DNA of 64,000 nt from Adhaeribacter aerolatus (GTDB lineage Bacteria > Bacteroidota > Bacteroidia > Cytophagales > Hymenobacteraceae). This document shows positions 1-64,000 of the stretch, in pieces. Position 1 is the first letter of the stretch, and every line of letters begins with the position of its first letter. The DNA is taken from NCBI RefSeq assembly GCF_007991635.1, contig NZ_BJYS01000008.1:1-64000 (forward strand), in the 5' to 3' direction. The position numbers and the translations under genes are program-made. Below the pieces are notes generated by a model. The model worked only from the letters and a program-made list of their open reading frames with translations, searched no databases and was not told the origin of the DNA.

Positions 1-122
1 TTTTCTTGCCGATTATTTGGTGGTACACTAGTCTTGCCTATCATAAAAATATTTTCCCTCTTGTTTCTTATTCTGACTTAAGCAATTAGGAGGCATTTAC
101 GTGGAGGAAGTTTTTTTAAATG

Positions 123-213
123 AGCTAAAGTTTTCTAACTTTTAAAGCAATAAGAAGTGCAGAAGATATTACCGCTCTTCTTATTTGCTTTAATAAGTTA
201 AAAAACTTTAGCT
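123..213 (-). terminator. Long hairpin downstream of the DUF2480 gene
   Basis: Bases 123-157 and 175-213 form a long imperfect inverted repeat (AGCTAAAG at one end, CTTTAGCT at the other; TAAGAAG facing CTTCTTA near the loop). It lies just past the minus-strand stop at 222, so it is most likely the transcript end of the tsaB-DUF2480 unit. The first 122 bases show no gene. Confidence 0.6.
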
Positions 214-221
214 TTTCTGCC

Positions 222-731
222 CTAAACTTTTGGCTTTTTGTACAACGGTACTGTACTACAAGGCTCCCCGTACATAATGCTGCTTACGACCGGTAACAAA
301 ACTTTCATGACTTCCACGTAGGCAAAAGTAGGAATCGGAATATTACCGCACCCTTTTACTACTACTTTTGCATCCCGGTAATCATCCGTATTTATTTTTG
401 CTAAGGATTCCTGGAACAAGGCTTGTTCCAAGGCTTCCAAATTGCCAAACACATAGCGGTTAGCGTAAGTCTGTAATTTAGTTGCCAAAAGCATATAAGC
501 CCAGGTTGGCACAATGGCATCCGCCGAGTTAATAATAGCTACATTTTTACCGGTATAAACCGACCAGTCATTATCCTTAATAAATGCCCGGAAATCTTTT
601 TCTTTCAGTATCAGGCCCATAAACAGGTTATCTTTTATATCATAAACAACCCGTTCACCCGGATGAATTAGCTCTTCCAGGTTTAAAGTCACCAAAGCGC
701 TTTGGGCTACTTTGTTTATTAATTCTTCCAT
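222..731 (-). CDS. DUF2480 family protein
   Basis: A 169-residue soluble protein with no signal peptide or membrane segment. It resembles the DUF2480 family, which to my knowledge is confined to Bacteroidota and has no assigned function. Visible traits are an acidic N-terminal helix (MEELINKVAQSALVTLNLEE), a central stretch containing WAYMLLATKL, and a conserved-looking KGCGNIPIP segment near residue 126. It starts 15 bases after the tsaB stop on the same strand, so the two are probably cotranscribed. That proximity does not by itself show a role in tRNA modification. The family assignment is from memory of the sequence pattern. Confidence 0.8.
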   Translation of the reverse strand: MEELINKVAQSALVTLNLEELIHPGERVVYDIKDNLFMGLILKEKDFRAFIKDNDWSVYTGKNVAIINSADAIVPTWAYMLLATKLQTYANRYVFGNLEALEQALFQESLAKINTDDYRDAKVVVKGCGNIPIPTFAYVEVMKVLLPVVSSIMYGEPCSTVPLYKKPKV

Positions 732-746
732 GATTTAATCTGCTGA

Positions 747-1433
747 TTATTTAGCACTACTAGTTATATAAACCTCTTTTAAATAAAACGGTTCATAATA
801 CGCTACATTTTGAAATATATTTTCTGCCAGCTTAGGCAAAGCCAGTTCTCCTATTATACTGGCGGTAGGTTTAATATTATCCAGGAACAAAGCATTTACT
901 TCACCCTTTATTAAATCTCTAAATTTTGAGGCACCGCTGCCACAAAATATTATTTTGTTTTCCAGTAGATACGATTTAAACGAATCTTTTTCCACAACTA
1001 CCGGCGCGACGGGGGTAATGGCTTGAAGATTATGGTGAGTTAAATATGTATAAACTTCCATGCGGCGGGCATCAATCATCGGACAATAAATATATGCTTC
1101 CGGGTCTGGGGTATGCTTTATGGCCATAGCCGCCATTGCCTCCAGCGTAGAAACCTCTATTAAAGGAATATCCAGCGAAAAACAAAGTCCTTTAGCAGTG
1201 GCGCTCCCAATACGTAGGCCGGTATAAGACCCCGGACCACCCGAAATAGCAACCGCAGATAAATTACTTAAGCTTACCTGGCAATTTTGGAGTAATTGCT
1301 GAATTAAAACGGTAATATGCGAAGAATGCGATTTTTCAATTTGCAGTTCCGAAACGCCTATTAATTGCTCTTTCTTAAATAAAGCGACGGAACAAACCGT
1401 AGAGGATGTTTCGAGCGCCAGCAAAAATGCCAT
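747..1433 (-). CDS. tsaB: tRNA threonylcarbamoyladenosine biosynthesis protein TsaB
   Basis: A 228-residue protein of the TsaB/YeaZ branch of the ASKHA/Gcp fold. In the cytosol TsaB acts as the non-catalytic partner of TsaD, with TsaE, in making t6A at position 37 of ANN-decoding tRNAs. The N-terminus ALETSSTVCSVAL is the typical first strand-loop of the family, and AISGGPGSYTGLRIG near residues 63-77 is its signature glycine-rich segment. Length is normal for Bacteroidota TsaB. It is the first gene of a two-gene unit with DUF2480, and a good promoter lies 34 bases upstream. Confidence 0.95.
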   Translation of the reverse strand: MAFLLALETSSTVCSVALFKKEQLIGVSELQIEKSHSSHITVLIQQLLQNCQVSLSNLSAVAISGGPGSYTGLRIGSATAKGLCFSLDIPLIEVSTLEAMAAMAIKHTPDPEAYIYCPMIDARRMEVYTYLTHHNLQAITPVAPVVVEKDSFKSYLLENKIIFCGSGASKFRDLIKGEVNALFLDNIKPTASIIGELALPKLAENIFQNVAYYEPFYLKEVYITSSAK

Positions 1434-1466
1434 TATATATTTGTTAGTGTTTAATTATTTTCAAAA

Positions 1467-1497
1467 CAAATATAGGCACGATTACTAGGTAAATAAA
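1467..1497 (-). promoter_or_regulatory. Bacteroidota-type promoter of tsaB
   Basis: On the minus strand TATATTTG (1467-1474) matches the -7 consensus TAnnTTTG exactly. TTTA (1494-1497) matches the -33 element TTTG at three of four bases with the consensus 19-base spacer. The start codon follows after 33 bases. Confidence 0.6.
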
Positions 1498-1532
1498 ATC
1501 TGCTACTTTACACTAATCAGTAGATAAAAAAA

Positions 1533-1560
1533 AGAGGCCGGTATATTCGGCCTCTTTTTT
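1533..1560 (-). terminator. Rho-independent terminator of the S41 protease gene
   Basis: AGAGGCCG (1533-1540) pairs with CGGCCTCT (1548-1555) across a 7-base loop. The minus-strand transcript ends in a U-run encoded at about 1525-1532, and a T-run on the other side makes it potentially bidirectional. It begins within the last bases of the protease gene. Confidence 0.8.
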
Positions 1561-3239
1561 TATCTGCTAGCTTTTTTAATACCGGCGGGTTTTAAATACG
1601 CATAATATTTATCGGGCGTGTTCAGAATATTTATAGCTGCTAGAATATCCTCATCATCATCAAAAGTAGATTCGATCATGCCCTTCTGGAAGTAGTAGCG
1701 GGAAGCAATTTCCTGTTCCAACACTTCCCGGATTTCATCTTTAAACCGCACCAGGTCATTGGCCTTGTTGGTATAAATTCGCTTTTTCATCGTCTCAATA
1801 TCGCTCTTAATATCATCAAAGTGCTTATCTTCCTTCGATTTCTTAATCAGATCTTCTACCGCCTGCTCTACGCTGGTTGAGTAAGAAATATCTTTATTAG
1901 ACAGAAAAGAAACGAATTTTTGATATTCAGCATCAGAAAGCTTAAAATCTTTGGCTTTGGCAATCGTCGGGTTTTCAGCGCGGAATTTGGTTGCGAAATC
2001 AAAAAAGTAACCTTTGTTGGATAAGGTTTTAGTTATATCGGAGTATTGTTTTTCTTTTACTTCTACATCAGGGCTAATACCGCCACCATCGAACACCACG
2101 CGCCCAGTTGCCGTTTTAAAAGCCACCCGCAACGAATCCGAAATTTTACCGGCGCTGCCGTCGGCGTTGCGGTGGGCATAATCAATTGACTGAATGCAGC
2201 GGCCGCTTGGGATATAATATTTGGCCGTAGTTACTTTAAGCTGCGAATTATACGATAACGGACGGGTTTCCTGCACCAAACCTTTGCCGTAAGTCCGCTC
2301 TCCTACCAATACGGCCCGGTCATAATCCTGCATTACGCCCGATACAATTTCCGAAGCCGAGGCGCTGGTACTGCTGGTTAAAACCACCAGGGGAATATCG
2401 GTATCGATTGGGTCGTCGATGGCTTTGTACATGCGGTTACGTTCGGCTAATTTGCCTTTGGTACTCACAATATCTTTGCCTTTAGGCACAAATAAATTAG
2501 AAATATTTACAGCTTCATTCAACAAGCCACCGGGATTATCGCGCAAATCGAAAATAATTTTCTTCGCTCCTAACTCCTTTAATTTTAAAACGGCATTGCG
2601 CACTTCCCGGCCGGCATCAATGGTAAAACCCGACAACTGGAAATAGCCAATATCATTGGTAACCATACCGTAATATGGCACATTATCAATCTGAATTTTA
2701 TCCCGGACAATATCAATGTTCAACGGCTTTTCTACGCCAAAACGCTTTACTTCCAGTTTAATAGGGGTATTGGCTTGGCCGCGGAGCAATTTATTTACTT
2801 CCAGAGCACTCTTCTTGGCAATGCTGACGCCATCAATTTTCAATATTTCGTCGCCGGCCAGCAAACCGGCCTTCTGCGCCGGGTAACCTTCGTAAGGCAA
2901 TTGCACAATGGTTTTACCGTCGCGCTTGCCAATATTGGCGCCAATGCCCCCGTATTGTCCGGTGGTCATGGTCCGGAAATCTTCAATATCGTCTTCGGCA
3001 ATATAATTGGTATACGGATCCAGCGATTTGAGCATGGCATCAATACCCGTTTTCATGAGTTTGGAGGGCGCCACATCATCTACGTAGTAGGTATTCACTT
3101 CTTTGTAGAGGGTAGCAAAAATATCGAGATTTTTGGCAATCTCGAAAAAACGGCCACTATCGTTTTTAAAAGAAAAGAGAAGCAGAATGGCAAGCGTTGC
3201 CACGGAGCCAGCAAGGTATTTCTTCATCATATATGGCAA
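1560..3239 (-). CDS. S41 family C-terminal processing peptidase
   Basis: A 559-residue member of the S41 (Ctp/Prc) serine protease family, which trims or degrades periplasmic proteins from the C-terminus. It has one N-terminal hydrophobic segment (about residues 8-23; signal peptide or anchor), a PDZ domain around 95-180 (GGIGANIG, AGDEILKIDG) and the tail-specific protease domain at about 190-400. The Ser-Lys dyad is visible as Ser294 in SASASE and Lys319 in YGKG, the usual 25 residues apart. A C-terminal region of about 150 residues follows and is common in Bacteroidota homologues. A second Met at residue 4 is an equally possible start. It follows rnpA by 16 bases, so it is probably in the rpmH-rnpA-ctp unit. 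Confidence 0.95.
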   Translation of the reverse strand: MPYMMKKYLAGSVATLAILLLFSFKNDSGRFFEIAKNLDIFATLYKEVNTYYVDDVAPSKLMKTGIDAMLKSLDPYTNYIAEDDIEDFRTMTTGQYGGIGANIGKRDGKTIVQLPYEGYPAQKAGLLAGDEILKIDGVSIAKKSALEVNKLLRGQANTPIKLEVKRFGVEKPLNIDIVRDKIQIDNVPYYGMVTNDIGYFQLSGFTIDAGREVRNAVLKLKELGAKKIIFDLRDNPGGLLNEAVNISNLFVPKGKDIVSTKGKLAERNRMYKAIDDPIDTDIPLVVLTSSTSASASEIVSGVMQDYDRAVLVGERTYGKGLVQETRPLSYNSQLKVTTAKYYIPSGRCIQSIDYAHRNADGSAGKISDSLRVAFKTATGRVVFDGGGISPDVEVKEKQYSDITKTLSNKGYFFDFATKFRAENPTIAKAKDFKLSDAEYQKFVSFLSNKDISYSTSVEQAVEDLIKKSKEDKHFDDIKSDIETMKKRIYTNKANDLVRFKDEIREVLEQEIASRYYFQKGMIESTFDDDEDILAAINILNTPDKYYAYLKPAGIKKASR

Positions 3240-3255
3240 AAATAAGAAGGAGAAT

Positions 3256-3660
3256 CTATTCGATTACAGAACGTTCTAAACCTAAATTTAGTTTTTTCTG
3301 GATTAAATTGAAAGGACTTTTTTCTTTACCGATGTAAATAATTGCCAATAATTGAAGAGGGTATTGATTATTAACCTGAAGTAGGTGGCGGCTCAGGCGA
3401 TAAGCTTCGCGCATCTGGCGCTTCAGCCGGTTGCGATCAACCGCCTTTTTAAAATATTTCTTGGAAACAGAAACCAGCACCTGAGGCGGGGCGGCAACTG
3501 GTTGGGCATTTTTTATAAAAACAAAACGGAGGGGATACAAATTAAAAGAAGAACCCTTGCTGAAAAGCTCTGTAATAAGCTTTTTACTACACAAGCGTTC
3601 TTCTTTCGGAAAACTATAGGAAATCGTAACTTTTTGCGGTCGATTAGGTGCAGCGCTCAT
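3256..3660 (-). CDS. rnpA: Ribonuclease P protein component
   Basis: The protein subunit of RNase P, which with the RNA subunit removes 5' leaders from pre-tRNAs. With the ATG start at 3660 it is 134 residues. The core shows ERLCSKKLITELFSKG near the N-terminus, RFVFIKNAQ, and the RNA-binding RNR-type motif DRNRLKRQMREAYR. A GTG at 3693 in the same frame would add 11 residues that do not resemble the family, so I prefer the ATG. It lies directly downstream of rpmH, as in most bacteria, and upstream of the S41 protease. Confidence 0.93.
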   Translation of the reverse strand: MSAAPNRPQKVTISYSFPKEERLCSKKLITELFSKGSSFNLYPLRFVFIKNAQPVAAPPQVLVSVSKKYFKKAVDRNRLKRQMREAYRLSRHLLQVNNQYPLQLLAIIYIGKEKSPFNLIQKKLNLGLERSVIE

Positions 3661-3702
3661 TCCATTAGTATGCTCTGCTGCTAGCAAAAGCACCTTAAAA
3701 GA

Positions 3703-3861
3703 TTACGCCTTATGTCTTCTTTCGTCAGAAACAGTTAATTTTTTGCGGCCTTTGGCTCTTCTGCTGGCTAATACTCTTCTGCCGTTGGCTGTCTCCATTC
3801 TGGAACGGAAACCATGCTTATTTCTTCTTTTTCTCTGAGACGGTTGGAATGTTCTTTTCAT
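3703..3861 (-). CDS. rpmH: 50S ribosomal protein L34
   Basis: A 52-residue very basic protein starting [19 protein letters not shown] and ending DERRHKA, which is textbook L34 of the large ribosomal subunit. It was read directly from the sequence. The start ATG (3859-3861 complement) is unambiguous because it begins the universally conserved MKRT(F/Y)QPS motif. It heads the minus-strand rpmH-rnpA-ctp unit and has a perfect Bacteroidota promoter 28 bases upstream. Confidence 0.97.
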
Positions 3862-3889
3862 CGTACACCTAAGTTTTTATTATGGCCTG

Positions 3890-3920
3890 CAAAATTAAGG
3901 ATGTTTTACTTAAAATCAAA
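3890..3920 (-). promoter_or_regulatory. Consensus promoter of rpmH
   Basis: On the minus strand TTTG (3917-3920), a 19-base spacer and TAATTTTG (3890-3897) reproduce the Bacteroidota primary-sigma consensus TTTG-N19-TAnnTTTG with no mismatch. It directs transcription of rpmH-rnpA. Confidence 0.8.
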
Positions 3921-3983
3921 AAGGCATTAAATAATAATTCTTAATTTGTTAGAATTACGGTAGCCGGAAAATGCTTTATAACG

Positions 3984-3991
3984 TAGTTTTG
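3984..3991 (+). promoter_or_regulatory. Candidate -7 box of the M61 peptidase gene
   Basis: TAGTTTTG fits TAnnTTTG and lies 23 bases before the ATG at 4015. No TTTG is present at the expected -33 position, so this is a partial match only. Confidence 0.35.
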
Positions 3992-4014
3992 AACTTTAGC
4001 AGACCCTAACCACT

Positions 4015-5739
4015 ATGATTTATTACGAAATTTCCAGCGCCAATCCGTTAAGTGCTTACCTGCAAATAAAAACAACTTTTACCGTAACGCAACCAGACGC
4101 ACCCTTGTACCTGCAATTATCGGCCTGGCGCCCGGGCCGCTACGAACTGCAAAACTTCGCCCAGAAAATTCAGGGGTTCCGCATTCTGAACCAGGATAAC
4201 AGCCCGGTAACTTTTAATAAAATTACTAAAGACCGCTGGGAAGTACAACCGGCTGGCAGCACCGAAATTACAGTATATTTTAATTTCTATGCCCGCCAGC
4301 TAGATGCCGGCGGCTCCTGGATAGACGAAAGCCAGCTTTACGTAAACCCTGTAAATTGCCTGCCGGCAGTAGTTGGGCAAGAGCAGCAGCCGGCCGAATT
4401 AAAATTAAATATTCCGGAAAGCTGGCAGGTAGCCTGCGGTTTAAAGCAACTTAATGCCCATACCTTAACCGCCGATAACTACGACCAGCTGGTAGATTCG
4501 CCGCTCATTGCCAGCGCTAACCTGAAGCTGGCCAGCTACGAAGTGAATGGCATTCCTTTTTACATCTGGATTCAGGGAGAGTGTAAACCGGATTGGGGAC
4601 GCATTATTCAGGATTTTTCGGCTTTTACACAGGAACAAATCATGTTATTCGGCGATTTCCCGGTTAAAGATTATTATTTCCTGAACCAAATATTACCTTA
4701 TAAATTTTACCACGGCGTAGAACACGGCAACTCTACCGTTATTACGCTAGGCCCCGGCGAACTCCTGATGGGTAAAAGCCTCTATAAAGATTTTGTAGGC
4801 GTAAGTTCACACGAGCTTTTCCATACCTGGAATATTAAAAAAATCCGCCCCGCCGAAATGCTGCCCTACGATTACAGCGGGGAAAATTATTTCCGGACAG
4901 GTTTTGTAGCGGAGGGCATTACTACTTATTACGGCGATTATATATTAGCCCGTGCCGGCGTTTATACCGTAGATGATTATTTTGAGGAGTTGAACAAGGT
5001 GTTGAGCAAGCACTTTGGCGATTATGGCCACCAGAATTACTCTGTAGCCGATTCTTCTTTTGATTTATGGCTCGATGGGTATAAACCCGGCGTGCCCGAC
5101 CGCAAAGTCTCTATTTACCACAAAGGCGCTTTAGCGGCCATCATTTTGGATTTGGAAATCCGGCGAAGCACCAATAATGTTTACAGCCTGGATACGGTAA
5201 TGCAGCGGCTGTGGGAAGAGTTCGGCAAGCCAGGCATAGGTTACACCGAAGCAGATTACCAGCGCCTAGTTCGGGAAGTTGCCGGCTCCGGCACCGAAAA
5301 ATATTTTAACGAAATTATTTACGGCACCGCTCCTATTCAGCAATATTTAGATAAAGCTCTCCACTACGTAGGCTGCACCCTGATTAAAGAAGAAAGCCCG
5401 GTATTGACCGAAACGCTCTGGGGATTCAAAACCGCTGCTGGCAATAATTCTTACCTGGCGGTAAGCGCCATTGCTCCCGAATCGCCGTCCTATAATGGTC
5501 TTAGCCTGGACGATGAATTAATTGCCCTGAATGGCCGCAAAATAGAAGGCAATATTTCGGGTTTGCTGGAAAACCAGCAGGAAGTAACCTTAAGTTTTTT
5601 TCGCAACAAGCAACTACGGGAGGTAAAACTGCAAACCAATGGTAACCGGTACTTCCAAAAATATTATATTCAAAAATTACCCGATGCCAAATTAGTAGAT
5701 AAGGCTAATTTTTATTTGTGGCTGAAACAACGCTTTTAA
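4015..5739 (+). CDS. M61 family glycyl aminopeptidase-like metallopeptidase with PDZ domain
   Basis: A 574-residue zinc metallopeptidase of family M61. The zinc-binding HExxH is His266-Glu267-Leu-Phe-His270, followed by TWN, and the likely third ligand is Glu300 in FVAEGITTYYGDY. Residues 1-170 form the beta-rich N-terminal domain, about 180-450 the catalytic domain, and a C-terminal PDZ domain includes LSLDDELIALNGRKI near 497-512. Known M61 enzymes release N-terminal Gly or Ala. There is no signal peptide, so it is probably cytosolic. It stands alone between the divergent rpmH unit and a strong bidirectional terminator. Confidence 0.92.
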   Translation: MIYYEISSANPLSAYLQIKTTFTVTQPDAPLYLQLSAWRPGRYELQNFAQKIQGFRILNQDNSPVTFNKITKDRWEVQPAGSTEITVYFNFYARQLDAGGSWIDESQLYVNPVNCLPAVVGQEQQPAELKLNIPESWQVACGLKQLNAHTLTADNYDQLVDSPLIASANLKLASYEVNGIPFYIWIQGECKPDWGRIIQDFSAFTQEQIMLFGDFPVKDYYFLNQILPYKFYHGVEHGNSTVITLGPGELLMGKSLYKDFVGVSSHELFHTWNIKKIRPAEMLPYDYSGENYFRTGFVAEGITTYYGDYILARAGVYTVDDYFEELNKVLSKHFGDYGHQNYSVADSSFDLWLDGYKPGVPDRKVSIYHKGALAAIILDLEIRRSTNNVYSLDTVMQRLWEEFGKPGIGYTEADYQRLVREVAGSGTEKYFNEIIYGTAPIQQYLDKALHYVGCTLIKEESPVLTETLWGFKTAAGNNSYLAVSAIAPESPSYNGLSLDDELIALNGRKIEGNISGLLENQQEVTLSFFRNKQLREVKLQTNGNRYFQKYYIQKLPDAKLVDKANFYLWLKQRF

Positions 5740-5740
5740 A

Positions 5741-5779
5741 ACAGAAGAGCCGGTATTTAGTACCGGCTCTTCTGTTTTA
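5741..5779 (+). terminator. Strong bidirectional terminator
   Basis: A perfect 15-base stem, 5741-5755 with 5761-5775, has a 5-base loop and is followed by TTTT. It starts right after the M61 stop codon and also faces the convergent small gene at 5801. Confidence 0.88.
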
Positions 5780-5800
5780 TCTGAATATTAATAAATAATG

Positions 5801-6076
5801 CTAGTTATGGTTTTTATCGCTGGGTGGATTGCTGCGGGCGTTATTTCCTTGCAATGATTTACCACCCGAAACAGAATTATGCTGGGAAGAATCCCGGCCT
5901 ACCGGGTTACCACCTTGCGGTAAAGCCCGGTTTACATCCTGAACTTTGGTATCGTCGGCTTGCGTAGTCGGCCCATCAGTGTGAATTTTTATTTTTCCAT
6001 CTTCACCCTTTTCTATATTCTTATTGCCAGATGATGGAATATGATGATCTTCAACGCCTCTTTTATTACTGCTCAT
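5801..6076 (-). CDS. Small disordered hypothetical protein
   Basis: A 91-residue protein rich in Asn, Gly, Ser, Lys and Asp, with no hydrophobic segment. It looks intrinsically disordered (for example GKIKIHTDGPTTQADDTK and NPPSDKNHN at the C-terminus). I do not recognise a family. An AGGAGG-like purine run (read on the minus strand, about 6082-6087) precedes the ATG, and a shared terminator lies just after the stop, which supports a real gene. Such small hydrophilic proteins are common in this phylum and some are stress-induced, but nothing here shows that. Confidence 0.6.
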   Translation of the reverse strand: MSSNKRGVEDHHIPSSGNKNIEKGEDGKIKIHTDGPTTQADDTKVQDVNRALPQGGNPVGRDSSQHNSVSGGKSLQGNNARSNPPSDKNHN

Positions 6077-6288
6077 AAAATATCCTCCTATTAAAGTTTA
6101 TTTACTTGCTTCTATACGGGCACCCCGGCCCGAAGGATTAGTAAAATGCATATTTTATCTGGCGGCCTTACTGGCGTGACTTTTCTTTCAGGCCAATTTC
6201 AATTATTTTTGATTTAACCCAAAACCTTTTGGAGCCGGGCATGTAGTTTGTAAAAATATTCCTGCACCTTACCCCAGCAACAGCAAGT

Positions 6289-7980
6289 ATGGAAGCACAG
6301 GCCGCGCAAAACCAGATTGATGTAACTACCGAAATTGGTGATTTAAAGCGCATTCTTATTCACCGGCCCGATATTGGCATTGGCAAAATTATACCTACCA
6401 AGTTTCAGGATTGGATGTACGATGATATTGTGCACCTGAATTCGATGAAAAAAGAATACGACGAATACATAAAAATACTCCTGTACTTTCTGGATCCTGA
6501 AAAAATTAATAGAATTGATGCACTGGAAGAGGCTTGCAAACACCTGCCCGAAGGAAGCGATTGCCTGAACCCCAGCAACCCTGATTACTTCGATTCCGAT
6601 AAAGTGCTGGATGTGCAAAAAGTTTTAAGCACTTTATTAAATAAAGAGAATTCCAACGGTCAGCCCAACCAAATTCGCGACCGCATTATATCGGCCATTT
6701 GTGCTATTGAGGAATGCAGCTTCGAAACCGAACAAATGCTGCACCAACTCGACCAGAACCAATTAGCTAAAACTTTTATTACTGGTTTGTTGCCCCAGGA
6801 TTTAAGTCAGCCGGATTTAAATAAATTTTTGTTCCCGCCCGTACCTAACCTGGTTTTTACCCGCGACATAGGTGCCGTAATCGGAGATAAATATTTACTC
6901 AGCAAAGCCTGCAAAAAGGCCCGTAAACGCGAATCGCTGCTAATTAAATTTATATCTTACTATAGTTTTTTTGCCAAAGACCAAAACCAAGTAATAGAAA
7001 TTATAGAAGACAGCGGCTATTTTTTATTAAGTGAAAATGACCAGCGAAAAAACAAAGTGAGTCTGGAGGGTGGCGATGTCATGATGATCAGCCCGCGCCA
7101 CGTCCTCATTGGTTGCAGCGAGCGTACTTCGGCCAGCGCCGTCAACGGGTTTATTCATAAAATATTTGCCTTATCCGATTCAGAAGTTGAGCAGATAACG
7201 GTGGTAAAAATACCTCAGCGGCGCGAGCAAATGCACATCGATACGGTTTTTACGCAGGTTAAACGAAATATGTGGGTGATGTACGGGAAATTTTCGGAAG
7301 CCCTGCAGGAGTTAAAAGAATCGAAACAGGTAGACTACCTTGATAAATTATACCACCACAAAGAAGATTCTTTTCTGGAGGAAACCGAGATTTACCAGTT
7401 CTATAAAAATAAATACCAAAAGCCTTACCACCCCGAACACAATTATTTACTGCAAACCGACGAAGATTATACCATTCTGAACAGAGGTTTAGCGAACCAA
7501 AATTTACCGGCCATTGCCCAGAAACCCAAAGGCTTAGAACACCTCTTGCGGCAGTTGAGCATCATAGAATTTAAAGTAGCGCCCGAAGACGTAATTATTA
7601 TTTACTGCGGTAGCGGCAACTTTCCCGACGACGATCGGGAACAATGGACCGATGGCTGTAATTTACTGGCTTTGCGCGAAGGCGTAGTTATTGGCTACGA
7701 CCGCAACACCATTACTAATCAGGAATTCCGTCAGGCCTACTACAACCATTTCCGCCGCCGGGGCGAAGAATTGTCGACCGGTATGGCAGCAGGTTTCGAA
7801 GTTATTTCTGCCGGCGAACTGCTGCGGCGCTTTAAGTCCGGTGAAGCTACGCCGGCTTCGGTAAAAGACACGTTAATTGAGCTTACGTCCGATGAGTTGT
7901 CCCGGGCCCGGGGCGGTTCGCGTTGCATGAGTCAGCCTTTACTCCGCGCTCCTTTTAATTTTGATGTGCCTACTTTTTAA
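6289..7980 (+). CDS. Arginine deiminase family protein (extended form)
   Basis: A member of the amidinotransferase/arginine deiminase superfamily, which would hydrolyse arginine to citrulline and ammonia. The signature elements are present in order: EGGDV (Glu260, Asp263), MHIDTVF with His316, and the C-terminal nucleophile Cys546 in RGGSRCMSQPL. At 563 residues it is about 150 longer than the well-studied bacterial enzymes (around 410). The extra length is mainly between the N-terminal ILIHRP strand and EGGDV and between His316 and the C-terminal repeat. The next gene encodes a CtlX-like hydrolase of the same fold, 110 bases downstream on the same strand, which suggests an arginine-citrulline-ornithine route. 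Arginine as substrate is inferred from the motifs. Confidence 0.85.
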   Translation: MEAQAAQNQIDVTTEIGDLKRILIHRPDIGIGKIIPTKFQDWMYDDIVHLNSMKKEYDEYIKILLYFLDPEKINRIDALEEACKHLPEGSDCLNPSNPDYFDSDKVLDVQKVLSTLLNKENSNGQPNQIRDRIISAICAIEECSFETEQMLHQLDQNQLAKTFITGLLPQDLSQPDLNKFLFPPVPNLVFTRDIGAVIGDKYLLSKACKKARKRESLLIKFISYYSFFAKDQNQVIEIIEDSGYFLLSENDQRKNKVSLEGGDVMMISPRHVLIGCSERTSASAVNGFIHKIFALSDSEVEQITVVKIPQRREQMHIDTVFTQVKRNMWVMYGKFSEALQELKESKQVDYLDKLYHHKEDSFLEETEIYQFYKNKYQKPYHPEHNYLLQTDEDYTILNRGLANQNLPAIAQKPKGLEHLLRQLSIIEFKVAPEDVIIIYCGSGNFPDDDREQWTDGCNLLALREGVVIGYDRNTITNQEFRQAYYNHFRRRGEELSTGMAAGFEVISAGELLRRFKSGEATPASVKDTLIELTSDELSRARGGSRCMSQPLLRAPFNFDVPTF

Positions 7981-8090
7981 TCCTTATGGGCTTAATCCCA
8001 TCTCCTGAGATAAACAAATTAAATTTATCCCGTACTTATTGCCAATTGTGAATTAATAATCGGTAATTACGGCCGGTAACTAAAATCAGC

Positions 8091-9020
8091 ATGCAAACCA
8101 CCAGCTCTATATTAATGGTAAGGCCCGTTTCTTTTGGTTTTAATCCCGAAACGGCGACTACCAACGCTTTCCAGAACGAATTGCAGCACCATACCGCTGC
8201 CGAAATAAGACAGCAGGCCATTGCCGAATTTGATAAGTTTGTAGCGCTTTTACAGGAAAAAGGCATAAATGTAACGGTAATAGACGATACGGAAGCGCCG
8301 GCCAAACCCGACGCCATATTCCCGAACAACTGGATTACCCTGCACCGAAACGGTACCATTGCACTTTACCCCATGCATGCTCCTAGCCGGCGGCTGGAAC
8401 GTCGCCCGGATATTTTGGATACCATGCGTGAAAAGTACCAGGTTAAAAAAGTAGTTGATTTTAGTCAGCACGAAGAAAAAGATAAATTTCTGGAAGGCAC
8501 CGGCAGCATGATTCTGGACCACGACAACCGGATTGTTTATGCCTGTCTTTCGCCGCGCACCGATGCCGATTTACTCGAAGAATTTTGCCAGCATTTTGGG
8601 TATCAGCCTATTGTTTTTCATGCCTACGATCACAAAGGCAGCCTGGTGTACCATACCAATGTTATGCTTTCAATTGGCCACCGGTTTGCTATTATTTGTG
8701 CAGCGGCTATCCACGACGAAGCCGATCGTCAGTTTGTGATAACAACGCTCACCCGCACCGGCCATGAGGTCATAGAAATTACACCGGAACAGCTGCGCCA
8801 ATACGCCGGCAATGCGCTAGAGGTAAGTAACCAGGCAGGTCAGCATTTTTTAGTTATTTCGGAACAAGCTTATCAATCACTCCGCCCCGACCAAATCCAG
8901 GCCATTCAGAAATACGCCGAAATAATACCCGTACCACTTTATACCATTGAGCACGTGGGTGGCGGCAGTGCCCGCTGCATGATGGCCGAAATATTCCTGC
9001 CCGAGAAAGCACAAGCTTAA
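8091..9020 (+). CDS. ctlX: Citrulline-utilization hydrolase CtlX-like protein
   Basis: A 309-residue amidinotransferase-fold protein. It matches the CtlX family as I know it: ILMVRPVSFGFNPET at the N-terminus, DAIFPNNWITLH near residues 73-84, EGTGSMILD, and the C-terminal nucleophile Cys296 in GGGSARCMMAEIF. Family members are associated with citrulline breakdown to ornithine, CO2 and ammonia (citrulline ureidase activity in Francisella). Its place directly after an arginine deiminase-like gene fits that role. It could instead be a dimethylarginine dimethylaminohydrolase-like enzyme, so the substrate needs testing. Confidence 0.85.
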   Translation: MQTTSSILMVRPVSFGFNPETATTNAFQNELQHHTAAEIRQQAIAEFDKFVALLQEKGINVTVIDDTEAPAKPDAIFPNNWITLHRNGTIALYPMHAPSRRLERRPDILDTMREKYQVKKVVDFSQHEEKDKFLEGTGSMILDHDNRIVYACLSPRTDADLLEEFCQHFGYQPIVFHAYDHKGSLVYHTNVMLSIGHRFAIICAAAIHDEADRQFVITTLTRTGHEVIEITPEQLRQYAGNALEVSNQAGQHFLVISEQAYQSLRPDQIQAIQKYAEIIPVPLYTIEHVGGGSARCMMAEIFLPEKAQA

Positions 9021-9065
9021 ACCTTTAGATAGCTACGGTAGATAAACCTTTTTTTCCGGAAGGAT

Positions 9066-9821
9066 TTATTTACCCATGGCGTATTTAATGCCGGCTAACA
9101 GATGCTGCAGAAAAAGTGGTTCGCGGTAACTTTCCGGGGTATGGCCGCCGGCGGTATAAAAAGCCCGGCCGCCGTCAAATTCGTGGTACCAGATTATTGG
9201 GTGGTTAGCCCCGTTCTTGCCGCCCTTATAGCTGGTTTCGTCGAGCGTGGCTAAAACTTTAACCTTCAGATTAATACTTTTGAAGTTATACCATTCATCT
9301 ATCCGTTCCCATTTATCTGGCAGAAAGGCCGTAGACGGATGCTTTTTATCTTTCACCAGAATGGTAGCTTTCTGTACGGCCGGATGGCTATCGAAATAAG
9401 CGCCCACCAGTTGGTTATACCAGGGCCAATCGTATTCGGTGTCGGTGGCCGCATGAATGCCCACAAACCCGCCTCCCTTTTTAATATATCGTTCAAAAGC
9501 CGTTTGCTCCTGCAAATTCAGAACATCCCCGGTGGTACTCAGAAATACTACGGCCTTGTATTTTTTTAGATTATCGTCGTTAAACACCGAAGCATCCTTA
9601 GTGGCCTCAACGGCAATATTATTTTCCTTCCCTAGCTTCTGAATAGCCGCGATACCTTCCGGAATTGATTCATGGTAAAAGCCAGCAGTTTTGTAAAAAA
9701 CCAAAATAGCAGGCTTTGTTGAATCAACTTGTGCCTTGGCTTCCTCCTGTTGCATAGAGCAGCCAATCAACAGCATGGCAATTATTAATATTTCTCTTAA
9801 ATCAAGAACCCTGTTTTTCAT
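9066..9821 (-). CDS. ThuA-like domain lipoprotein
   Basis: With the ATG at 9821 the protein is 251 residues and begins with a lipoprotein signal whose lipobox is LIGC, so it is probably membrane-anchored outside the cytoplasm. An upstream in-frame start at 9860 would bury the signal and is less likely. The body is a ThuA-like (class I glutamine amidotransferase fold) domain: ILVFYKTAGFYHESIPEG, YKAVVFLSTTGD, GGGFVGIHAATDTE, and AFYTAGGHTPESY near the end. ThuA-like proteins are linked to sugar metabolism in other bacteria, but the substrate here is unknown. It is convergent with the deiminase pair and downstream of the S9 peptidase on the same strand. Confidence 0.88.
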   Translation of the reverse strand: MKNRVLDLREILIIAMLLIGCSMQQEEAKAQVDSTKPAILVFYKTAGFYHESIPEGIAAIQKLGKENNIAVEATKDASVFNDDNLKKYKAVVFLSTTGDVLNLQEQTAFERYIKKGGGFVGIHAATDTEYDWPWYNQLVGAYFDSHPAVQKATILVKDKKHPSTAFLPDKWERIDEWYNFKSINLKVKVLATLDETSYKGGKNGANHPIIWYHEFDGGRAFYTAGGHTPESYREPLFLQHLLAGIKYAMGK

Positions 9822-9933
9822 AACCTTAATTTTTAGTTTAAGCCTTTTGTATCTGCGCACTAGTAATTTACGATAATCTGGTTAAAAATGTAACACGCCC
9901 GTAAGTTAGCCGTTCGTTTCTACAAAGGCCTAA

Positions 9934-9963
9934 AAAAAGCCCATCTGGTTGGATGAGCTTTTT
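9934..9963 (-). terminator. Terminator of the S9 peptidase gene
   Basis: AAAAAGCCCATC (9934-9945) pairs with GATGAGCTTTTT (9952-9963) with one mismatch or wobble, giving a U-run on the minus-strand transcript. It lies 17 bases past the S9 peptidase stop. Confidence 0.75.
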
Positions 9964-9980
9964 CAGTATAAATATTTTAT

Positions 9981-12215
9981 TTATTGCTGACCGTTGGTGC
10001 CTTTAGGGTTTATAAGATTCCGTTCCAGGAAATCAGTCATCATGTTAAAGCGGTGCAGCAAGGTATTGCCGCCGCTGATGCCATGCGACCGGTTAGGATA
10101 GTAAAAGCTTTCGAATTGCTTATTAGCGCTAATCAAAGCATCCTGCATGGCGACGGCATTCTGAAAATGCACATTATCGTCGCCGGTGCCATGGATGAGC
10201 AACAGTTCACCTTGCATTTTATCGGCAAAAAACAAAGGAGAGTTTTGGTCGTAGCCGGCGGCGTTATCCTGCGGCGTTTTGAGGTAGCGTTCGGTATAAA
10301 CGGTATCGTAAAAGCGCCAGTTGGTAACCGGGGCTACCGAAATACCCGCTTTAAAAACACCATTTCCTTTGGTAAGGGCTAGCAACGTCATATAGCCACC
10401 AAAACTATGTCCGAACATGCCAATCCGGCTTTTATCGACGTACGGCAGTTTGCCTAAATATTGAGCTCCTTCTATCTGGTCGGCTATTTCGTACTTGCCC
10501 AAATTGGCGTAGGTAACTTTCTTAAAAGCAGCGCCCCGCCCTCCGGTGCCGCGGTTATCAATGCAAGCAATGATTAGCCCTTTACCAGCTAAATACTGAA
10601 ACCACCAATTATTTCGGGGCATCATATTTAAAACTTCCTGCGACCCGGGCCCACCGTAAACATACATCAGCACCGGGTATTTTTTATTCGGGTCGAAATT
10701 AGTGGGTTTTATTAAGAAGCCATTCAGGGTGGTATTATCCGCAATTTTAAAAGTGAAAAATTCCTGCTCCGATATATGGTAGCCGGCAAGTTTATTTTTT
10801 AGAGCGGCATTATCTTCGAGTACTTTTATAAGTTTACCCGCCGGAGCCCCGAATAGGCTAACAGTTGAGGGCGTATTGGCAGCGGCGGCATAATCAAGGT
10901 AATATTTATAATCCTGGCTCATGTTTATGGTGTGGTTGCCAGGCGCAGTAGTAAGTCGTTTTTTACCTTTACCGGTAAGGCTAATGCGGTATAAATGGCG
11001 GTCCAGCGGCGATATTTCCGTTGAGATGTAGTACAACGTTTTGCTTTTTTCGTCGAGACCAACAAACCGACTGATTTCCCAGTTGCCTTTGGTAATTTGC
11101 CGCACCAGTTTGCCTTGCATGTTATAATAATACAAATGGTTAAAGCCGTCCTTTTCCGAGGAAAAAATAAAGCCTTTGTCCTTATCCAGGTAAGTCAGGT
11201 CGTCGGTAATATCTACGTAAGCCTTATCTACTTCTTTCAGCACTACCTGGGCCTGGCCGGTAGTAGCATTGGCGTGCAATATTTCCAGGGTGTTCTGCAG
11301 GCGGTTCAGCCGCTGAATTGATAATAAATTGGCATTGCTGGTCCACTTTACCCGCGGTATGTAAATATCTTTTTCGGCGCCGGTATCCATGCGGGTTGTT
11401 TTCTTGCCGGGCAAATCATACACCGAAATGGAAACCACCGAATTGGCTTCGCCGGCTTTCGGATATTTAAACCGATAATCCTGCGGGTAAAGCTCCCCCC
11501 ACATTTGCATGTTGTATTCCGGTACGCGGCTTTCATCAAAAGTGTAAAAAGCAATTTTATTACCGTCCGGCGACCAGAAAAAAGCTTGGGCAAAGCTGAA
11601 CTCTTCTTCGTAAACCCAATCGGCAAAACCATTGATAATTTGGTTATAACGCCCATTTTGGGTAACCTGGGTTTCCTGCATGGTAGCCAGATCCACATAA
11701 AACAAGTTATTATCGCGGGCAAAAGCAACTTTGCGGCCATCCGGCGAAAAGCTGGCATACATCTGTTTGCCGCCTTTGCTTAGTTGGGTTAATTTTTTGG
11801 TGCCTACCTCATACACAAAAAACTCGGCTTTGGAAGACCGTCGATAGATCTGCTCGCGTTCCGTGGAGAATAAAACTTTCTTTTCGTCGGAGCTGAAAGT
11901 ATACGCGTCAAAAGCGATAGGTTTATCCGAACCGGTTAATTTAAGGTCTTCGCCTTCAATAATAGTAGCAACCGGTTTGCCGGTAGTAACTTCAAACTTA
12001 ACAACATCAGTTACCTTATTTTTCTCGTCGGCAATTTCGGCGGTATAAAACTGGCCGTTTCTCATCCAGTTAACGCCGCTTACCGTTTTAGCGGCAAAGG
12101 TAGAATTGCGGTAAATATCTTCGAGGGTAATGTCTTTTTTCTGCTGGGCAACGGTCGCCACCGTATAAAAACAAAACAACAGGGCCAGCAAGCCCGATTT
12201 AGATTTATTGTACAT
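9981..12215 (-). CDS. S9 family peptidase, dipeptidyl peptidase IV type
   Basis: A 744-residue exported serine peptidase that removes N-terminal X-Pro or X-Ala dipeptides. A signal peptide (about residues 1-23, ending VATVAQ) is followed by the eight-bladed propeller domain (about 100-470; PDGRKVAFARDNNLFYVDL and FADWVYEEEF, the latter containing the Glu pair that binds the substrate amino terminus in DPP-IV). The alpha/beta-hydrolase domain is at about 490-740. The catalytic triad is visible as Ser604 (GHSFGGY), Asp679 (HGTGDDNVHFQN) and His711 (SHGI). It is probably a single-gene unit with its own terminator. Confidence 0.95.
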   Translation of the reverse strand: MYNKSKSGLLALLFCFYTVATVAQQKKDITLEDIYRNSTFAAKTVSGVNWMRNGQFYTAEIADEKNKVTDVVKFEVTTGKPVATIIEGEDLKLTGSDKPIAFDAYTFSSDEKKVLFSTEREQIYRRSSKAEFFVYEVGTKKLTQLSKGGKQMYASFSPDGRKVAFARDNNLFYVDLATMQETQVTQNGRYNQIINGFADWVYEEEFSFAQAFFWSPDGNKIAFYTFDESRVPEYNMQMWGELYPQDYRFKYPKAGEANSVVSISVYDLPGKKTTRMDTGAEKDIYIPRVKWTSNANLLSIQRLNRLQNTLEILHANATTGQAQVVLKEVDKAYVDITDDLTYLDKDKGFIFSSEKDGFNHLYYYNMQGKLVRQITKGNWEISRFVGLDEKSKTLYYISTEISPLDRHLYRISLTGKGKKRLTTAPGNHTINMSQDYKYYLDYAAAANTPSTVSLFGAPAGKLIKVLEDNAALKNKLAGYHISEQEFFTFKIADNTTLNGFLIKPTNFDPNKKYPVLMYVYGGPGSQEVLNMMPRNNWWFQYLAGKGLIIACIDNRGTGGRGAAFKKVTYANLGKYEIADQIEGAQYLGKLPYVDKSRIGMFGHSFGGYMTLLALTKGNGVFKAGISVAPVTNWRFYDTVYTERYLKTPQDNAAGYDQNSPLFFADKMQGELLLIHGTGDDNVHFQNAVAMQDALISANKQFESFYYPNRSHGISGGNTLLHRFNMMTDFLERNLINPKGTNGQQ

Positions 12216-12384
12216 GCTTTGGTTGATATTTTATACTTAAAAGTACCTATTATTTACAAAAACCAGCCATCAAAGATTCCCACATTGAATTTGTTTATTA
12301 AATAAATCTAATAAAAACTTGCTAATTTAATATGTTCTGCTTAATTTCAAGTAGTTACATTCTACTAAACTCCTCTTTTCAGCT

Positions 12385-13791
12385 ATGGCAACAAGTCTAC
12401 ATCCAACCTTACAGGAGGAGTTTTCTATTACTCCTGATACACCCCACCCTACGGCTTTGCACGATCGGATTTCTTCCATGGATATTATTCGGGGAGTAGC
12501 TGTGCTAGGGATTTTAATCATGAATATTTTTGCATTTGGTTTGCCCGAAGTTTTAGATAATAATCCTGCTTTATTAAGTGGGAATATTAAATTAAATGAA
12601 ACTTTTTGGTTTGTAGTATTAGCTTTTTTTAGTGGGTCTATGCGGGGGCTATTCTCCATGCTTTTTGGTGCCAGCGTTATTTTACTTACGGCTAGCCGAG
12701 AAACGCAAAATTCCCGCTTATCAGTTGCCGATATTTATTACCGCCGCTTGTTATGGTTATTTGCTTTTGGAATGGCCGATGCTTATTTATTACTCTGGTT
12801 TGGTGATATACTATATGCTTATGCCATTTGTGGATTGTTTTTGTTTCCGTTCCGGAATTTAAAACCTGGTTATTTACTGCTGGCGGGGTTCTTGTGCTTT
12901 GCCGTACTTGGTTACAAAGTGTACGTGCGGGATACTACCTTCCTGAAAAAGAAAGAAGTTGCTACTGCGGCTTTAAATCAACAAGCGCAACACAAAAAGC
13001 TTACTGAGGAACAAGAAGCAGCTATTAAAGAATACAGAGAAACGCAAAAGAAATTTGAACCAGCTAATCTGAAAAAAGAGGCCGAAAAGGACATGGCTAA
13101 AGTAGCCGGAGGGTACACATCCAACTTTAATCGGGCTGCGGGATTTAGTGAGAAATCGCAAACTACCTTTTTCTATCATTTTGGTTTTCTCGATATTATT
13201 GCAATGATGTTTGTAGGAATGGCCTTCTTTCGCCTTGGTATATTATCCGGTAGATTAAAGAATAAATATTATTTGCTTATGCTGGTGGGCGGTTACAGCC
13301 TCGGGCTGGTATTAGGTATATATCCGGTTAATATTATTCAGCAAAACGAATATAATCCCCTCCTGTTCGTAGAAAAGCTATTGGCTGTATCACCTATCAA
13401 TCCTTACCAAATGCGGCGTCTATTAATTGCAACAGGTCATATTGGGTTGATAATGCTAATTTATAAAATGCGTTTACTACCCTGGTTAATGAATGCTTTA
13501 TCAGCCGTTGGCCGCATGGCTTTTACCAATTATGTAATACAAACCGTAATCTGTAGCCTGGTTTTCTATGGGTTTGGCTTTAACCTTTTTGGTAAATTGC
13601 CGCTTTACGAATTATATTATGTAGTAGCGGCAGTATGGGGTTTTCAATTAATAGTAAGCCCATTATGGCTCCGATATTTTCGTTTTGGTCCCTTGGAATG
13701 GTTGTGGCGGTCCCTATCTTATTGGCAACGGCAACCCATGTTAAAAGAGCCCCCGCAACCAGAAGAAAAATTAATTGCTGTAGGCGCTTAA
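12385..13791 (+). CDS. DUF418 family membrane protein (YeiB-like)
   Basis: A 468-residue polytopic inner-membrane protein with about nine to ten hydrophobic segments. The N-terminus RISSMDIIRGVAVLGILIMN is the hallmark opening of the YeiB/DUF418 group. The C-terminal 160 residues (VGRMAFTNYVIQTVICSLVF and onward) correspond to the DUF418 domain. A long hydrophilic, Lys/Glu/Gln-rich insertion at about residues 185-235 is predicted to be coiled coil. The family is thought to transport or acylate small molecules, but no function is established. It is a single gene with no clear promoter match. Confidence 0.88.
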   Translation: MATSLHPTLQEEFSITPDTPHPTALHDRISSMDIIRGVAVLGILIMNIFAFGLPEVLDNNPALLSGNIKLNETFWFVVLAFFSGSMRGLFSMLFGASVILLTASRETQNSRLSVADIYYRRLLWLFAFGMADAYLLLWFGDILYAYAICGLFLFPFRNLKPGYLLLAGFLCFAVLGYKVYVRDTTFLKKKEVATAALNQQAQHKKLTEEQEAAIKEYRETQKKFEPANLKKEAEKDMAKVAGGYTSNFNRAAGFSEKSQTTFFYHFGFLDIIAMMFVGMAFFRLGILSGRLKNKYYLLMLVGGYSLGLVLGIYPVNIIQQNEYNPLLFVEKLLAVSPINPYQMRRLLIATGHIGLIMLIYKMRLLPWLMNALSAVGRMAFTNYVIQTVICSLVFYGFGFNLFGKLPLYELYYVVAAVWGFQLIVSPLWLRYFRFGPLEWLWRSLSYWQRQPMLKEPPQPEEKLIAVGA

Positions 13792-13879
13792 AATTTTAGA
13801 GATTAAACTTCATTATAAATAGAAGACTCAGGTAATCTGCCCGGACAGGATTATACAGTTAAAATTCGAGCTTTAAGAT

Positions 13880-14422
13880 TTAGTCTTTGGTTACAATATT
13901 TAAATATTTTTCGCCCAGCACCCATTCATTTTTATAAAAAGGGCTTAAAAGAATATCTTGTTGGGTAACCTCCAGGTATTCTATTTTCTCTATTTGTTTT
14001 ACATCGGCTAAAAATAGCTCCCGATTAATAAATTTTTTATCGATTAAAACCTTTAAATGGTGCCTGGAAGCGGGTACTTGAAAATAACCTAAAACTTCTT
14101 CTAATCGCAACAAAGGGGTTTTGGTTTTTAATTCGGCTATTATTACCCCTGCTCTGCCTTTTTCTCCGAACTGTTCTAGTTGAGTCGAATCGGTGTAAGT
14201 CTCTAAAATTTTCAGGTTGTTTAGGTCCAGTATCAAGGAGTGGTAATTTGTTTCTAATGCTCCAATATAGATTAAAGGTTGCTCTATATTTACAATAAAA
14301 GCTTCCCTCGCCGGAAGTAATATTGGATTATTTCTCATTCCCGGATTTCCAGGCAATGGTTGGCCAAAAGAAAACGAAGGAAATACAAATACTAGAACCA
14401 ATAGAAATCCTGCAGTTTTCAT
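13880..14422 (-). CDS. Exported hypothetical protein
   Basis: A 180-residue protein with a clear signal peptide (KTAGFLLVLVFVFPSFSFG, cleavage near residue 20). The mature part has FIVNIEQPLIYIGALE and a later stretch GVIIAELKTKTPLLRLEEVL followed by VLIDKKFI. This faintly recalls the plug-domain pattern of TonB-dependent receptors, but there is no barrel. I do not recognise a family. It is convergent with the DUF418 gene and divergent from the HEAT-like gene. Confidence 0.65.
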   Translation of the reverse strand: MKTAGFLLVLVFVFPSFSFGQPLPGNPGMRNNPILLPAREAFIVNIEQPLIYIGALETNYHSLILDLNNLKILETYTDSTQLEQFGEKGRAGVIIAELKTKTPLLRLEEVLGYFQVPASRHHLKVLIDKKFINRELFLADVKQIEKIEYLEVTQQDILLSPFYKNEWVLGEKYLNIVTKD

Positions 14423-14577
14423 AAACTTGCTATTTATATGTTCTACCTGTCAGTTTTAAATACAACGATAACACCACAAATAAAAAGATATAAAGGCGTA
14501 TAAATTTGGTTACTGCGGAAACAGAAAGTTTTGCCGGTTGATTTTAATATTCTAATTCGGAGCTTATACCTTCGTGT

Positions 14578-15102
14578 ATGGACATAAAAGAAGCATTGCT
14601 GAAAGAATATTCTAAAGCCCAGGTTTTAAAAATTGCGGCTTATATAAATAACAACCCCGGACGATTCCGGAATCTGATGGAACTGTTTTTGGGAGAAGAT
14701 TACCGCCTTACCCAACGGGCGGCCTGGGTGCTTTCCCATTGTGCCGACCAGCATCCTGCTTTGCTATTGCCGTATTTACCAGAACTAATTTATAATCTGC
14801 AAAAAACAAAGCTGGCTGCGGTAAAGCGAAATACCGTACGCGTGCTGCAAAATATTCCTATTCCCGAAGAACTGCAGGGAATATTGGCCAATATTTGCTT
14901 TGAATATTTGATTACCAATGAACCGGTAGCCATAAAAGTTTTTGCAATGACCGTATTGGCTAACCTGGCGCAAGCGCAACCTGATCTCAAAAATGAGTTG
15001 CGCCTACTCTTGGAAGACCAGCTACCCTACGCCTCGCCGGCTTTTGTTTCACGGGCAAGTAAATTACTGCTGGTTTTAAAGAAAACTCCCAGCGTACTTT
15101 AA
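14578..15102 (+). CDS. HEAT-repeat-like protein
   Basis: A 174-residue, predicted all-helical cytosolic protein without signal peptide. Successive helix pairs such as LTQRAAWVLSHCADQHPALL, VKRNTVRVLQNI and VAIKVFAMTVLANLAQAQPDLK show the spacing of HEAT-like repeats. Proteins of this shape usually bind other proteins, and no partner can be named. The ATG follows TACCTTCG (one mismatch to the -7 consensus) by only a few bases, so the transcript may have a very short leader. Confidence 0.7.
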   Translation: MDIKEALLKEYSKAQVLKIAAYINNNPGRFRNLMELFLGEDYRLTQRAAWVLSHCADQHPALLLPYLPELIYNLQKTKLAAVKRNTVRVLQNIPIPEELQGILANICFEYLITNEPVAIKVFAMTVLANLAQAQPDLKNELRLLLEDQLPYASPAFVSRASKLLLVLKKTPSVL

Positions 15103-15165
15103 ATATTGTCGGCATCGGGGCGTTACTTTAATTAAAACTACCAAGCCATTTAGGTATTAAAATCC

Positions 15166-15196
15166 GGAATTTGCCGGTCAATTAGCGGCAAATTCC
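15166..15196. repeat. Perfect 11-base inverted repeat between the HEAT-like and ferredoxin genes
   Basis: GGAATTTGCCG (15166-15176) faces CGGCAAATTCC (15186-15196) across 9 bases. No T-run follows on the plus strand. It may be a weak terminator or an operator 39 bases upstream of the ferredoxin ATG. Confidence 0.5.
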
Positions 15197-15234
15197 AGTT
15201 GGGTACGTAGAACCCTGAAAAGGACCGCCAGATT

Positions 15235-15534
15235 ATGAGTAAAGTATTTAATATTCCGCAACAGGTTATTTATGTGTGCACCGGCGATAAGTGCAAAAAA
15301 AGAGGAGGTAAAGATATAGGCAAGCTTTTCCGGAGCATGGCCAAAGCAGCGGGGTTAAAAGATACCGTAGAAATAATTAAAACAGATTGTACCGACCGCT
15401 GCAAATTTGCGCCGGTTATGAGCATTCAGCCCCAAAATATCTGGCTGCACGATGTTACCGAAGCCCAGGCCACGCAGATATTTAACCAGTACATTGGTAA
15501 ACCATTTAAAAAAGAAAATCCTTCAGATATGTAA
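15235..15534 (+). CDS. Thioredoxin-like [2Fe-2S] ferredoxin
   Basis: A 99-residue protein with the thioredoxin-like 2Fe-2S ferredoxin pattern: Cys15 and Cys20 in VCTGDKCKKRGG, and Cys52 and Cys56 in DCTDRCKFAP. These four residues would bind the cluster. The fold is related to NuoE and to Clostridium-type thioredoxin-like ferredoxins. No partner oxidoreductase lies next to it; its convergent neighbour is a ferritin, so an iron-linked setting is possible but unproven. The last codons form the left arm of the transcription terminator, and the stop codon sits in its loop. Confidence 0.85.
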   Translation: MSKVFNIPQQVIYVCTGDKCKKRGGKDIGKLFRSMAKAAGLKDTVEIIKTDCTDRCKFAPVMSIQPQNIWLHDVTEAQATQIFNQYIGKPFKKENPSDM

Positions 15535-15548
15535 ACCTGAAGGATTTT
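15515..15548 (+). terminator. Terminator overlapping the ferredoxin stop codon
   Basis: AAAATCCTTCAG (15515-15526) pairs perfectly with CTGAAGGATTTT (15537-15548) around a 10-base loop that contains the TAA stop (15532-15534). The T-run on the right arm supports termination on the plus strand, and the A-run on the left does so for the convergent ferritin gene. Confidence 0.78.
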
Positions 15549-15570
15549 GCAATGTTTTAAAAGTTAATTT

Positions 15571-16095
15571 TTAACCTTCGTATTCAATTTTAGGAATATT
15601 TTTGTCGATTTCCCAACGACCGGTACCTTCTTCGCCAATTACCTCAAATAATTCGAGGGCGCGGCGAGCTACATACTCTTCTTCAATCTGTTCTTTCAAA
15701 AACCATTGAATAAATTGAAAAGTCATAAAATCTTTGGCTTTGAAGCAACGGTCGGCTATGCGGTTAAACTGCTGCGTTACATAAATTTCCTGCTGCAGCG
15801 CCGATTCAAAAACGCCCCGGAACGATTCAAACTCGTGGGGAATATTAGTTACCTCCGGCGAAATAGCCCGGCCACCCATATCGTTTACAAACTCAAATAA
15901 TTTAAGCATGTGCTCTCTTTCCTCACCGGATTGCTTTTGGAAATATTTGGCACTATTGTCATACCCGTTCTGGTTGCACCAAGCCGACATAGCTAAGTAA
16001 ACCGAAGAAGAATGCGCTTCTACTTTTATTTGTTCGTTTAAAAGGGTTTCTATTTCTTCCGTTAAGGAGGTTCTTAAGCGAAGTAAGTCTTTCAT
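15571..16095 (-). CDS. Bacterial non-heme ferritin
   Basis: A 174-residue ferritin that stores iron as ferric mineral in a 24-subunit cytosolic cage. By alignment to E. coli FtnA, the ferroxidase-site residues are present: Glu26 (NEQIKVE), Glu59 and His62 (GEEREHM), Glu103 (QQEIYVTQ) and Glu135/Gln136 (LKEQIEEE). The length is normal. Minus-strand transcription converges on the ferredoxin gene, with which it shares a terminator. Confidence 0.95.
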   Translation of the reverse strand: MKDLLRLRTSLTEEIETLLNEQIKVEAHSSSVYLAMSAWCNQNGYDNSAKYFQKQSGEEREHMLKLFEFVNDMGGRAISPEVTNIPHEFESFRGVFESALQQEIYVTQQFNRIADRCFKAKDFMTFQFIQWFLKEQIEEEYVARRALELFEVIGEEGTGRWEIDKNIPKIEYEG

Positions 16096-16236
16096 GGCAA
16101 TTTTCAGTTAATACAAAATGCAGATATTTATATTATCCGCTAACTAAATATAACTGAAAAAACCGGAAATGGTTTAGGCAGGTCTAGATTTCAGCCTAAT
16201 ACATATTAAGTCTAAATTAATCTGGTAGTAATAAGT

Positions 16237-16593
16237 TTAAACCGCCATGGCGTGCAGGCAATCGTGGAGAATGCTGTTCAGTTCCAGCATTACTTTGGCG
16301 CCCTGTAATAATTCGCGCAGGTTCAGCACATCGGTTAATGTGAGCACAAAGCACCGCTCGGTTCGGAAAAGATTAAGAATCACCACATCGGCTACCCGCG
16401 CAGTATTGTGAGCCATTTCCTCCAAATTAATCTGCTCCACTCTTTTCTTTAGTTCGAGCAGATCATGAATTTTAAAAGCAGATATACCGCCGGCAAACTC
16501 TAACCAAAAACAATTATTACGATTGCACTGATAAACAACACCAGCCGGAGTCCGGAATATTTCTTCTAATTGGTGAAAGGATGTCTTAGCCAC
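16237..16593 (-). CDS. Conserved hypothetical protein (possibly DUF6686-like)
   Basis: A 118-residue soluble protein with no signal peptide. A first half containing VVYQCNRNNCFWLEFAGG looks like a small beta sheet with a Cys pair (CNRNNC), and the second half is helical (LNLRELLQGAKVMLELNSIL). I recall similar short proteins in Bacteroidota under a DUF label, but I am not certain of the number. It stands alone, with a 1.07 kb AT-rich spacer upstream. Confidence 0.6.
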   Translation of the reverse strand: MAKTSFHQLEEIFRTPAGVVYQCNRNNCFWLEFAGGISAFKIHDLLELKKRVEQINLEEMAHNTARVADVVILNLFRTERCFVLTLTDVLNLRELLQGAKVMLELNSILHDCLHAMAV

Positions 16594-17663
16594 AAACCGC
16601 GATTTAAATATGCGTATTAATTATCTGGTGCGAAGATAAGAGCTATTTAGAATTAGTCCAAATAAAAATCCATTTTATTCTCCGTTTTCCTGCACTTCTT
16701 TGCGCCTACTGGTTTGAATAGCCATTTGCACCTATTTAGTCTCCCTACAACTCTGCAATTATACTGTTGTAATTTAAAATATTAAATACAATGCCAACAT
16801 AGGGCAAAAATACAATTATTAAATAATCTTGTTTTTTTTAAAATTAACTCATGCAAATCTCACCGCTGGGGATATTAATTACCGCATCCATAATAATATA
16901 GCAGAATATTAATATTTAACAATTAATGCATATATTAATAACATGGCTACTCCCACAAGCCATAACTTAATTATAAATATTACTTTTTGAATAGATAGTC
17001 AGGAATTTTCAGCAACAAATAACATCTTAAAGAAATTAAAAACCATTAATTTTATAAATATACAAAGTGTATACTAAAATCAATTCAAGAAATACATATT
17101 AATTTAAATTGTATTTATGTACTAAATATTTTTTTTACTAAAATATTATACAAGTATTATTTTTTTAGTATACATTTGCTACAACAAAAAATTAAATATA
17201 AAATAATAATAAGCAATCCATTGTATTTCAAAGTATTACCAATATTTTATTATATAAATCCATACCTAACAAACATTATAATTAAAACTAAATCAATAAA
17301 TTAAATTATTGCAATGAGTTTAATAAGCACTGTTTTATATAATTTATCATACAAATATTTTATATGAATTTATCCTTGGCCATTTATAACCCTGACAATT
17401 AAATATAATAAACATATCAATTTTATCTAAATTGAAACACATTTACTTAATATAAATTTTTACATACTTACAAGGTTAAGACGGGTAGCAAAACAGATTC
17501 TGAATAATTAATCTACCCCATTTCCCATCCACGAAATATCCTAAACAGCCAATCTCTAAAAATATAACTGGGACTACTGAACTCTTGACAAAAAATATTT
17601 TAACAATATTATTTTATTTATAAATACCTTAAAACAATAAATCTTCAATTTAAATAAAACTCT
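16594..17663. other. Very AT-rich 1.07 kb spacer without genes
   Basis: No credible ORF, tRNA or repeat array is visible. From about 16780 to 17660 the sequence is dominated by A and T with many short T/A runs (for example TTTTTTTA near 17130 and 17160) and is much richer in AT than the flanking genes. It presumably holds the promoter of the large surface-protein gene. No full TTTG-N19-TAnnTTTG match was found close to 17664. Confidence 0.7.
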
Positions 17664-20600
17664 ATGCCTATTTTTACTACAATTCCTGGGCTACAACCAT
17701 CAGGAAATAGTTATGCTGGCAGTAGGCAGAAACTGAAAAAGCTTCTGCGTTGCTGTTTGGCATTATTTTGTTTTATGCTTGCAGCCCCCGTGGTTCAGGC
17801 TCAGAAGCCAAAAATTGTTGTTCTTGGTGCTGATGACCCTACCTGGGTTAACGATGTAAAGACCAAAATTGCTGCTACCGGATTATTCGACCAGGTGGAT
17901 AATTTTGACATTAGACAGGGTACACCAACGCTTAGCTTCCTCAATAATTACAGTGCAGCCATTTTCTGGACGGATGCTACCCCCAGTGACCCGAACGCCT
18001 TAGGCAACGTAATAGCCGATTTTTCTGATGCTGGCGGCGGCGTAGTTATGTCGACTTTTGCTACTGGCGGACATGGTTTGGAGGGCAGATTTAACACAGC
18101 TCCTTATTGGGTTATTCAACCGACCAGCTTCACCAGTAGTCCAACATTACAATTAGGTACCATACCGGTACCTAACCACCCGGTAATGCAGGGTGTAAAT
18201 ACTTTTAAAGGTGGCAGTTCCAGCTATCGCGGAACTTCAACTACATTTACCACCGGTTCATTAGTTGTAGCTAACTGGTCTAATGGCAGCCCATTAGTAG
18301 TTGTTAAAGAAAATGTGGGCGCCGCCGGAGCCAGAAGAGTAGATTTAAACTTTTTCCCCCCTTCTTCTGCTGTTCGCGCAGACTTTTGGGATGCTTCTAC
18401 TGATGGAGCTAAATTAATGGCCAATGCGCTGGTTTGGGTTTCAAATTATATTAAGACGGCTAACCCGGCCAATACGGCTTACTGTGCTAATCAAACCTTG
18501 AGTATACCGTTTGTAGCGGCCGTTAGTAAAAACTTTAATTCGGATAATATTTATACCGCCCAATTATCAGATGCTGCTGGTAGTTTTGGCAACCCTGTCG
18601 CGATTGGCACTTTAAGCGGTACCATGCTTTCCGGCGCTATTAACGCTACTTTACCTAATAATTTACCAACTGGTGCCGGCTACAAAATAAGAGTGGTAAG
18701 CTCCAGCCCGGTAATTAATGGCGCACCTCATGATGCAAATTTAGCTATTGGTCCGCCGGTTATTACGGCACAACCACAAAGCATAAAAATTACCACGGGC
18801 AATACTACTTCTTTTACCGTAGCAGCCAATGGGGCGGGTTTAACTTACCAGTGGCAACTAGATCAGGGAGCCGGCTTTACGAACATTAATAACGGTGGCT
18901 CTTATGCCGGTGCCGACGCAGCCACCCTTAATGTAAATAGTCTGTCTTCCGAGATGCACGGCACTAAATACCGCTGTGTTGTTACCGGTTACTGCAGCCC
19001 CGCTGCTACTTCGGATGCCGCTACTTTAACGCTTAAATTAGCGCCTGCTTTAACAAACACCTCCCTAACCTTATCAACCCTGGAAGAAGATCTGGCAATC
19101 GACGCCAATCCGGGTATTTTAGTATCAGATTTAATTTCCGGCGCTGCTTCATCTTCCGAAGCCAATAGTTTAGGTATAGCCGTTACCAGCCGCGAAGGCG
19201 ATAACGGCACCTGGCAATTCTTTCAATCCGGACTATGGTATAACTTTGACCGGCACGAAAATATCTCTGCTGCTAAGGCTTTACTTTTACCCGCCACCAC
19301 CCGAATTCGTTTTGTACCGGCTACCAATTACTATGGCGCCGCAGCATTTACCTTCCGGGCTTGGGATCAGACAACAGGTACTGCTTACGACGTAGCGAAT
19401 ACTACCGTTAATGGAGGCGCTACGACTTATAGTGCAGCTACTGGTACCGCTTCGGTAACTATTAGTACCGTTAACGATGCCCCGGTTATTAGTGGCACCG
19501 TCGGCACCAACTATCTCTCTTTTGATGGAGCTCGTGGCTATGTTTCGATGCCGGCCCTGCAGTTTGGCGGCGATCATACCATTGAGGCTTGGGTATTTGT
19601 TACCCAGCACCAAACCTGGTCGCGGATCGCCGAATTTGGAAATGGTCCGGGAAATAACAATGTAATGGCCGCATTCCGGGGAGGAAACAACGATCTCTGG
19701 ATGGAAACCTATAATAACAGCCAAGGCGGCGGTTTAGCTACGAATCAGGTTTTCCCGACTGGTGTATGGAAACACGTAGCCGCTGTAAATAATGGTTCCG
19801 GTACCGGCACCTTGTATATAGATGGTCAGGCTATCAACTCCGGCACCCAAAAAATACCTGCCGAAATTATCCGCACCCTGAATTATCTGGGGAAAAGCAA
19901 TTTTAGCCAGGATTCTTACTTCAAAGGCAAAATGCGGGAAGTTAGAATCTGGGATGTTGCCCGCACACAAGCCCAGATAAGAGAATACATGCACAAACCA
20001 TTAGGCGGTAACGAACCTGGTTTAAAAATTTATTACAAATTTAACGAAGGCACCGGCACGGTTTTAACCGACGCCAGCAGCAACGGCAAAAACGGAACCA
20101 TTCAGGATGGTGCTACCTGGGGAACTGAATCAACGCCTTTAACATCCATTACGACTGCCGAAGATACCGAAGCTGTTATCAGCGGTTTGCAGGCTGCCGA
20201 TATAGATGCCGGCAACGGAGTGGTAACTTTTACTTTAACAGTTAGCAATGGTATTATTAAAATTAAAGATGATGTAGCAAGTGGTTTAGCGGCCAGCCAA
20301 ATCACCCAAAATAATTCTAAAAGCGTAACGGTTAACGCTTCGTTAGCAGAAATTAATGCTACCTTAAGCCAAAACGGCCTGGTATACGCGCCTGCCTTAA
20401 ACTTCAATGGCCAGGATAATGCTATTATTACCTTAAACGATAATGGTTTAACCGGTGCCGGCGGCAATTTAACCAGCACGCTTAACCTCGTTATTAACGT
20501 AGATGCCGTTAACGACAACCCGGTTATTACGTCTACTTCTCCGGCCACTTCGGTTTTTGAAACAGCCGCCTACTCCTATACCCTTACGGCTACCGATGCC

Positions 20601-22760
20601 GATGCAAACGAAACCTTAACTTTCTCGGCTCCGGTAAAACCAAACTGGTTAAGCTTTAATGCCCAGACCGGTGTTTTAAGCGGCGCTCCTACCAAAACCG
20701 ATGTAGGTATTCACGCCGTAACGCTACAGGTAAACGATGGCAAAATCAGCACTAGCCAAACCTTTACCATCACGGTAAGTCCGTTAGCGCTACCTCCGGT
20801 TATTACGGGTATAACCATCGATTCGGGTGTTAGCATTAAAGATGGCGTTACAGCCGCTAATAAAATTACGTTAGTTGGTACAGCCGAAGAAAATGTAGAA
20901 GTAAAAGTTTTTGAAGCCGGTTTAGGTGAACTGGGAATAGCCTCTCTCGAAAATGACCGCTGGATTTTTACTTATCCGCCGGTTTTAAATGATGGCACTT
21001 ACACTTTTACCGCCACGGCCACCAATACCTCCGGCTTAAGTGGGCCTGCCAGCGCAGCCTTTACCGTAGTAGTAGATACGCAGAATCCCGAAACTACGAT
21101 TGTATCTGGCCCGGTAGCCATTGCTAACACAAATACCGCAACTTTTAACTTCTCCAGCAACGAAGAACCCGCTACTTTCCAGATGAGTTTGAATGGTGCG
21201 GCCTTTGCTCCGGCCATTTCTCCCATGACCTTAACTGGTCTGGCAGATGGCGCTTACACCTTAGCCGCTAGAGCAAGCGACCTGGCCGGCAATACCGACG
21301 TCACGCCTGCTACTTACACCTGGACGGTTGATACTACGGCACCAACCATAAACATTACGGCTGCCAGTCAGGCTTTAGTCAATGCTGCCTTTCCGGTTAC
21401 CTTAACTTTCAGCGAAGCTGTTACTGATTTCGATCTGACCGATATCTCGTTAACCAATGCAACCGCCTCAGCTTTTGTACAGGTAAGCGAAAGCGTATAC
21501 ACTGCGCTGATTACCCCGACCCAGGACGGCGAAGTAAAAGTAGCTTTGGCCGCAATAGTAGCCGCCGATGCGGCTACCAATGGTAACGTGACCTCCAATG
21601 TGTTTACTAAAATTTACGACGGCACCCAACCAACTGGTTATGGCATTGCTATCCTAACCAACCGGGTAACGGTGGCTAATGTAAGGGAAATCAGCCTGCA
21701 GGTTAACGATGCAGAAATTGATGCGCAATATTATTATACCATCACCAGCGAGAAGGGCGGAGAACAAATTACCGGTACCGGTACTGTAGCCCAAGCCCGG
21801 TTTACCATACCGGCTCTAGACCTGACGCTACTGAACGATGGGCAACTAACTGTAACCTTTTATCTGCAGGATGCTGCCGGTAACAAAGGCGAAGCCACAA
21901 CGGCCCAGGTAATGAAATACACAAAAGATGTGATAGCCGTTACGCGTCCGGTTGTTTATAAAGCTCCTATTCGCACAGCTTTCGAGCAGTTGGCTTTACC
22001 CGCTAAAGTAGAAGTAACCTACTCTTCCGGTACCAAAGAAGAAATAGGAGTTATCTGGTTAGCAGGCAACTACAATGGCTTGGTTGCCGGCGTCTATACA
22101 TTAACCGGTAACCTGGTACTGGCGCCTGGTACCACCAATTTAGAAAATATTCAGGCAGAGATTACCGTAGAAGTACAGCCGAACAAAGTACCTACCGGTT
22201 TGGCCTTAAGCGCTACGTCTTTCAGCCCGAATATTATTGCTACCGAAGCGATAGGTAACTTTAGCACCACCGATGCCGATGATACGGAGCATGTATACGC
22301 CCTGGCAAACGGACCAGGTGATACCCATAACCACCTGTTCCAGATTATAGGAAATAAAATCTACCTGAAATCAACCAACGGCTTATCCGGCCAAACCCAA
22401 TTTACTATCCGGGTAATTACCACCGACCCTTACCACAATAAGTTCGAGCGGGAATTTAAGCTGACCAAATCGGCTTACGCCAAAGCAGCCACCGAGCTTA
22501 AAATAGTGAATGCCTTTACACCTAACGGCGATGGTGTAAACGACGAATGGGCCGTGCCGGAGCTTAAATATTACAACAAAGTTTCCATCGAAGTATTCGA
22601 CCAATCCGGCGTGCGCTTGTTCCAGACTACCAACCCCGAAAAAGGCTGGGATGGCCGAAACAAGCACGGCCAGGTATTGCAGGGCGCCTTCCTCTATGTA
22701 ATCCAGGTGGAAGACATCCAATTAGTTAAAAAAGGTGTGGTAACCGTTCTGAAAAAATAA
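17664..22760 (+). CDS. Large secreted multidomain protein with T9SS type B (CHU_C) C-terminal domain
   Basis: A 1698-residue exported protein. The signal peptide ends near residue 47 (APVVQAQ). Approximate domains: 50-255 Rossmann-like ThuA/amidotransferase-like domain (KIVVLGADDPTWVNDV, DAGGGVVMSTFA); 365-455 Ig-like with a Cys pair; 612-820 LamG/concanavalin-like lectin (DHTIEAWVFV, EVRIWDVARTQAQI); 829-945 cadherin-like; 952-1040 putative Ig (WLSFNAQTGVLSGAP); 1046-1320 several bacterial Ig-like repeats; 1513-1602 another cadherin-like repeat; 1612-1698 gliding-type C-terminal domain (AFTPNGDGVNDEW, WDGRNKHGQVLQGAF). The last domain directs export by T9SS. PorP/SprF, which type B cargo needs, follows 6 bases later. 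Likely role: cell-surface adhesin or glycan binder. Confidence 0.93.
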   Translation: MPIFTTIPGLQPSGNSYAGSRQKLKKLLRCCLALFCFMLAAPVVQAQKPKIVVLGADDPTWVNDVKTKIAATGLFDQVDNFDIRQGTPTLSFLNNYSAAIFWTDATPSDPNALGNVIADFSDAGGGVVMSTFATGGHGLEGRFNTAPYWVIQPTSFTSSPTLQLGTIPVPNHPVMQGVNTFKGGSSSYRGTSTTFTTGSLVVANWSNGSPLVVVKENVGAAGARRVDLNFFPPSSAVRADFWDASTDGAKLMANALVWVSNYIKTANPANTAYCANQTLSIPFVAAVSKNFNSDNIYTAQLSDAAGSFGNPVAIGTLSGTMLSGAINATLPNNLPTGAGYKIRVVSSSPVINGAPHDANLAIGPPVITAQPQSIKITTGNTTSFTVAANGAGLTYQWQLDQGAGFTNINNGGSYAGADAATLNVNSLSSEMHGTKYRCVVTGYCSPAATSDAATLTLKLAPALTNTSLTLSTLEEDLAIDANPGILVSDLISGAASSSEANSLGIAVTSREGDNGTWQFFQSGLWYNFDRHENISAAKALLLPATTRIRFVPATNYYGAAAFTFRAWDQTTGTAYDVANTTVNGGATTYSAATGTASVTISTVNDAPVISGTVGTNYLSFDGARGYVSMPALQFGGDHTIEAWVFVTQHQTWSRIAEFGNGPGNNNVMAAFRGGNNDLWMETYNNSQGGGLATNQVFPTGVWKHVAAVNNGSGTGTLYIDGQAINSGTQKIPAEIIRTLNYLGKSNFSQDSYFKGKMREVRIWDVARTQAQIREYMHKPLGGNEPGLKIYYKFNEGTGTVLTDASSNGKNGTIQDGATWGTESTPLTSITTAEDTEAVISGLQAADIDAGNGVVTFTLTVSNGIIKIKDDVASGLAASQITQNNSKSVTVNASLAEINATLSQNGLVYAPALNFNGQDNAIITLNDNGLTGAGGNLTSTLNLVINVDAVNDNPVITSTSPATSVFETAAYSYTLTATDADANETLTFSAPVKPNWLSFNAQTGVLSGAPTKTDVGIHAVTLQVNDGKISTSQTFTITVSPLALPPVITGITIDSGVSIKDGVTAANKITLVGTAEENVEVKVFEAGLGELGIASLENDRWIFTYPPVLNDGTYTFTATATNTSGLSGPASAAFTVVVDTQNPETTIVSGPVAIANTNTATFNFSSNEEPATFQMSLNGAAFAPAISPMTLTGLADGAYTLAARASDLAGNTDVTPATYTWTVDTTAPTINITAASQALVNAAFPVTLTFSEAVTDFDLTDISLTNATASAFVQVSESVYTALITPTQDGEVKVALAAIVAADAATNGNVTSNVFTKIYDGTQPTGYGIAILTNRVTVANVREISLQVNDAEIDAQYYYTITSEKGGEQITGTGTVAQARFTIPALDLTLLNDGQLTVTFYLQDAAGNKGEATTAQVMKYTKDVIAVTRPVVYKAPIRTAFEQLALPAKVEVTYSSGTKEEIGVIWLAGNYNGLVAGVYTLTGNLVLAPGTTNLENIQAEITVEVQPNKVPTGLALSATSFSPNIIATEAIGNFSTTDADDTEHVYALANGPGDTHNHLFQIIGNKIYLKSTNGLSGQTQFTIRVITTDPYHNKFEREFKLTKSAYAKAATELKIVNAFTPNGDGVNDEWAVPELKYYNKVSIEVFDQSGVRLFQTTNPEKGWDGRNKHGQVLQGAFLYVIQVEDIQLVKKGVVTVLKK

Positions 22761-22766
22761 ATTAAA

Positions 22767-23732
22767 ATGAAAAAGATTTCCTTAGTTATAGCATTATTTA
22801 TCTCTGCTTTGGGCGCTCAGGCCCAAAGCAGAAAACACATCACCAACTACAGCCTGTTTCAGCAATATTTTAACCCGGCTTTTACGGGGCACGAGGGCTC
22901 CGTAATGAAAAGTTTTTACCGCAACCAGTGGACCGGATTTGATAATGCCCCCCGCACCGCGTTTATTTCGGGTGAGTTTGACCTGGCTGATTTAAAAGCC
23001 GTTGAAAGTAACAACAACAGCTTACCCGCCGGTGCCCGCAATGCAATGGGCGTTTCTTTGCTGCACGAAACCTTTGGCCCTTTTAAAGAAGGTCAGCTTC
23101 AAATGAATTATGCTTCGCAGGTTCGGCTATCGGAAAAACTGAGCCTGCGGGCCGGGGCAGCGCTTACTTATGCTTTTGTAAAATTAGATTACAACATGCT
23201 TACCCTGGATCAGTCTAATGATCCGGAATATCAGGCAATACTAATCAGCGATAATAAATCAGATAAAGTAGATGTAAATGTTGGCTTGATGCTTACCGCT
23301 GAAAATTTTTACCTGGGCTACGGGTTGCAAGATGCGGCTAAAGGCAAAATAGTTTCTTCGGGCTATTACCTACACAACGGTACCAACACCCAGCACCTGG
23401 TGCAGGCCGGTTTCCGGAAAAGCTTATCGGAACAATTTGGCGTAGTGGTAAACGGTATTTACCGCTACGATTCCACCCTGAAAGAAACGGTAGAAGGACA
23501 GGTAAAAGGGATTTTTAATAATACTTTCTGGGCCGGTGCCGGTTATCGCCACGATTTAGCTTACACTTTAACCGCCGGCTTACAGTTAGGCCAGTTAAAG
23601 GTTGGTTATGCTTACGAAACCGCTACCCGTCAGGCTAAAATTTCGACTCGAAGCTCTAACGAACTCATCGCTACTTATAACCTGTTCTCCGCCCGCACCA
23701 GAAACGCCGATAGACCAGTCAGTATTTGGTAA
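22767..23732 (+). CDS. PorP/SprF family type IX secretion system membrane protein
   Basis: A 321-residue outer-membrane beta-barrel protein with signal peptide (LVIALFISALGAQAQ). The family opening is present: YSLFQQYFNPAFTGHEGSV, then SFYRNQWTGFDNAPRTAF. PorP/SprF proteins anchor or assist the export of T9SS cargo with type B C-terminal domains. The gene begins 6 bases after the large cargo gene and is followed by a strong terminator, so the two form a two-gene operon and probably act as a dedicated pair. Confidence 0.95.
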   Translation: MKKISLVIALFISALGAQAQSRKHITNYSLFQQYFNPAFTGHEGSVMKSFYRNQWTGFDNAPRTAFISGEFDLADLKAVESNNNSLPAGARNAMGVSLLHETFGPFKEGQLQMNYASQVRLSEKLSLRAGAALTYAFVKLDYNMLTLDQSNDPEYQAILISDNKSDKVDVNVGLMLTAENFYLGYGLQDAAKGKIVSSGYYLHNGTNTQHLVQAGFRKSLSEQFGVVVNGIYRYDSTLKETVEGQVKGIFNNTFWAGAGYRHDLAYTLTAGLQLGQLKVGYAYETATRQAKISTRSSNELIATYNLFSARTRNADRPVSIW

Positions 23733-23750
23733 GCCCATTTTAAGTAAAAT

Positions 23751-23785
23751 AAAAAGGCTCGTGCAAATATTGCACGAGCCTTTTT
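23751..23785 (+). terminator. Strong terminator after porP/sprF
   Basis: A perfect 16-base stem, 23751-23766 with 23770-23785, has a 3-base loop and ends in TTTTT. It closes the cargo-PorP operon. Confidence 0.9.
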
Positions 23786-23867
23786 ATTTTAAATTCCGGC
23801 AAAGTAAGGCTTTATTTATTAACTGATGTTAGGCAAAGTTTTTATACAGGTTTAAAGAATGAATCAA

Positions 23868-23932
23868 TCTCTGTCGTTCAGGAGGAAACTATGTAGTAGG
23901 CAGCTAAATAGGTTCCTCCTGAAGGACAGAAA
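23868..23932. repeat. REP-like imperfect palindrome, copy 1
   Basis: Arms 23868-23892 and 23908-23932 match at 22 of 25 positions. Both read GTCnTTCAGGAGGAAnCTAT from the outside in. The same outer core, GTCnTTCnGGAGGAAnC, recurs in the palindrome at 41256-41360, so these look like copies of one interspersed family. The element lies between the PorP terminator and the convergent nucleoside hydrolase gene. Confidence 0.6.
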
Positions 23933-24028
23933 TGGACTCCAAAGACTAACGGAAAGTGTACAATTAATTTTGTTTAACACAAATAAATTAATCTTTGGTT
24001 GATTACGTTAGCTTGTCGCTCTTAAATA

Positions 24029-25087
24029 TTATCTTGGTTCATGCAGCATTAAATCTTCAATTATTACGGCTACTTCTTCGGGCGGCATTTTTTCGACCAG
24101 GTAACTATGCTGTTTACTACCCCCGGCAATCCATTCGTTGGTACCATCCTCGTTAATTTTAATCTGCCCGGTTATTGCCTTCCAGTAAGGTTCAGGGCCG
24201 CGTACGGCTGCTAACACCGCCGTTTGGTCCCAGCTCATGCGGCCAGTAGGGTGCGTTTTGCCCTGGTACGTTTTTAAACAATATTCATAACTCTGCCGGA
24301 TGGGATTATGTGCCGAGGCTTGCTGAATTAAGCGATTGCCTGTTAATATTTTATTTCCGATTTCGACCCCACTGAACAAAACCGGCGTGGGCCAATGCGC
24401 AAAGGTATATTTAGAGGAAGATGCATCGATATGAATGTTAAACTCTTTTCCTTGCGGGAAAGCCCCGCCCATTACCACCAGCCTTTTTACTTTTTTAGCC
24501 ACCAATGCTGCGCCATCTAGTTTACTGTATTTATCCGGGCCTGATTGCAGCAGGTTTTTAAGGTTAGTTAAAAAGCCAATCGTAACAATTACTGCACTAT
24601 TATTAGGCTGCTTGGCCAGCACCGAACGGTAAACACCAATGGCATCCGGTGCCTCATCGGTAGTTTGGAGCTTGTGCGGAAAATTGGCCACTACTACCTC
24701 GTTCCACTTGTTTTTATCGCCAAAATTAGCCCCTTCGTTTTTAACCGCTCCTATTGGAATAGCTGGCTTTTTGTAATAATTATTAATAACCTCCAGCAAA
24801 GGCGCACAACCCGGATACCGGTTACAACTGACGGTTGCTAATATTTTAGCTTCGCCTTTATCGGCCAAAGCGTGCAAAACGGCCATGGCTCCGGCATCGT
24901 CGAAGTCGGGCGCGATATCGGTATCCAGTATAATGCGAACGGGCTTTTGTCTGGGCGCAGCCAACATCGGTTTATAATCAGGCTTATAACGGGCTGTGCC
25001 CTTTGAAGCTAAACTCCTGCCGGCGTACCCTAATAGGGCAAGCGCCAACAGCAGACATACAGGTTTAATAATTTTTTCCGGGTTCAT
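24029..25087 (-). CDS. Exported nucleoside hydrolase family protein
   Basis: A 352-residue member of the inosine-uridine nucleoside hydrolase (IUNH) family. After a hydrophobic N-terminus (CLLLALALLGYAG) comes the calcium-binding aspartate cluster IILDTDIAPDFDDAGA (Asp55, Asp57, Asp63, Asp64). It is two residues longer than the canonical DTDxxxDD spacing, as seen in a secreted subgroup. The family cleaves the N-glycosidic bond of nucleosides, and the periplasmic members often have unknown substrates. It lies 116 bases downstream of the GH140-like gene on the same strand, so the two may be cotranscribed and act on a related sugar. Confidence 0.88.
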   Translation of the reverse strand: MNPEKIIKPVCLLLALALLGYAGRSLASKGTARYKPDYKPMLAAPRQKPVRIILDTDIAPDFDDAGAMAVLHALADKGEAKILATVSCNRYPGCAPLLEVINNYYKKPAIPIGAVKNEGANFGDKNKWNEVVVANFPHKLQTTDEAPDAIGVYRSVLAKQPNNSAVIVTIGFLTNLKNLLQSGPDKYSKLDGAALVAKKVKRLVVMGGAFPQGKEFNIHIDASSSKYTFAHWPTPVLFSGVEIGNKILTGNRLIQQASAHNPIRQSYEYCLKTYQGKTHPTGRMSWDQTAVLAAVRGPEPYWKAITGQIKINEDGTNEWIAGGSKQHSYLVEKMPPEEVAVIIEDLMLHEPR

Positions 25088-25203
25088 GTGAATAATTTGG
25101 GTTAGGTCTCCCCTACTTCAGTTAAGAAATAAATGCGCTAGGATTAAGCCAAAAACATCCCTATTAAATATCAGCACAGCTAAAATGTAAATAGCAGAAT
25201 CCG

Positions 25204-26634
25204 TTAAGATTTATTCCACTTTTTAGGAGCCGGATAATTTTTACTAGCATCATCCAATATTAAAACCCAATCGTTGTCGCGGCCATGGCTGGGAGGCGTG
25301 AATAATTGAGTGCCCGTATTACGGAATTTACCGGCCACAGTGCTTACGCCAGTCCTGGGATCGTACCAGGTAGCGTTAACCCGTTTGCCCGATATTTTTC
25401 CCATGTTTACTGTAAAAGGTTTGCCGGCAGTGCTGTAAATAAAAGCGTAATCTTTACCCCGGGTGCTCTGAATACGCTCCCCGCCGCTAAACGCCTCGGA
25501 AAGTAAACTTTGGTCGGGCACCCGCTCCAAAAACGGCCGCGATTCTATTAAAGCTCTAACATGCGACATTTGACCACTACCCGGCAAGTTAACAGCTTCG
25601 TACCAGGATCCCAGCGGCATATTTACGTTTTTACCTTTGGGATTATTCATTTGCCAGATGCTGTGGCAACCGTACGTATGGCCGTGCGCACCGGCAAACA
25701 AAGCCAAATATGCCGACCGCCGCACATCGTACGCCGCCGAGTAACCATTTTCTTTGGCGTTAAAACAAACCGGATGGTCTTCATAAATAGGTTCCCCATC
25801 CATAGTAGGTTTGGTGTTGGGCAGGTTATAATCGTGCGAAATATTGTCGTAAACGGGTAAGTTACGGCAGTGCCCCGTCTGGAACATGTTAAAATCGAGC
25901 CATTTGTCATTGTGAAACCAAGTAGAGGAACCGCCTTTTTCTTTCGGTTGTGGGTGATAGGTCATTATAACTTTATCCGGGTTTCCGTCGCCGGCACCGG
26001 CAGTAATGCCATCGGCCATGGCCCGCCAAATGGCTATATCCTGTTCGTGCCGCGGGTTCCGGTCGCCGCCCATCACCCAAATAATTGGTTTGTTTTTATA
26101 ACGCTTGCCTACGTACTCGCCAAATGCGCGGGCATTTTGCGGGTTAAATATTTCTGGTCCGGTCCCCCAGGTATTTTTAAATATTTTATCGCCCCAGGTA
26201 GGCAACATGCCAATATACAAGCCCAACTGCTCGGCTTTGTTTACAATATAATCAACGTGCTTAAAATATTCTTCGTTTGGTTTGGTGGGGTCTTCGTTAA
26301 TCAATGGCAATTGTCCGTAGGGGTTTGGGTCGCGTAAACCATCAAGTTCGGCCAGTACCACCGCCTGGATAACGGTAAATCCTTTATCGGCTCTGTCTTT
26401 AAGATAACGATCAGCCTCTTCGCGGTTTAACCGGTGAAACAATTCCCAGGCGGTATCGCCTAAATAAAAGAAAGGTTGGTTGTTTTCCCGCACCAGGTAC
26501 CGCTGATTGTCGCTTACTTTTAACAAGTGCTGGGCTGACGCCTCGGTAACGGGTTGCATGAAAAATAAACCACTCATTGCCAGCGTCAAGCGGAAGAAGC
26601 GCTGTTTCTTTTTAAGAGCCAAATGAAAGTACAT
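25204..26634 (-). CDS. GH140-like (DUF4038) apiosidase-fold glycoside hydrolase
   Basis: A 476-residue exported (beta/alpha)8-barrel protein. After the signal peptide the DUF4038/apiosidase-like catalytic domain runs from about residue 36 to 370: FFYLGDTAWELFHRLNREEA, IIWVMGGDRNPRHE (likely acid/base region) and TMDGEPIYEDHP (likely nucleophile Glu). A short C-terminal domain (KRVNATWYDPRTGVST) fits the putative collagen-binding module often attached to it. Characterised GH140 enzymes release apiose from rhamnogalacturonan II side chains. The exact specificity here is not shown. It lies upstream of the nucleoside hydrolase gene. Confidence 0.87.
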   Translation of the reverse strand: MYFHLALKKKQRFFRLTLAMSGLFFMQPVTEASAQHLLKVSDNQRYLVRENNQPFFYLGDTAWELFHRLNREEADRYLKDRADKGFTVIQAVVLAELDGLRDPNPYGQLPLINEDPTKPNEEYFKHVDYIVNKAEQLGLYIGMLPTWGDKIFKNTWGTGPEIFNPQNARAFGEYVGKRYKNKPIIWVMGGDRNPRHEQDIAIWRAMADGITAGAGDGNPDKVIMTYHPQPKEKGGSSTWFHNDKWLDFNMFQTGHCRNLPVYDNISHDYNLPNTKPTMDGEPIYEDHPVCFNAKENGYSAAYDVRRSAYLALFAGAHGHTYGCHSIWQMNNPKGKNVNMPLGSWYEAVNLPGSGQMSHVRALIESRPFLERVPDQSLLSEAFSGGERIQSTRGKDYAFIYSTAGKPFTVNMGKISGKRVNATWYDPRTGVSTVAGKFRNTGTQLFTPPSHGRDNDWVLILDDASKNYPAPKKWNKS

Positions 26635-26926
26635 AAATTATCAGGAGTGTCTGCTTGGTTATCCTCTAAACTACCCTTTTTTATTTTCTTTTTCCAAGCG
26701 TGGCGCATTAACTTTTTCTAAGCCTGATGGATTTGTGAACCCGACCGGATGCTCCGGAAATAAAAGTTCATCTTCTGCTCCAAATAAATTAAGCAACTCC
26801 CGCGAAATTGAACCCTAATAATATATTCGTTGCTTTTGCTTATTAAGCGTATAATATTATTATTTAAATTCCTGATAGGTTTAATTAACTGATATAAATC
26901 CGAAACTTACCTAAAGCTAGCCGGTA

Positions 26927-28291
26927 ATGCCAAACTGGGGTAATACCAAAAAGATAAAGTCCATTAATTTTGCCGGCAGCAAACCGCCTTCGGTCTGTGT
27001 TTTAATTTTTAATTTAAGCGCAACCTATTCCCGAACTGCATTCTGGCTTTTTTACCTGCTAATTTTGAATATGGTTTTAACTCTCAGCAGCAATCAGGCG
27101 CTGGCTCAGAAAAGAAACTTAGTGGAGCAGATTCTCCGCCAAAATTCCGACTCTTTGCTGCAGCAAATTGTGCAGCACCCGGCAAAATATCAAGTGCAGA
27201 TATTGTACACCCAAATTAACCGCGATAAAAACAATCACCCGAAACTTACCTCCTACGCGTACCACCTGAACCCCGAAAACTATTTTTACCCGGCCAGTAC
27301 GGTAAAACTACCAGGTGCTTTAGCGGCTCTCGAAAAAATAAACAACTTAAATATTCCGGGCCTCACAAAAGAAACGCCTCTTAAGATAGACAGCGCTTAC
27401 GAAAAACAAACCCGTGTACTTTCCGACTCATCAGCCGCCAACCATAAACCTTCGGTAGCGCATTACCTGAAAAAAATATTTTTGGTGAGCGATAACGATG
27501 CTTATAACCGGCTTTATGAATTTGTGGGACAGGAAACCTTAAACCAAACGATTCACCAGAAAAGCTACAAAAAAGTACGCTTGCTGCACCGGCTCTCGGT
27601 GGGCGATGACGCGGCGCACGGCCGCTACACCAATCCCATCACTTTTTACCACGAAAATAAAATTATTTACCAGCAGCCCTTGGTTTATAACCCCAACACT
27701 TACCCCAACCAGCTAAAAACCACATTAGTTGGCAAAGGGTTTTACCTGAACGATAAGCTAATAAACCAGCCGATGGATTTTTCGGAGCGGAATAATATTT
27801 CGGTACAAACCCTGCAGGAAATTCTGCAATCGGTTATTTTTCCGGAAGCGGTGCCGGTTAAAAAACGCTTTAATTTAACTCCTGATGATTATACTTTTTT
27901 GTATAAATACATGTCGATGCTGCCGCGGGAAAGCAGTTCGCCCCGGTACGACCCGCAGGAGTTCCCAGATAGTTACGGTAAATTTTTACTGGTAGGTGGC
28001 ACGAAAGAACCTTTACCCCCAAACATCCGGATATTTAATAAAGCGGGCTGGGCTTACGGCTACCTGATTGATAATGCTTATATTGTAGATTTTGAGCATA
28101 AAGTAGAATTCTTTTTAACGGCCGTAATCCTGACCAACGAAGACCTGATTTTTAACGATGATAAATACGAAACTGAAACGGTCGGTCTGCCCTTTATGAA
28201 CAAACTAAGCAACCTGATTTACAAGCATGAACTTGTCCGGAAAAAGAAATACAAACCAAATCTGGATAAATTCCGGCTGACATATGATTAA
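26927..28291 (+). CDS. Class A beta-lactamase-fold serine hydrolase
   Basis: A 454-residue exported protein with the three motifs of penicillin-recognising serine hydrolases: Ser124-Thr-Val-Lys127 (SxxK), Ser188-Asp-Asn190 (SDN) and Lys372-Ala-Gly374 (the KTG position, with Ala replacing Ser/Thr). It is about 170 residues longer than true class A beta-lactamases, with a long insertion between SDN and KAG. It is therefore more likely a peptidoglycan-active or unknown hydrolase than a resistance enzyme. The N-terminus to residue about 61 contains the hydrophobic segment ending ALAQ. The 290-base upstream spacer is AT-rich and shows no further gene. Confidence 0.82.
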   Translation: MPNWGNTKKIKSINFAGSKPPSVCVLIFNLSATYSRTAFWLFYLLILNMVLTLSSNQALAQKRNLVEQILRQNSDSLLQQIVQHPAKYQVQILYTQINRDKNNHPKLTSYAYHLNPENYFYPASTVKLPGALAALEKINNLNIPGLTKETPLKIDSAYEKQTRVLSDSSAANHKPSVAHYLKKIFLVSDNDAYNRLYEFVGQETLNQTIHQKSYKKVRLLHRLSVGDDAAHGRYTNPITFYHENKIIYQQPLVYNPNTYPNQLKTTLVGKGFYLNDKLINQPMDFSERNNISVQTLQEILQSVIFPEAVPVKKRFNLTPDDYTFLYKYMSMLPRESSSPRYDPQEFPDSYGKFLLVGGTKEPLPPNIRIFNKAGWAYGYLIDNAYIVDFEHKVEFFLTAVILTNEDLIFNDDKYETETVGLPFMNKLSNLIYKHELVRKKKYKPNLDKFRLTYD

Positions 28292-28473
28292 TTAAGCCTA
28301 AAATAAAATTCCGCTCGGATAATTTTTGGGTTCCTTACGAAAAATATGTTAATCTCGTCTATCGGTTGATTAGCCATACTTTAATAAATTAATTTTATAA
28401 AAACTAAGCTTTAATTTTCTGGTTTAAGTACTGTAAATTATTTAATTTAGAGAGTGGGAAGGTGAATTTTTGT

Positions 28474-29424
28474 ATGGCAGTGAAAAACTACGCTAAACTG
28501 GTCTTATTACTCTTTATTTCTTTTGGTTTACTTTCGGCAAAACCCCAGGACCGGAAAGTGCGACGGCTATATACCTACTCCAAAATAAATGTATCATCCG
28601 GCGCCCATAAACAAGCGCTTAAGAGCTTAAATAAATTATTGTTGCTCAATCCGGCCTATGATTCGGCTTTTAACCTGCGGGCATCGGTAAAAATATCTTT
28701 AAATGATTATTATGGTGCCGTGGCCGATTACCAGCAGGCCCTGAAAGTGAACCCCCGTTTTGCGCTGGCTTATTTTAACCTGGGCACCTTGTACCTGCAG
28801 TATGGCCATTATAACCTGGCGATGGAAAACCTGGACCGGGCTTTAGCTTTAAAACCTGATTTTAACGATGCTTTAAACAACAAGGCTATTCTTTTAACCA
28901 CCACCCACCATTACCGCGAAGCCATAACGGCTTACGATACCCTGATAGCCCGCCAGCCTAAAATAAACCGGTATTACCTGAACCGCAGTTTCCCGAAAAG
29001 GAAAACCGGCCACTTAGAAGACGCCCTGCACGATTTAGAAAAGGCCATTGATCTGTATCCGTACGATTACAGCGCTCATTATAACCGCGGCGAAATATTA
29101 ATGGAATTAGGCCGCCACCGGTCAGCTATTGCGGCCTTTGAGTTTGCCCGCCGGCTGCAGCCAAAAGCTTTTTATGGAAATATGAACTTGGGTCGGGCCT
29201 ACCAGGTAGCAGGTCAAAGTTCCAAAGCTGTTTCCATTTTTAACCAGGCCATCCGGAAAAACCAGAACAACGGCGAGGCTTATTATTTAAGGGGTAGCGA
29301 ACGTATAAAACAACAAAAGCTCCGGCTAGCTTACAGCGATTTAAGAGTAGCCCAGATGCTGGGCTTTAGTGCGGCTTCCGAAAAATTAGCAGAATTGCAA
29401 AAACAAGTAGCGTCCTTGCGCTAA
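28474..29424 (+). CDS. Exported tetratricopeptide-repeat protein
   Basis: With the ATG at 28474 the protein is 316 residues and opens with a signal peptide (KLVLLLFISFGLLSA). A GTG four codons upstream is possible. The rest is about seven TPR units, such as DYYGAVADYQQALKVNPRFA, HYNLAMENLDRALALKPDF and HRSAIAAFEFARRLQPKAF. It is a periplasmic or envelope scaffold with no nameable partner. It is transcribed after the serine hydrolase but separated by 180 bases. Confidence 0.85.
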   Translation: MAVKNYAKLVLLLFISFGLLSAKPQDRKVRRLYTYSKINVSSGAHKQALKSLNKLLLLNPAYDSAFNLRASVKISLNDYYGAVADYQQALKVNPRFALAYFNLGTLYLQYGHYNLAMENLDRALALKPDFNDALNNKAILLTTTHHYREAITAYDTLIARQPKINRYYLNRSFPKRKTGHLEDALHDLEKAIDLYPYDYSAHYNRGEILMELGRHRSAIAAFEFARRLQPKAFYGNMNLGRAYQVAGQSSKAVSIFNQAIRKNQNNGEAYYLRGSERIKQQKLRLAYSDLRVAQMLGFSAASEKLAELQKQVASLR

Positions 29425-30324
29425 TCCTGCTACTGACTGAACTTACTAAAAGCCTATTTCGCGAAATTTTATTAGCCACTCTTTTTAAAACTGCACATGT
29501 GCTTTCTTAAGATCCATTAATTGAATAGTCTGGCTAGCTTGCCAGGAACCGAGGATAAATTATTCAGACGGGGGTTCCGTATTCCTTATGAAAACGCGAG
29601 AAGTACAACGAGTAAAACATTATTTACAAACTTTGCTCATTGCCTTTTAACAGGTTAAGTACACTTACAGAAACCGGCAGAAAATTTAGGGTATAGACAA
29701 TTTTAACCTTACAAAATATTACTGCCGCATCGGCTCCTATCACGCAATTTTTATTGCTCCGCCGAAACAGAACTAACCTCCATAATACCCCACGTGCGTT
29801 TAGCCTGGGCCTCAATATTTATTATCTTATCCTATTTTAAATTTATTAATTAATAAAATTTGGATATTTAATTAATATAGATACATTCGGGTACGTAAAC
29901 GCTGCTTTATAAATAATACTCTGATCTATTTTGAGAAAAGCCTAATGGACGACAATTATTAATTTAGGCAAAAGCGCTCTTTTTACTAAGCTTAAGGGTA
30001 TTAAAAAGTATGCCTGCGAAAGGGTAATTATTAATGCTTACAGATTTTGCTAAACGCAAATGATAAAATTAGGGCCGGAAGGTAATCCCTGCCCGGTTAT
30101 TTTATACTATTCGAACAAATTTAGTTAAATATAAAGTTTAAGTAACTGCTCTATATTTTCTAAAATCCCTTTTCACCGGATATCACCTCTGGCATAACGA
30201 TGTGATACTCTGGTATTATATTACCTGTCTAAGGACTTCAATTTTTTGTTTTATATAATTCTGAAGCCCTTATCATTTACCTGATTAAGCTTCCATTTTG
30301 AAACAGTTTAAAACCCTAATCTGC
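29425..30324. other. Spacer upstream of the SusC/D locus
   Basis: About 900 AT-rich bases without a convincing gene. A 63-codon minus-strand frame near 29624-29815 lacks any protein-like pattern. The last 150 bases hold weak inverted repeats (GGACTTCA facing TGAAGCCC near 30232-30278) that could belong to the locus promoter region. I saw no full promoter match. Confidence 0.5.
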
Positions 30325-33300
30325 ATGAAAAATTATTTACGCTTCCTCATCCTACTCAGCTGTTGTTGGTGGCAGTCAGCGCTGGCGCAGGAGTTTAATG
30401 TTAGCGGTACCGTAAAAGATGCCGCTACCAATGATCCGTTGCCGGGTTTAACCGTGCAGGTAAAAGGGACTTCTACCGGCACCGTTACCAATGCAAATGG
30501 TACTTTTAACATTAATGTAAACCCATCTGCTGTATTGGTGTTCTCTTTTATTGGTTACCTCTCGCAAGAAGTGCCGGTTAATAATAAGACTGTTATTAAT
30601 GTGCAACTGCAGCAAGATCTGGCCCAGTTAGAAGAAGTGGTGGTAATTGGTTATGGTACCCAGAAGAAAAGCGACTTAACCGGTTCGGTAGAGCGGGTAA
30701 ATGCCGAGACCTTTCAAAATCAGGCCGTCACCCAGGTTACCGATATGCTTACGGGAACCGTAGCAGGATTTTACGGCAATCAAAATGCCTCGGCGGCCGG
30801 CGGTAGTTCCATGGAAATCAGAGGTCCCTCCTCTTTAACCGCTGGTACCGACCCCTTGTTAGTTCTGGACGGGGTAATTTATAAGGGCAGCCTGGCTGAT
30901 ATAAACCCCAATGATATTGAAACCATTGATATTTTAAAAGATGCCAGTTCTGCTGCCGTTTATGGTTCTAAGGCTGCTTCCGGCGTTATTCTCATTACCA
31001 CCAAGCGCGGCAAGTCGGGTAAGCCCACCATAAATTTTTCCACCAGAATTGGCGTAGCCGAATCTACGAACGAGCGCCGGGGAATTGGCCCGGAAGAATA
31101 CGTTCAGTTTAGAAAAGACTATTTCCGCACTATTTTCCCGAATACGCCTTATCATTTTTATACCAATCCGGAAGAGCTCCCTGCTGGAATGACCATTGAA
31201 GAATGGCGCAAACTAAGTAATAATCCGCTTCCGGACAATACCCGGGAATATATGGCACGACTACGATTTTTTCCGATAGAACAGGAAAATTATCTGGCCG
31301 GCAAAACCGTAGACTGGTACGATGTGGTAATGCGGCGTGCGCTGCGGCAATCGCATGATTTAAGCATTGGGGGCGGATCAGAAAATGTTTCCTACTACTG
31401 GTCGGTTGGTTACACCGATAATGAAGGTATTATTCTGGGAGATGACTTCTCAGCAGTTCGTTCCAAATTAAACTTCGATTTTAAAGTAAATAAATGGTTG
31501 AATGTAGGCGTTAATACCCAGTTTTCTAACCGGGATGAAAGTTCGGTACCGGGTAGCTTGGGTTTTTATGGCAATAGCCCTTACGGCAGGGAGTTTGACG
31601 AACAGGGTAACCTGGAGCGCTTGCCCCACGGCCATACCAACCACCCGTTACTCGAATATTACCGTCAGGATAGATTAAGAAAAACAAACAGCCTGTTTAC
31701 CAACCTCCATGCCGATATTAAACTGCCGTTTGGCATTACTTACACGGTTTCTTTCCAGCCGCGCTTCGAAACCATGAAAGACCTAAGGTTTACCACCACC
31801 GACCGAAGAGTGGGCGGTGAACCAAACGAGGATTTGAGCCGGGGTAACCGGGATGAATATTCGCATTACGAGTGGATGGTAGATAATCTCTTAAAATGGA
31901 ATAAACAGATTGGTAGCCACTCCTTTGATGTAACCCTGCTGCATAACGTGGAGGAAACCAAAAGATGGTCGTCGAGAACCAGCAATATAAACTTTACCCC
32001 AACGGAGACGCTGGGGTACCATGCCTTGCAATTGGGTAATGGCCCGGGCATCACGAACGACGATTACCGGTTTACGGGCGATGCCATGATGGCCCGGTTA
32101 AATTATACCCTTCTAGGAAAATATTTATTTACCGCCTCGGTCAGAAGAGATGGGTACTCGGCCTTTGGTCAGAAAAATCCCCGGGCCACTTTTCCGGCGG
32201 TAGCGGTAGCCTGGCAAATATCAGAAGAAGACTTTTTTAATGTAGATCTGATAAACCGGATGAAATTGAGATTGTCGTGGGGCGCTAATGGTAACCGCGA
32301 CATCGGGATGTATGCCTCACTGGCCAGGTTACAAACCAACTTATGGTTCAACGGCACCAACACCCGGGTAGGGGTATTTAACTCTACCTTGTCTAATGCC
32401 GACCTGCGTTGGGAAAGAACCGAATCCATCAATATTGGCGTGGATCTGGGCTTGTTTCAGAACAAGCTGGACCTTACCCTCGATTATTACGACCGGACTA
32501 CTACGGATGTGTTAATGAACCGCTTACTGCCTATCATGACCGGGTTTTCGAATATCACCTCCAACCTGGGCGAGTTAGGGAACAAAGGATTTGAGGCCAC
32601 TTTAAATACCGTAAACCTCCGGCACAAAAACTTTACCTGGCGATCAAACCTGGTTTTCTCGCTCAACCGAAATAAAATTAAAAAATTATTCGGCGATACC
32701 GGACAATACACTTTGTTGGGCGAAACGCGCACCGGCGATATTCCGGATTATTCGAACCAATGGTTTCCCGGACAACCGGTTGATGTGGTATGGGATTATA
32801 AACCTGCCGGGGTTTGGCAGGTAGACGAAGCCGAAGCCGCCAAGAAGTATGGCATGCGGGTGGGAGATTTTAAATCGGTTGATGTAAACGGCGATGGTAA
32901 ATATACCGACTTAATTGACAAGCAATTTATTGGTTTCACTCAGCCCCGCTACCGCCTGGGCCTAAGAAACGATTTCACCTTTTTAACCAATTTTACCGCT
33001 TCCGTGTTTATTCGCGCGGATCTTGGCCATATTGATGAATACACACCGGCCCTTAACCGCGGCTGGGAATCGAACGACCGGCGCAGCCGCGATGTGGGCC
33101 CGGTACCTTACTGGACCCCCGAAAATCCGATTAACGATTATGCCCGCCTGGATGTGGGTACCAGTGGCTATGGCGGCGGCTTACGCATCTTTAAACCGCG
33201 GTCTTTTGGGCGGATACAGGACGTATCTTTATCCTATAACCTGCCGGCAACTTTGGCTGAACGGATACAGCTTAATAACCTTCGTGTTTTTGCTTCGGTC

Positions 33301-33402
33301 CGGAACCTGGCCACTTTTACCAAATGGCCCCACTGGGATCCGGAATCCGGCGATTCGCCCATGCCCAAGACTTATACCATGGGTCTGAGTTTATCCTTGT
33401 AA
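30325..33402 (+). CDS. SusC/RagA family TonB-linked outer-membrane transporter
   Basis: With the ATG at 30325 it is 1025 residues. An in-frame TTG at 30298 would extend the signal peptide unnaturally. The order is typical: signal peptide (CCWWQSALAQ), carboxypeptidase-D regulatory-like domain (VSGTVKDAATNDPLPGLTVQ), TonB-box-like EEVVVIGYGTQKKSDLTGS, plug domain (LLVLDGVIY, ILKDASSAAVYGSKAASGV) and a C-terminal barrel ending TYTMGLSLSL. It imports oligosaccharides bound by the SusD partner, which follows 28 bases later. The substrate is inferred from downstream esterases to be a uronic-acid-containing glycan. Confidence 0.95.
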   Translation: MKNYLRFLILLSCCWWQSALAQEFNVSGTVKDAATNDPLPGLTVQVKGTSTGTVTNANGTFNINVNPSAVLVFSFIGYLSQEVPVNNKTVINVQLQQDLAQLEEVVVIGYGTQKKSDLTGSVERVNAETFQNQAVTQVTDMLTGTVAGFYGNQNASAAGGSSMEIRGPSSLTAGTDPLLVLDGVIYKGSLADINPNDIETIDILKDASSAAVYGSKAASGVILITTKRGKSGKPTINFSTRIGVAESTNERRGIGPEEYVQFRKDYFRTIFPNTPYHFYTNPEELPAGMTIEEWRKLSNNPLPDNTREYMARLRFFPIEQENYLAGKTVDWYDVVMRRALRQSHDLSIGGGSENVSYYWSVGYTDNEGIILGDDFSAVRSKLNFDFKVNKWLNVGVNTQFSNRDESSVPGSLGFYGNSPYGREFDEQGNLERLPHGHTNHPLLEYYRQDRLRKTNSLFTNLHADIKLPFGITYTVSFQPRFETMKDLRFTTTDRRVGGEPNEDLSRGNRDEYSHYEWMVDNLLKWNKQIGSHSFDVTLLHNVEETKRWSSRTSNINFTPTETLGYHALQLGNGPGITNDDYRFTGDAMMARLNYTLLGKYLFTASVRRDGYSAFGQKNPRATFPAVAVAWQISEEDFFNVDLINRMKLRLSWGANGNRDIGMYASLARLQTNLWFNGTNTRVGVFNSTLSNADLRWERTESINIGVDLGLFQNKLDLTLDYYDRTTTDVLMNRLLPIMTGFSNITSNLGELGNKGFEATLNTVNLRHKNFTWRSNLVFSLNRNKIKKLFGDTGQYTLLGETRTGDIPDYSNQWFPGQPVDVVWDYKPAGVWQVDEAEAAKKYGMRVGDFKSVDVNGDGKYTDLIDKQFIGFTQPRYRLGLRNDFTFLTNFTASVFIRADLGHIDEYTPALNRGWESNDRRSRDVGPVPYWTPENPINDYARLDVGTSGYGGGLRIFKPRSFGRIQDVSLSYNLPATLAERIQLNNLRVFASVRNLATFTKWPHWDPESGDSPMPKTYTMGLSLSL

Positions 33403-33430
33403 CTAAACAAAAACGTGTAAGCTAGAAAAC

Positions 33431-35197
33431 ATGAAACGTCTAAAAAGAAACTCACTTATATTAACCATACCGCTCTTGTTTCTGATATCCTGCTCAAAGG
33501 AATGGTTAGAGCCCGACCCACTTTCGTTCTTAACGCCGGAAAATGTGTATGTGAATGAGGCCGGTTTTGAAGCTATATTGGTTACGCTCCGGAAAAACCT
33601 GCAATATGAATCGACCGGTGACCGGCATCCTTTATCGATGGAATTTGCCACCTCCGATTTGGCCATACCGCTGGTGCAGGCCGATTTTAGAAGAACCACG
33701 CCCAGCAGCAGCGCGTTTTTTCCTTTTTTGCGCTACTTTACGAACGTATATGTATTTATTAAAAACGCCAACGTTTTAATTTCCAGAATAGATGATATAG
33801 AATGGAAAGATGAAAAAGTAAAAAACCGCCTATTGGCAGAAGCTTATTGGCACCGGGCGTACTGGTACTACCGGTTGGTGCATTCTTACGGCGATGTGCC
33901 CTGGATTGGGGAGGAATTATCGGGGGCAAAACTCGATTTTCAAACCCACAGCCGCTGGGCTATCCTGAAGAAGATTCAAACGGATTTGGAATTTGCCGCC
34001 CAATGGCTGCCGGTAAAGCCAGCTTCCTTGGGTAATGTTACCAAAGGCGCCGCTAATCATCTGTTAACTAAAGTATACCTGGCTAATACCGAATTTGATA
34101 AAGCCATTGCTGCTGCCACTAGCGTTATAGATGGGCCGTATGCTTTAATGACAACCCGGTTTGGTGTTGATGCCAGCGATGGCAGCCGGAATGTCATGTG
34201 GGATTTGCATCGTTATCAGAACAAGAATAATCCCCAGAATACCGAAACCATTTACACCACCATTGATCGGCCGGATGCGCCGCCTAGTTCCTGGTCGGCG
34301 GGCACATTTTCTATGCGTTGGTACACCCCCTCTTACTGGAAAATATTGGATGGAACCGGTAACCGGGCCTGTAACTGGAATACGCCTACCGGTGATACTT
34401 TAGGAATTGGCAACGGCGATGTTCGCACGAACGATTTTTTTCATTACCGGATTTGGGAGGATGCCACTCATAAATGGCAACAAACGCCTGATTTACGCCG
34501 GGCGGGCAATAACTGGATAGAAATGGGCGATGAAATTGCCGAAATATTAAACTGCAGAGCGGCTTCTCCGCAATTTCGCCAACCGCTTACCAAAAAATTT
34601 TACGGGAGTTTGGTGGATACGACAGATACCTGGTTTCCGTGGCCCCACTACAAAACGTATGTTCCTTCCGATAACCTGACCCAGCCCTTGGGCGGACAAG
34701 GCGATTGGTATATATTCCGCCTGGCCGAAACCTATCTTCTAAGAGCCGAGGCTTATTATTGGAAAGGGCAAACCGGTCCGGCCGCTGCGGATATAAATAA
34801 GGTGAGGCAGCGGGCTAAAGCCCCCCTGATTTCGGCAGCAGATGTAACCATCGATTATATATTCGACGAACGGGCCCGGGAACTGTATACCGAAGAACCC
34901 CGCCACTCCGAAATGGTCCGGGTTTCCTATATCCTGGCTAAATTAAATACCAGCGGCTATAGTTTAGCGGGTTTCAGTCAAAAAAACTGGTACTACGACC
35001 GGGTGAAGCGACTTAATTCCCATTATCGGCCGCCGCTGTTCCAGTGGTTTGGCAATACGGCGGCCATGGATCCTTATCATGTGCTCTGGCCTATTCCCCA
35101 AAGTGTGATCACGGCCAATACTTTAGGAACGGTGAATCAAAATGCAGGGTATGTCGGGGCCGAAGGAAATGTCCCTCCCCTGGAAACGATTGAATAA
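33431..35197 (+). CDS. SusD/RagB family surface glycan-binding lipoprotein
   Basis: A 588-residue lipoprotein with lipobox LISC (Cys21), followed by EWLEPDPLSFLTPENVY. The helical TPR-like core is shown by LLAEAYWHRAYWYYRLVHSYGDVPWI, here quoted in part as AYWHRAYWYYRLV, and the C-terminal RagB/SusD domain has ETYLLRAEAYYWKGQ and FDERARELYTEEPRHSEMVR. It caps the SusC transporter and binds the incoming oligosaccharide. It is the second gene of the locus. Confidence 0.95.
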   Translation: MKRLKRNSLILTIPLLFLISCSKEWLEPDPLSFLTPENVYVNEAGFEAILVTLRKNLQYESTGDRHPLSMEFATSDLAIPLVQADFRRTTPSSSAFFPFLRYFTNVYVFIKNANVLISRIDDIEWKDEKVKNRLLAEAYWHRAYWYYRLVHSYGDVPWIGEELSGAKLDFQTHSRWAILKKIQTDLEFAAQWLPVKPASLGNVTKGAANHLLTKVYLANTEFDKAIAAATSVIDGPYALMTTRFGVDASDGSRNVMWDLHRYQNKNNPQNTETIYTTIDRPDAPPSSWSAGTFSMRWYTPSYWKILDGTGNRACNWNTPTGDTLGIGNGDVRTNDFFHYRIWEDATHKWQQTPDLRRAGNNWIEMGDEIAEILNCRAASPQFRQPLTKKFYGSLVDTTDTWFPWPHYKTYVPSDNLTQPLGGQGDWYIFRLAETYLLRAEAYYWKGQTGPAAADINKVRQRAKAPLISAADVTIDYIFDERARELYTEEPRHSEMVRVSYILAKLNTSGYSLAGFSQKNWYYDRVKRLNSHYRPPLFQWFGNTAAMDPYHVLWPIPQSVITANTLGTVNQNAGYVGAEGNVPPLETIE

Positions 35198-35254
35198 ATA
35201 ATTTGGATTGAGCTGCTTGTACTGGCAGGCAGCCCAATTTTTAAAATATTAAAG

Positions 35255-37618
35255 TTGATTGTTATGCCCCGGATTTTAAAATATATTCTTTATACGCTTC
35301 CTATATTTTATTTAAATACCTCCCGTATTCTTGCCCAAACCGAAACCGCCAAACGGCAAGCTTACCTGAAAGAAATAATCCGGTTGCAGGAGCAGCCAAG
35401 CTCCTCCGATCCGTTTGTCAGTCATCACGATAAAACCTGGCTCGACTGGGTAAAACGTACCGGCGAATTGCCGCCCAATTTCGAGGCATTACCTTCTATA
35501 CCCTTCTTACCTAATCCGCTTGTACTCGATGAAGGCAGGAAGAACATCCCGGTAAAAACGCCAGCGCAATGGCAAGAACAAAGGGAATATTTCAAAAAGC
35601 AGGTAAAGCATCTATTTTCCGGCACCTTTCCAGCGTCACCCGAAAATCTGAAAGCTAAGGTACTGGCCGAAAAGGTGGAAAATGGGGTAAAAGTCCAAAT
35701 GATTGAACTAAGTTTTGGCGCAAATAATGGAGCCAAACTTACCCTGGAGCTTTTTACGCCTCCCGGTAACGGACCTTTTCCGGTATTCATTACCCAGTGG
35801 AACCACCGGGGCTGGGCTCAGATTGCCGTAAGAAGAGGTTATATGGGATTGGTTTATGCCGGTGCCGATGCCAAGGACGATACCCGGGAATATCTGGCTT
35901 TATACCCGGATTACGACTGGACAACCCTGATGACCCGCGCCTGGGGAGCGCACCGGGCTGTTGATTATTTGTATACCCTAAATAGGGTAGATAAATCCAA
36001 AATAGCTATTACCGGGCATTCCCGGAACGGAAAGCAATCTTTGCTGGCGGCTGCTTTTGATAACAGAATAACCGCCGTAATTACCAGTAGCGGCGGTACC
36101 GGCGGCGAATTTCCTTACCGCTACACCGATGAGCCGCATAACAATGAATCCATTGATTATCTGGCCTCCCGCAGAACGCATTGGCTCCACCCCCGGTTAC
36201 GGTTTTATGCCGGCCAGGAGCATAAATTGCCCATCGATCAAAATTCCTTAATGGCCTTAATTGCTCCCAATGCTTTACTCCTGAGTTCTTCTATTAGAGA
36301 AGGCGGAGGCGGCGATCCCTGGGCTATTGAACAAATGTTCAACTCTCTTGCGCCGGTTTATAAATTTTTAGACGCACCGCAGAAGCTGGGAATCCGGCTG
36401 CGCGACGGTGAACACGGGGTTTCGGAACGGGACATAGAAGCCTACGTGGATTGGCTCGATATTCAATTTAAAAGAAAAAATATTCCCTGGGAAAATAAGC
36501 TTGTTTATAATTACGCCTTCGATAAATGGAAGACCTTAAGCAACGAAACCGTAGCGCTGAGCGATTATCCGGTTAAAGCGGCAACCAATACAATCCTGAA
36601 AAATGATAAAGGGGGAAAACTAAAAAACGTAAACGATTGGTACGGGAAAAAGGCTGCTATCCAGGAACAAATCCGTTGGGTTTTAGGCAAGGAGCCGGCC
36701 GGAATTTCTGCCAGCCCCATAAAAGAATTAAGCAGCCGCGAAGATTACGTTAGCAGCTATATTAGCCGGCCGCAGGTTAAAAACGGCAAGAAAGAAAATA
36801 TTGCACCCTATAATGCACTGGGAGATTATTTATACGGGTCTTTATACTACCCGATCAATGCAAACGGCGAAAAGATAAAGAAAGCCAACGGGAAAATACC
36901 GGTAGTAATTTTTACCCATAAGTTCTCTAACACCGGCTACGACTCTTATTTAAATTCCCTTTTCAACGATTTATTAGCCAAAGGCATGGCGGTACTGGCT
37001 ATGGATATGATTGGGTACGGGGCGCGCATAGAAGAAGGCACCTACTTTTACGAGCGTTACCCCAATTGGTCGAAGCTGGGCAAAATGGTTACGGATACCC
37101 GGGCGGCCATTGATGCCTTGGAAAGCCTTGACTTTATAGATAAAGATAAAATATATTTGGCGGGTTATGCCTTGGGCGGAACGGTAAGTTTGTTTACGGC
37201 GGCCTTGGATAACCGGATTGCCGGCACGGCTGTTTCCTGTGCCTTTACGCCCTGGCGGGATGCCAGCGCAAATAAAGATAATTCCGGTGTTATGGCCTAT
37301 TCGCATTTATATGGGTTATCGCCACGGCTCGGCTTTTTTGCCGGTAACGAAAACAGATTACCCGTCGATTATCCTGAAATTATTTCGGTCCTTGCACCCC
37401 GGCCTTTACTGGTTATTGCGCCTAAGCTGGACCGGCACGCAAACGCTGGAAAAGTTAATCAAAGTATAAAAGAGGTTGCTTCGGTTTACGCCTATTTAAA
37501 CGCTGCCAAAAATTTGGAATTTAAAACACCAGACGAATTCAACGGATTCAGCGCGGCCCAGCAAAAGGAAATGGTAAACTGGCTGGATAAAGCGTCGACC
37601 CAGGAAAAAAATAAATAA
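35255..37618 (+). CDS. Tandem alpha/beta-hydrolase, CE15-like plus a second domain lacking the serine
   Basis: A 787-residue exported protein with two alpha/beta-hydrolase domains. The first (about residues 60-410) has GHSRNGK with Ser256 and GEHGVS with His387, the pattern of glucuronoyl-esterase (CE15)-like enzymes. The second (about 440-780) has IPVVIFTHKF, MAVLAMDMIGYGAR and the nucleophile elbow GYALGG, where Ala639 (codon GCC) occupies the catalytic Ser position. The second domain is therefore probably inactive or binding-only. The gene is 57 bases after susD and is followed 28 bases later by a single-domain CE15-like gene. It probably removes or binds ester-linked uronic acid substituents in the periplasm. 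Confidence 0.82.
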   Translation: MIVMPRILKYILYTLPIFYLNTSRILAQTETAKRQAYLKEIIRLQEQPSSSDPFVSHHDKTWLDWVKRTGELPPNFEALPSIPFLPNPLVLDEGRKNIPVKTPAQWQEQREYFKKQVKHLFSGTFPASPENLKAKVLAEKVENGVKVQMIELSFGANNGAKLTLELFTPPGNGPFPVFITQWNHRGWAQIAVRRGYMGLVYAGADAKDDTREYLALYPDYDWTTLMTRAWGAHRAVDYLYTLNRVDKSKIAITGHSRNGKQSLLAAAFDNRITAVITSSGGTGGEFPYRYTDEPHNNESIDYLASRRTHWLHPRLRFYAGQEHKLPIDQNSLMALIAPNALLLSSSIREGGGGDPWAIEQMFNSLAPVYKFLDAPQKLGIRLRDGEHGVSERDIEAYVDWLDIQFKRKNIPWENKLVYNYAFDKWKTLSNETVALSDYPVKAATNTILKNDKGGKLKNVNDWYGKKAAIQEQIRWVLGKEPAGISASPIKELSSREDYVSSYISRPQVKNGKKENIAPYNALGDYLYGSLYYPINANGEKIKKANGKIPVVIFTHKFSNTGYDSYLNSLFNDLLAKGMAVLAMDMIGYGARIEEGTYFYERYPNWSKLGKMVTDTRAAIDALESLDFIDKDKIYLAGYALGGTVSLFTAALDNRIAGTAVSCAFTPWRDASANKDNSGVMAYSHLYGLSPRLGFFAGNENRLPVDYPEIISVLAPRPLLVIAPKLDRHANAGKVNQSIKEVASVYAYLNAAKNLEFKTPDEFNGFSAAQQKEMVNWLDKASTQEKNK

Positions 37619-37646
37619 TTTTAATATAAAAATAAATATAGAATTA

Positions 37647-38852
37647 ATGCTTTGTTTCAGGTTTATGATAAAAGGTTTAAATATTTTTTTCGCGATTTTT
37701 ATATTGATAGCCAGGGCACAAGCCCAAAATTATGATGAAGCCAAGGTGCCGGCATATACCTTGCCCGATGTATTAAAAACCAGTGACGGGCAGCTAGTAA
37801 AAAACAAACCTGATTGGGAAAAGAAGAGAAGGCCGGAAGTTTTAACCCTTTTCGAAAACAATATTTACGGCCAAATGCCGAAGACTTTCGATAACCTGAC
37901 CTATAAGGTTACGAATGAGGTAAAGGATGCCATGAATGGTAAGGCCCATTTAAAAGAAGTAACCATAACCGTAACAAAAGGGAATAAATCTGCAGATATT
38001 CATTTAGTTCTTTTTACGCCCAACCATGTTAAAAAACCAGTGCCGGCTTTTTTATTAATAAACAACCGGGGCAAGGAAAATACAGATCCCACGCGGGCTA
38101 CTAAAAGTGAGTTCTGGCCGGCCGAAACCGTAATTGAAAGTGGTTATGCGGTGGCGGCTTTTCATGTAAGCGATGGGGCTCCGGATAACAAGAATACCTA
38201 TCAGGATGGCATTTTAAGGCTTTATCCGGAGCAACTGGAAACTGATAACGGCATGAAAGCGATTGGTGCCTGGGCCTGGACAGCCTCCCGCGTACTAGAT
38301 TATTTTCAGAAAGATAAAAATATAGATGCGAAAAAGGTTTTTGTAGTAGGTCATTCCAGGGGCGGCAAAGCTGCCTTGTGGGCAGGCGTGCAAGACCAAC
38401 GATTTGCTATGGTGTTTTCTAATTGTTCTGGCAATACCGGGGCTGCTTTAGCCAGAAGAAGATTCGGCGAAACAATTACCAGAATTAATACGAGTTTCCC
38501 GCACTGGTTCACCAATAATTATAAAAAATACAACGACAACGAAGCAGCCCTGCCGGTTGATCAGCACATGCTGATTGCTTTAATTGCGCCCCGGCCGGTC
38601 TATGCCACCAATGCCACTAAAGATTTGTGGGCCGATCCCAAAGGCACTTACCTCTCTTTAATTAATGCGCAGCCGGTATACGCTTTGTATAAAAAGCCAT
38701 CCGGACTCTCCCCGGAACCACCAGCTATTAACACAGCTATTATTAACTCTATCCTGGGCTATCACAACCGCGAGGGTATTCACAATTTAACCACTTTTGA
38801 CTGGCAAAATTTTATCCGGTTCGCGAATTATCACTATCCCAAAAAAGGTTAA
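37647..38852 (+). CDS. CE15-like glucuronoyl esterase family hydrolase
   Basis: A 401-residue exported alpha/beta-hydrolase with signal peptide (FFAIFILIARAQAQ). The nucleophile elbow is GHSRGGKAALWAG (Ser237). It is followed by SNCSGNTGAALARRR, the conserved DQHMLIALIAPRPVY strand and a late histidine in GYHNREGIH (His373 or His378). These match carbohydrate esterase family 15, whose members cleave esters between 4-O-methyl-glucuronic acid and lignin. It is the fourth gene of the SusC/D locus. A second in-frame ATG at 37665 is an alternative start. Confidence 0.87.
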   Translation: MLCFRFMIKGLNIFFAIFILIARAQAQNYDEAKVPAYTLPDVLKTSDGQLVKNKPDWEKKRRPEVLTLFENNIYGQMPKTFDNLTYKVTNEVKDAMNGKAHLKEVTITVTKGNKSADIHLVLFTPNHVKKPVPAFLLINNRGKENTDPTRATKSEFWPAETVIESGYAVAAFHVSDGAPDNKNTYQDGILRLYPEQLETDNGMKAIGAWAWTASRVLDYFQKDKNIDAKKVFVVGHSRGGKAALWAGVQDQRFAMVFSNCSGNTGAALARRRFGETITRINTSFPHWFTNNYKKYNDNEAALPVDQHMLIALIAPRPVYATNATKDLWADPKGTYLSLINAQPVYALYKKPSGLSPEPPAINTAIINSILGYHNREGIHNLTTFDWQNFIRFANYHYPKKG

Positions 38853-39426
38853 ACTTCTATAGTGGCCGGGTAAAAAGCACTTGCAGCGCAGGTAGAAAAA
38901 CCTGACTTAAACATGTAAGTATTCCGTTTACAGGTCAATTTAAATTAGCCTATTTTAAATTAATATATTAACGTTTCTAGACAGAGGAAATATGTTAAAC
39001 TTGCTTTTTTAGCGCTTTGCACAACGGCAAGTTTAACATATATACATTTTTTTATATGCGTCTTTTAAGGTAAGATTACCAAGCGGTAACCAAGGCCTCC
39101 GGGCATAATATTCTCCCACGCATTTAATGGTTAATGAGCGAACTTGATTTAAGTCAAAGTACAAAAAGGCCTCTAAAATCTGCCGGTTGAAACGGTCCTA
39201 AAATAATAAATATAGTTCTTTTGCATTAGCCTCCAATGAGCAAAGTCAAGGTAAAAGGCCTGATTTAGACCAGTCTATTGAACCTGTTTTGGCCTCCCAA
39301 ATTATAACTTCATTTGCATTATGCCTTTCAATTGAATATTTTGGGTTCAAGCGTGAAAATTGCTCAATTATCTTTAGATGAAGGCACAAATATTTCAGTT
39401 AACTGTTTTACCACGCACTTCAGGAA
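38853..39426. other. Spacer within the glycan locus
   Basis: 574 bases without a gene, AT-rich at both ends. It contains the 14-base inverted repeat at 38991-39040 and otherwise nothing I can name. The length suggests the beta-helix gene has its own promoter. Confidence 0.5.
38991..39040. repeat. Perfect 14-base inverted repeat
   Basis: TATGTTAAACTTGC (38991-39004) faces GCAAGTTTAACATA (39027-39040) with a 22-base interval that starts with a run of six T. It could be the terminator of the esterase gene read in either direction, or a regulator binding site for the beta-helix gene. Confidence 0.55.
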
Positions 39427-41103
39427 ATGATTTGTAAAAAAACTTTCGTAATGAAATACCTGTTCTTATTTTTCTTCTTGCTTTCCAGTATATGCAGTAT
39501 AGCTCAGGGGCAAAACAAAAGCCCGCTCTCAAAGGTTGTCATAATATCCAAGGAGAATAAAACCCAGGTACGTTCCCAGGAAAATGGGGAATTGCTTGTA
39601 AATGTATCCAAAAAAGATGTTCGTAAATTTAAAACCAAAGGGTTGGTCCGCTACAGTGACTTTGGCGCCCGGGGCGACGGCAAAACCGATGCTATAGACG
39701 CTATCGCAGCAACCCATGCGTTTGCCAATCAACACGGCCTTCTGGTAAAACCCGACGAAGGGGCCACTTACTACATCAGCGGCAAGAACCGGACGGCAGT
39801 CGTTCAAACTAACACCGATTTTGGTACAGCATCCTTTATTATAGACGATACCAACGTTGAGGACCGGAATGCGCCCGTTTTTTTGGTTAGTTCCAGTCTG
39901 CAACCGTTCAAACTTGCGGGTATATCTTCCCTTAAGCGGAACCAGGAAAAAATTAACGTGCCCTTGCCTGCAACCTGCCTGGTTACTGTTACCAACTCAA
40001 ATGTAAAACGTTACATCCGGTTTGGTCCGAACCAAAACAATGGCGCCGCGCAAACAGATATCTTTATCGTAGATAAAAACGGACAGGTAGATATGGATGC
40101 GCCCATCATCTGGGACTTCGACCAAATCACGGATATTACAGCACTGCCCATTGACGAAACTTCGCTGACCATTTCTGGTGGCCGTTTTACAACCCTAGCC
40201 AATCGGGCCGAATCGAAGTACACCTATTACAACCGGGGCATTGCCATTAAGCGGTCCAATGTGCTGGTAAATGGGCTGGAACACCGCGTTACGGGCGAAG
40301 GTGAACAGGGTGCCCCCTATGGCGGCTTCCTCAATATCAGCGACTGCGCCTATGTAACGGTGCAAAACGCTCTCCTGACCGGGCACAAAGTGTACCAGAC
40401 CATTGGCGCCGCTGGCGTTTCGGTCTCCATGGGCACCTACGACATCTCCCTCGGCCGGGCCCTAAATGTATCGTTTCTCAACTGCCGCCAGACAAATGAC
40501 ATTAACGATAGTAGGTATTGGGGCATTATGGGGTCTAATTATTGCAAGAATCTGGTTTTAGACGGTTGCACTTTTTCCCGGTTTGATGCCCACATGGGGG
40601 TTGCCAACGCCACTATCCGCAATTCTACGCTGGGCCACCAGGGAATAAACGCCATTGGCAGCGGGACCTTTACCGTCGAGAAATCCACCATTTACGGCCG
40701 GAGCCTCATCAATCTGCGATCCGACTACGGCAGTACCTGGCAGGGAGAAGTTTTCATCCGCAACTGCGTTTTTGTGCCCGCAGGCGGCAGACCAATAAGC
40801 GCCAGCCTGATCAGCGGTTCTAATTCGGGGCAGCATGATTTCGGCTATACCAGTTATATGCCGGAGCGGATCACCATCGAATCCCTCCGCATCGATGACG
40901 CCAAACATCCGGCTAACTACCAGGGTCCAGCCCTCTTTGCGAATTTCAACACCGCTATGACTAGCGCTTCCTACCAGGAAAAGTTTCCTTATGTCAGAAC
41001 CAAAGAAGTCATCCTTCGAAACGTGACCACCACCAGTGGCAAGCCCTTGCGGCTTAGCGAAAATCCGTTCATGTTCAAAGACGTGGAGGTTAAAACCGAT
41101 TAG
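39427..41103 (+). CDS. Exported right-handed beta-helix (pectate lyase-like fold) protein
   Basis: A 558-residue exported protein. The signal peptide is best read from Met9 (KYLFLFFFLLSSICSIAQ), and the ATG at 39427 or 39451 may be used. RYSDFGARGDGKTDAIDAI is the standard opening of pectate-lyase superfamily beta-helices (PF12708 type). The rest has repeated short beta rungs, for example NLVLDGCTFSRFDAHMG, ATIRNSTLGHQGINAIGSG and FIRNCVFVPAG. The reaction (lyase, hydrolase or neither) cannot be decided from the sequence. It is in the same orientation as the SusC/D locus and likely its last member. Confidence 0.8.
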   Translation: MICKKTFVMKYLFLFFFLLSSICSIAQGQNKSPLSKVVIISKENKTQVRSQENGELLVNVSKKDVRKFKTKGLVRYSDFGARGDGKTDAIDAIAATHAFANQHGLLVKPDEGATYYISGKNRTAVVQTNTDFGTASFIIDDTNVEDRNAPVFLVSSSLQPFKLAGISSLKRNQEKINVPLPATCLVTVTNSNVKRYIRFGPNQNNGAAQTDIFIVDKNGQVDMDAPIIWDFDQITDITALPIDETSLTISGGRFTTLANRAESKYTYYNRGIAIKRSNVLVNGLEHRVTGEGEQGAPYGGFLNISDCAYVTVQNALLTGHKVYQTIGAAGVSVSMGTYDISLGRALNVSFLNCRQTNDINDSRYWGIMGSNYCKNLVLDGCTFSRFDAHMGVANATIRNSTLGHQGINAIGSGTFTVEKSTIYGRSLINLRSDYGSTWQGEVFIRNCVFVPAGGRPISASLISGSNSGQHDFGYTSYMPERITIESLRIDDAKHPANYQGPALFANFNTAMTSASYQEKFPYVRTKEVILRNVTTTSGKPLRLSENPFMFKDVEVKTD

Positions 41104-41626
41104 TGGGGGTTGCAAGGAGAGCTGCTTTTGTGGGAAAAAGGGCCTCACCAGCTGAAGACGAGCCAAATTCATCGTACTGAAGCAGGAGCAGGCTACTAAT
41201 ACCAAATAGTAAATATACTGTTCCATAACAGCATAACAACCTGCTTTTCTTACTTGTCATTCTGTTAAGAATCTTCTGCATAAATTGGGTAAACAGGTAA
41301 TAAACCAAGTCTGGTATTTGCCTGTTATGCTTTCTATGCAGAAGATTCCTCCGGAATGACGGGTGTGGAGGAAATGATTTATACTTTCAGCTATGGAAGG
41401 TCATTCATACTAACTGGTATAAATTGGTTAGTTATCTTTATTTTTAAAGGGCCGACTTTTAGGAAATTATATACATAACCAGAAATTTCTTACATTTTAA
41501 ACTAGTTACAACTTCTTTTAACATACTGTAATTGGTACGCGAAAAGGTGTTTCCAAGATATTAAGCGAAGCTCTTGATCCAATTATTTTGTACTTTTATA
41601 AGAAAAGGGAAAGCATAGTTCTCAAT
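41104..41626. other. Spacer between the beta-helix and AraC genes
   Basis: About 520 bases without a gene. It contains the REP-like palindrome at 41256-41360 and otherwise AT-rich sequence. No clear T-run terminator follows the beta-helix gene. Confidence 0.5.
41256..41360. repeat. REP-like long palindrome, copy 2
   Basis: The outer arms 41256-41282 and 41335-41360 pair through AATCTTCTGCATA facing TATGCAGAAGATT, with a partly mismatched outer part. Inside them, AACAGGTAATAAACCA and TGGTATTTGCCTGTT pair again, so the whole 105 bases can fold into one hairpin. The right end read inward, GTCATTCCGGAGGAATC, matches the palindrome at 23868-23932 at 14 of 17 positions. GTCATTC-led palindromes of this sort are widespread interspersed repeats in Bacteroidota (established in general terms). 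Confidence 0.65.
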
Positions 41627-42472
41627 TTATAAATTCGCCATTCGCAGGCGATATTCACTTGGCGAAACACCCAGCACCTTTTTCACATAATGGCTAAAAA
41701 ATGACAAACTACTGAAATGAAGCGTATCAGCAATATCCGTAAAACTGAGTTGTTTGTTTTGTAAAAGAATAATAAGCCGCTGAGTGGTATAATTCTGAAT
41801 CCATTCGGAGGCCGTTTTGGCGCTACTTTTCTTGCAGACTTCTGTCAGGTATTTGGGGGTAATACAAAGCTTATCGGCGTAAAAATCTACTTCCCGTTCT
41901 TCCATACAATGCTCCTGCACCAATTGCAGAAACCGTTCGAATAAAGCCCCCTTTTGATCCGTAATACTTCGCTTATCTATTTCCTTTGCAAAAATATTCC
42001 ACATCTCCATAATAAACATTTGCAGCTGCAGGTTCACCAATTCTTCCTGGAACCGATGAGCCTTATCATCCTGTTTTTCCTGCAATAATTGAAAATTAAA
42101 TCGGCATTTTTGCGCGTCTACATCTGAAAGATGTACCACCGGGTTTTCCTTTGAAAACAAATACCCTCTTATTCCCCAACCTATATCCGGGTTGTTTTTA
42201 CTCATCAGGTCAAATGAAACAAACAGGCAGGTGGCTTTAAAATTTCGGGAATATTCTAAGTCCTTGATTTCGATGGCAGGCAGGCTTATCACAATATCGT
42301 TGGGTTTAATTTGGTAGAGCTGGTTATCCATCCGGAACCGGGCTTTTCCGCTATGGCAAAGAATATGGGTAAAATAATGTTGCCGGTGCTGGGCCAATAC
42401 CTCTCTTTCGGCGGTGAGCTCCAGAACAATAATTTCTTTACTGCTTTCCTCTTCAGTTAATTTCTCCTGCAT
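41627..42472 (-). CDS. AraC family transcriptional regulator
   Basis: A 281-residue one-component regulator: an N-terminal cupin-like sensor (about residues 20-140; HYFTHILCHSGKARFRMDN) and a C-terminal double helix-turn-helix (about 185-280; LCITPKYLTEVCKKS, FTDIADTLHFSSLSFFSHYVKKVLGVSPSEYR in part). The divergent neighbour is the broken aldo/keto reductase gene, 111 bases away, a common target arrangement for this class. The inducer is unknown. Confidence 0.92.
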   Translation of the reverse strand: MQEKLTEEESSKEIIVLELTAEREVLAQHRQHYFTHILCHSGKARFRMDNQLYQIKPNDIVISLPAIEIKDLEYSRNFKATCLFVSFDLMSKNNPDIGWGIRGYLFSKENPVVHLSDVDAQKCRFNFQLLQEKQDDKAHRFQEELVNLQLQMFIMEMWNIFAKEIDKRSITDQKGALFERFLQLVQEHCMEEREVDFYADKLCITPKYLTEVCKKSSAKTASEWIQNYTTQRLIILLQNKQLSFTDIADTLHFSSLSFFSHYVKKVLGVSPSEYRLRMANL

Positions 42473-42554
42473 AATAAATTATTGAATTTTCAAGAACCGT
42501 GATTTGTGAAAATATTACTGTAAAATATGTCATATAATTGGCATGTGCAACTGG

Positions 42555-42562
42555 TAACTTTG
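42555..42562 (+). promoter_or_regulatory. Candidate -7 box of the aldo/keto reductase gene
   Basis: TAACTTTG fits TAnnTTTG and lies 21 bases before the ATG at 42584, in the spacer divergent from the AraC gene. The -33 element is not at the expected spacing, which would fit a promoter that depends on an activator. Confidence 0.4.
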
Positions 42563-42583
42563 TATTAATAAAATAACAAGCAC

Positions 42584-43797
<1,214 letters not shown>

Positions 43798-43822
43798 TTT
43801 TATCCCTTTTAAAGTCATTACA

Positions 43823-44344
43823 ATGAAATCAATAATATCAACCCTTGTACTCATATTATTTTCCACTTTAATCTATGCACAAAAAATGGACAACAAAAAT
43901 ATAGAACAACGATTAGCTGCCATTGAAGATAAAATGGCAATTAAATATGTCGTAGACGAATTTTCAAACCTTGCCGATACCAAAGAAATTGACAAGCAAG
44001 TCTTGCTTTTTACCACAGATGGCGTTGTGGAATCCATCTCTAATGGCCAGCCCGGATCACCGCTAAAAGGCCGAGACCAGTTAAAACAAGCTTTTTCAGG
44101 CTTTCTGGCCAACTTCCATACGGTGTATCATCAAAACGGCCAACAAACCATTACGCTGCAAGGCGACAAAGCAGAAGCAACCAGCTATTGCCGCGTGATA
44201 TTGGTGGGAAAGCAAAATGATAAGGAAATGAAAACAACCTTATACACTATTTACAAGGATTCTTTTGTCAAAAAAAATGGTAAATGGTTAATTAAGCACC
44301 GTACCTCCAATTTTGTGCATCGGGAAGTTGCCGAAGTGCAGTAA
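43823..44344 (+). CDS. SnoaL/NTF2-like exported protein
   Basis: With the ATG at 43823 it is 173 residues with a signal peptide (IISTLVLILFSTLIYAQ). An upstream extension to 43766 overlaps the reductase gene and would spoil the signal. The mature domain (IEQRLAAIEDKMAIKYVVDE, LFTTDGVVESIS, KWLIKHRTSNFVHRE) has the cone-shaped SnoaL-like/nuclear-transport-factor-2 pattern used by many small isomerases and binding proteins. The substrate is unknown. It is 25 bases after the reductase, so it is probably in the same AraC-controlled transcript. Confidence 0.82.
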   Translation: MKSIISTLVLILFSTLIYAQKMDNKNIEQRLAAIEDKMAIKYVVDEFSNLADTKEIDKQVLLFTTDGVVESISNGQPGSPLKGRDQLKQAFSGFLANFHTVYHQNGQQTITLQGDKAEATSYCRVILVGKQNDKEMKTTLYTIYKDSFVKKNGKWLIKHRTSNFVHREVAEVQ

Positions 44345-44394
44345 CTGGCTCTTCACGTTAGCAAAGGTTGGGTCGCAACAAAAGAAATAACAAG

Positions 44395-44517
44395 TTACAA
44401 CAAATAAGACAACGCCTGCTCTTGAATGGCCACTACGCAACCGTTCTTAATGGCATGGTAATAATCAAAACTTTCCTGCAACTCCCGTTTATAGCCCGCT
44501 AAACCGTCGAAGCTTGA
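44395..44517 (-). pseudogene. Possible C-terminal remnant of a lost gene
   Basis: A 40-codon minus-strand frame closed upstream by an in-frame stop (44518-44520) reads FDGLAGYKRELQESFDYYHA and then IKNGCVVAIQEQALSYLL. The amino-acid pattern and codon use look protein-like, and the upstream part is missing. I cannot name the family, and it could be chance. Confidence 0.25.
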
Positions 44518-44868
44518 TTAGGTTTCAAAATGCTTTTAATTTTTTATGTTAACTATGGCCATTCTGCCTTCCTTCGTTATTCGACTAAGTAAAGCTTAAA
44601 AAGCTGCTGCAATCTATATTTTTACTACTTCATCAGGAACAGAATCAGCTTAAATTTAATCCCTGCAAAGGCATTTAACCTGTATAATTAACAGCCATCA
44701 TGTATTTAAGATAAGGGTAGTAAAAATAATGCGAAACCCCTACCCCTACTTGTAATTAGAAAGGCGATAAACCCAGAAAAGCTGTAGATTTTAACCGTAA
44801 GTTGGCCTTTTATGTGTTTTTAAGCCGCTCAAAATGCAAAACCCAAGGTAAACGCAAAAGTAAAATTC

Positions 44869-44876
44869 TATATTTG
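44869..44876 (+). promoter_or_regulatory. Candidate -7 box of the small membrane protein gene
   Basis: TATATTTG fits TAnnTTTG exactly and lies 42 bases before the ATG at 44919. No TTTG is found at the -33 spacing. Confidence 0.4.
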
Positions 44877-44918
44877 CACCAGAAATCAGGTTTTCACCAA
44901 TTAAAATGACTAAAAATC

Positions 44919-45380
44919 ATGTATACTTTTCTGCTGCATTTCCACTCCATCAATCGTTGGTTAGTTTTAGTTATGGCTCTGCTCGTATTATTTCAAAGTT
45001 TTGCGGGCTGGCAAAACCGTAGGGCATATACCAAAGGAAATAATATTGTCCACGCAATCTTTATAGGACTGGTTCATTTGCAGTTTTTAACCGGCATATT
45101 GCTTTATTTTGTTTTCAGTCCGGTTACTCAACAAATATTCAACGATTTTGGCGCGGCTATGAAAAACTCATCGCTGCGATTCTGGGCCGTAGAACACACC
45201 CTGGGTATGTTTATTGGTACTGTCCTGGCGCAGATAGGCCGTACCGCCTCCAAAAAAGCTACTTCCGATGTACTTAAACACAAACGTGCTTTTATCTATA
45301 CCTTAATTGCCGTTATTATTATTATACTCAGCATACCATTTGGTATCATAAACCCCGAAACCCGCCCGCTCTGGCGCTAG
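44919..45380 (+). CDS. Small four-helix membrane protein
   Basis: A 153-residue integral membrane protein with four hydrophobic segments (about residues 13-27, 43-68, 95-108 and 125-146). Histidines lie near the helix ends (His7, His10, His45, His53, His93), which could bind heme as in small cytochrome b-like proteins. That reading is only suggestive. There is no signal peptide. A terminator follows directly, so it is a single-gene unit. I know similar proteins only as conserved hypotheticals of Bacteroidota. Confidence 0.75.
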   Translation: MYTFLLHFHSINRWLVLVMALLVLFQSFAGWQNRRAYTKGNNIVHAIFIGLVHLQFLTGILLYFVFSPVTQQIFNDFGAAMKNSSLRFWAVEHTLGMFIGTVLAQIGRTASKKATSDVLKHKRAFIYTLIAVIIIILSIPFGIINPETRPLWR

Positions 45381-45399
45381 TTAAATTTATTAATCTTAT

Positions 45400-45440
45400 C
45401 AGAAGTCTCTTTTGCGCCAGCGCAAAGAGGCTTCTGTTTA
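45400..45440 (+). terminator. Terminator after the small membrane protein gene
   Basis: The arms 45400-45416 and 45421-45436 (CAGAAG...CTCTTTTGCG facing CGCAAAGAG...CTTCTG, one bulge) are followed by a short T-run. Confidence 0.75.
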
Positions 45441-45670
45441 TAAAAAGCTTTTGTTTCCAATTTTCCAGCCCTCCTTATTCCGGATGAATTAACTTCCTTT
45501 TTCAGATATATATATTTTCAGCCTTCGCCTGAATGGCCAGTAGTTCAATTTAGTAGCCTATAACTTTAACTTTATCTATTTATTGATGATATTCTTTATA
45601 TCTCAGCGTTTTCTGTGCCATAGTTTACGTTAAACTGAAAAACTCTACTAAACTAAAAAACTCTACTAAC

Positions 45671-46075
45671 ATGAGGCGGGAAGTAAAGAATCAGGGCGGC
45701 CATACTTTCCTTGTGCTGGATTACGACCAGGAAAACAACTGGCTTTATCTCAATTGGATTGGCTACCAGAACCTCTTTAATATCAAGCAAGGTCTGGCGG
45801 AAGCCTGGAATATGTTCCGGCGATATCGCTTCTCAAAAGTCTTAAACGATAACCGGGAATTGGTTGGGCCCTGGGATAAAGCCAATGATTGGTTGGAAGA
45901 GGAGTTGAATCCGGCTTCGGCTCCTATCCGGATAAAGTACGTGGCGCACATTATTTCGCCCGGAATTTTCGGACAATTATCTATTCAGGATTTGCAAACC
46001 CGTTTAATCAACAAAGTAGAAATAAAGCTTTTTGAAGATATTAACCGGGCGCAGGACTGGCTTAAAAGTAAGTAA
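45671..46075 (+). CDS. Conserved hypothetical protein, possibly SpoIIAA/STAS-like
   Basis: A 134-residue soluble protein. Strand-helix alternation such as FLVLDYDQENNWLYLNWIG, then VAHIISPGIFGQLSIQDLQTRL and the final FEDINRAQDWLKS resembles small STAS/SpoIIAA-like proteins of Bacteroidota, but this is a weak match. Just before the start there is a tandem 14-base direct repeat (AAAAACTCTACTAA at 45638-45651 and 45656-45669). Confidence 0.65.
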   Translation: MRREVKNQGGHTFLVLDYDQENNWLYLNWIGYQNLFNIKQGLAEAWNMFRRYRFSKVLNDNRELVGPWDKANDWLEEELNPASAPIRIKYVAHIISPGIFGQLSIQDLQTRLINKVEIKLFEDINRAQDWLKSK

Positions 46076-46345
46076 GAAAATATTGGTTCTATAACTACGC
46101 TGAACTTCTGCCAGTCTGCAAACCAGCATCTGGGCTGCCCCTCGAATATCTTAACAACCACTTACGGCTTCTGAAAATTTTATCAGAAACAATGGCATTT
46201 TAAAAAATTTAAAATTTAAATTCTTCCGCAGCACTTTCTGTATGGTTAAACCAAATTTAAGTTGATAGTAAAATATTAAAGTTTAAAAAGTTTATTTAAA
46301 TCTGCACGGGGCTTGCTCTATTGCGGTACCATATAATGGGAAGTA

Positions 46346-46384
46346 AACAAAAAAAGCCCCTCTGCATTACAGAGAGGCTTTTTA
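46346..46384 (-). terminator. Terminator of the tRNA-like RNA gene
   Basis: On the minus strand AAAAGCCTCTCTG (46370-46383 read in reverse) pairs with CAGAGGGGCTTTT (46351-46364) around a 5-base loop, followed by a run of T. It starts one to two bases after the mature 3' end of the RNA, so the gene is monocistronic. Confidence 0.88.
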
Positions 46385-46385
46385 G

Positions 46386-46499
46386 CTGTAGGGGAAGGAG
46401 TCGAACCTTCACGGAGTAGTTAGACAAGTAGCTTGTTTTGTTCTATAGATCTCCACCCCCGAGAGAGGAGGGCTTGTCTGCCAGTTTCAACACCCTACA
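46386..46499 (-). tRNA. Class II tRNA-like RNA, Leu-like body, apparent anticodon CUC, giant variable arm
   Basis: The 114-nt RNA (minus strand) folds as a cloverleaf. The 7-bp acceptor stem is TGTAGGG with CCCTACA, followed by T8-G9. The D arm TTG/CAA has loop AAACTGGCAGA, the tRNA-Leu type. G26 precedes anticodon stem CCCTC/GGGGG with loop CTCTCTC, giving anticodon CUC (46465-46463). The T arm is GAAGG/CCTTC with loop TTCGACT, and the discriminator is G. CCA is not encoded. The variable region is 45 nt (46455-46411): GGAG/CTCC enclosing an ACAAG-CTA-CTTGT hairpin, against about 10-24 nt in normal class II tRNAs. CUC would read the Glu codon GAG, yet the body is Leu-like and position 37 is U rather than a purine. 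A consensus promoter and a terminator frame it. Decoding ability is uncertain. Confidence 0.75.
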
Positions 46500-46515
46500 G
46501 TGTGTTTTTCTTTTT

Positions 46516-46546
46516 CAAAGATATATAGGCTCTGGTTATTTTCAAA
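46516..46546 (-). promoter_or_regulatory. Consensus promoter of the tRNA-like RNA
   Basis: On the minus strand TTTG (46543-46546), exactly 19 bases, then TATCTTTG (46516-46523) is a perfect TTTG-N19-TAnnTTTG match. Transcription would start near 46509, about 10 bases before the RNA's acceptor stem. Confidence 0.82.
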
Positions 46547-46594
46547 ATTTATTAAATAAATTCCTAAATATTTATGTTATTTTAAATTTTATAT

Positions 46595-46602
46595 TACTTT
46601 TG
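46595..46602 (+). promoter_or_regulatory. Candidate -7 box of the Lrp/AsnC gene
   Basis: TACTTTTG fits TAnnTTTG and lies 29 bases before the ATG at 46632. The -33 region (46572-46575) is TTAT, a poor match. It is divergent from the tRNA-like gene promoter. Confidence 0.45.
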
Positions 46603-46631
46603 TTAAATCAAATCAAAAACACGGCAAAAAT

Positions 46632-47096
46632 ATGCTCAAAAATTTAGAAATTGATAATACAGACCTTCGAATCCTGTCTCTTTTGATGGATGACGCGAAA
46701 ATGGCCTACGCTGATGTAGGAAAAGAAGTATTTGTTTCGGGCGGCACCGTGCACGTCCGGATGAAGAAAATGGAGCAAATGGGTATTGTAACCGGAACCC
46801 AATTAAAGCTTAATTATTCTAACCTCGGCTACGATATAAGCGCCTTTTTAGGTATTTACTTAAAGAAAAGCTCGATGTATGTAGAAGTGCTGGAACAATT
46901 AAAGAAAATACCGGAAGTGGTAAATGTAAATTACACCACCGGCGAATGGAGTATGTTTGCTAAACTTATTTGCAAGGACACCGCTCACCTGAAAAATGTC
47001 TTAACCGATAAAGTTCAGAAGGTGCCGGGTATACAACGCACCGAAACCTTTATTTCGCTGGAAGAAAGCATCAACCGGCCTGTTCAGCTTCTTTAA
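46632..47096 (+). CDS. Lrp/AsnC family transcriptional regulator
   Basis: A 154-residue feast/famine regulator. Residues 1-60 form the N-terminal helix-turn-helix (IDNTDLRILSLLMDDAKMAY, VHVRMKKMEQMGIVTG), and about 65-150 form the RAM amino-acid-binding domain (YDISAFLGIYLKKS, IPEVVNVNYTTGEWSMFAKL). Family members sense amino acids such as Leu, Asn or Lys and control their metabolism. Which one is sensed here cannot be read. It is divergent from the Leu-like tRNA-like gene and convergent with aspS. Confidence 0.93.
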   Translation: MLKNLEIDNTDLRILSLLMDDAKMAYADVGKEVFVSGGTVHVRMKKMEQMGIVTGTQLKLNYSNLGYDISAFLGIYLKKSSMYVEVLEQLKKIPEVVNVNYTTGEWSMFAKLICKDTAHLKNVLTDKVQKVPGIQRTETFISLEESINRPVQLL

Positions 47097-47100
47097 AATT

Positions 47101-47155
47101 AATCAGGACCGGGCCTGGCTCTTAAATACTTAAATAGCCAAACCCGGTCCTGAAT
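47101..47155. terminator. Bidirectional terminator between the Lrp/AsnC gene and aspS
   Basis: An approximately 20-base stem, 47101-47120 with 47135-47155 (core CAGGACCGGG facing CCCGGTCCTG), with a 14-base AT-rich loop sits between two convergent genes. Confidence 0.75.
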
Positions 47156-47172
47156 TAATAAACCTATTTTAA

Positions 47173-48927
47173 TTATTTTTTTGCCTGAAGTTGAATTTGC
47201 AATTCATCTAGTTGTTCCTGTGCAATCGTCGCAGGCGCATCAATCATTACATCACGGCCGGAATTATTCTTAGGAAAGGCAATAAAATCGCGGATTGAAT
47301 CGGCACCACCAAACAAAGAACACAGCCGGTCGAAACCGAAAGCAATGCCGCCGTGCGGAGGAGCGCCGTATTCAAACGCATTCAGCAGGAAACCAAACTG
47401 CGCCTGGGCTTCTTCGTCGGTGAAACCAAGCAATTTAAACATGGCCGCCTGCAGGGTTCGTTCGTGTATCCGGATAGAACCTCCTCCTACTTCCACGCCA
47501 TTAATTACCATGTCGTAAGCATTGGCTCGTACCGCACCCGCATTACTGTCCAGTAAATGAATGTCTTCGTGCTTCGGCGACGTAAACGGGTGGTGCATGG
47601 CAAAATAACGCTGGGCTTCTTCGTTCCACTCCAGCAACGGGAAATCCAATACCCACAGCGGTGCAAATTTATTTTTAGTGCGCAATCCCAAACGCTCTCC
47701 TATTTCCAGGCGCAGCTCCGATAAGGCTTTGCGGGTTTTATCCGGGGCACCGGCTAATACCAATATTAAATCGCCGGGTTTGGCAGCCGTGGCAACAGCC
47801 CAGCTTTGTAAATCGTCCTGGTTAAAAAACTTATCTACCGATGATTTTATGGCACCATCCGCTTCTACGCGGGCATAGATTAAGCCGGTGGCGCCTAGTT
47901 GCGGCCGTTTTACAAAATCGGTTAGTTCGTCTATCTGCTTACGCGTATAAGCCGCGCATCCGGCGGCATTTATAGCCACTACTAATTCAGCTTCGTCAAA
48001 AACCTTAAAGTTCTTTCCTTTTACCAAATCTGTCAGTTCCACAAACTTCATTTCAAAGCGGGTATCCGGCTTATCGTTGCCGTAATATTTCATGGCATCG
48101 GCGTAAGTCATCCGTGGAAAATCAGTTATTTCCAAACCTTTTACCTTGGAGAAAAGATGCTTTACCAAACCTTCGAAGGTATTCAGAATATCTTCCTGCG
48201 AAACAAAAGAAAGCTCACAATCTATTTGGGTAAATTCGGGTTGGCGGTCGGCCCGTAAGTCTTCGTCGCGAAAACACTTTACAATCTGAAAGTACTTATC
48301 GAAACCCGAAACCATTAAAAGCTGCTTAAAAGTTTGCGGCGACTGCGGCAAGGCGTAAAACTCACCGGGGTTCATACGCGAGGGCACCACAAAGTCGCGG
48401 GCGCCTTCGGGCGTAGATTTAATTAAAACGGGCGTTTCTACCTCAATAAAACCGCTGCCATCGAGGTAAGCGCGGGCTTGCTGCATCATCTGGTGCCGCA
48501 GCTCCAGGTTCTTGCGCACGGCATTGCGGCGCAAATCCAGGTAGCGAAATTTCATCCGGAGGTCATCGCCGCCGTCGGTATCGTCTTCTATTAAAAAGGG
48601 CGGCAATTTAGCCGGGTTTAGTACCGTTAAAGCCTGCACCTGTATTTCTACATCGCCGGTAGCCAGTTTATCGTTTTTAGAAATGCGCTCAATTACTACT
48701 CCACGGGCCTGTATAACATACTCCCGACCTAACTCGCGGGCGGCGGTTAATATTTCAGGGGCTGTAACACCTTCTTCCAGTTTAAGCTGGGTTAATCCGT
48801 ACCGGTCGCGGAGGTCAATCCACATCATGCCGCCTTTGTCGCGGGTTTTATGTACCCAACCGGCCAGCACCACTTCGGTGCCCACGTGTGTTATTCTTAA
48901 TTCTCCGCAGGTGTGTGTTCTAAGCAT
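47173..48927 (-). CDS. aspS: Aspartyl-tRNA synthetase
   Basis: A 584-residue class II synthetase of the bacterial type that charges tRNA-Asp. The OB-fold anticodon-binding domain (about 1-110; [19 protein letters not shown] in part) is followed by the catalytic core with motif 2 [18 protein letters not shown] (about residue 217) and motif 3 [10 protein letters not shown] (about 530). The bacterial GAD insertion lies between about 290 and 420. Length is normal. It stands alone, convergent with the Lrp/AsnC gene. Confidence 0.97.
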
Positions 48928-49299
48928 AAATTAAAAAGATTATTATAGATGATATGAATGACCCTTTGCTAGTTTACCGGTAATTAATAACTGGCCGGGC
49001 GGCCCCGACTGACCAAATTTAAGTTGATTTTATTTCGGGTAAAATTAAAAATTTCTTAATCTTTATACCAATTTACTTCAGCTGTGCGCAATATTTTAGC
49101 TTAAATAAAAGAAGCTGTTTAAAAACCGGTTAAACTTAAAGAAAATAAATAATACTGCCGCAGCTATTATTTTCAAATAGCTTTCTTTTTTTTATAAAAA
49201 ATTATTCGGCAGCAGCAGGAACAGAAGGGAATGAAAAAAAGAGAAATAAAGTCGGCGGGATTTTAAGGAGTATGGATTAGCAGATGAGCACTAAAGCGA
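48928..49299. other. AT-rich spacer upstream of aspS
   Basis: 372 bases with no gene. It presumably contains the aspS promoter. A weak inverted repeat (CTGCCGCAGC facing CGGCAGCAG, about 49155-49216) is the only structure seen. Confidence 0.45.
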
Positions 49300-49512
49300 T
49301 TACATCTTTTGGTGAGCACTGGCAAAAAAACGTCCCATGGCAGATGGTGCTTCTTTGGGGGTATTAACTTTGCGGGTACTAACCCGAACTTCATCATCGG
49401 CATCGGTACCTAATGAAATCAGGAGAACAATAAATACCAGTAAGTGAAATAATAAAGAAGTTAAACTGTAAAGCTCTTTTTTCTGTTTTGCACTAAACCG
49501 CCGCATAATCAC
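49300..49512 (-). CDS. Small single-pass membrane protein
   Basis: A 70-residue putative protein. A basic N-terminus (RRFSAKQKKELY) is followed by one strong hydrophobic helix (LTSLLFHLLVFIVLLISLG) and a hydrophilic tail. The topology is plausible for a real small membrane protein, and it lies isolated in an AT-rich region where long frames are rare. There is no recognised family. The start may be Met1 or Met3. Confidence 0.45.
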   Translation of the reverse strand: MIMRRFSAKQKKELYSLTSLLFHLLVFIVLLISLGTDADDEVRVSTRKVNTPKEAPSAMGRFFASAHQKM

Positions 49513-49904
49513 CTAATCATTTAGTCCTTTAAAAATAAAAAGAACAGTAAGTTGTACTTTCTCTTACTTTACTAAACATAAACTTCTGGTAAAGGTATCA
49601 TACCACCCAAATAACTCCAAATGAATTCTGCTTATTTTTTCAAAAAAATAGAAAATACTATATATATTCAACTAAAATTAAACCTAATATTTAAAAATTA
49701 ATAAAGCATAAAACAGGTAAGTACAATTTAGCCAAAATACCCTAAATATAATTTTGCAAATACTACCTGCTACGCTACTCTTAATTGCCGAATAAATACG
49801 CGACAAATGAAACTTCTACCTACTTTTGTATAACGCTAAAAATATCCTTGGCAATGTATTTGCCTCTTTAAAGGTTATAGCTTACAAATTCGTTTTGATT
49901 AAAT
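49513..49904. other. AT-rich spacer between divergent genes
   Basis: 392 bases, strongly AT-rich, with no gene or clear repeat. It should hold promoters for the flanking divergent genes. Confidence 0.45.
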
Positions 49905-50459
49905 ATGATGAAGTACTTTTTAATTTTTTCGACACTCCTGGTTCTATTAGCAGGCTTTGTAGCGCCAAAGTTTAAAACCGTAAATATCACCAAAAATATT
50001 TCGGTGTCGCTGCCCCAGGACTTTGCCGTAATGCCCGATGAGGTTATTGCGTCTAAATATCCTTCGCCCCGCAAACCGCTGGCGGCCTATACCAGCCCTA
50101 ACCGGCTGGTCGATTTTGTATTAACCGAGCGGCCCAGTATGTTTCATAAAGATGACCTGAAAATGGTGCAGCAGTTTTACAAAACCAGTATTCAGAATAA
50201 ATATTCGGATATTAAGTTCATGCGGGAGGAAATTAAGAAAATCAGAAACCAGGATTTTGTTATTTTTGAATTTACCTCAACTGTGCGGGACGAAGATCGT
50301 AAGACTAACCGGTTGGCTCCTATCCGGCGGTACACCATTGTACAATATACCATTTTTAACGAGAAGCTGTATATTTTTACGATTAATGTACCCATCGATT
50401 TGAAACCTTCCTGGGAAAAACCAGCTAATAAAATAATGGAATCAGTTAAAGTAAGTTAA
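49905..50459 (+). CDS. Exported hypothetical protein (PsbP/DUF1795-like pattern)
   Basis: A 184-residue protein with signal peptide (FLIFSTLLVLLAGFVAP). The mature part has a strand pattern VNITKNISVSLPQDFAVMP, then VDFVLTERP and a C-terminal YTIVQYTIFNEKLYIFTINV followed by IMESVKVS. This is reminiscent of small PsbP/DUF1795-type sandwich proteins. No function can be given. It is followed by tadA 68 bases later on the same strand. Confidence 0.7.
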   Translation: MMKYFLIFSTLLVLLAGFVAPKFKTVNITKNISVSLPQDFAVMPDEVIASKYPSPRKPLAAYTSPNRLVDFVLTERPSMFHKDDLKMVQQFYKTSIQNKYSDIKFMREEIKKIRNQDFVIFEFTSTVRDEDRKTNRLAPIRRYTIVQYTIFNEKLYIFTINVPIDLKPSWEKPANKIMESVKVS

Positions 50460-50527
50460 ATTCCAGCATTCCCAATTTTTCTGAATATAGTTCGGGTACG
50501 GCCTGCTTTTAAACTTTATAATTTTTA

Positions 50528-50977
50528 ATGGTGCTATCAGTTTTCAGCGACGAATATTACATGAAAGAGGCTTATAAACAAGCCTTGTACGCCAGAGAAG
50601 AAGGCGAAATTCCGATTGGGGCGGTGGTGGTTTGTAATAATAAAATTATAGCCAAAGCCTATAATCAAACCGAAAAATTAAACGACGTAACCGCCCACGC
50701 CGAGGTATTGGCAATTACCGCCGCTTCTAATCATTTAGGCAATAAATATTTAAAAGATTGTACGTTGTACGTTACAGTAGAGCCTTGTGTAATGTGTGCG
50801 GGCGCCAGTTACTGGGCGCAATTAAAACGAATTGTATTTGCTACTACCGATCCCAAAAGAGGTTTCCGGAGGTTTGGCAGTAACTTAATTCATCCGAAAA
50901 CCGAAACCGAGAGCGGTATTTTGGCCCACGAGTGCGCCAATCTTATGACGGATTTCTTTTTGAATAAAAGGATATAG
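50528..50977 (+). CDS. tadA: tRNA-specific adenosine deaminase-like nucleoside deaminase
   Basis: A 149-residue zinc cytidine/adenosine deaminase. The zinc site is His57-Ala-Glu59 (HAEVLA) with Cys87-Val-Met-Cys90 (EPCVMCAGA). The opening EEGEIPIGAVVV and the close GGFxxFGSN-like GFRRFGSNLIHPKTE fit TadA, which makes inosine at position 34 of tRNA-Arg(ACG). Guanine deaminase is a related alternative. An internal Met12 could also serve as start. It is followed by the superoxide dismutase gene after 54 bases. Confidence 0.88.
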   Translation: MVLSVFSDEYYMKEAYKQALYAREEGEIPIGAVVVCNNKIIAKAYNQTEKLNDVTAHAEVLAITAASNHLGNKYLKDCTLYVTVEPCVMCAGASYWAQLKRIVFATTDPKRGFRRFGSNLIHPKTETESGILAHECANLMTDFFLNKRI

Positions 50978-51031
50978 GGCCTATCTTTGAACTGTTACGT
51001 AAATAAATATTCAACCTTAAAAAATAAAACT

Positions 51032-51640
51032 ATGGCATTTGAACTTCCGCAATTACCTTACGATTACGATGCGTTAGAACCACACATCGATCGCCAAACC
51101 ATGGAAATTCACCACACGAAACACCATCAGGCGTATACCACCAACTTAAACAACGCAATTCAGGGCACCGAACTGGAAGGCAAATCGATAGAAGAAATAT
51201 TAAAACAAGCTGGTCAGGGCTCTCCTGCCGTGCGGAACAATGGTGGCGGCTATTACAACCACAACATGTTCTGGCAAATATTGGCCCCCAATGGCGGCGG
51301 CGAACCTAATGGTCCGGTAGCAGAAGCCATTAATGCGGCTTTCGGGTCTTACGATAAATTTAAAGAAGAATTTACCAAAGCTGCTACTACCCGCTTTGGT
51401 TCCGGCTGGGCCTGGCTTTGCAAAATGGATAACAATTCGGTACAAATTTGCTCCAGTGCCAATCAGGATAACCCGTTAATGGGCGTTGATAACTGCAATG
51501 GCTTCCCGATTCTGGGCTTAGACGTTTGGGAGCACGCTTATTATTTAAAATACCAGAACCGCCGTCCGGATTATATTTCGGCCTTTTTTAACGTAATTAA
51601 CTGGGCCGAAGTAAACCGCCGCTTTACGCAGGGTAAATAA
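51032..51640 (+). CDS. Fe/Mn superoxide dismutase
   Basis: With the ATG at 51032 it is 202 residues, the normal size. A TTG start at 50987 would add a non-family extension. Metal ligands are visible as His27 (EIHHTKHH), His77 (YYNHNMFW), Asp164 and His168 (LDVWEHAYY). It converts superoxide to peroxide and oxygen in the cytosol. The metal (Mn, Fe or cambialistic) is not decided by these residues. It is closed by a terminator shared with the convergent transporter gene. Confidence 0.95.
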
Positions 51641-51653
51641 TTTTACGTTTTAT

Positions 51654-51696
51654 GCATAAAAAAAGCTCATCTGACCCAGTTGAGTTTTTTTTATGC
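51654..51696. terminator. Bidirectional terminator between sod and the nucleoside transporter gene
   Basis: GCATAAAAAAAGCTCA (51654-51669) pairs with TGAGTTTTTTTTATGC (51681-51696), with an 11-base loop and A/T runs on both sides, between two convergent genes. Confidence 0.85.
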
Positions 51697-51713
51697 AAGC
51701 TACCTCCACAAGG

Positions 51714-53051
51714 CTAAAACTCATACAAGATACCCGCTACGGTGGCCGTCATTAAACAGGCTACCGATGCGCCCAGCAAGGCATACAACCCTAACCGGGA
51801 TAAATTACCTTGCTGTTCGGGCGCCATACCACCAATGCCGCCAATCTGGATGGCAATAGAACTAAAATTTGAGAAACCACACAAGGCGTAAGTAGCCATA
51901 ATAATAGATTTCTGACTGAGGGTTCCCGCCTCCTTCATTTTAGATAAGTCCAGGTAAGCTACAAACTCGTTAATGGCCGTTTTCTGCCCCAGCAAACTAC
52001 CTACCTGTAAAGTATCGGCCCACGGAATACCTATCAGAAAAGCAAATACCCGAAATATTTGCCCCAATAAATATTGAAAAGAAAGGCCGTTGAACTGCCC
52101 GTTGGTACTGGCTACCACCAGTTCGTTCAGGCCGGTTAAGCCGCCAAACTTTATTAAAATATAGTTTAACAGGGCAATAATGGCAATAAACGCCAGCAGC
52201 ATACCGCCCACGTTCAAAGCCAGGCGCAACCCGTCGGCCGCCCCTATGGACATAGCATCGATAAAGTTTACGCCCAACGATTCTTTATTTACCTGCAAAT
52301 TGGTGTTGATTTTGTCTATTTCGGTTTCGGGCACCAGCATTTTAGACATAACAATACCGGCCGGCGCGTTCATGACAGAAGCTGTAAGCAGGTGCGCGGC
52401 AAAAATAGCCTGCTGCGCCGGGTCACTTCCTCCCAAAAAGGAAACATAAGCCGCCAGTACCCCGCCCGCCAGCGTAGCCATACCACCCGTCATCAAACAC
52501 ATCAGTTCGGACTTGGTCATGTTGTTAATAAAAGGCCTTACCAGCAAAGGGGCCTCCGTCTGGCCCAGAAAAATATTACCTGCCGCCGATAAACTCTCGG
52601 CCCCGGATAAGCGCATCCCTTTCGACATAATCCAGGCTATGCTATACACCACCTTTTGCAGCACGCCTAAATAATAAAGGCCGGCCGAAACCGTAGAAAA
52701 GAAAATAATAGTAGGCAGCACATTAAAAGCGAAAATATAACCCAAGCCGCCATTAGCGGCCGGATTGGCCAGGTTACCAAACAGAAACTCAGCCCCGGCA
52801 CTGGAAAAACTCAGCAACCGCACAAACGCCCTGCTCAGAAACTCGAAAATACTTGTAATAAACGGGACTTTGGTTACCAGAAAACCGAACAAAATCTGCA
52901 ACCCAGCGCCCACGACTACCAGCCGCCAGTTGATGGCTTTTCGGTTAGTGGAGAACAAATAACCAATACTAATTAATACCACCAGGCCCAGCAGACCTCT
53001 GATTATGCCCATAAAATTATATTCCTGTAAAAGGCTCCAAAAGTACTGCAT
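51714..53051 (-). CDS. CNT (NupC) family nucleoside transporter
   Basis: A 445-residue polytopic inner-membrane protein of the concentrative nucleoside transporter family, which couples nucleoside uptake to Na+ or H+. Family traits: LGLVVLISIGYLFSTNRKAI at the N-terminus, the conserved GQTEAPLLVRPFI segment (residues about 163-175), MTGGMATLAGGVLAAYVSFL, and the late CGFSNFSSIAIQIGGIGGMAP. The length is typical. It is divergent from the methionine operon. Confidence 0.95.
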   Translation of the reverse strand: MQYFWSLLQEYNFMGIIRGLLGLVVLISIGYLFSTNRKAINWRLVVVGAGLQILFGFLVTKVPFITSIFEFLSRAFVRLLSFSSAGAEFLFGNLANPAANGGLGYIFAFNVLPTIIFFSTVSAGLYYLGVLQKVVYSIAWIMSKGMRLSGAESLSAAGNIFLGQTEAPLLVRPFINNMTKSELMCLMTGGMATLAGGVLAAYVSFLGGSDPAQQAIFAAHLLTASVMNAPAGIVMSKMLVPETEIDKINTNLQVNKESLGVNFIDAMSIGAADGLRLALNVGGMLLAFIAIIALLNYILIKFGGLTGLNELVVASTNGQFNGLSFQYLLGQIFRVFAFLIGIPWADTLQVGSLLGQKTAINEFVAYLDLSKMKEAGTLSQKSIIMATYALCGFSNFSSIAIQIGGIGGMAPEQQGNLSRLGLYALLGASVACLMTATVAGILYEF

Positions 53052-53275
53052 ATTCTATTCAAAACAAACAACTGGCACCGTAGACGCGGATAGAGATAAT
53101 GATACTTAAGGCCTTACTTACAAATATTTAAAGGAGGGATCAGGGCATAAATTATTCTACCGGTTTTGGAAGAAGGCCAGGTGCTAAAAAGATTTTTATA
53201 GAAAAAAAACTAATATATTGTAGTAAAATTATTTACTTTGCAGCCGTAATACGCTTTCCTCCTTTTTGCAGGATT

Positions 53276-53378
53276 GATTTATAAAGAAGAGGCGAGAGAA
53301 TAGGCTCCGCGACCCTCTGGCAACCTCATCCAATTGAAAGGTGCCAAATCCTATCCCAGTAATGGGAAATATAAATTA
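53276..53378 (+). promoter_or_regulatory. SAM-I type riboswitch
   Basis: The element has the SAM-I (S-box) core: AGAGGCGAGAG on the left, CCTCTGGCAACCTC in the middle and GAAAGGTGCCAAATCC (53335-53350) on the right, the most conserved block of the class. P1 can form between ATTTATA (53277-53283) and TATAAAT (53370-53376). It precedes the polycysteine ORF and metY. S-adenosylmethionine binding would lower expression of the methionine genes. No obvious terminator hairpin follows P1, so the output step (transcription or translation) is open. Confidence 0.88.
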
Positions 53379-53385
53379 ATTAAAA

Positions 53386-53508
53386 ATGAAAAAACCGCCC
53401 TATACAGCCTTATTCTTTGCTGCACCTAATTCAGGTGAGGCTTTTATTTCTGTTACTCGTTTTCCCAGTTCAGTTGGCTGTTGTTGCTGTTGCAACTTTA
53501 GTGGCTAG
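53386..53508 (+). CDS. Polycysteine leader peptide (putative attenuator ORF)
   Basis: A 40-codon ORF that begins 8-10 bases after the riboswitch, reading MKKPPYTALFFAAPNSGEAF and ending SSVGCCCCCNFSG. Five consecutive Cys codons (TGT TGT TGC TGT TGC, 53479-53493) occur near the end, as in amino-acid-sensing leader peptides. Downstream, GGCTG (53528-53532) can pair with CAGCC (53546-53550). The GGCTG at the start of the Cys run (53476-53480) offers a competing pairing. metY begins 98 bases after the stop. The inferred role is ribosome stalling when charged tRNA-Cys is scarce, which would change expression of metY. Not proven. Confidence 0.6.
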   Translation: MKKPPYTALFFAAPNSGEAFISVTRFPSSVGCCCCCNFSG

Positions 53509-53582
53509 GGTATTTTCCTATATTTGCGGCTGCTCTGTTTTATTACAGCCAAATAAAATTAAATTTAAGGCTATTATAATAA

Positions 53583-54950
<1,368 letters not shown>

Positions 54951-54990
54951 GCCCGCGCTACAACATATAAACCTAAAACAATTTTACCCA

Positions 54991-55031
54991 ACATTATTCC
55001 GGTAAACCATTTACCGGAATAATGTTTTTAT
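54991..55031 (+). terminator. Terminator or attenuator between metY and metX
   Basis: A perfect 16-base stem, ACATTATTCCGGTAAA (54991-55006) with its complement at 55010-55025, has a 3-base loop and is followed by TTTTTA. Only about 25 bases separate it from the metX start, so metX-hom must rely on read-through or on a promoter inside metY. Confidence 0.75.
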
Positions 55032-55050
55032 TACAGAATTGAGGAATAGC

Positions 55051-56079
55051 ATGCCGCAGGAAATATTTAAGTACCCGTTCCCTTTTGGGGTGGAAAGCGG
55101 GCAAACTTTACCCGAAATCCAGATTACGTACCATACTTACGGGAAATTAAATCCTGAGAAAAATAATGTTATTTGGGTATGCCATGCTTTAACGGCTAAT
55201 TCCGATGTACTGGATTGGTGGAAAGGATTATTTGGCGAGCAGAATTTATTTAACCCGGAAGAGCATTTTATTATCTGTGCCAATATTTTAGGTTCCTGTT
55301 ACGGCACCACCGGGCCATTGTCCGTTAACCCAGGTACGGGTCAGCCGTATTACCAGGATTTTCCGCCCATTACCATCCGGGACATGGTAAAGGCCCACGA
55401 TTTACTGCGGCAACACTTAGAAATAGAAAAAATTCATACGGTAATCGGCGGTTCGCTGGGCGGCCAGCAAGCCCTGGAGTGGGCCATCCAAAAGCCGCAG
55501 CACATCCAAAATCTGATTGTGGTTGCTACCAATGCTTACCACTCGCCTTGGGGTATTGGCTTTAACGAAGCCCAACGCCTAGCAATATTTGCCGACGAAA
55601 CTTATTTCCAGCATAAACCCGATGGCGGCAGCAAAGGCCTGAAAGCGGCCCGGGCCATGGCCTTACTCAGCTACCGCAATTACGATACTTATTCTAAAAC
55701 CCAGTTCGAAAACGACTTAGCTAAAACCGATAACTTCCGGGCCAGTTCTTACCAGAATTACCAGGGCGAAAAACTGGTAAACCGCTTTAATGCGTACGCT
55801 TACGTATCATTAAGCAAAACCATGGATTCGCATAACGTAGGCCGGCACCGGGGCAGCGTGGAAGAAGGTTTGGGTTTAATAAGAGCGAAGACTTTGGTAG
55901 TTGGTATTAGCTCCGATGTTTTGTTTCCGGTTTCGGAACAACGGTATATTGCCCAGCACATCAATAATGCCGCTTACCGCGAAATAGATTCGTTTTATGG
56001 CCACGATGGTTTCCTGATTGAAACCGGCCAGCTTACTCAAATAATAGAAGCTTTTTACGGCGTACCCGTAGAAAAATAA
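55051..56079 (+). CDS. metX: Homoserine O-acetyltransferase
   Basis: With the ATG at 55051 it is 342 residues. An in-frame TTG at 55039 is less likely. It is an alpha/beta-hydrolase acyltransferase that makes O-acetylhomoserine, the substrate of MetY. The catalytic triad, numbered from the TTG (subtract 4 for the ATG), is Ser139 in GGSLGGQQALEW, Asp293 in DVLFPVSEQ and His322 in GHDGFL. ILGSCYGTTGPLS is the conserved oxyanion-side segment. Operon order metY-metX-hom supports the pathway. Confidence 0.95.
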   Translation: MPQEIFKYPFPFGVESGQTLPEIQITYHTYGKLNPEKNNVIWVCHALTANSDVLDWWKGLFGEQNLFNPEEHFIICANILGSCYGTTGPLSVNPGTGQPYYQDFPPITIRDMVKAHDLLRQHLEIEKIHTVIGGSLGGQQALEWAIQKPQHIQNLIVVATNAYHSPWGIGFNEAQRLAIFADETYFQHKPDGGSKGLKAARAMALLSYRNYDTYSKTQFENDLAKTDNFRASSYQNYQGEKLVNRFNAYAYVSLSKTMDSHNVGRHRGSVEEGLGLIRAKTLVVGISSDVLFPVSEQRYIAQHINNAAYREIDSFYGHDGFLIETGQLTQIIEAFYGVPVEK

Positions 56080-56084
56080 CAGAT

Positions 56085-57347
56085 ATGCATAAAGATTTAA
56101 ATATTGGTTTGTTTGGCTTTGGCGTGGTAGGACAGGGCTTGTACGATGTTTTGCTGAACAGCCGCGGCATTAAAGCCAGCATTGCGCGCATCTGCGTGAA
56201 AGACCGCACCAAAAAACGTAAACTACCCGCCGAAGCATTTACCTTCGATAAATACGATCTGCTGAATAACCCGGACATCGATATTATTGTGGAATTAATA
56301 GACGATGCCGAAGAGGCTTTTAAGATTGTATCGGAGGCCATGAAAAAAGGAAAGAGCGTGGTGACAGCCAACAAGAAAATGGTAGCCCAGCACCTGGCCG
56401 AACTCGTACAATTGCAGGAAGAAAATCATGTTTCGCTCCTCTACGAAGCGTCCTGCTGCGGCAGTATTCCCATCATCCGTAACCTCGAAGAATATTACGA
56501 CAACGAGTTGCTTTACTCAGTAAGCGGTATATTCAATGGTTCTTCTAACTACATATTATCTAAGGTTTTTAACGAAGGACTGGCCTACGAAGTAGCCCTG
56601 AAACAAGCGCAGGATTTAGGTTTCGCCGAAACCGACCCTACCCTGGACGTAGGCGGTTTTGACCCGAAATACAAAGTAACCATCATAGCGGCGCACGCTT
56701 ATGGCTTATTCCTGAACCCCGATGATATATTCAACATCGGTATTCAGAATTTATCGCAGCACGATATTCAGTACGCGAAAGAAAAGGGATATAAAATAAA
56801 GCTGGTACCGCACGTAACCAAAATAGATGCCGCCACTATTTCTTTACTGGTAATGCCACAGTTCGTGGATCGCCATCACCCTTTGTACAACGTCGAGAAC
56901 GAAAATAATGGGGTGATTGTGGAAGCTGCTTTTTCCGAGAAACAATTCTTCTCGGGTAAAGGCGCCGGCGGCTACCCTACCGGTTCGGCTGTTCTTTCGG
57001 ATATTTCGGCTTTGACTTACGGCTATAAATACGAATACAAAAAACACTTGCAGCACATCGAAGTAAGCTCTTCGAACAACATAGAAGTAAAAGTTTATTT
57101 GCGCTACTCCGATAAGAAGTTGCTGCAGCAGGTTCCGTTTGTGAGCATTTCAGAGAAATTCAGCGGCAAAGATTTCCGGTATTTAATTGGCTATGTAAAC
57201 CTGGAAACGTTGCTGCAGAACCAGGATTTACTCCGGGCTTCGGATGCTTTCCTGGTAAGTACCGGCAATTTTAAATCGGTAACTGCTCCCGACGAGCACG
57301 CCGCCAAAGAAGAAATAAAGTTTTCGAAAGAAGCGCTTGCTGAGTAA
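56085..57347 (+). CDS. hom: Homoserine dehydrogenase
   Basis: A 420-residue enzyme that reduces aspartate semialdehyde to homoserine with NAD(P)H. The Rossmann motif is GLFGFGVVGQGLYDVL. The catalytic domain has TANKKMVAQHLAEL, YEASCCGSIPIIRNL, GIFNGSSNYILSK, and ETDPTLDVGGFDPKYKVTII with the expected catalytic Asp/Lys pair. A C-terminal extension of about 80 residues (VKVYLRYSDKKLLQQVPFVS) occupies the usual place of an ACT-type regulatory domain. It begins 5 bases after metX, so it is cotranscribed with it. Confidence 0.94.
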   Translation: MHKDLNIGLFGFGVVGQGLYDVLLNSRGIKASIARICVKDRTKKRKLPAEAFTFDKYDLLNNPDIDIIVELIDDAEEAFKIVSEAMKKGKSVVTANKKMVAQHLAELVQLQEENHVSLLYEASCCGSIPIIRNLEEYYDNELLYSVSGIFNGSSNYILSKVFNEGLAYEVALKQAQDLGFAETDPTLDVGGFDPKYKVTIIAAHAYGLFLNPDDIFNIGIQNLSQHDIQYAKEKGYKIKLVPHVTKIDAATISLLVMPQFVDRHHPLYNVENENNGVIVEAAFSEKQFFSGKGAGGYPTGSAVLSDISALTYGYKYEYKKHLQHIEVSSSNNIEVKVYLRYSDKKLLQQVPFVSISEKFSGKDFRYLIGYVNLETLLQNQDLLRASDAFLVSTGNFKSVTAPDEHAAKEEIKFSKEALAE

Positions 57348-57388
57348 ATATAGGTGGGCACCTGTATCTTTCGGCCATTTTTAAATAA

Positions 57389-57448
57389 AAAACCGCACCG
57401 GCTCATATTATCGTTCTGCAGAACGATAATATGAGCCGGTGCGGTTTT
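57389..57448 (+). terminator. Perfect 60-base palindrome ending the met operon
   Basis: Bases 57389-57418 are the exact reverse complement of 57419-57448, with the centre inside CTGCAG and no loop. The ends are AAAA and TTTT, so it acts as a terminator on either strand. It lies 42 bases past the hom stop. Confidence 0.85.
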
Positions 57449-57562
57449 CTCTAACCACGCTGGGGCTAAACCCCAACAAATACCTGAATTCAACCAAAGC
57501 CCTAACAGAATTATTCTGCTATATTTTTTAGTAGCTTTGAGCCCTATTAAGAATTATTGAAT

Positions 57563-58465
57563 ATGATTAATTCCTTGCTGGTAGGTGACAAAGTAGCGAT
57601 TGTGGCTTTAGCCCGTAAAGTTGATTTTGCCGACCTGGAACCCGCCATTCAAATATTAGAAAGCTGGGGACTGGAAGTAGTTTTGGGTAAAACCGTTTGG
57701 GAAAGCTATCATCAGTTTGCCGGTCCGGATTCCGTTCGCCTGGCCGATTTCCAGACCATGTTGGATGACCCGGCTATTAAAGCCATATTTAGTGCCCGCG
57801 GTGGTTACGGCACCACGCGCCTGATCGATCAGGTTGATTTCACAAAATTCCGGCAACAGCCCAAATGGATTATCGGCTTTAGTGATATTACCGCGCTGCA
57901 CAGCCACCTGCATAACTTTGGCCTGGAAAGCATCCACGGTACTATGCCGGTGCTTTTTGCCAAACCCGGTGCCGGGGAGGCGGTAGAAAGCCTGCGGCGA
58001 ATATTATTCGGGGAAGAAGTTGCGTACCAGTGTCCGGCCCATGTTCTAAATAAAAACGGCCAGGCCGCAGGCGTGCTGATTGGCGGCAACTTGAGTTTAC
58101 TCGTTACTTGTTTAGGCACCGCCTCCGATATAGATACCTCGGGTAAAATATTGTTTTTAGAAGACCTGGACGAATATTTATACCACATCGACCGGATGAT
58201 GGTGCAACTGGACCGGGCCGGGAAATTAAAGAACCTGGCGGGCTTAATGGTAGGCGATATGAGCGACATGAAAGACAATGCCGTGCCCTTTGGGAAAAAT
58301 GCTTACGAAATTATACGTGAACACGCGGGTAAATATGATTACCCCATTTGTTTTGGTTTCTCTACGGGGCACGAGCCCCACAACCTGGCCTTAGTCTGTG
58401 GCCGTAAGGCTATTTTAAAAATTGATGACTCCGGCACTAATCTGGTTTATTCAGAGGCAGTCTGA
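57563..58465 (+). CDS. S66 family LD-carboxypeptidase
   Basis: With the ATG at 57563 it is 300 residues. A TTG at 57557 is the alternative. It is a serine peptidase of family S66, which trims the L,D-bond of muropeptides in peptidoglycan recycling (LdcA) or resembles MccF. GDKVAIVALARKVDFADLEP opens the protein, the catalytic serine is Ser107 in IIGFSDITALH, and the C-terminal Glu/His parts are in FLEDLDEYLYHIDRMMVQL and GFSTGHEPHNLAL. Cytosolic, with no signal peptide. Confidence 0.93.
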   Translation: MINSLLVGDKVAIVALARKVDFADLEPAIQILESWGLEVVLGKTVWESYHQFAGPDSVRLADFQTMLDDPAIKAIFSARGGYGTTRLIDQVDFTKFRQQPKWIIGFSDITALHSHLHNFGLESIHGTMPVLFAKPGAGEAVESLRRILFGEEVAYQCPAHVLNKNGQAAGVLIGGNLSLLVTCLGTASDIDTSGKILFLEDLDEYLYHIDRMMVQLDRAGKLKNLAGLMVGDMSDMKDNAVPFGKNAYEIIREHAGKYDYPICFGFSTGHEPHNLALVCGRKAILKIDDSGTNLVYSEAV

Positions 58466-58490
58466 TATTTAAACGCCCCTGATTAAGTAA

Positions 58491-58550
58491 AAAGCCACCT
58501 GGAATAAATAATGAAGCAATATGCTCCATATTTCATTCCGGGTGGCTTAT
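58491..58550 (+). terminator. Terminator between the S66 and M28 peptidase genes
   Basis: AAGCCACCTGGAAT (58492-58505) pairs imperfectly with ATTCCGGGTGGCTT (58535-58549), and the arms continue inward for several bases. It sits between convergent genes. Confidence 0.7.
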
Positions 58551-58595
58551 TGCATTGTAAGGTTTATTTTAACTCCCCCTACCTAAATAAATTTA

Positions 58596-59597
58596 TTACA
58601 TAGCTAACTGGTTGTATAGCACCTGCAAAACAGTTTGCCCAACAGCTCTTAAAGTATTTTTATCTATAATCGACATATTATCGGTGTGCCGGTGATGGTA
58701 TTTGCCGAATGTCCCATCTGGGCTGGTGGGGTCGTATTCGATAATATCAATACTTGGTACGCCACCCTGGGTCATATAAACGTGGTCGTCGGTAATGGCA
58801 CCATTCTCGGCGTAAATAAAGTAATCAGAAAACCCCAGCTGGCTGGCCGTTTTCCAGACGTTGTTTACTACCTGGGGCGCATATTGCCGGGAGTAAGCCT
58901 CCTGGGCAAATTTTGCGCCCTTGGCTCCTACCATATCCAGCAATATTCCAAAATTGGCCGCGTAGCCGTTCTGGTGCTTGTTTTTGGCCCAATACTGCGA
59001 TCCCAGGCACCAGGTTTCCTCGGTGCTGCCGTTGGCATCGCCGTAATCTTCCCCGTCGAAGAAAATAATATCCACACCAATACCCGGATTATTGCGGGCT
59101 GTGTTTAGTACCCGGGCCATCTCCAGCAAAACCCCTACTCCGCTGCCCCCATCATTAGCCCCATCGGCCGGCTTCGTAGGATTTGCCGGATCTTTATCGG
59201 CAAAGGGCCGGGTATCCCAATGCGCCGCTAATAAAATGCGGTTGGCGGCGCCCGTATTGTAAGAACCGACAATATTGCGCAGCTTCAGCACTTTGCCATC
59301 GTAAGCGGTACTTTCAAAACTTTGCACTTGCACCCTGGCGCCCAGGCTTTTTAATTTATTTATTAAATAATCGCCGCAGGCCTGGTGCGCCGCGGTATTA
59401 GGTACCCGTGGCCCAAAACTTACCTGCTTGGCAACATAGGCGTAAGCCGAATCCGGATTGAATTCGGGAGCGCTAATGTTAGCTACGGCCGGCGCTTCAG
59501 ATTCCACTACCGTTTCGGTTTTTTTATTTGATTCACAACTACTTAATCCAATACCAAGCGCCAACAGGGCCGCCAACATCCCAATTTTATTCTTCAT
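58596..59597 (-). CDS. M28 family peptidase lipoprotein (glutaminyl cyclotransferase-like)
   Basis: With the ATG at 59597 it is 333 residues and starts with a lipoprotein signal whose lipobox is LSSC. The upstream in-frame Met at 59615 overlaps cysS further and is less likely. It has the two-zinc M28 pattern: [15 protein letters not shown] (His, Asp), [17 protein letters not shown] (bridging Asp), [12 protein letters not shown] (Glu) and [10 protein letters not shown] (His). The sequence is closer to glutaminyl-peptide cyclotransferase-like members than to aminopeptidase Ap1. The start ATG overlaps the cysS stop (ATGAAGAATAA), implying translational coupling. Confidence 0.9.
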
Positions 59598-61074
59598 AAG
59601 CCCAGTCAATGCCATTCTTCATATCTTTAATTACCATACGCTGTTTTTTAAATTCGGCCCGTATCTGGTCTACCCGCGCATAATCTTTGGTCGCTTTGGC
59701 CTCTTTGTAAAAGCCCAGCAATACCTCCAGTAAATCATTGGCCCCAATCGGTTTCTCTTCGCGCAGCCCCAGTACATCGGTTACCAATGCCGCGTAAGTT
59801 TTCCTCACGTAAGCAAAAGTTTCGGCGCTGATGCTCCCCAACGGAATAGCACCGGTATGAATGCTGTTTATTTTTTTTAATAAATTAAATAACGAGGCAA
59901 TCGTGCGCGCAGTATTTAAATCGTCGTCCAGGCCGTTAAAGCAGTCCTGGGTTAATTTCAGGAGTTCGGCCTCCTGGACTGGATCTACGGCAATCTCCTC
60001 GGTGGGGTAGCTTAGTTTATCCAATACATTTAAGCCGTTAATTAATTTAATATAACCTTTCCGGGCCGCTTGTAATGCTTCGTTCGAAAAATCGAGGGTA
60101 CTGCGGTAATGCGCCTGCAAAATAAAAAACCGCACTGTCATGGGCGTGTAAGCCTGCTGCAATAAATCGTGCTTACCGCTAAATAACTCCGATAAAGTAA
60201 TAAAGTTATTCAGTGATTTGCCCATTTTCTGTCCGTTAATGGTAATCATGTTGTTGTGCACCCAGTATTTGGCAGTATCGGTGTGGCAACTGGCCTGCGA
60301 TTGGGCGATTTCGCATTCGTGGTGCGGAAACAGCAAATCCAATCCGCCCCCGTGAATATCAAATTCCGGACCCAAATATTTTCGGCTCATGGCCGAGCAC
60401 TCCAGGTGCCATCCCGGAAAGCCCTCGCTCCACGGCGAAGGCCACCGCATAATATGTGTATCCGAGGCTTTCTTCCAGAGCGCAAAATCCAGCGGCGAGT
60501 GTTTCTCCGATTGCCCCTCTAATTCGCGGGTGTTGGCTAATAAATCTTCTATTACCCGGCCCGATAATTTACCGTAGCGTTGGTTTTGGTTGTAAGCCGG
60601 CACGTCGAAATATACCGACCCGTTCACTTCGTAAGCCAGGCCGTTGGCCATTATTTCTTTTATGAGTTCTATCTGCTCAATAATGTGGCCAGAGGCCCGG
60701 GGCTCGATAGAAGGCGGCAATACATTCAGCGCTTTTAAATCTTCGTGGTAGCGGTTGGTAAAATGCTGCACCACTTCCATGGGCTCTAACTGGGCGGTCC
60801 GGGCTTTCTGGGCAATTTTATCTTCTCCTTCATCGGCATCATTTTCCAGGTGGCCGACATCGGTAATATTGCGCACGTAGCGCACTTTGTAACCCAAATA
60901 TTGCAAGTACCGGAAAAGCACATCAAAAGTAATGGCACTCCGGCTGTGGCCCAGGTGCGCTTCGCCGTAAACAGTGGGTCCGCACACGTACATGCCCACA
61001 AAAGGCGCGTGCAGGGGCTGAAAAACTTCTTTCTTGCGCGTTAGCGTATTATATAAAGACAAAGTCGATTGCAT
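59587..61074 (-). CDS. cysS: Cysteinyl-tRNA synthetase
   Basis: A 495-residue class I synthetase that charges tRNA-Cys. The HIGH motif is HLGHSR in [16 protein letters not shown], and the KMSKS motif is KMGKS ([12 protein letters not shown]), a common substitution. The zinc site includes Cys31 (YVCGPT) and the later CSAMSRK and [10 protein letters not shown] elements. Length is normal. The stop overlaps the start of the M28 peptidase gene by 11 bases. Confidence 0.97.
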
Positions 61075-61079
61075 GGGCG

Positions 61080-61087
61080 CAAAAGTA
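61080..61087 (-). promoter_or_regulatory. Candidate -7 box of cysS
   Basis: TACTTTTG on the minus strand fits TAnnTTTG and lies only 5 bases before the ATG at 61074, which would give a leaderless or near-leaderless transcript. No TTTG is seen at -33. Confidence 0.4.
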
Positions 61088-61197
61088 ATACTTTCTTTTT
61101 AGAATTTAGAAGCAAGCCGTCCGGAGAAAGATTAAGTTATAGTGCTTATAAAAGATTATTGAAAATTAAACAGCCATATATAGCCTATTTAATCCCG

Positions 61198-62292
61198 TTA
61201 CCTGTTCAATAATTTATACGTAGCCGCAATCGGAAAATGGTCGGAATAAGAAACAGAATCGTGCAGGATATAATTTAAAACCTCCCAGCCTTCACCGCAA
61301 AATTGGTTATCGATGCGCACAAAAGGTAACTTCCCGTTGTAGGTGGCACCAATCCCCCACCCTTTGGCCTGAAAAGCATTGGTATAATTAGTTTTTAAAC
61401 GCTGATAGGTATAACTGTAAGGTAAATCGTTGGTATCGCCGCATAAAATAACCGGATAAGGACTTGCCGCTGCATGTTCGAGCAACAAATTTACCTGGTC
61501 GGCTCTTTTTACCACGCCTCGCTTAAACAGCCGCAGTAGTTTCCGGCTGCCGGTGGTCAGTTTCTGCTCATCCTGGTAAGTATCCACTATATCTTTTTCA
61601 TCGATACTCATCGACTGAAAATGAAAGTTGTAAATGCGTACCGTATCCGCCCTTAACTTTACATCAATAAACATGGCGAGGTTGTTCGTTTTTTCGCCAA
61701 ATCGGATGATGCCTTTGTCTACGATGGGGAACTTAGAGAAAATAGCCAGTCCGAATTGCACGCCATTATTATTGACTAAAGTTTCGGCAATATAAAACCG
61801 CTTTCGCTGCTGTTTGCCAATTTTGCTGGTGGAATTAAAAACCGGTGAAGTTGGGTCGTTGTAAAATTCCTGCAGGCAGAAAATATCGGCCGGGTAGTTG
61901 GCTACCCATTTAATCATTTTTTTCGACGATTGCTGGTTCTCGTCTTGCAGATGCGCATAGGTATTAAAGATGCGCACGTTGTAACTGAGCACTTGCAATA
62001 ATTGGGGGTCTACATCCAATAATTCATTATCCGGACTCAGGTTAAAAGCGAAACCCCGCTCGTAATAACTCCACCCGAAAAATATTACCAACAAAGGAAT
62101 AATGGCTTTAACAGAGCGATTCAGGAGCCAAATAAGTAAAAATAAAATATTCAGTATCAGGGCACCGGGCAAGGAAAGCGCGATGAAGGCGGCCGGCCAG
62201 AATGTTTCCGGAGAGATGTACAAACAAAAGATTGCCAACAAAAGCCAAAAAAGAACCAGGCTATATAACCCCAGGAAAAATTTATTGCGCAC
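61198..62292 (-). CDS. Membrane-anchored endonuclease/exonuclease/phosphatase family protein
   Basis: A 364-residue protein with three N-terminal hydrophobic helices (about residues 5-27, 32-56 and 62-76) and an EEP-fold domain from residue 95. Motifs seen: QVLSYNVRIFN, FCLQEFYNDP (metal-binding Glu), VILCGDTNDLP (Asp/Asn) and SDHFPIAATY (Asp-His). Members cleave phosphodiesters in nucleic acids, lipids or nucleotides. The substrate of these membrane-bound Bacteroidota forms is not known. It is separate from cysS by 123 bases. Confidence 0.9.
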   Translation of the reverse strand: MRNKFFLGLYSLVLFWLLLAIFCLYISPETFWPAAFIALSLPGALILNILFLLIWLLNRSVKAIIPLLVIFFGWSYYERGFAFNLSPDNELLDVDPQLLQVLSYNVRIFNTYAHLQDENQQSSKKMIKWVANYPADIFCLQEFYNDPTSPVFNSTSKIGKQQRKRFYIAETLVNNNGVQFGLAIFSKFPIVDKGIIRFGEKTNNLAMFIDVKLRADTVRIYNFHFQSMSIDEKDIVDTYQDEQKLTTGSRKLLRLFKRGVVKRADQVNLLLEHAAASPYPVILCGDTNDLPYSYTYQRLKTNYTNAFQAKGWGIGATYNGKLPFVRIDNQFCGEGWEVLNYILHDSVSYSDHFPIAATYKLLNR

Positions 62293-62445
62293 GTTTAGGT
62301 AAGCTATAAAACAAACTTACAAATTAAGTTTTGTCTGTACTAACGTGGGTTAAAAGAAAAATTGCAGCTTGGTTCGGCAGTAGGTTTTAAAAAAAGAAAA
62401 GAATTTTTAATTTATGCATATTTTTTGTTTCATTAATCAGGTCTC

Positions 62446-62477
62446 GTTGGATATGACATAATTTTTTTATAAATTTG
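62446..62477 (+). promoter_or_regulatory. Promoter of rimP-nusA
   Basis: TAAATTTG (62470-62477) matches TAnnTTTG. A three-of-four -33 match (GTTG at 62446-62449 or TTGG at 62447-62450) lies 19-20 bases upstream. Transcription would begin near 62484, leaving a leader of about 55 bases. Confidence 0.6.
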
Positions 62478-62498
62478 TGCCGTAAACAATAAAGATGG

Positions 62499-62519
62499 GG
62501 GGACTACAGTCCCCTATTT
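62499..62519 (+). promoter_or_regulatory. GC-rich hairpin in the rimP leader
   Basis: GGGGACT (62499-62505) faces AGTCCCC (62508-62514), followed by TATTTTGTTT. It lies in the 5' leader of rimP-nusA and looks like a short terminator or pause hairpin, possibly a control point for the nusA operon. Confidence 0.5.
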
Positions 62520-62540
62520 TGTTTCGTTATTATTCAGCTA

Positions 62541-63011
62541 ATGATTTTCACCAAAGAAAATATAGAAAAATTTGCTCTTGAAAGCTTACCCGATAAAGAT
62601 TTATTTATCCTGGGAATTAATGTGTCTGATTCTGCGGTTAAACAAAAGGTTACAATTATTGCCGATGGCGATAATGGCATCAGCATTGATCAATGTGCCA
62701 CCATTAGCCGCCGGGTTGGCCGCCGGATAGAAGAGGCTTATGGTGAGGAAATTGCCTATACGTTAGAAGTAACTTCTCCGGGTGCCGACCAGCCTTTGCT
62801 GTACCCGCGGCAGTATAAACGGCATGTGGGCCGCAAGCTTAAATTAACCTTGCAGGATGGCTCGGAAAAAACCGGTACGCTGGAAGCAGTTTCGGATACC
62901 GGCATTAATTTATTAGAAGAAATAAAAGATAAAAAGAAAATAACGACCACGCCGGTGCAGCTTAACTTTACCGATATAGCCAAGTCGAATATTGTAATAT
63001 CATTTAAATAA
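62541..63011 (+). CDS. rimP: Ribosome maturation factor RimP
   Basis: A 156-residue factor for 30S subunit assembly. Family traits: VTIIADGDNGISIDQCATIS, then YTLEVTSPGADQPLLYPRQY, and a C-terminal SH3-like half. The start ATG at 62541 follows a promoter and leader hairpin. It is followed by nusA after 6 bases, the order found throughout bacteria (rimP-nusA-infB). Confidence 0.96.
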   Translation: MIFTKENIEKFALESLPDKDLFILGINVSDSAVKQKVTIIADGDNGISIDQCATISRRVGRRIEEAYGEEIAYTLEVTSPGADQPLLYPRQYKRHVGRKLKLTLQDGSEKTGTLEAVSDTGINLLEEIKDKKKITTTPVQLNFTDIAKSNIVISFK

Positions 63012-63017
63012 AATAAA

Positions 63018-64000
63018 ATGGATAGTTCTATTCTGATCGAATCGTTCGCGGAGTTTGCCAAGTTCAAGAATATTGACCGGCCGACAATGATGCGTATTCT
63101 GGAAGATGTATTTCGGACGATGATTCGCAAAAAGTGGGGCACTGACGAAAATTTTGATATTATTCTGAACGTAGAAAAAGGTGACCTGGAAATCTGGCGG
63201 AACCGCGAAATTGTAGACGATAACTCCGAAGATATCTGGGATCATGATAAAATAAGCTTATCGGAAGCCCAGAAAATAGAACCTGATTTTGAAATAGGCG
63301 AAGAAGTAGCCGAAGAAATAAAATTAGAGGATTTTGGTCGCCGGGCCGTTTTAACTGCTCGCCAGACCTTAATTCAGCGGGTAAAAGACCTCGAAAAGGA
63401 TTTAATGTACCAGAAATACAAAGACCTGGTAGGAGAAATTATTTCGGGCGAAGTTTACCAGATCTGGAACCGGGAAGTGATGCTGGTAGATCCGGATGAT
63501 AATGAATTAATTTTGCCAAAATCGGAGCAGATCCCAAAGGATCGCTACCGCAAAGGCGATGTGGTAAGAGCCGTCGTACACCGCGTTGAAATTGTAAACG
63601 GTACGCCGCGTATTATCCTATCCCGTACCTCGCCGGTATTTTTAGAGCGTTTGTTCGAAAACGAGGTGCCGGAAATTTACGATGGCCTGATCATCATCAA
63701 AAATATTGTGCGGGAACCCGGCGAGCGCGCCAAGGTGGCGGTAGAATCTTACGACGATCGCATTGACCCGGTAGGTGCCTGCGTGGGGATGAAAGGTTCC
63801 CGGATTCACAGCATTGTACGGGAACTCGAAAATGAAAATATTGATGTAATTAATTACACCGATAATTTGGAACTCTACATTCAGCGTGCTCTGAGTCCTG
63901 CTAAAATCAGCAGCATGAAGATTAACGAAGAAGAGGGTCGGGTTTCGGTATTCTTAAAGCCCGATCAGGTATCTTTGGCCATTGGTAAAGGTGGACAGAA
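63018..64000 (+). CDS. nusA: Transcription termination/antitermination protein NusA (3' part outside the window)
   Basis: The first 327 codons of NusA are present. The protein begins MDSSILIESFAEFAKFKNID. The N-terminal RNA-polymerase-binding domain (1-125) is followed by an S1 domain (about 135-205; GEIISGEVYQIWNREVMLV) and KH1 (about 230-300; DPVGACVGMKGSRIHSIVREL). KH2 is just starting at the window edge (IGKGGQ). It controls pausing and termination and is cotranscribed with rimP. Confidence 0.96.
   Translation, partial: MDSSILIESFAEFAKFKNIDRPTMMRILEDVFRTMIRKKWGTDENFDIILNVEKGDLEIWRNREIVDDNSEDIWDHDKISLSEAQKIEPDFEIGEEVAEEIKLEDFGRRAVLTARQTLIQRVKDLEKDLMYQKYKDLVGEIISGEVYQIWNREVMLVDPDDNELILPKSEQIPKDRYRKGDVVRAVVHRVEIVNGTPRIILSRTSPVFLERLFENEVPEIYDGLIIIKNIVREPGERAKVAVESYDDRIDPVGACVGMKGSRIHSIVRELENENIDVINYTDNLELYIQRALSPAKISSMKINEEEGRVSVFLKPDQVSLAIGKGGQ

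Follow-up and report, generated by a model that had tools for sequence, protein, structure and literature searches.

What does a bacterium do with a tRNA gene that has the body of a tRNA-Leu, the CUC anticodon of a tRNA-Glu and a transcription regulator divergent from it? Such a gene lies in the window (the whole 64,000-nucleotide stretch of Adhaeribacter aerolatus DNA that was analysed). ARAGORN called no tRNA in the window and thus missed it. At gathering score Rfam matched neither this RNA nor family members at 11 other loci, and a relaxed Rfam search returned matches at chance level only. Sequence comparison places the RNA in a family that is real, tRNA-like and widespread in Bacteroidota and in phages.

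The window RNA and its signals

The features discussed here are as follows, with the evidence for each in brackets.

46385..46499, minus strand: tRNA-like RNA with a Leu-like class II body (sequence; model R1, 129 bits; compensatory pairs in the family)
46461..46467, minus strand: anticodon loop CTCTCTC, positions 32-38, with C34 (sequence; position table of 111 members)
46411..46455, minus strand: variable region of 45 nt, stem GGAG/CTCC and a conserved inner motif (sequence; family covariation)
46516..46525, minus strand: promoter -7 box TATATCTTTG (count of TAnnTTTG upstream of family members)
46543..46547, minus strand: promoter -33 box TTTTG (sequence; spacing to the -7 box, 17 nt)
46351..46383, minus strand: intrinsic terminator, a 15-pair hairpin and then a T run (hairpin; recurrence in the family)
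46632..47096, plus strand: gene for an AsnC-type transcription regulator, divergent from the RNA (NCBIfam and PDB profile scores)
47173..48927, minus strand: aspartyl-tRNA synthetase (AspRS) gene (TIGR00459, 711 bits; a neighbour within the genus only)

A first-pass annotation, made from the letters alone, had described an intact cloverleaf with a Leu-type D arm, a 7-bp acceptor stem, a standard T loop, a CTCTCTC anticodon loop and a 45-nt variable region, and all of these read as claimed. U1 falls at 46499, G73 at 46386 and C74 at 46385. The acceptor stem is TGTAGGG/CCCTACA, the Leu-like D arm carries the loop AAACTGGCAGA, the anticodon arm is CCCTC-CTCTCTC-GGGGG, and the T arm is normal with a TTCGACT loop. 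This copy has U33 and U37 on either side of its CUC. An eighth acceptor pair, between C(-1) and G73, had also been proposed. It is possible in the window copy, but close relatives have any of the four bases at position -1 and the pair is therefore not a family feature.

The same annotation took the gene to be a stand-alone transcription unit. The boxes and the hairpin were found, and both recur across the family. The two boxes (TTTTG, 17 nt, TATATCTTTG) fit what we take to be the Bacteroidota-type promoter consensus. Of 138 upstream regions, 72 have TAnnTTTG at a distance of 5-45 nt from the RNA, against a mean of 4.5 in shuffles, and in 56 of 141 loci the last RNA is followed by a hairpin with a T run, against 0-1 in ten shuffles. 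As a single sequence the window RNA folds no better than its shuffles (z -0.98), so the case rests on comparison.

Two other parts of the window deserve a mention. A SAM riboswitch (RF00162, 72 bits) at 53276-53377 on the plus strand precedes an ORF at 53607-54950 that presumably encodes an O-acetylhomoserine sulfhydrylase. Overlapping plus-strand ORFs at 42584-43252 and 43198-43797, which we take to resemble halves of one aldo/keto reductase, may mark a frameshift or an assembly error.

A tRNA-like RNA family in Bacteroidota and phages

A DNA search within the organism's own taxonomic family, with an E limit of 0.1, gave matches in 71 of 150 genomes, a small number of these being short and chance-like. 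A covariance model (R1) was built from 27 relatives in that taxonomic family, the window RNA included, and applied to 291 order-level and 395 phylum-level genomes. The raw tallies (290/291 and 373/395) were left unused, since they include presumed tRNA-Leu of 83-88 nt at about 56-67 bits; these were assigned by length, and the two examined (L126, L127) are tRNA-Leu. Membership was set at 81 bits or more with R1, or at 82 or more in named genomes with a second model, R2. Viral copies were accepted on sequence from 65.8 bits (R2), and two short-arm copies were added by eye. In the study set of 61 loci (60 fetched plus the window), R1 made 112 matches of at least 81 bits, 109-204 nt long; the lower-scoring matches were two tRNA-Leu (61 bits) and a fragment (25 bits). 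The covariance search across Bacteroidota that the first-pass annotation had called for thus recovered a clean family.

Two to seven copies of the RNA stand in 28 of the 61 loci. Among 103 distinct aligned rows, 99.3% of pair cells are paired and 15 of 26 pairs have changed on both sides. Covariation as good was seen in 0 of 500 shuffles, for an alignment that was fitted to the model and leans towards structure. In the stem of the variable arm (V arm), three of four pairs change on both sides across the family. If the gene were a decaying copy of a tRNA-Leu, as the first-pass annotation allowed, its Leu-like D arm and V-arm attachment would be explained, but not the tandem copies, the recurring promoters and terminators, or an anticodon loop and V-arm stem that are conserved in relatives. 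We ruled this reading out on the family-wide conservation and the compensatory changes, and give it practically no credence.

A pattern scan of named genomes found at least 80 loci, and all those listed carry the RNA at 82-123 bits. The listed carriers are Bacteroidota (Hymenobacter, Pontibacter, Spirosoma, Dyadobacter, Algoriphagus, Chitinophaga, Mucilaginibacter and Neolewinella among others), the exceptions among the matches listed being one MAG labelled Ignavibacteriales and another whose title says just "bacterium". The former (locus L277) holds the RNA with a divergent AsnC gene, through either real spread outside Bacteroidia or mis-binning. R2 revealed the RNA in one further genome (G483, discussed below), and also a short-arm form of 77 nt in two genomes of the organism's own taxonomic family (G005 and G064; loci L186 and L187, both at 1501-1577), with the same acceptor and loop pattern. 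A search of plasmids with the window RNA gave no match. An open-access literature search found no account of such an RNA, and the family is apparently undescribed so far.

The pattern search also found the RNA in 69 viral contigs. R2 scored 67 whole viral copies at 65.8-106.3 bits, the copies in L216 and L252 being cut by the end of the stretch. G34, U1-A72, G2-C71 and G73 are present in 67 of 67 parsed viral copies, all of them letters left free in the search pattern. One viral member had no match among annotated phages. Some viral forms have a short arm (91-96 nt), and the two of them that were scanned were called tRNA-Asp by ARAGORN. Many viral copies carry the V-arm motif GGGTTGACCAC or GGGGTAGACCACC, the former also seen in many bacterial copies, and some (within L197-L265) have extra hairpin-like inserts in the D loop. 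At E 1e-5, AspRS, GatB, AsnB, AsnRS and AsnC were each absent from the 69 viral stretches. ARAGORN found one to about two dozen other tRNA genes in eight of nine viral contigs inspected (none in L238), and L229 and L241 each hold an ordinary tRNA-Asp and tRNA-Asn. If the RNA served to decoy or buffer AspRS or anticodon nucleases, the presence of viral copies among tRNA genes would be explained. We rate that reading as remote, as it accounts neither for the U1-A72 pair of every parsed copy nor for the linkage to AsnC or the co-occurrence with GatB.

Conserved positions and decoding

The position table was made from 111 parsed members (40 genera, 15 families) after three non-members and one N-gapped copy had been removed. 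U1-A72, G2-C71, U3-A70, U35, C36, C38, G73 and C74 are invariant in 111/111. The 7-bp acceptor stem is fully paired in all of them and the 5-bp T stem in 109. The variable region spans 39-121 nt, with U44 in 106 members and GU at 47-48 in 95. Comparison by eye with the genome's own tRNA-Leu showed the Leu-type D arm and V-arm attachment. R1 favours conserved letters, but it was trained on the organism's own taxonomic family, where position 34 is mostly not G. In the viral and named-genome loci, U35, C36 and C38 were fixed by the search pattern and were excluded there as evidence.

Every parsed member has an NUC anticodon together with G73, and none has a normal Leu anticodon, which removes the possibility, raised earlier, of an ordinary tRNA-Leu variant. 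The CUC reading was right for the window copy and does not extend to the whole family. Position 34 is G in 71 members, giving GUC, C in 17 (some lineages only), A in 16 and U in 7; at least one G34 copy is found in 30 of the 40 genera, and 40 of the 111 members lack it. Glu decoding through CUC was rejected, since position 34 varies.

In the part of the review PMC9976931 used here, the aspartate determinants are G73, G34, U35, C36 and C38, with G34 among the strong ones. The same source describes G1-C72 and G2-C71 as conserved in bacterial tRNA-Asp, the former being crucial for identity, and U1-A72 as the pair that allows amidation of Asp-tRNA-Asn. The family has the Asp determinants and U1-A72 on one RNA, and therefore joins an Asp-type anticodon loop to a GatCAB-type acceptor end.

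Is the RNA a working tRNA? A decoding tRNA is expected to have U33 and a purine at position 37, and across the family these features do not hold: position 33 is U in 85 members (C 11, G 9, A 6), and position 37 is U in 100, C in 10 and G in 1, a pyrimidine in 110 of 111. Decoding is therefore unlikely, although the window copy does keep U33. The first-pass annotation had allowed that the RNA might not decode at all and might be regulatory; it probably does not decode, and its role is probably regulatory or metabolic. A search for normal counterparts, also suggested there, found the genome's ordinary tRNAs to include Glu UUC, Asp GUC, Asn GUU and Leu UAA, UAG, CAA, CAG and GAG.

A working tRNA that decodes or mistranslates Asp or Glu codons, or that is charged with Ser by SerRS, is in our judgement improbable. 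SerRS ignores the anticodon, so Ser charging would leave the conservation of U35, C36 and C38 unexplained. The cloverleaf is intact, and SerRS is described in part of PMC7609411 as recognising a long variable arm and G73, both of which would suit this reading. It is opposed by the loop positions given above, by the normal tRNA-Asp and tRNA-Glu of the organism, and by the existence of the short-arm form.

Linkage to an AsnC-type regulator

The first-pass annotation was also justified in singling out the divergent Lrp/AsnC regulator. A gene of this type is divergent from the RNA, at a distance of 88-328 bp, in 37 of the 61 loci; 24 have no adjacent AsnC, and a non-divergent neighbouring AsnC was found in none of the 61. 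A second sample comprised 80 listed loci, seven of which were dropped for too little upstream sequence. Among the 73 listed loci that had enough, 47 have a divergent AsnC within 600 bp, 25 had no AsnC found, and in the remaining locus the ORF, as it was read, lies on the other strand and overlaps the RNA. The window regulator scores 164 bits with the NCBIfam AsnC model (PRK11179), under its cut-off of 227, and 65 bits with the next model. Its nearest solved structure is E. coli AsnC (PDB 2cg4), at 123 bits, with the next at 73.

The association extends to whole genomes. A strong AsnC (at least 225 bits) is present somewhere in 24/24 RNA-carrying genomes for which no AsnC-adjacent RNA was known beforehand, six genomes picked for an adjacent AsnC having been excluded; in one of the 24 (G392), the strong AsnC adjoins a further copy of the RNA. 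Among genomes lacking the RNA, 8 of 37 have a strong AsnC.

In E. coli, according to part of PMC4482635, AsnC activates asnA and asparagine abolishes the activation. An AsnC gene beside asnA was looked for in the bacteria studied here, and 10 asnA loci (about 1.5 kb on each side, less in L175) gave no significant match. Among the sampled loci no neighbour gene was found to be widely common to RNAs without AsnC, and among locus neighbours no widely common gene that uses Asn-RNA was found. An asparaginase gene (PF01112) lies about 0.5 kb from asnC at L409:2497-3417 and L410:8-901, in two genomes of one genus in the organism's own taxonomic family, one without the RNA (G010) and one with it (G020).

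Co-occurrence with GatB and asparagine enzymes

Why some bacteria keep GatCAB is left open in the part of PMC4206432 used here, which surveyed 547 genera, counted 67 or 68 with AsnRS, GlnRS and GatCAB, and considered that the amidotransferase may be vestigial for some. We compared 40 genomes with the RNA and 40 without, hand-picked from the family-, order- and phylum-level searches, and read GatCAB from GatB. GatB is over cut-off in 40/40 carriers versus 29/40 non-carriers as first sorted. All 40 carriers have AsnRS, and 20 have GlnRS. The genome of A. aerolatus and half of the carrier set lack GlnRS, and therefore need GatCAB anyway.

Genomes with both AsnRS and GlnRS have no standard need for GatCAB. 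Among these, GatB is present in 20/20 carriers versus 4/15 non-carriers as first sorted. One of the four exceptions, G483, proved to be a carrier (R2: 106 bits, 196 nt), and moving it gives 21/21 versus 3/14 for the 35 genomes (Fisher 9e-7, with genomes treated as independent and phylogeny uncorrected). Within the families f23 and f24, GatB is found in 6/6 carriers versus 0/4 non-carriers. G205, G385 and G523 have GatB and both synthetases without the RNA and without a strong AsnC. Two GatB-like stretches, at G385:C26:397494-398879 and G213:C6:121127-122509, sit inside open frames (1106 and 1126 aa) that may be fusions.

The AspRS gene beside the window RNA is found in six own-genus loci sampled and in 0/55 other loci, and AspRS as a general neighbour was rejected. 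At E 1e-20, 140 bacterial loci contain AspRS in five, AsnRS in one (L140) and neither GatB nor AsnB. In L140, about 6 kb separate the AsnRS gene from the RNA, and both lie together with AsnC on one 16-kb stretch.

AsnB (TIGR01536) is over cut-off in 67 of the 80 genomes, 37 of them carriers, and AsnA (TIGR00669) is present in nine, four of them carriers; the genome of A. aerolatus has both. With AsnB in 37/40 carriers, the RNA is therefore rarely the sole possible source of asparagine. Three carriers (G177, G217 and G540) have AsnRS with neither AsnA nor AsnB over cut-off, and their RNA adjoins AsnC (loci L135, L128 and L144). The RNA could be the asparagine source in these three. One non-carrier without GatB (G412) is likewise without AsnA and AsnB.

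The presence of AsnB or AsnA in most carriers, together with the AsnC linkage and the conserved inner motif of the V arm, would also suit a regulatory RNA built on a tRNA fold, in which Asp or Asn charging reports supply or a V-arm domain acts, and which would not be a biosynthetic carrier. We consider this unlikely: conservation is highest at the acceptor end and in the aminoacylation determinants, and two genomes of the organism's own taxonomic family keep the 77-nt form without a long arm.

A possible route to asparagine

The family, its invariant letters, its linkage to AsnC and its co-occurrence with GatB are established at the level of sequence comparison. On balance, we lean towards a non-decoding tRNA that is devoted to asparagine metabolism, charged by AspRS, amidated to Asn by GatCAB and controlled by AsnC. 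The first-pass annotation had thus singled out the right molecule, but this account of it is a different one. AspRS would charge the RNA with Asp through U35, C36, C38, G73 and usually G34. GatCAB, which needs U1-A72, would then turn Asp into Asn on the RNA. Two features may exclude the RNA from the ribosome, its bulky variable arm and its unusual anticodon loop, in which U33 is not constant and position 37 is a pyrimidine; exclusion would avoid the insertion of Asn at Asp codons. The divergent AsnC-type regulator would switch the RNA by asparagine, comparable to the action of E. coli AsnC on asnA. The Asn made on the RNA might be released as a free amino acid, serve as a sensor signal or be transferred to an acceptor.

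Several observations weigh against the Asp-to-Asn reading. The window copy has C34, so AspRS charging is less sure in its own genus than across the family, and U1-A72 stands where bacterial tRNA-Asp has G1-C72. G34 is lacking in 40 of the 111 members, and the models by which members were found favour the conserved letters. The organism itself has AsnA and AsnB, and three genomes with both AsnRS and GlnRS have GatB without the RNA. An adjacent AsnC is lacking in 24/61 loci and in 25/73 of those listed in the second sample, and a strong AsnC occurs in 8/37 genomes without the RNA.

The family looks like a variant form of tRNA-dependent amino-acid conversion. It shares with tRNA-dependent Asn synthesis the U1-A72 mark (111/111), GatB in all 40 sampled carriers and the proposed Asp to Asn chemistry. 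The known route, in the part of PMC4206432 used here, employs a decoding tRNA-Asn and an AspRS of relaxed specificity, whereas the present RNA joins an Asp-type loop to a class II body and to features unsuited to decoding. Like tRNA-Leu it has the D loop, the 3-bp D stem and a V arm attached as U-stem-GU, and it departs from tRNA-Leu in G73 rather than A73, the NUC anticodon, U1-A72 and the 39-121 nt variable region. GUC in most copies, C38, G73 and G2-C71 are as in tRNA-Asp, but U1-A72 in place of G1-C72, a pyrimidine at 37 and the class II body are not.

The staphylococcal cell-wall tRNA-Gly is a non-proteogenic tRNA, and the proposed likeness is that of a tRNA retained for work unrelated to translation; the two differ in amino acid, structure and regulator. 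Allo-tRNAs of the 8/4 and 9/3 types, as described in part of PMC7609411, also have a long V arm and unusual anticodons, GUC included, but the RNA has the ordinary 7/5 acceptor/T-stem branch. The arrangement around the window RNA also has a parallel in another regulator locus. E. coli asnC and asnA are laid out divergently, and the regulator here is likewise of AsnC type, but the divergent gene is an RNA and not a synthetase.

It is tempting to speculate that the product is free asparagine, synthesised on AsnC-driven non-decoding tRNA genes that are single or arrayed and also phage-borne, though we regard this as possible rather than probable. An RNA cofactor would then replace a protein enzyme, AsnC acting on asnA in E. 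coli and on the RNA in Bacteroidota, a suggestion that we offer just as tentatively.

Significance

Bacteroidota and phages share a large RNA family that had no Rfam match at the loci searched and that escapes annotation tools. It offers a candidate answer to the question of why some bacteria with AsnRS and GlnRS keep GatCAB. If the Asp-to-Asn reading is true, a tRNA can be a dedicated scaffold for amino-acid synthesis with its own metabolite-responsive regulator. If the product is free asparagine, the family would represent a route of amino-acid synthesis on a tRNA kept entirely off the ribosome.
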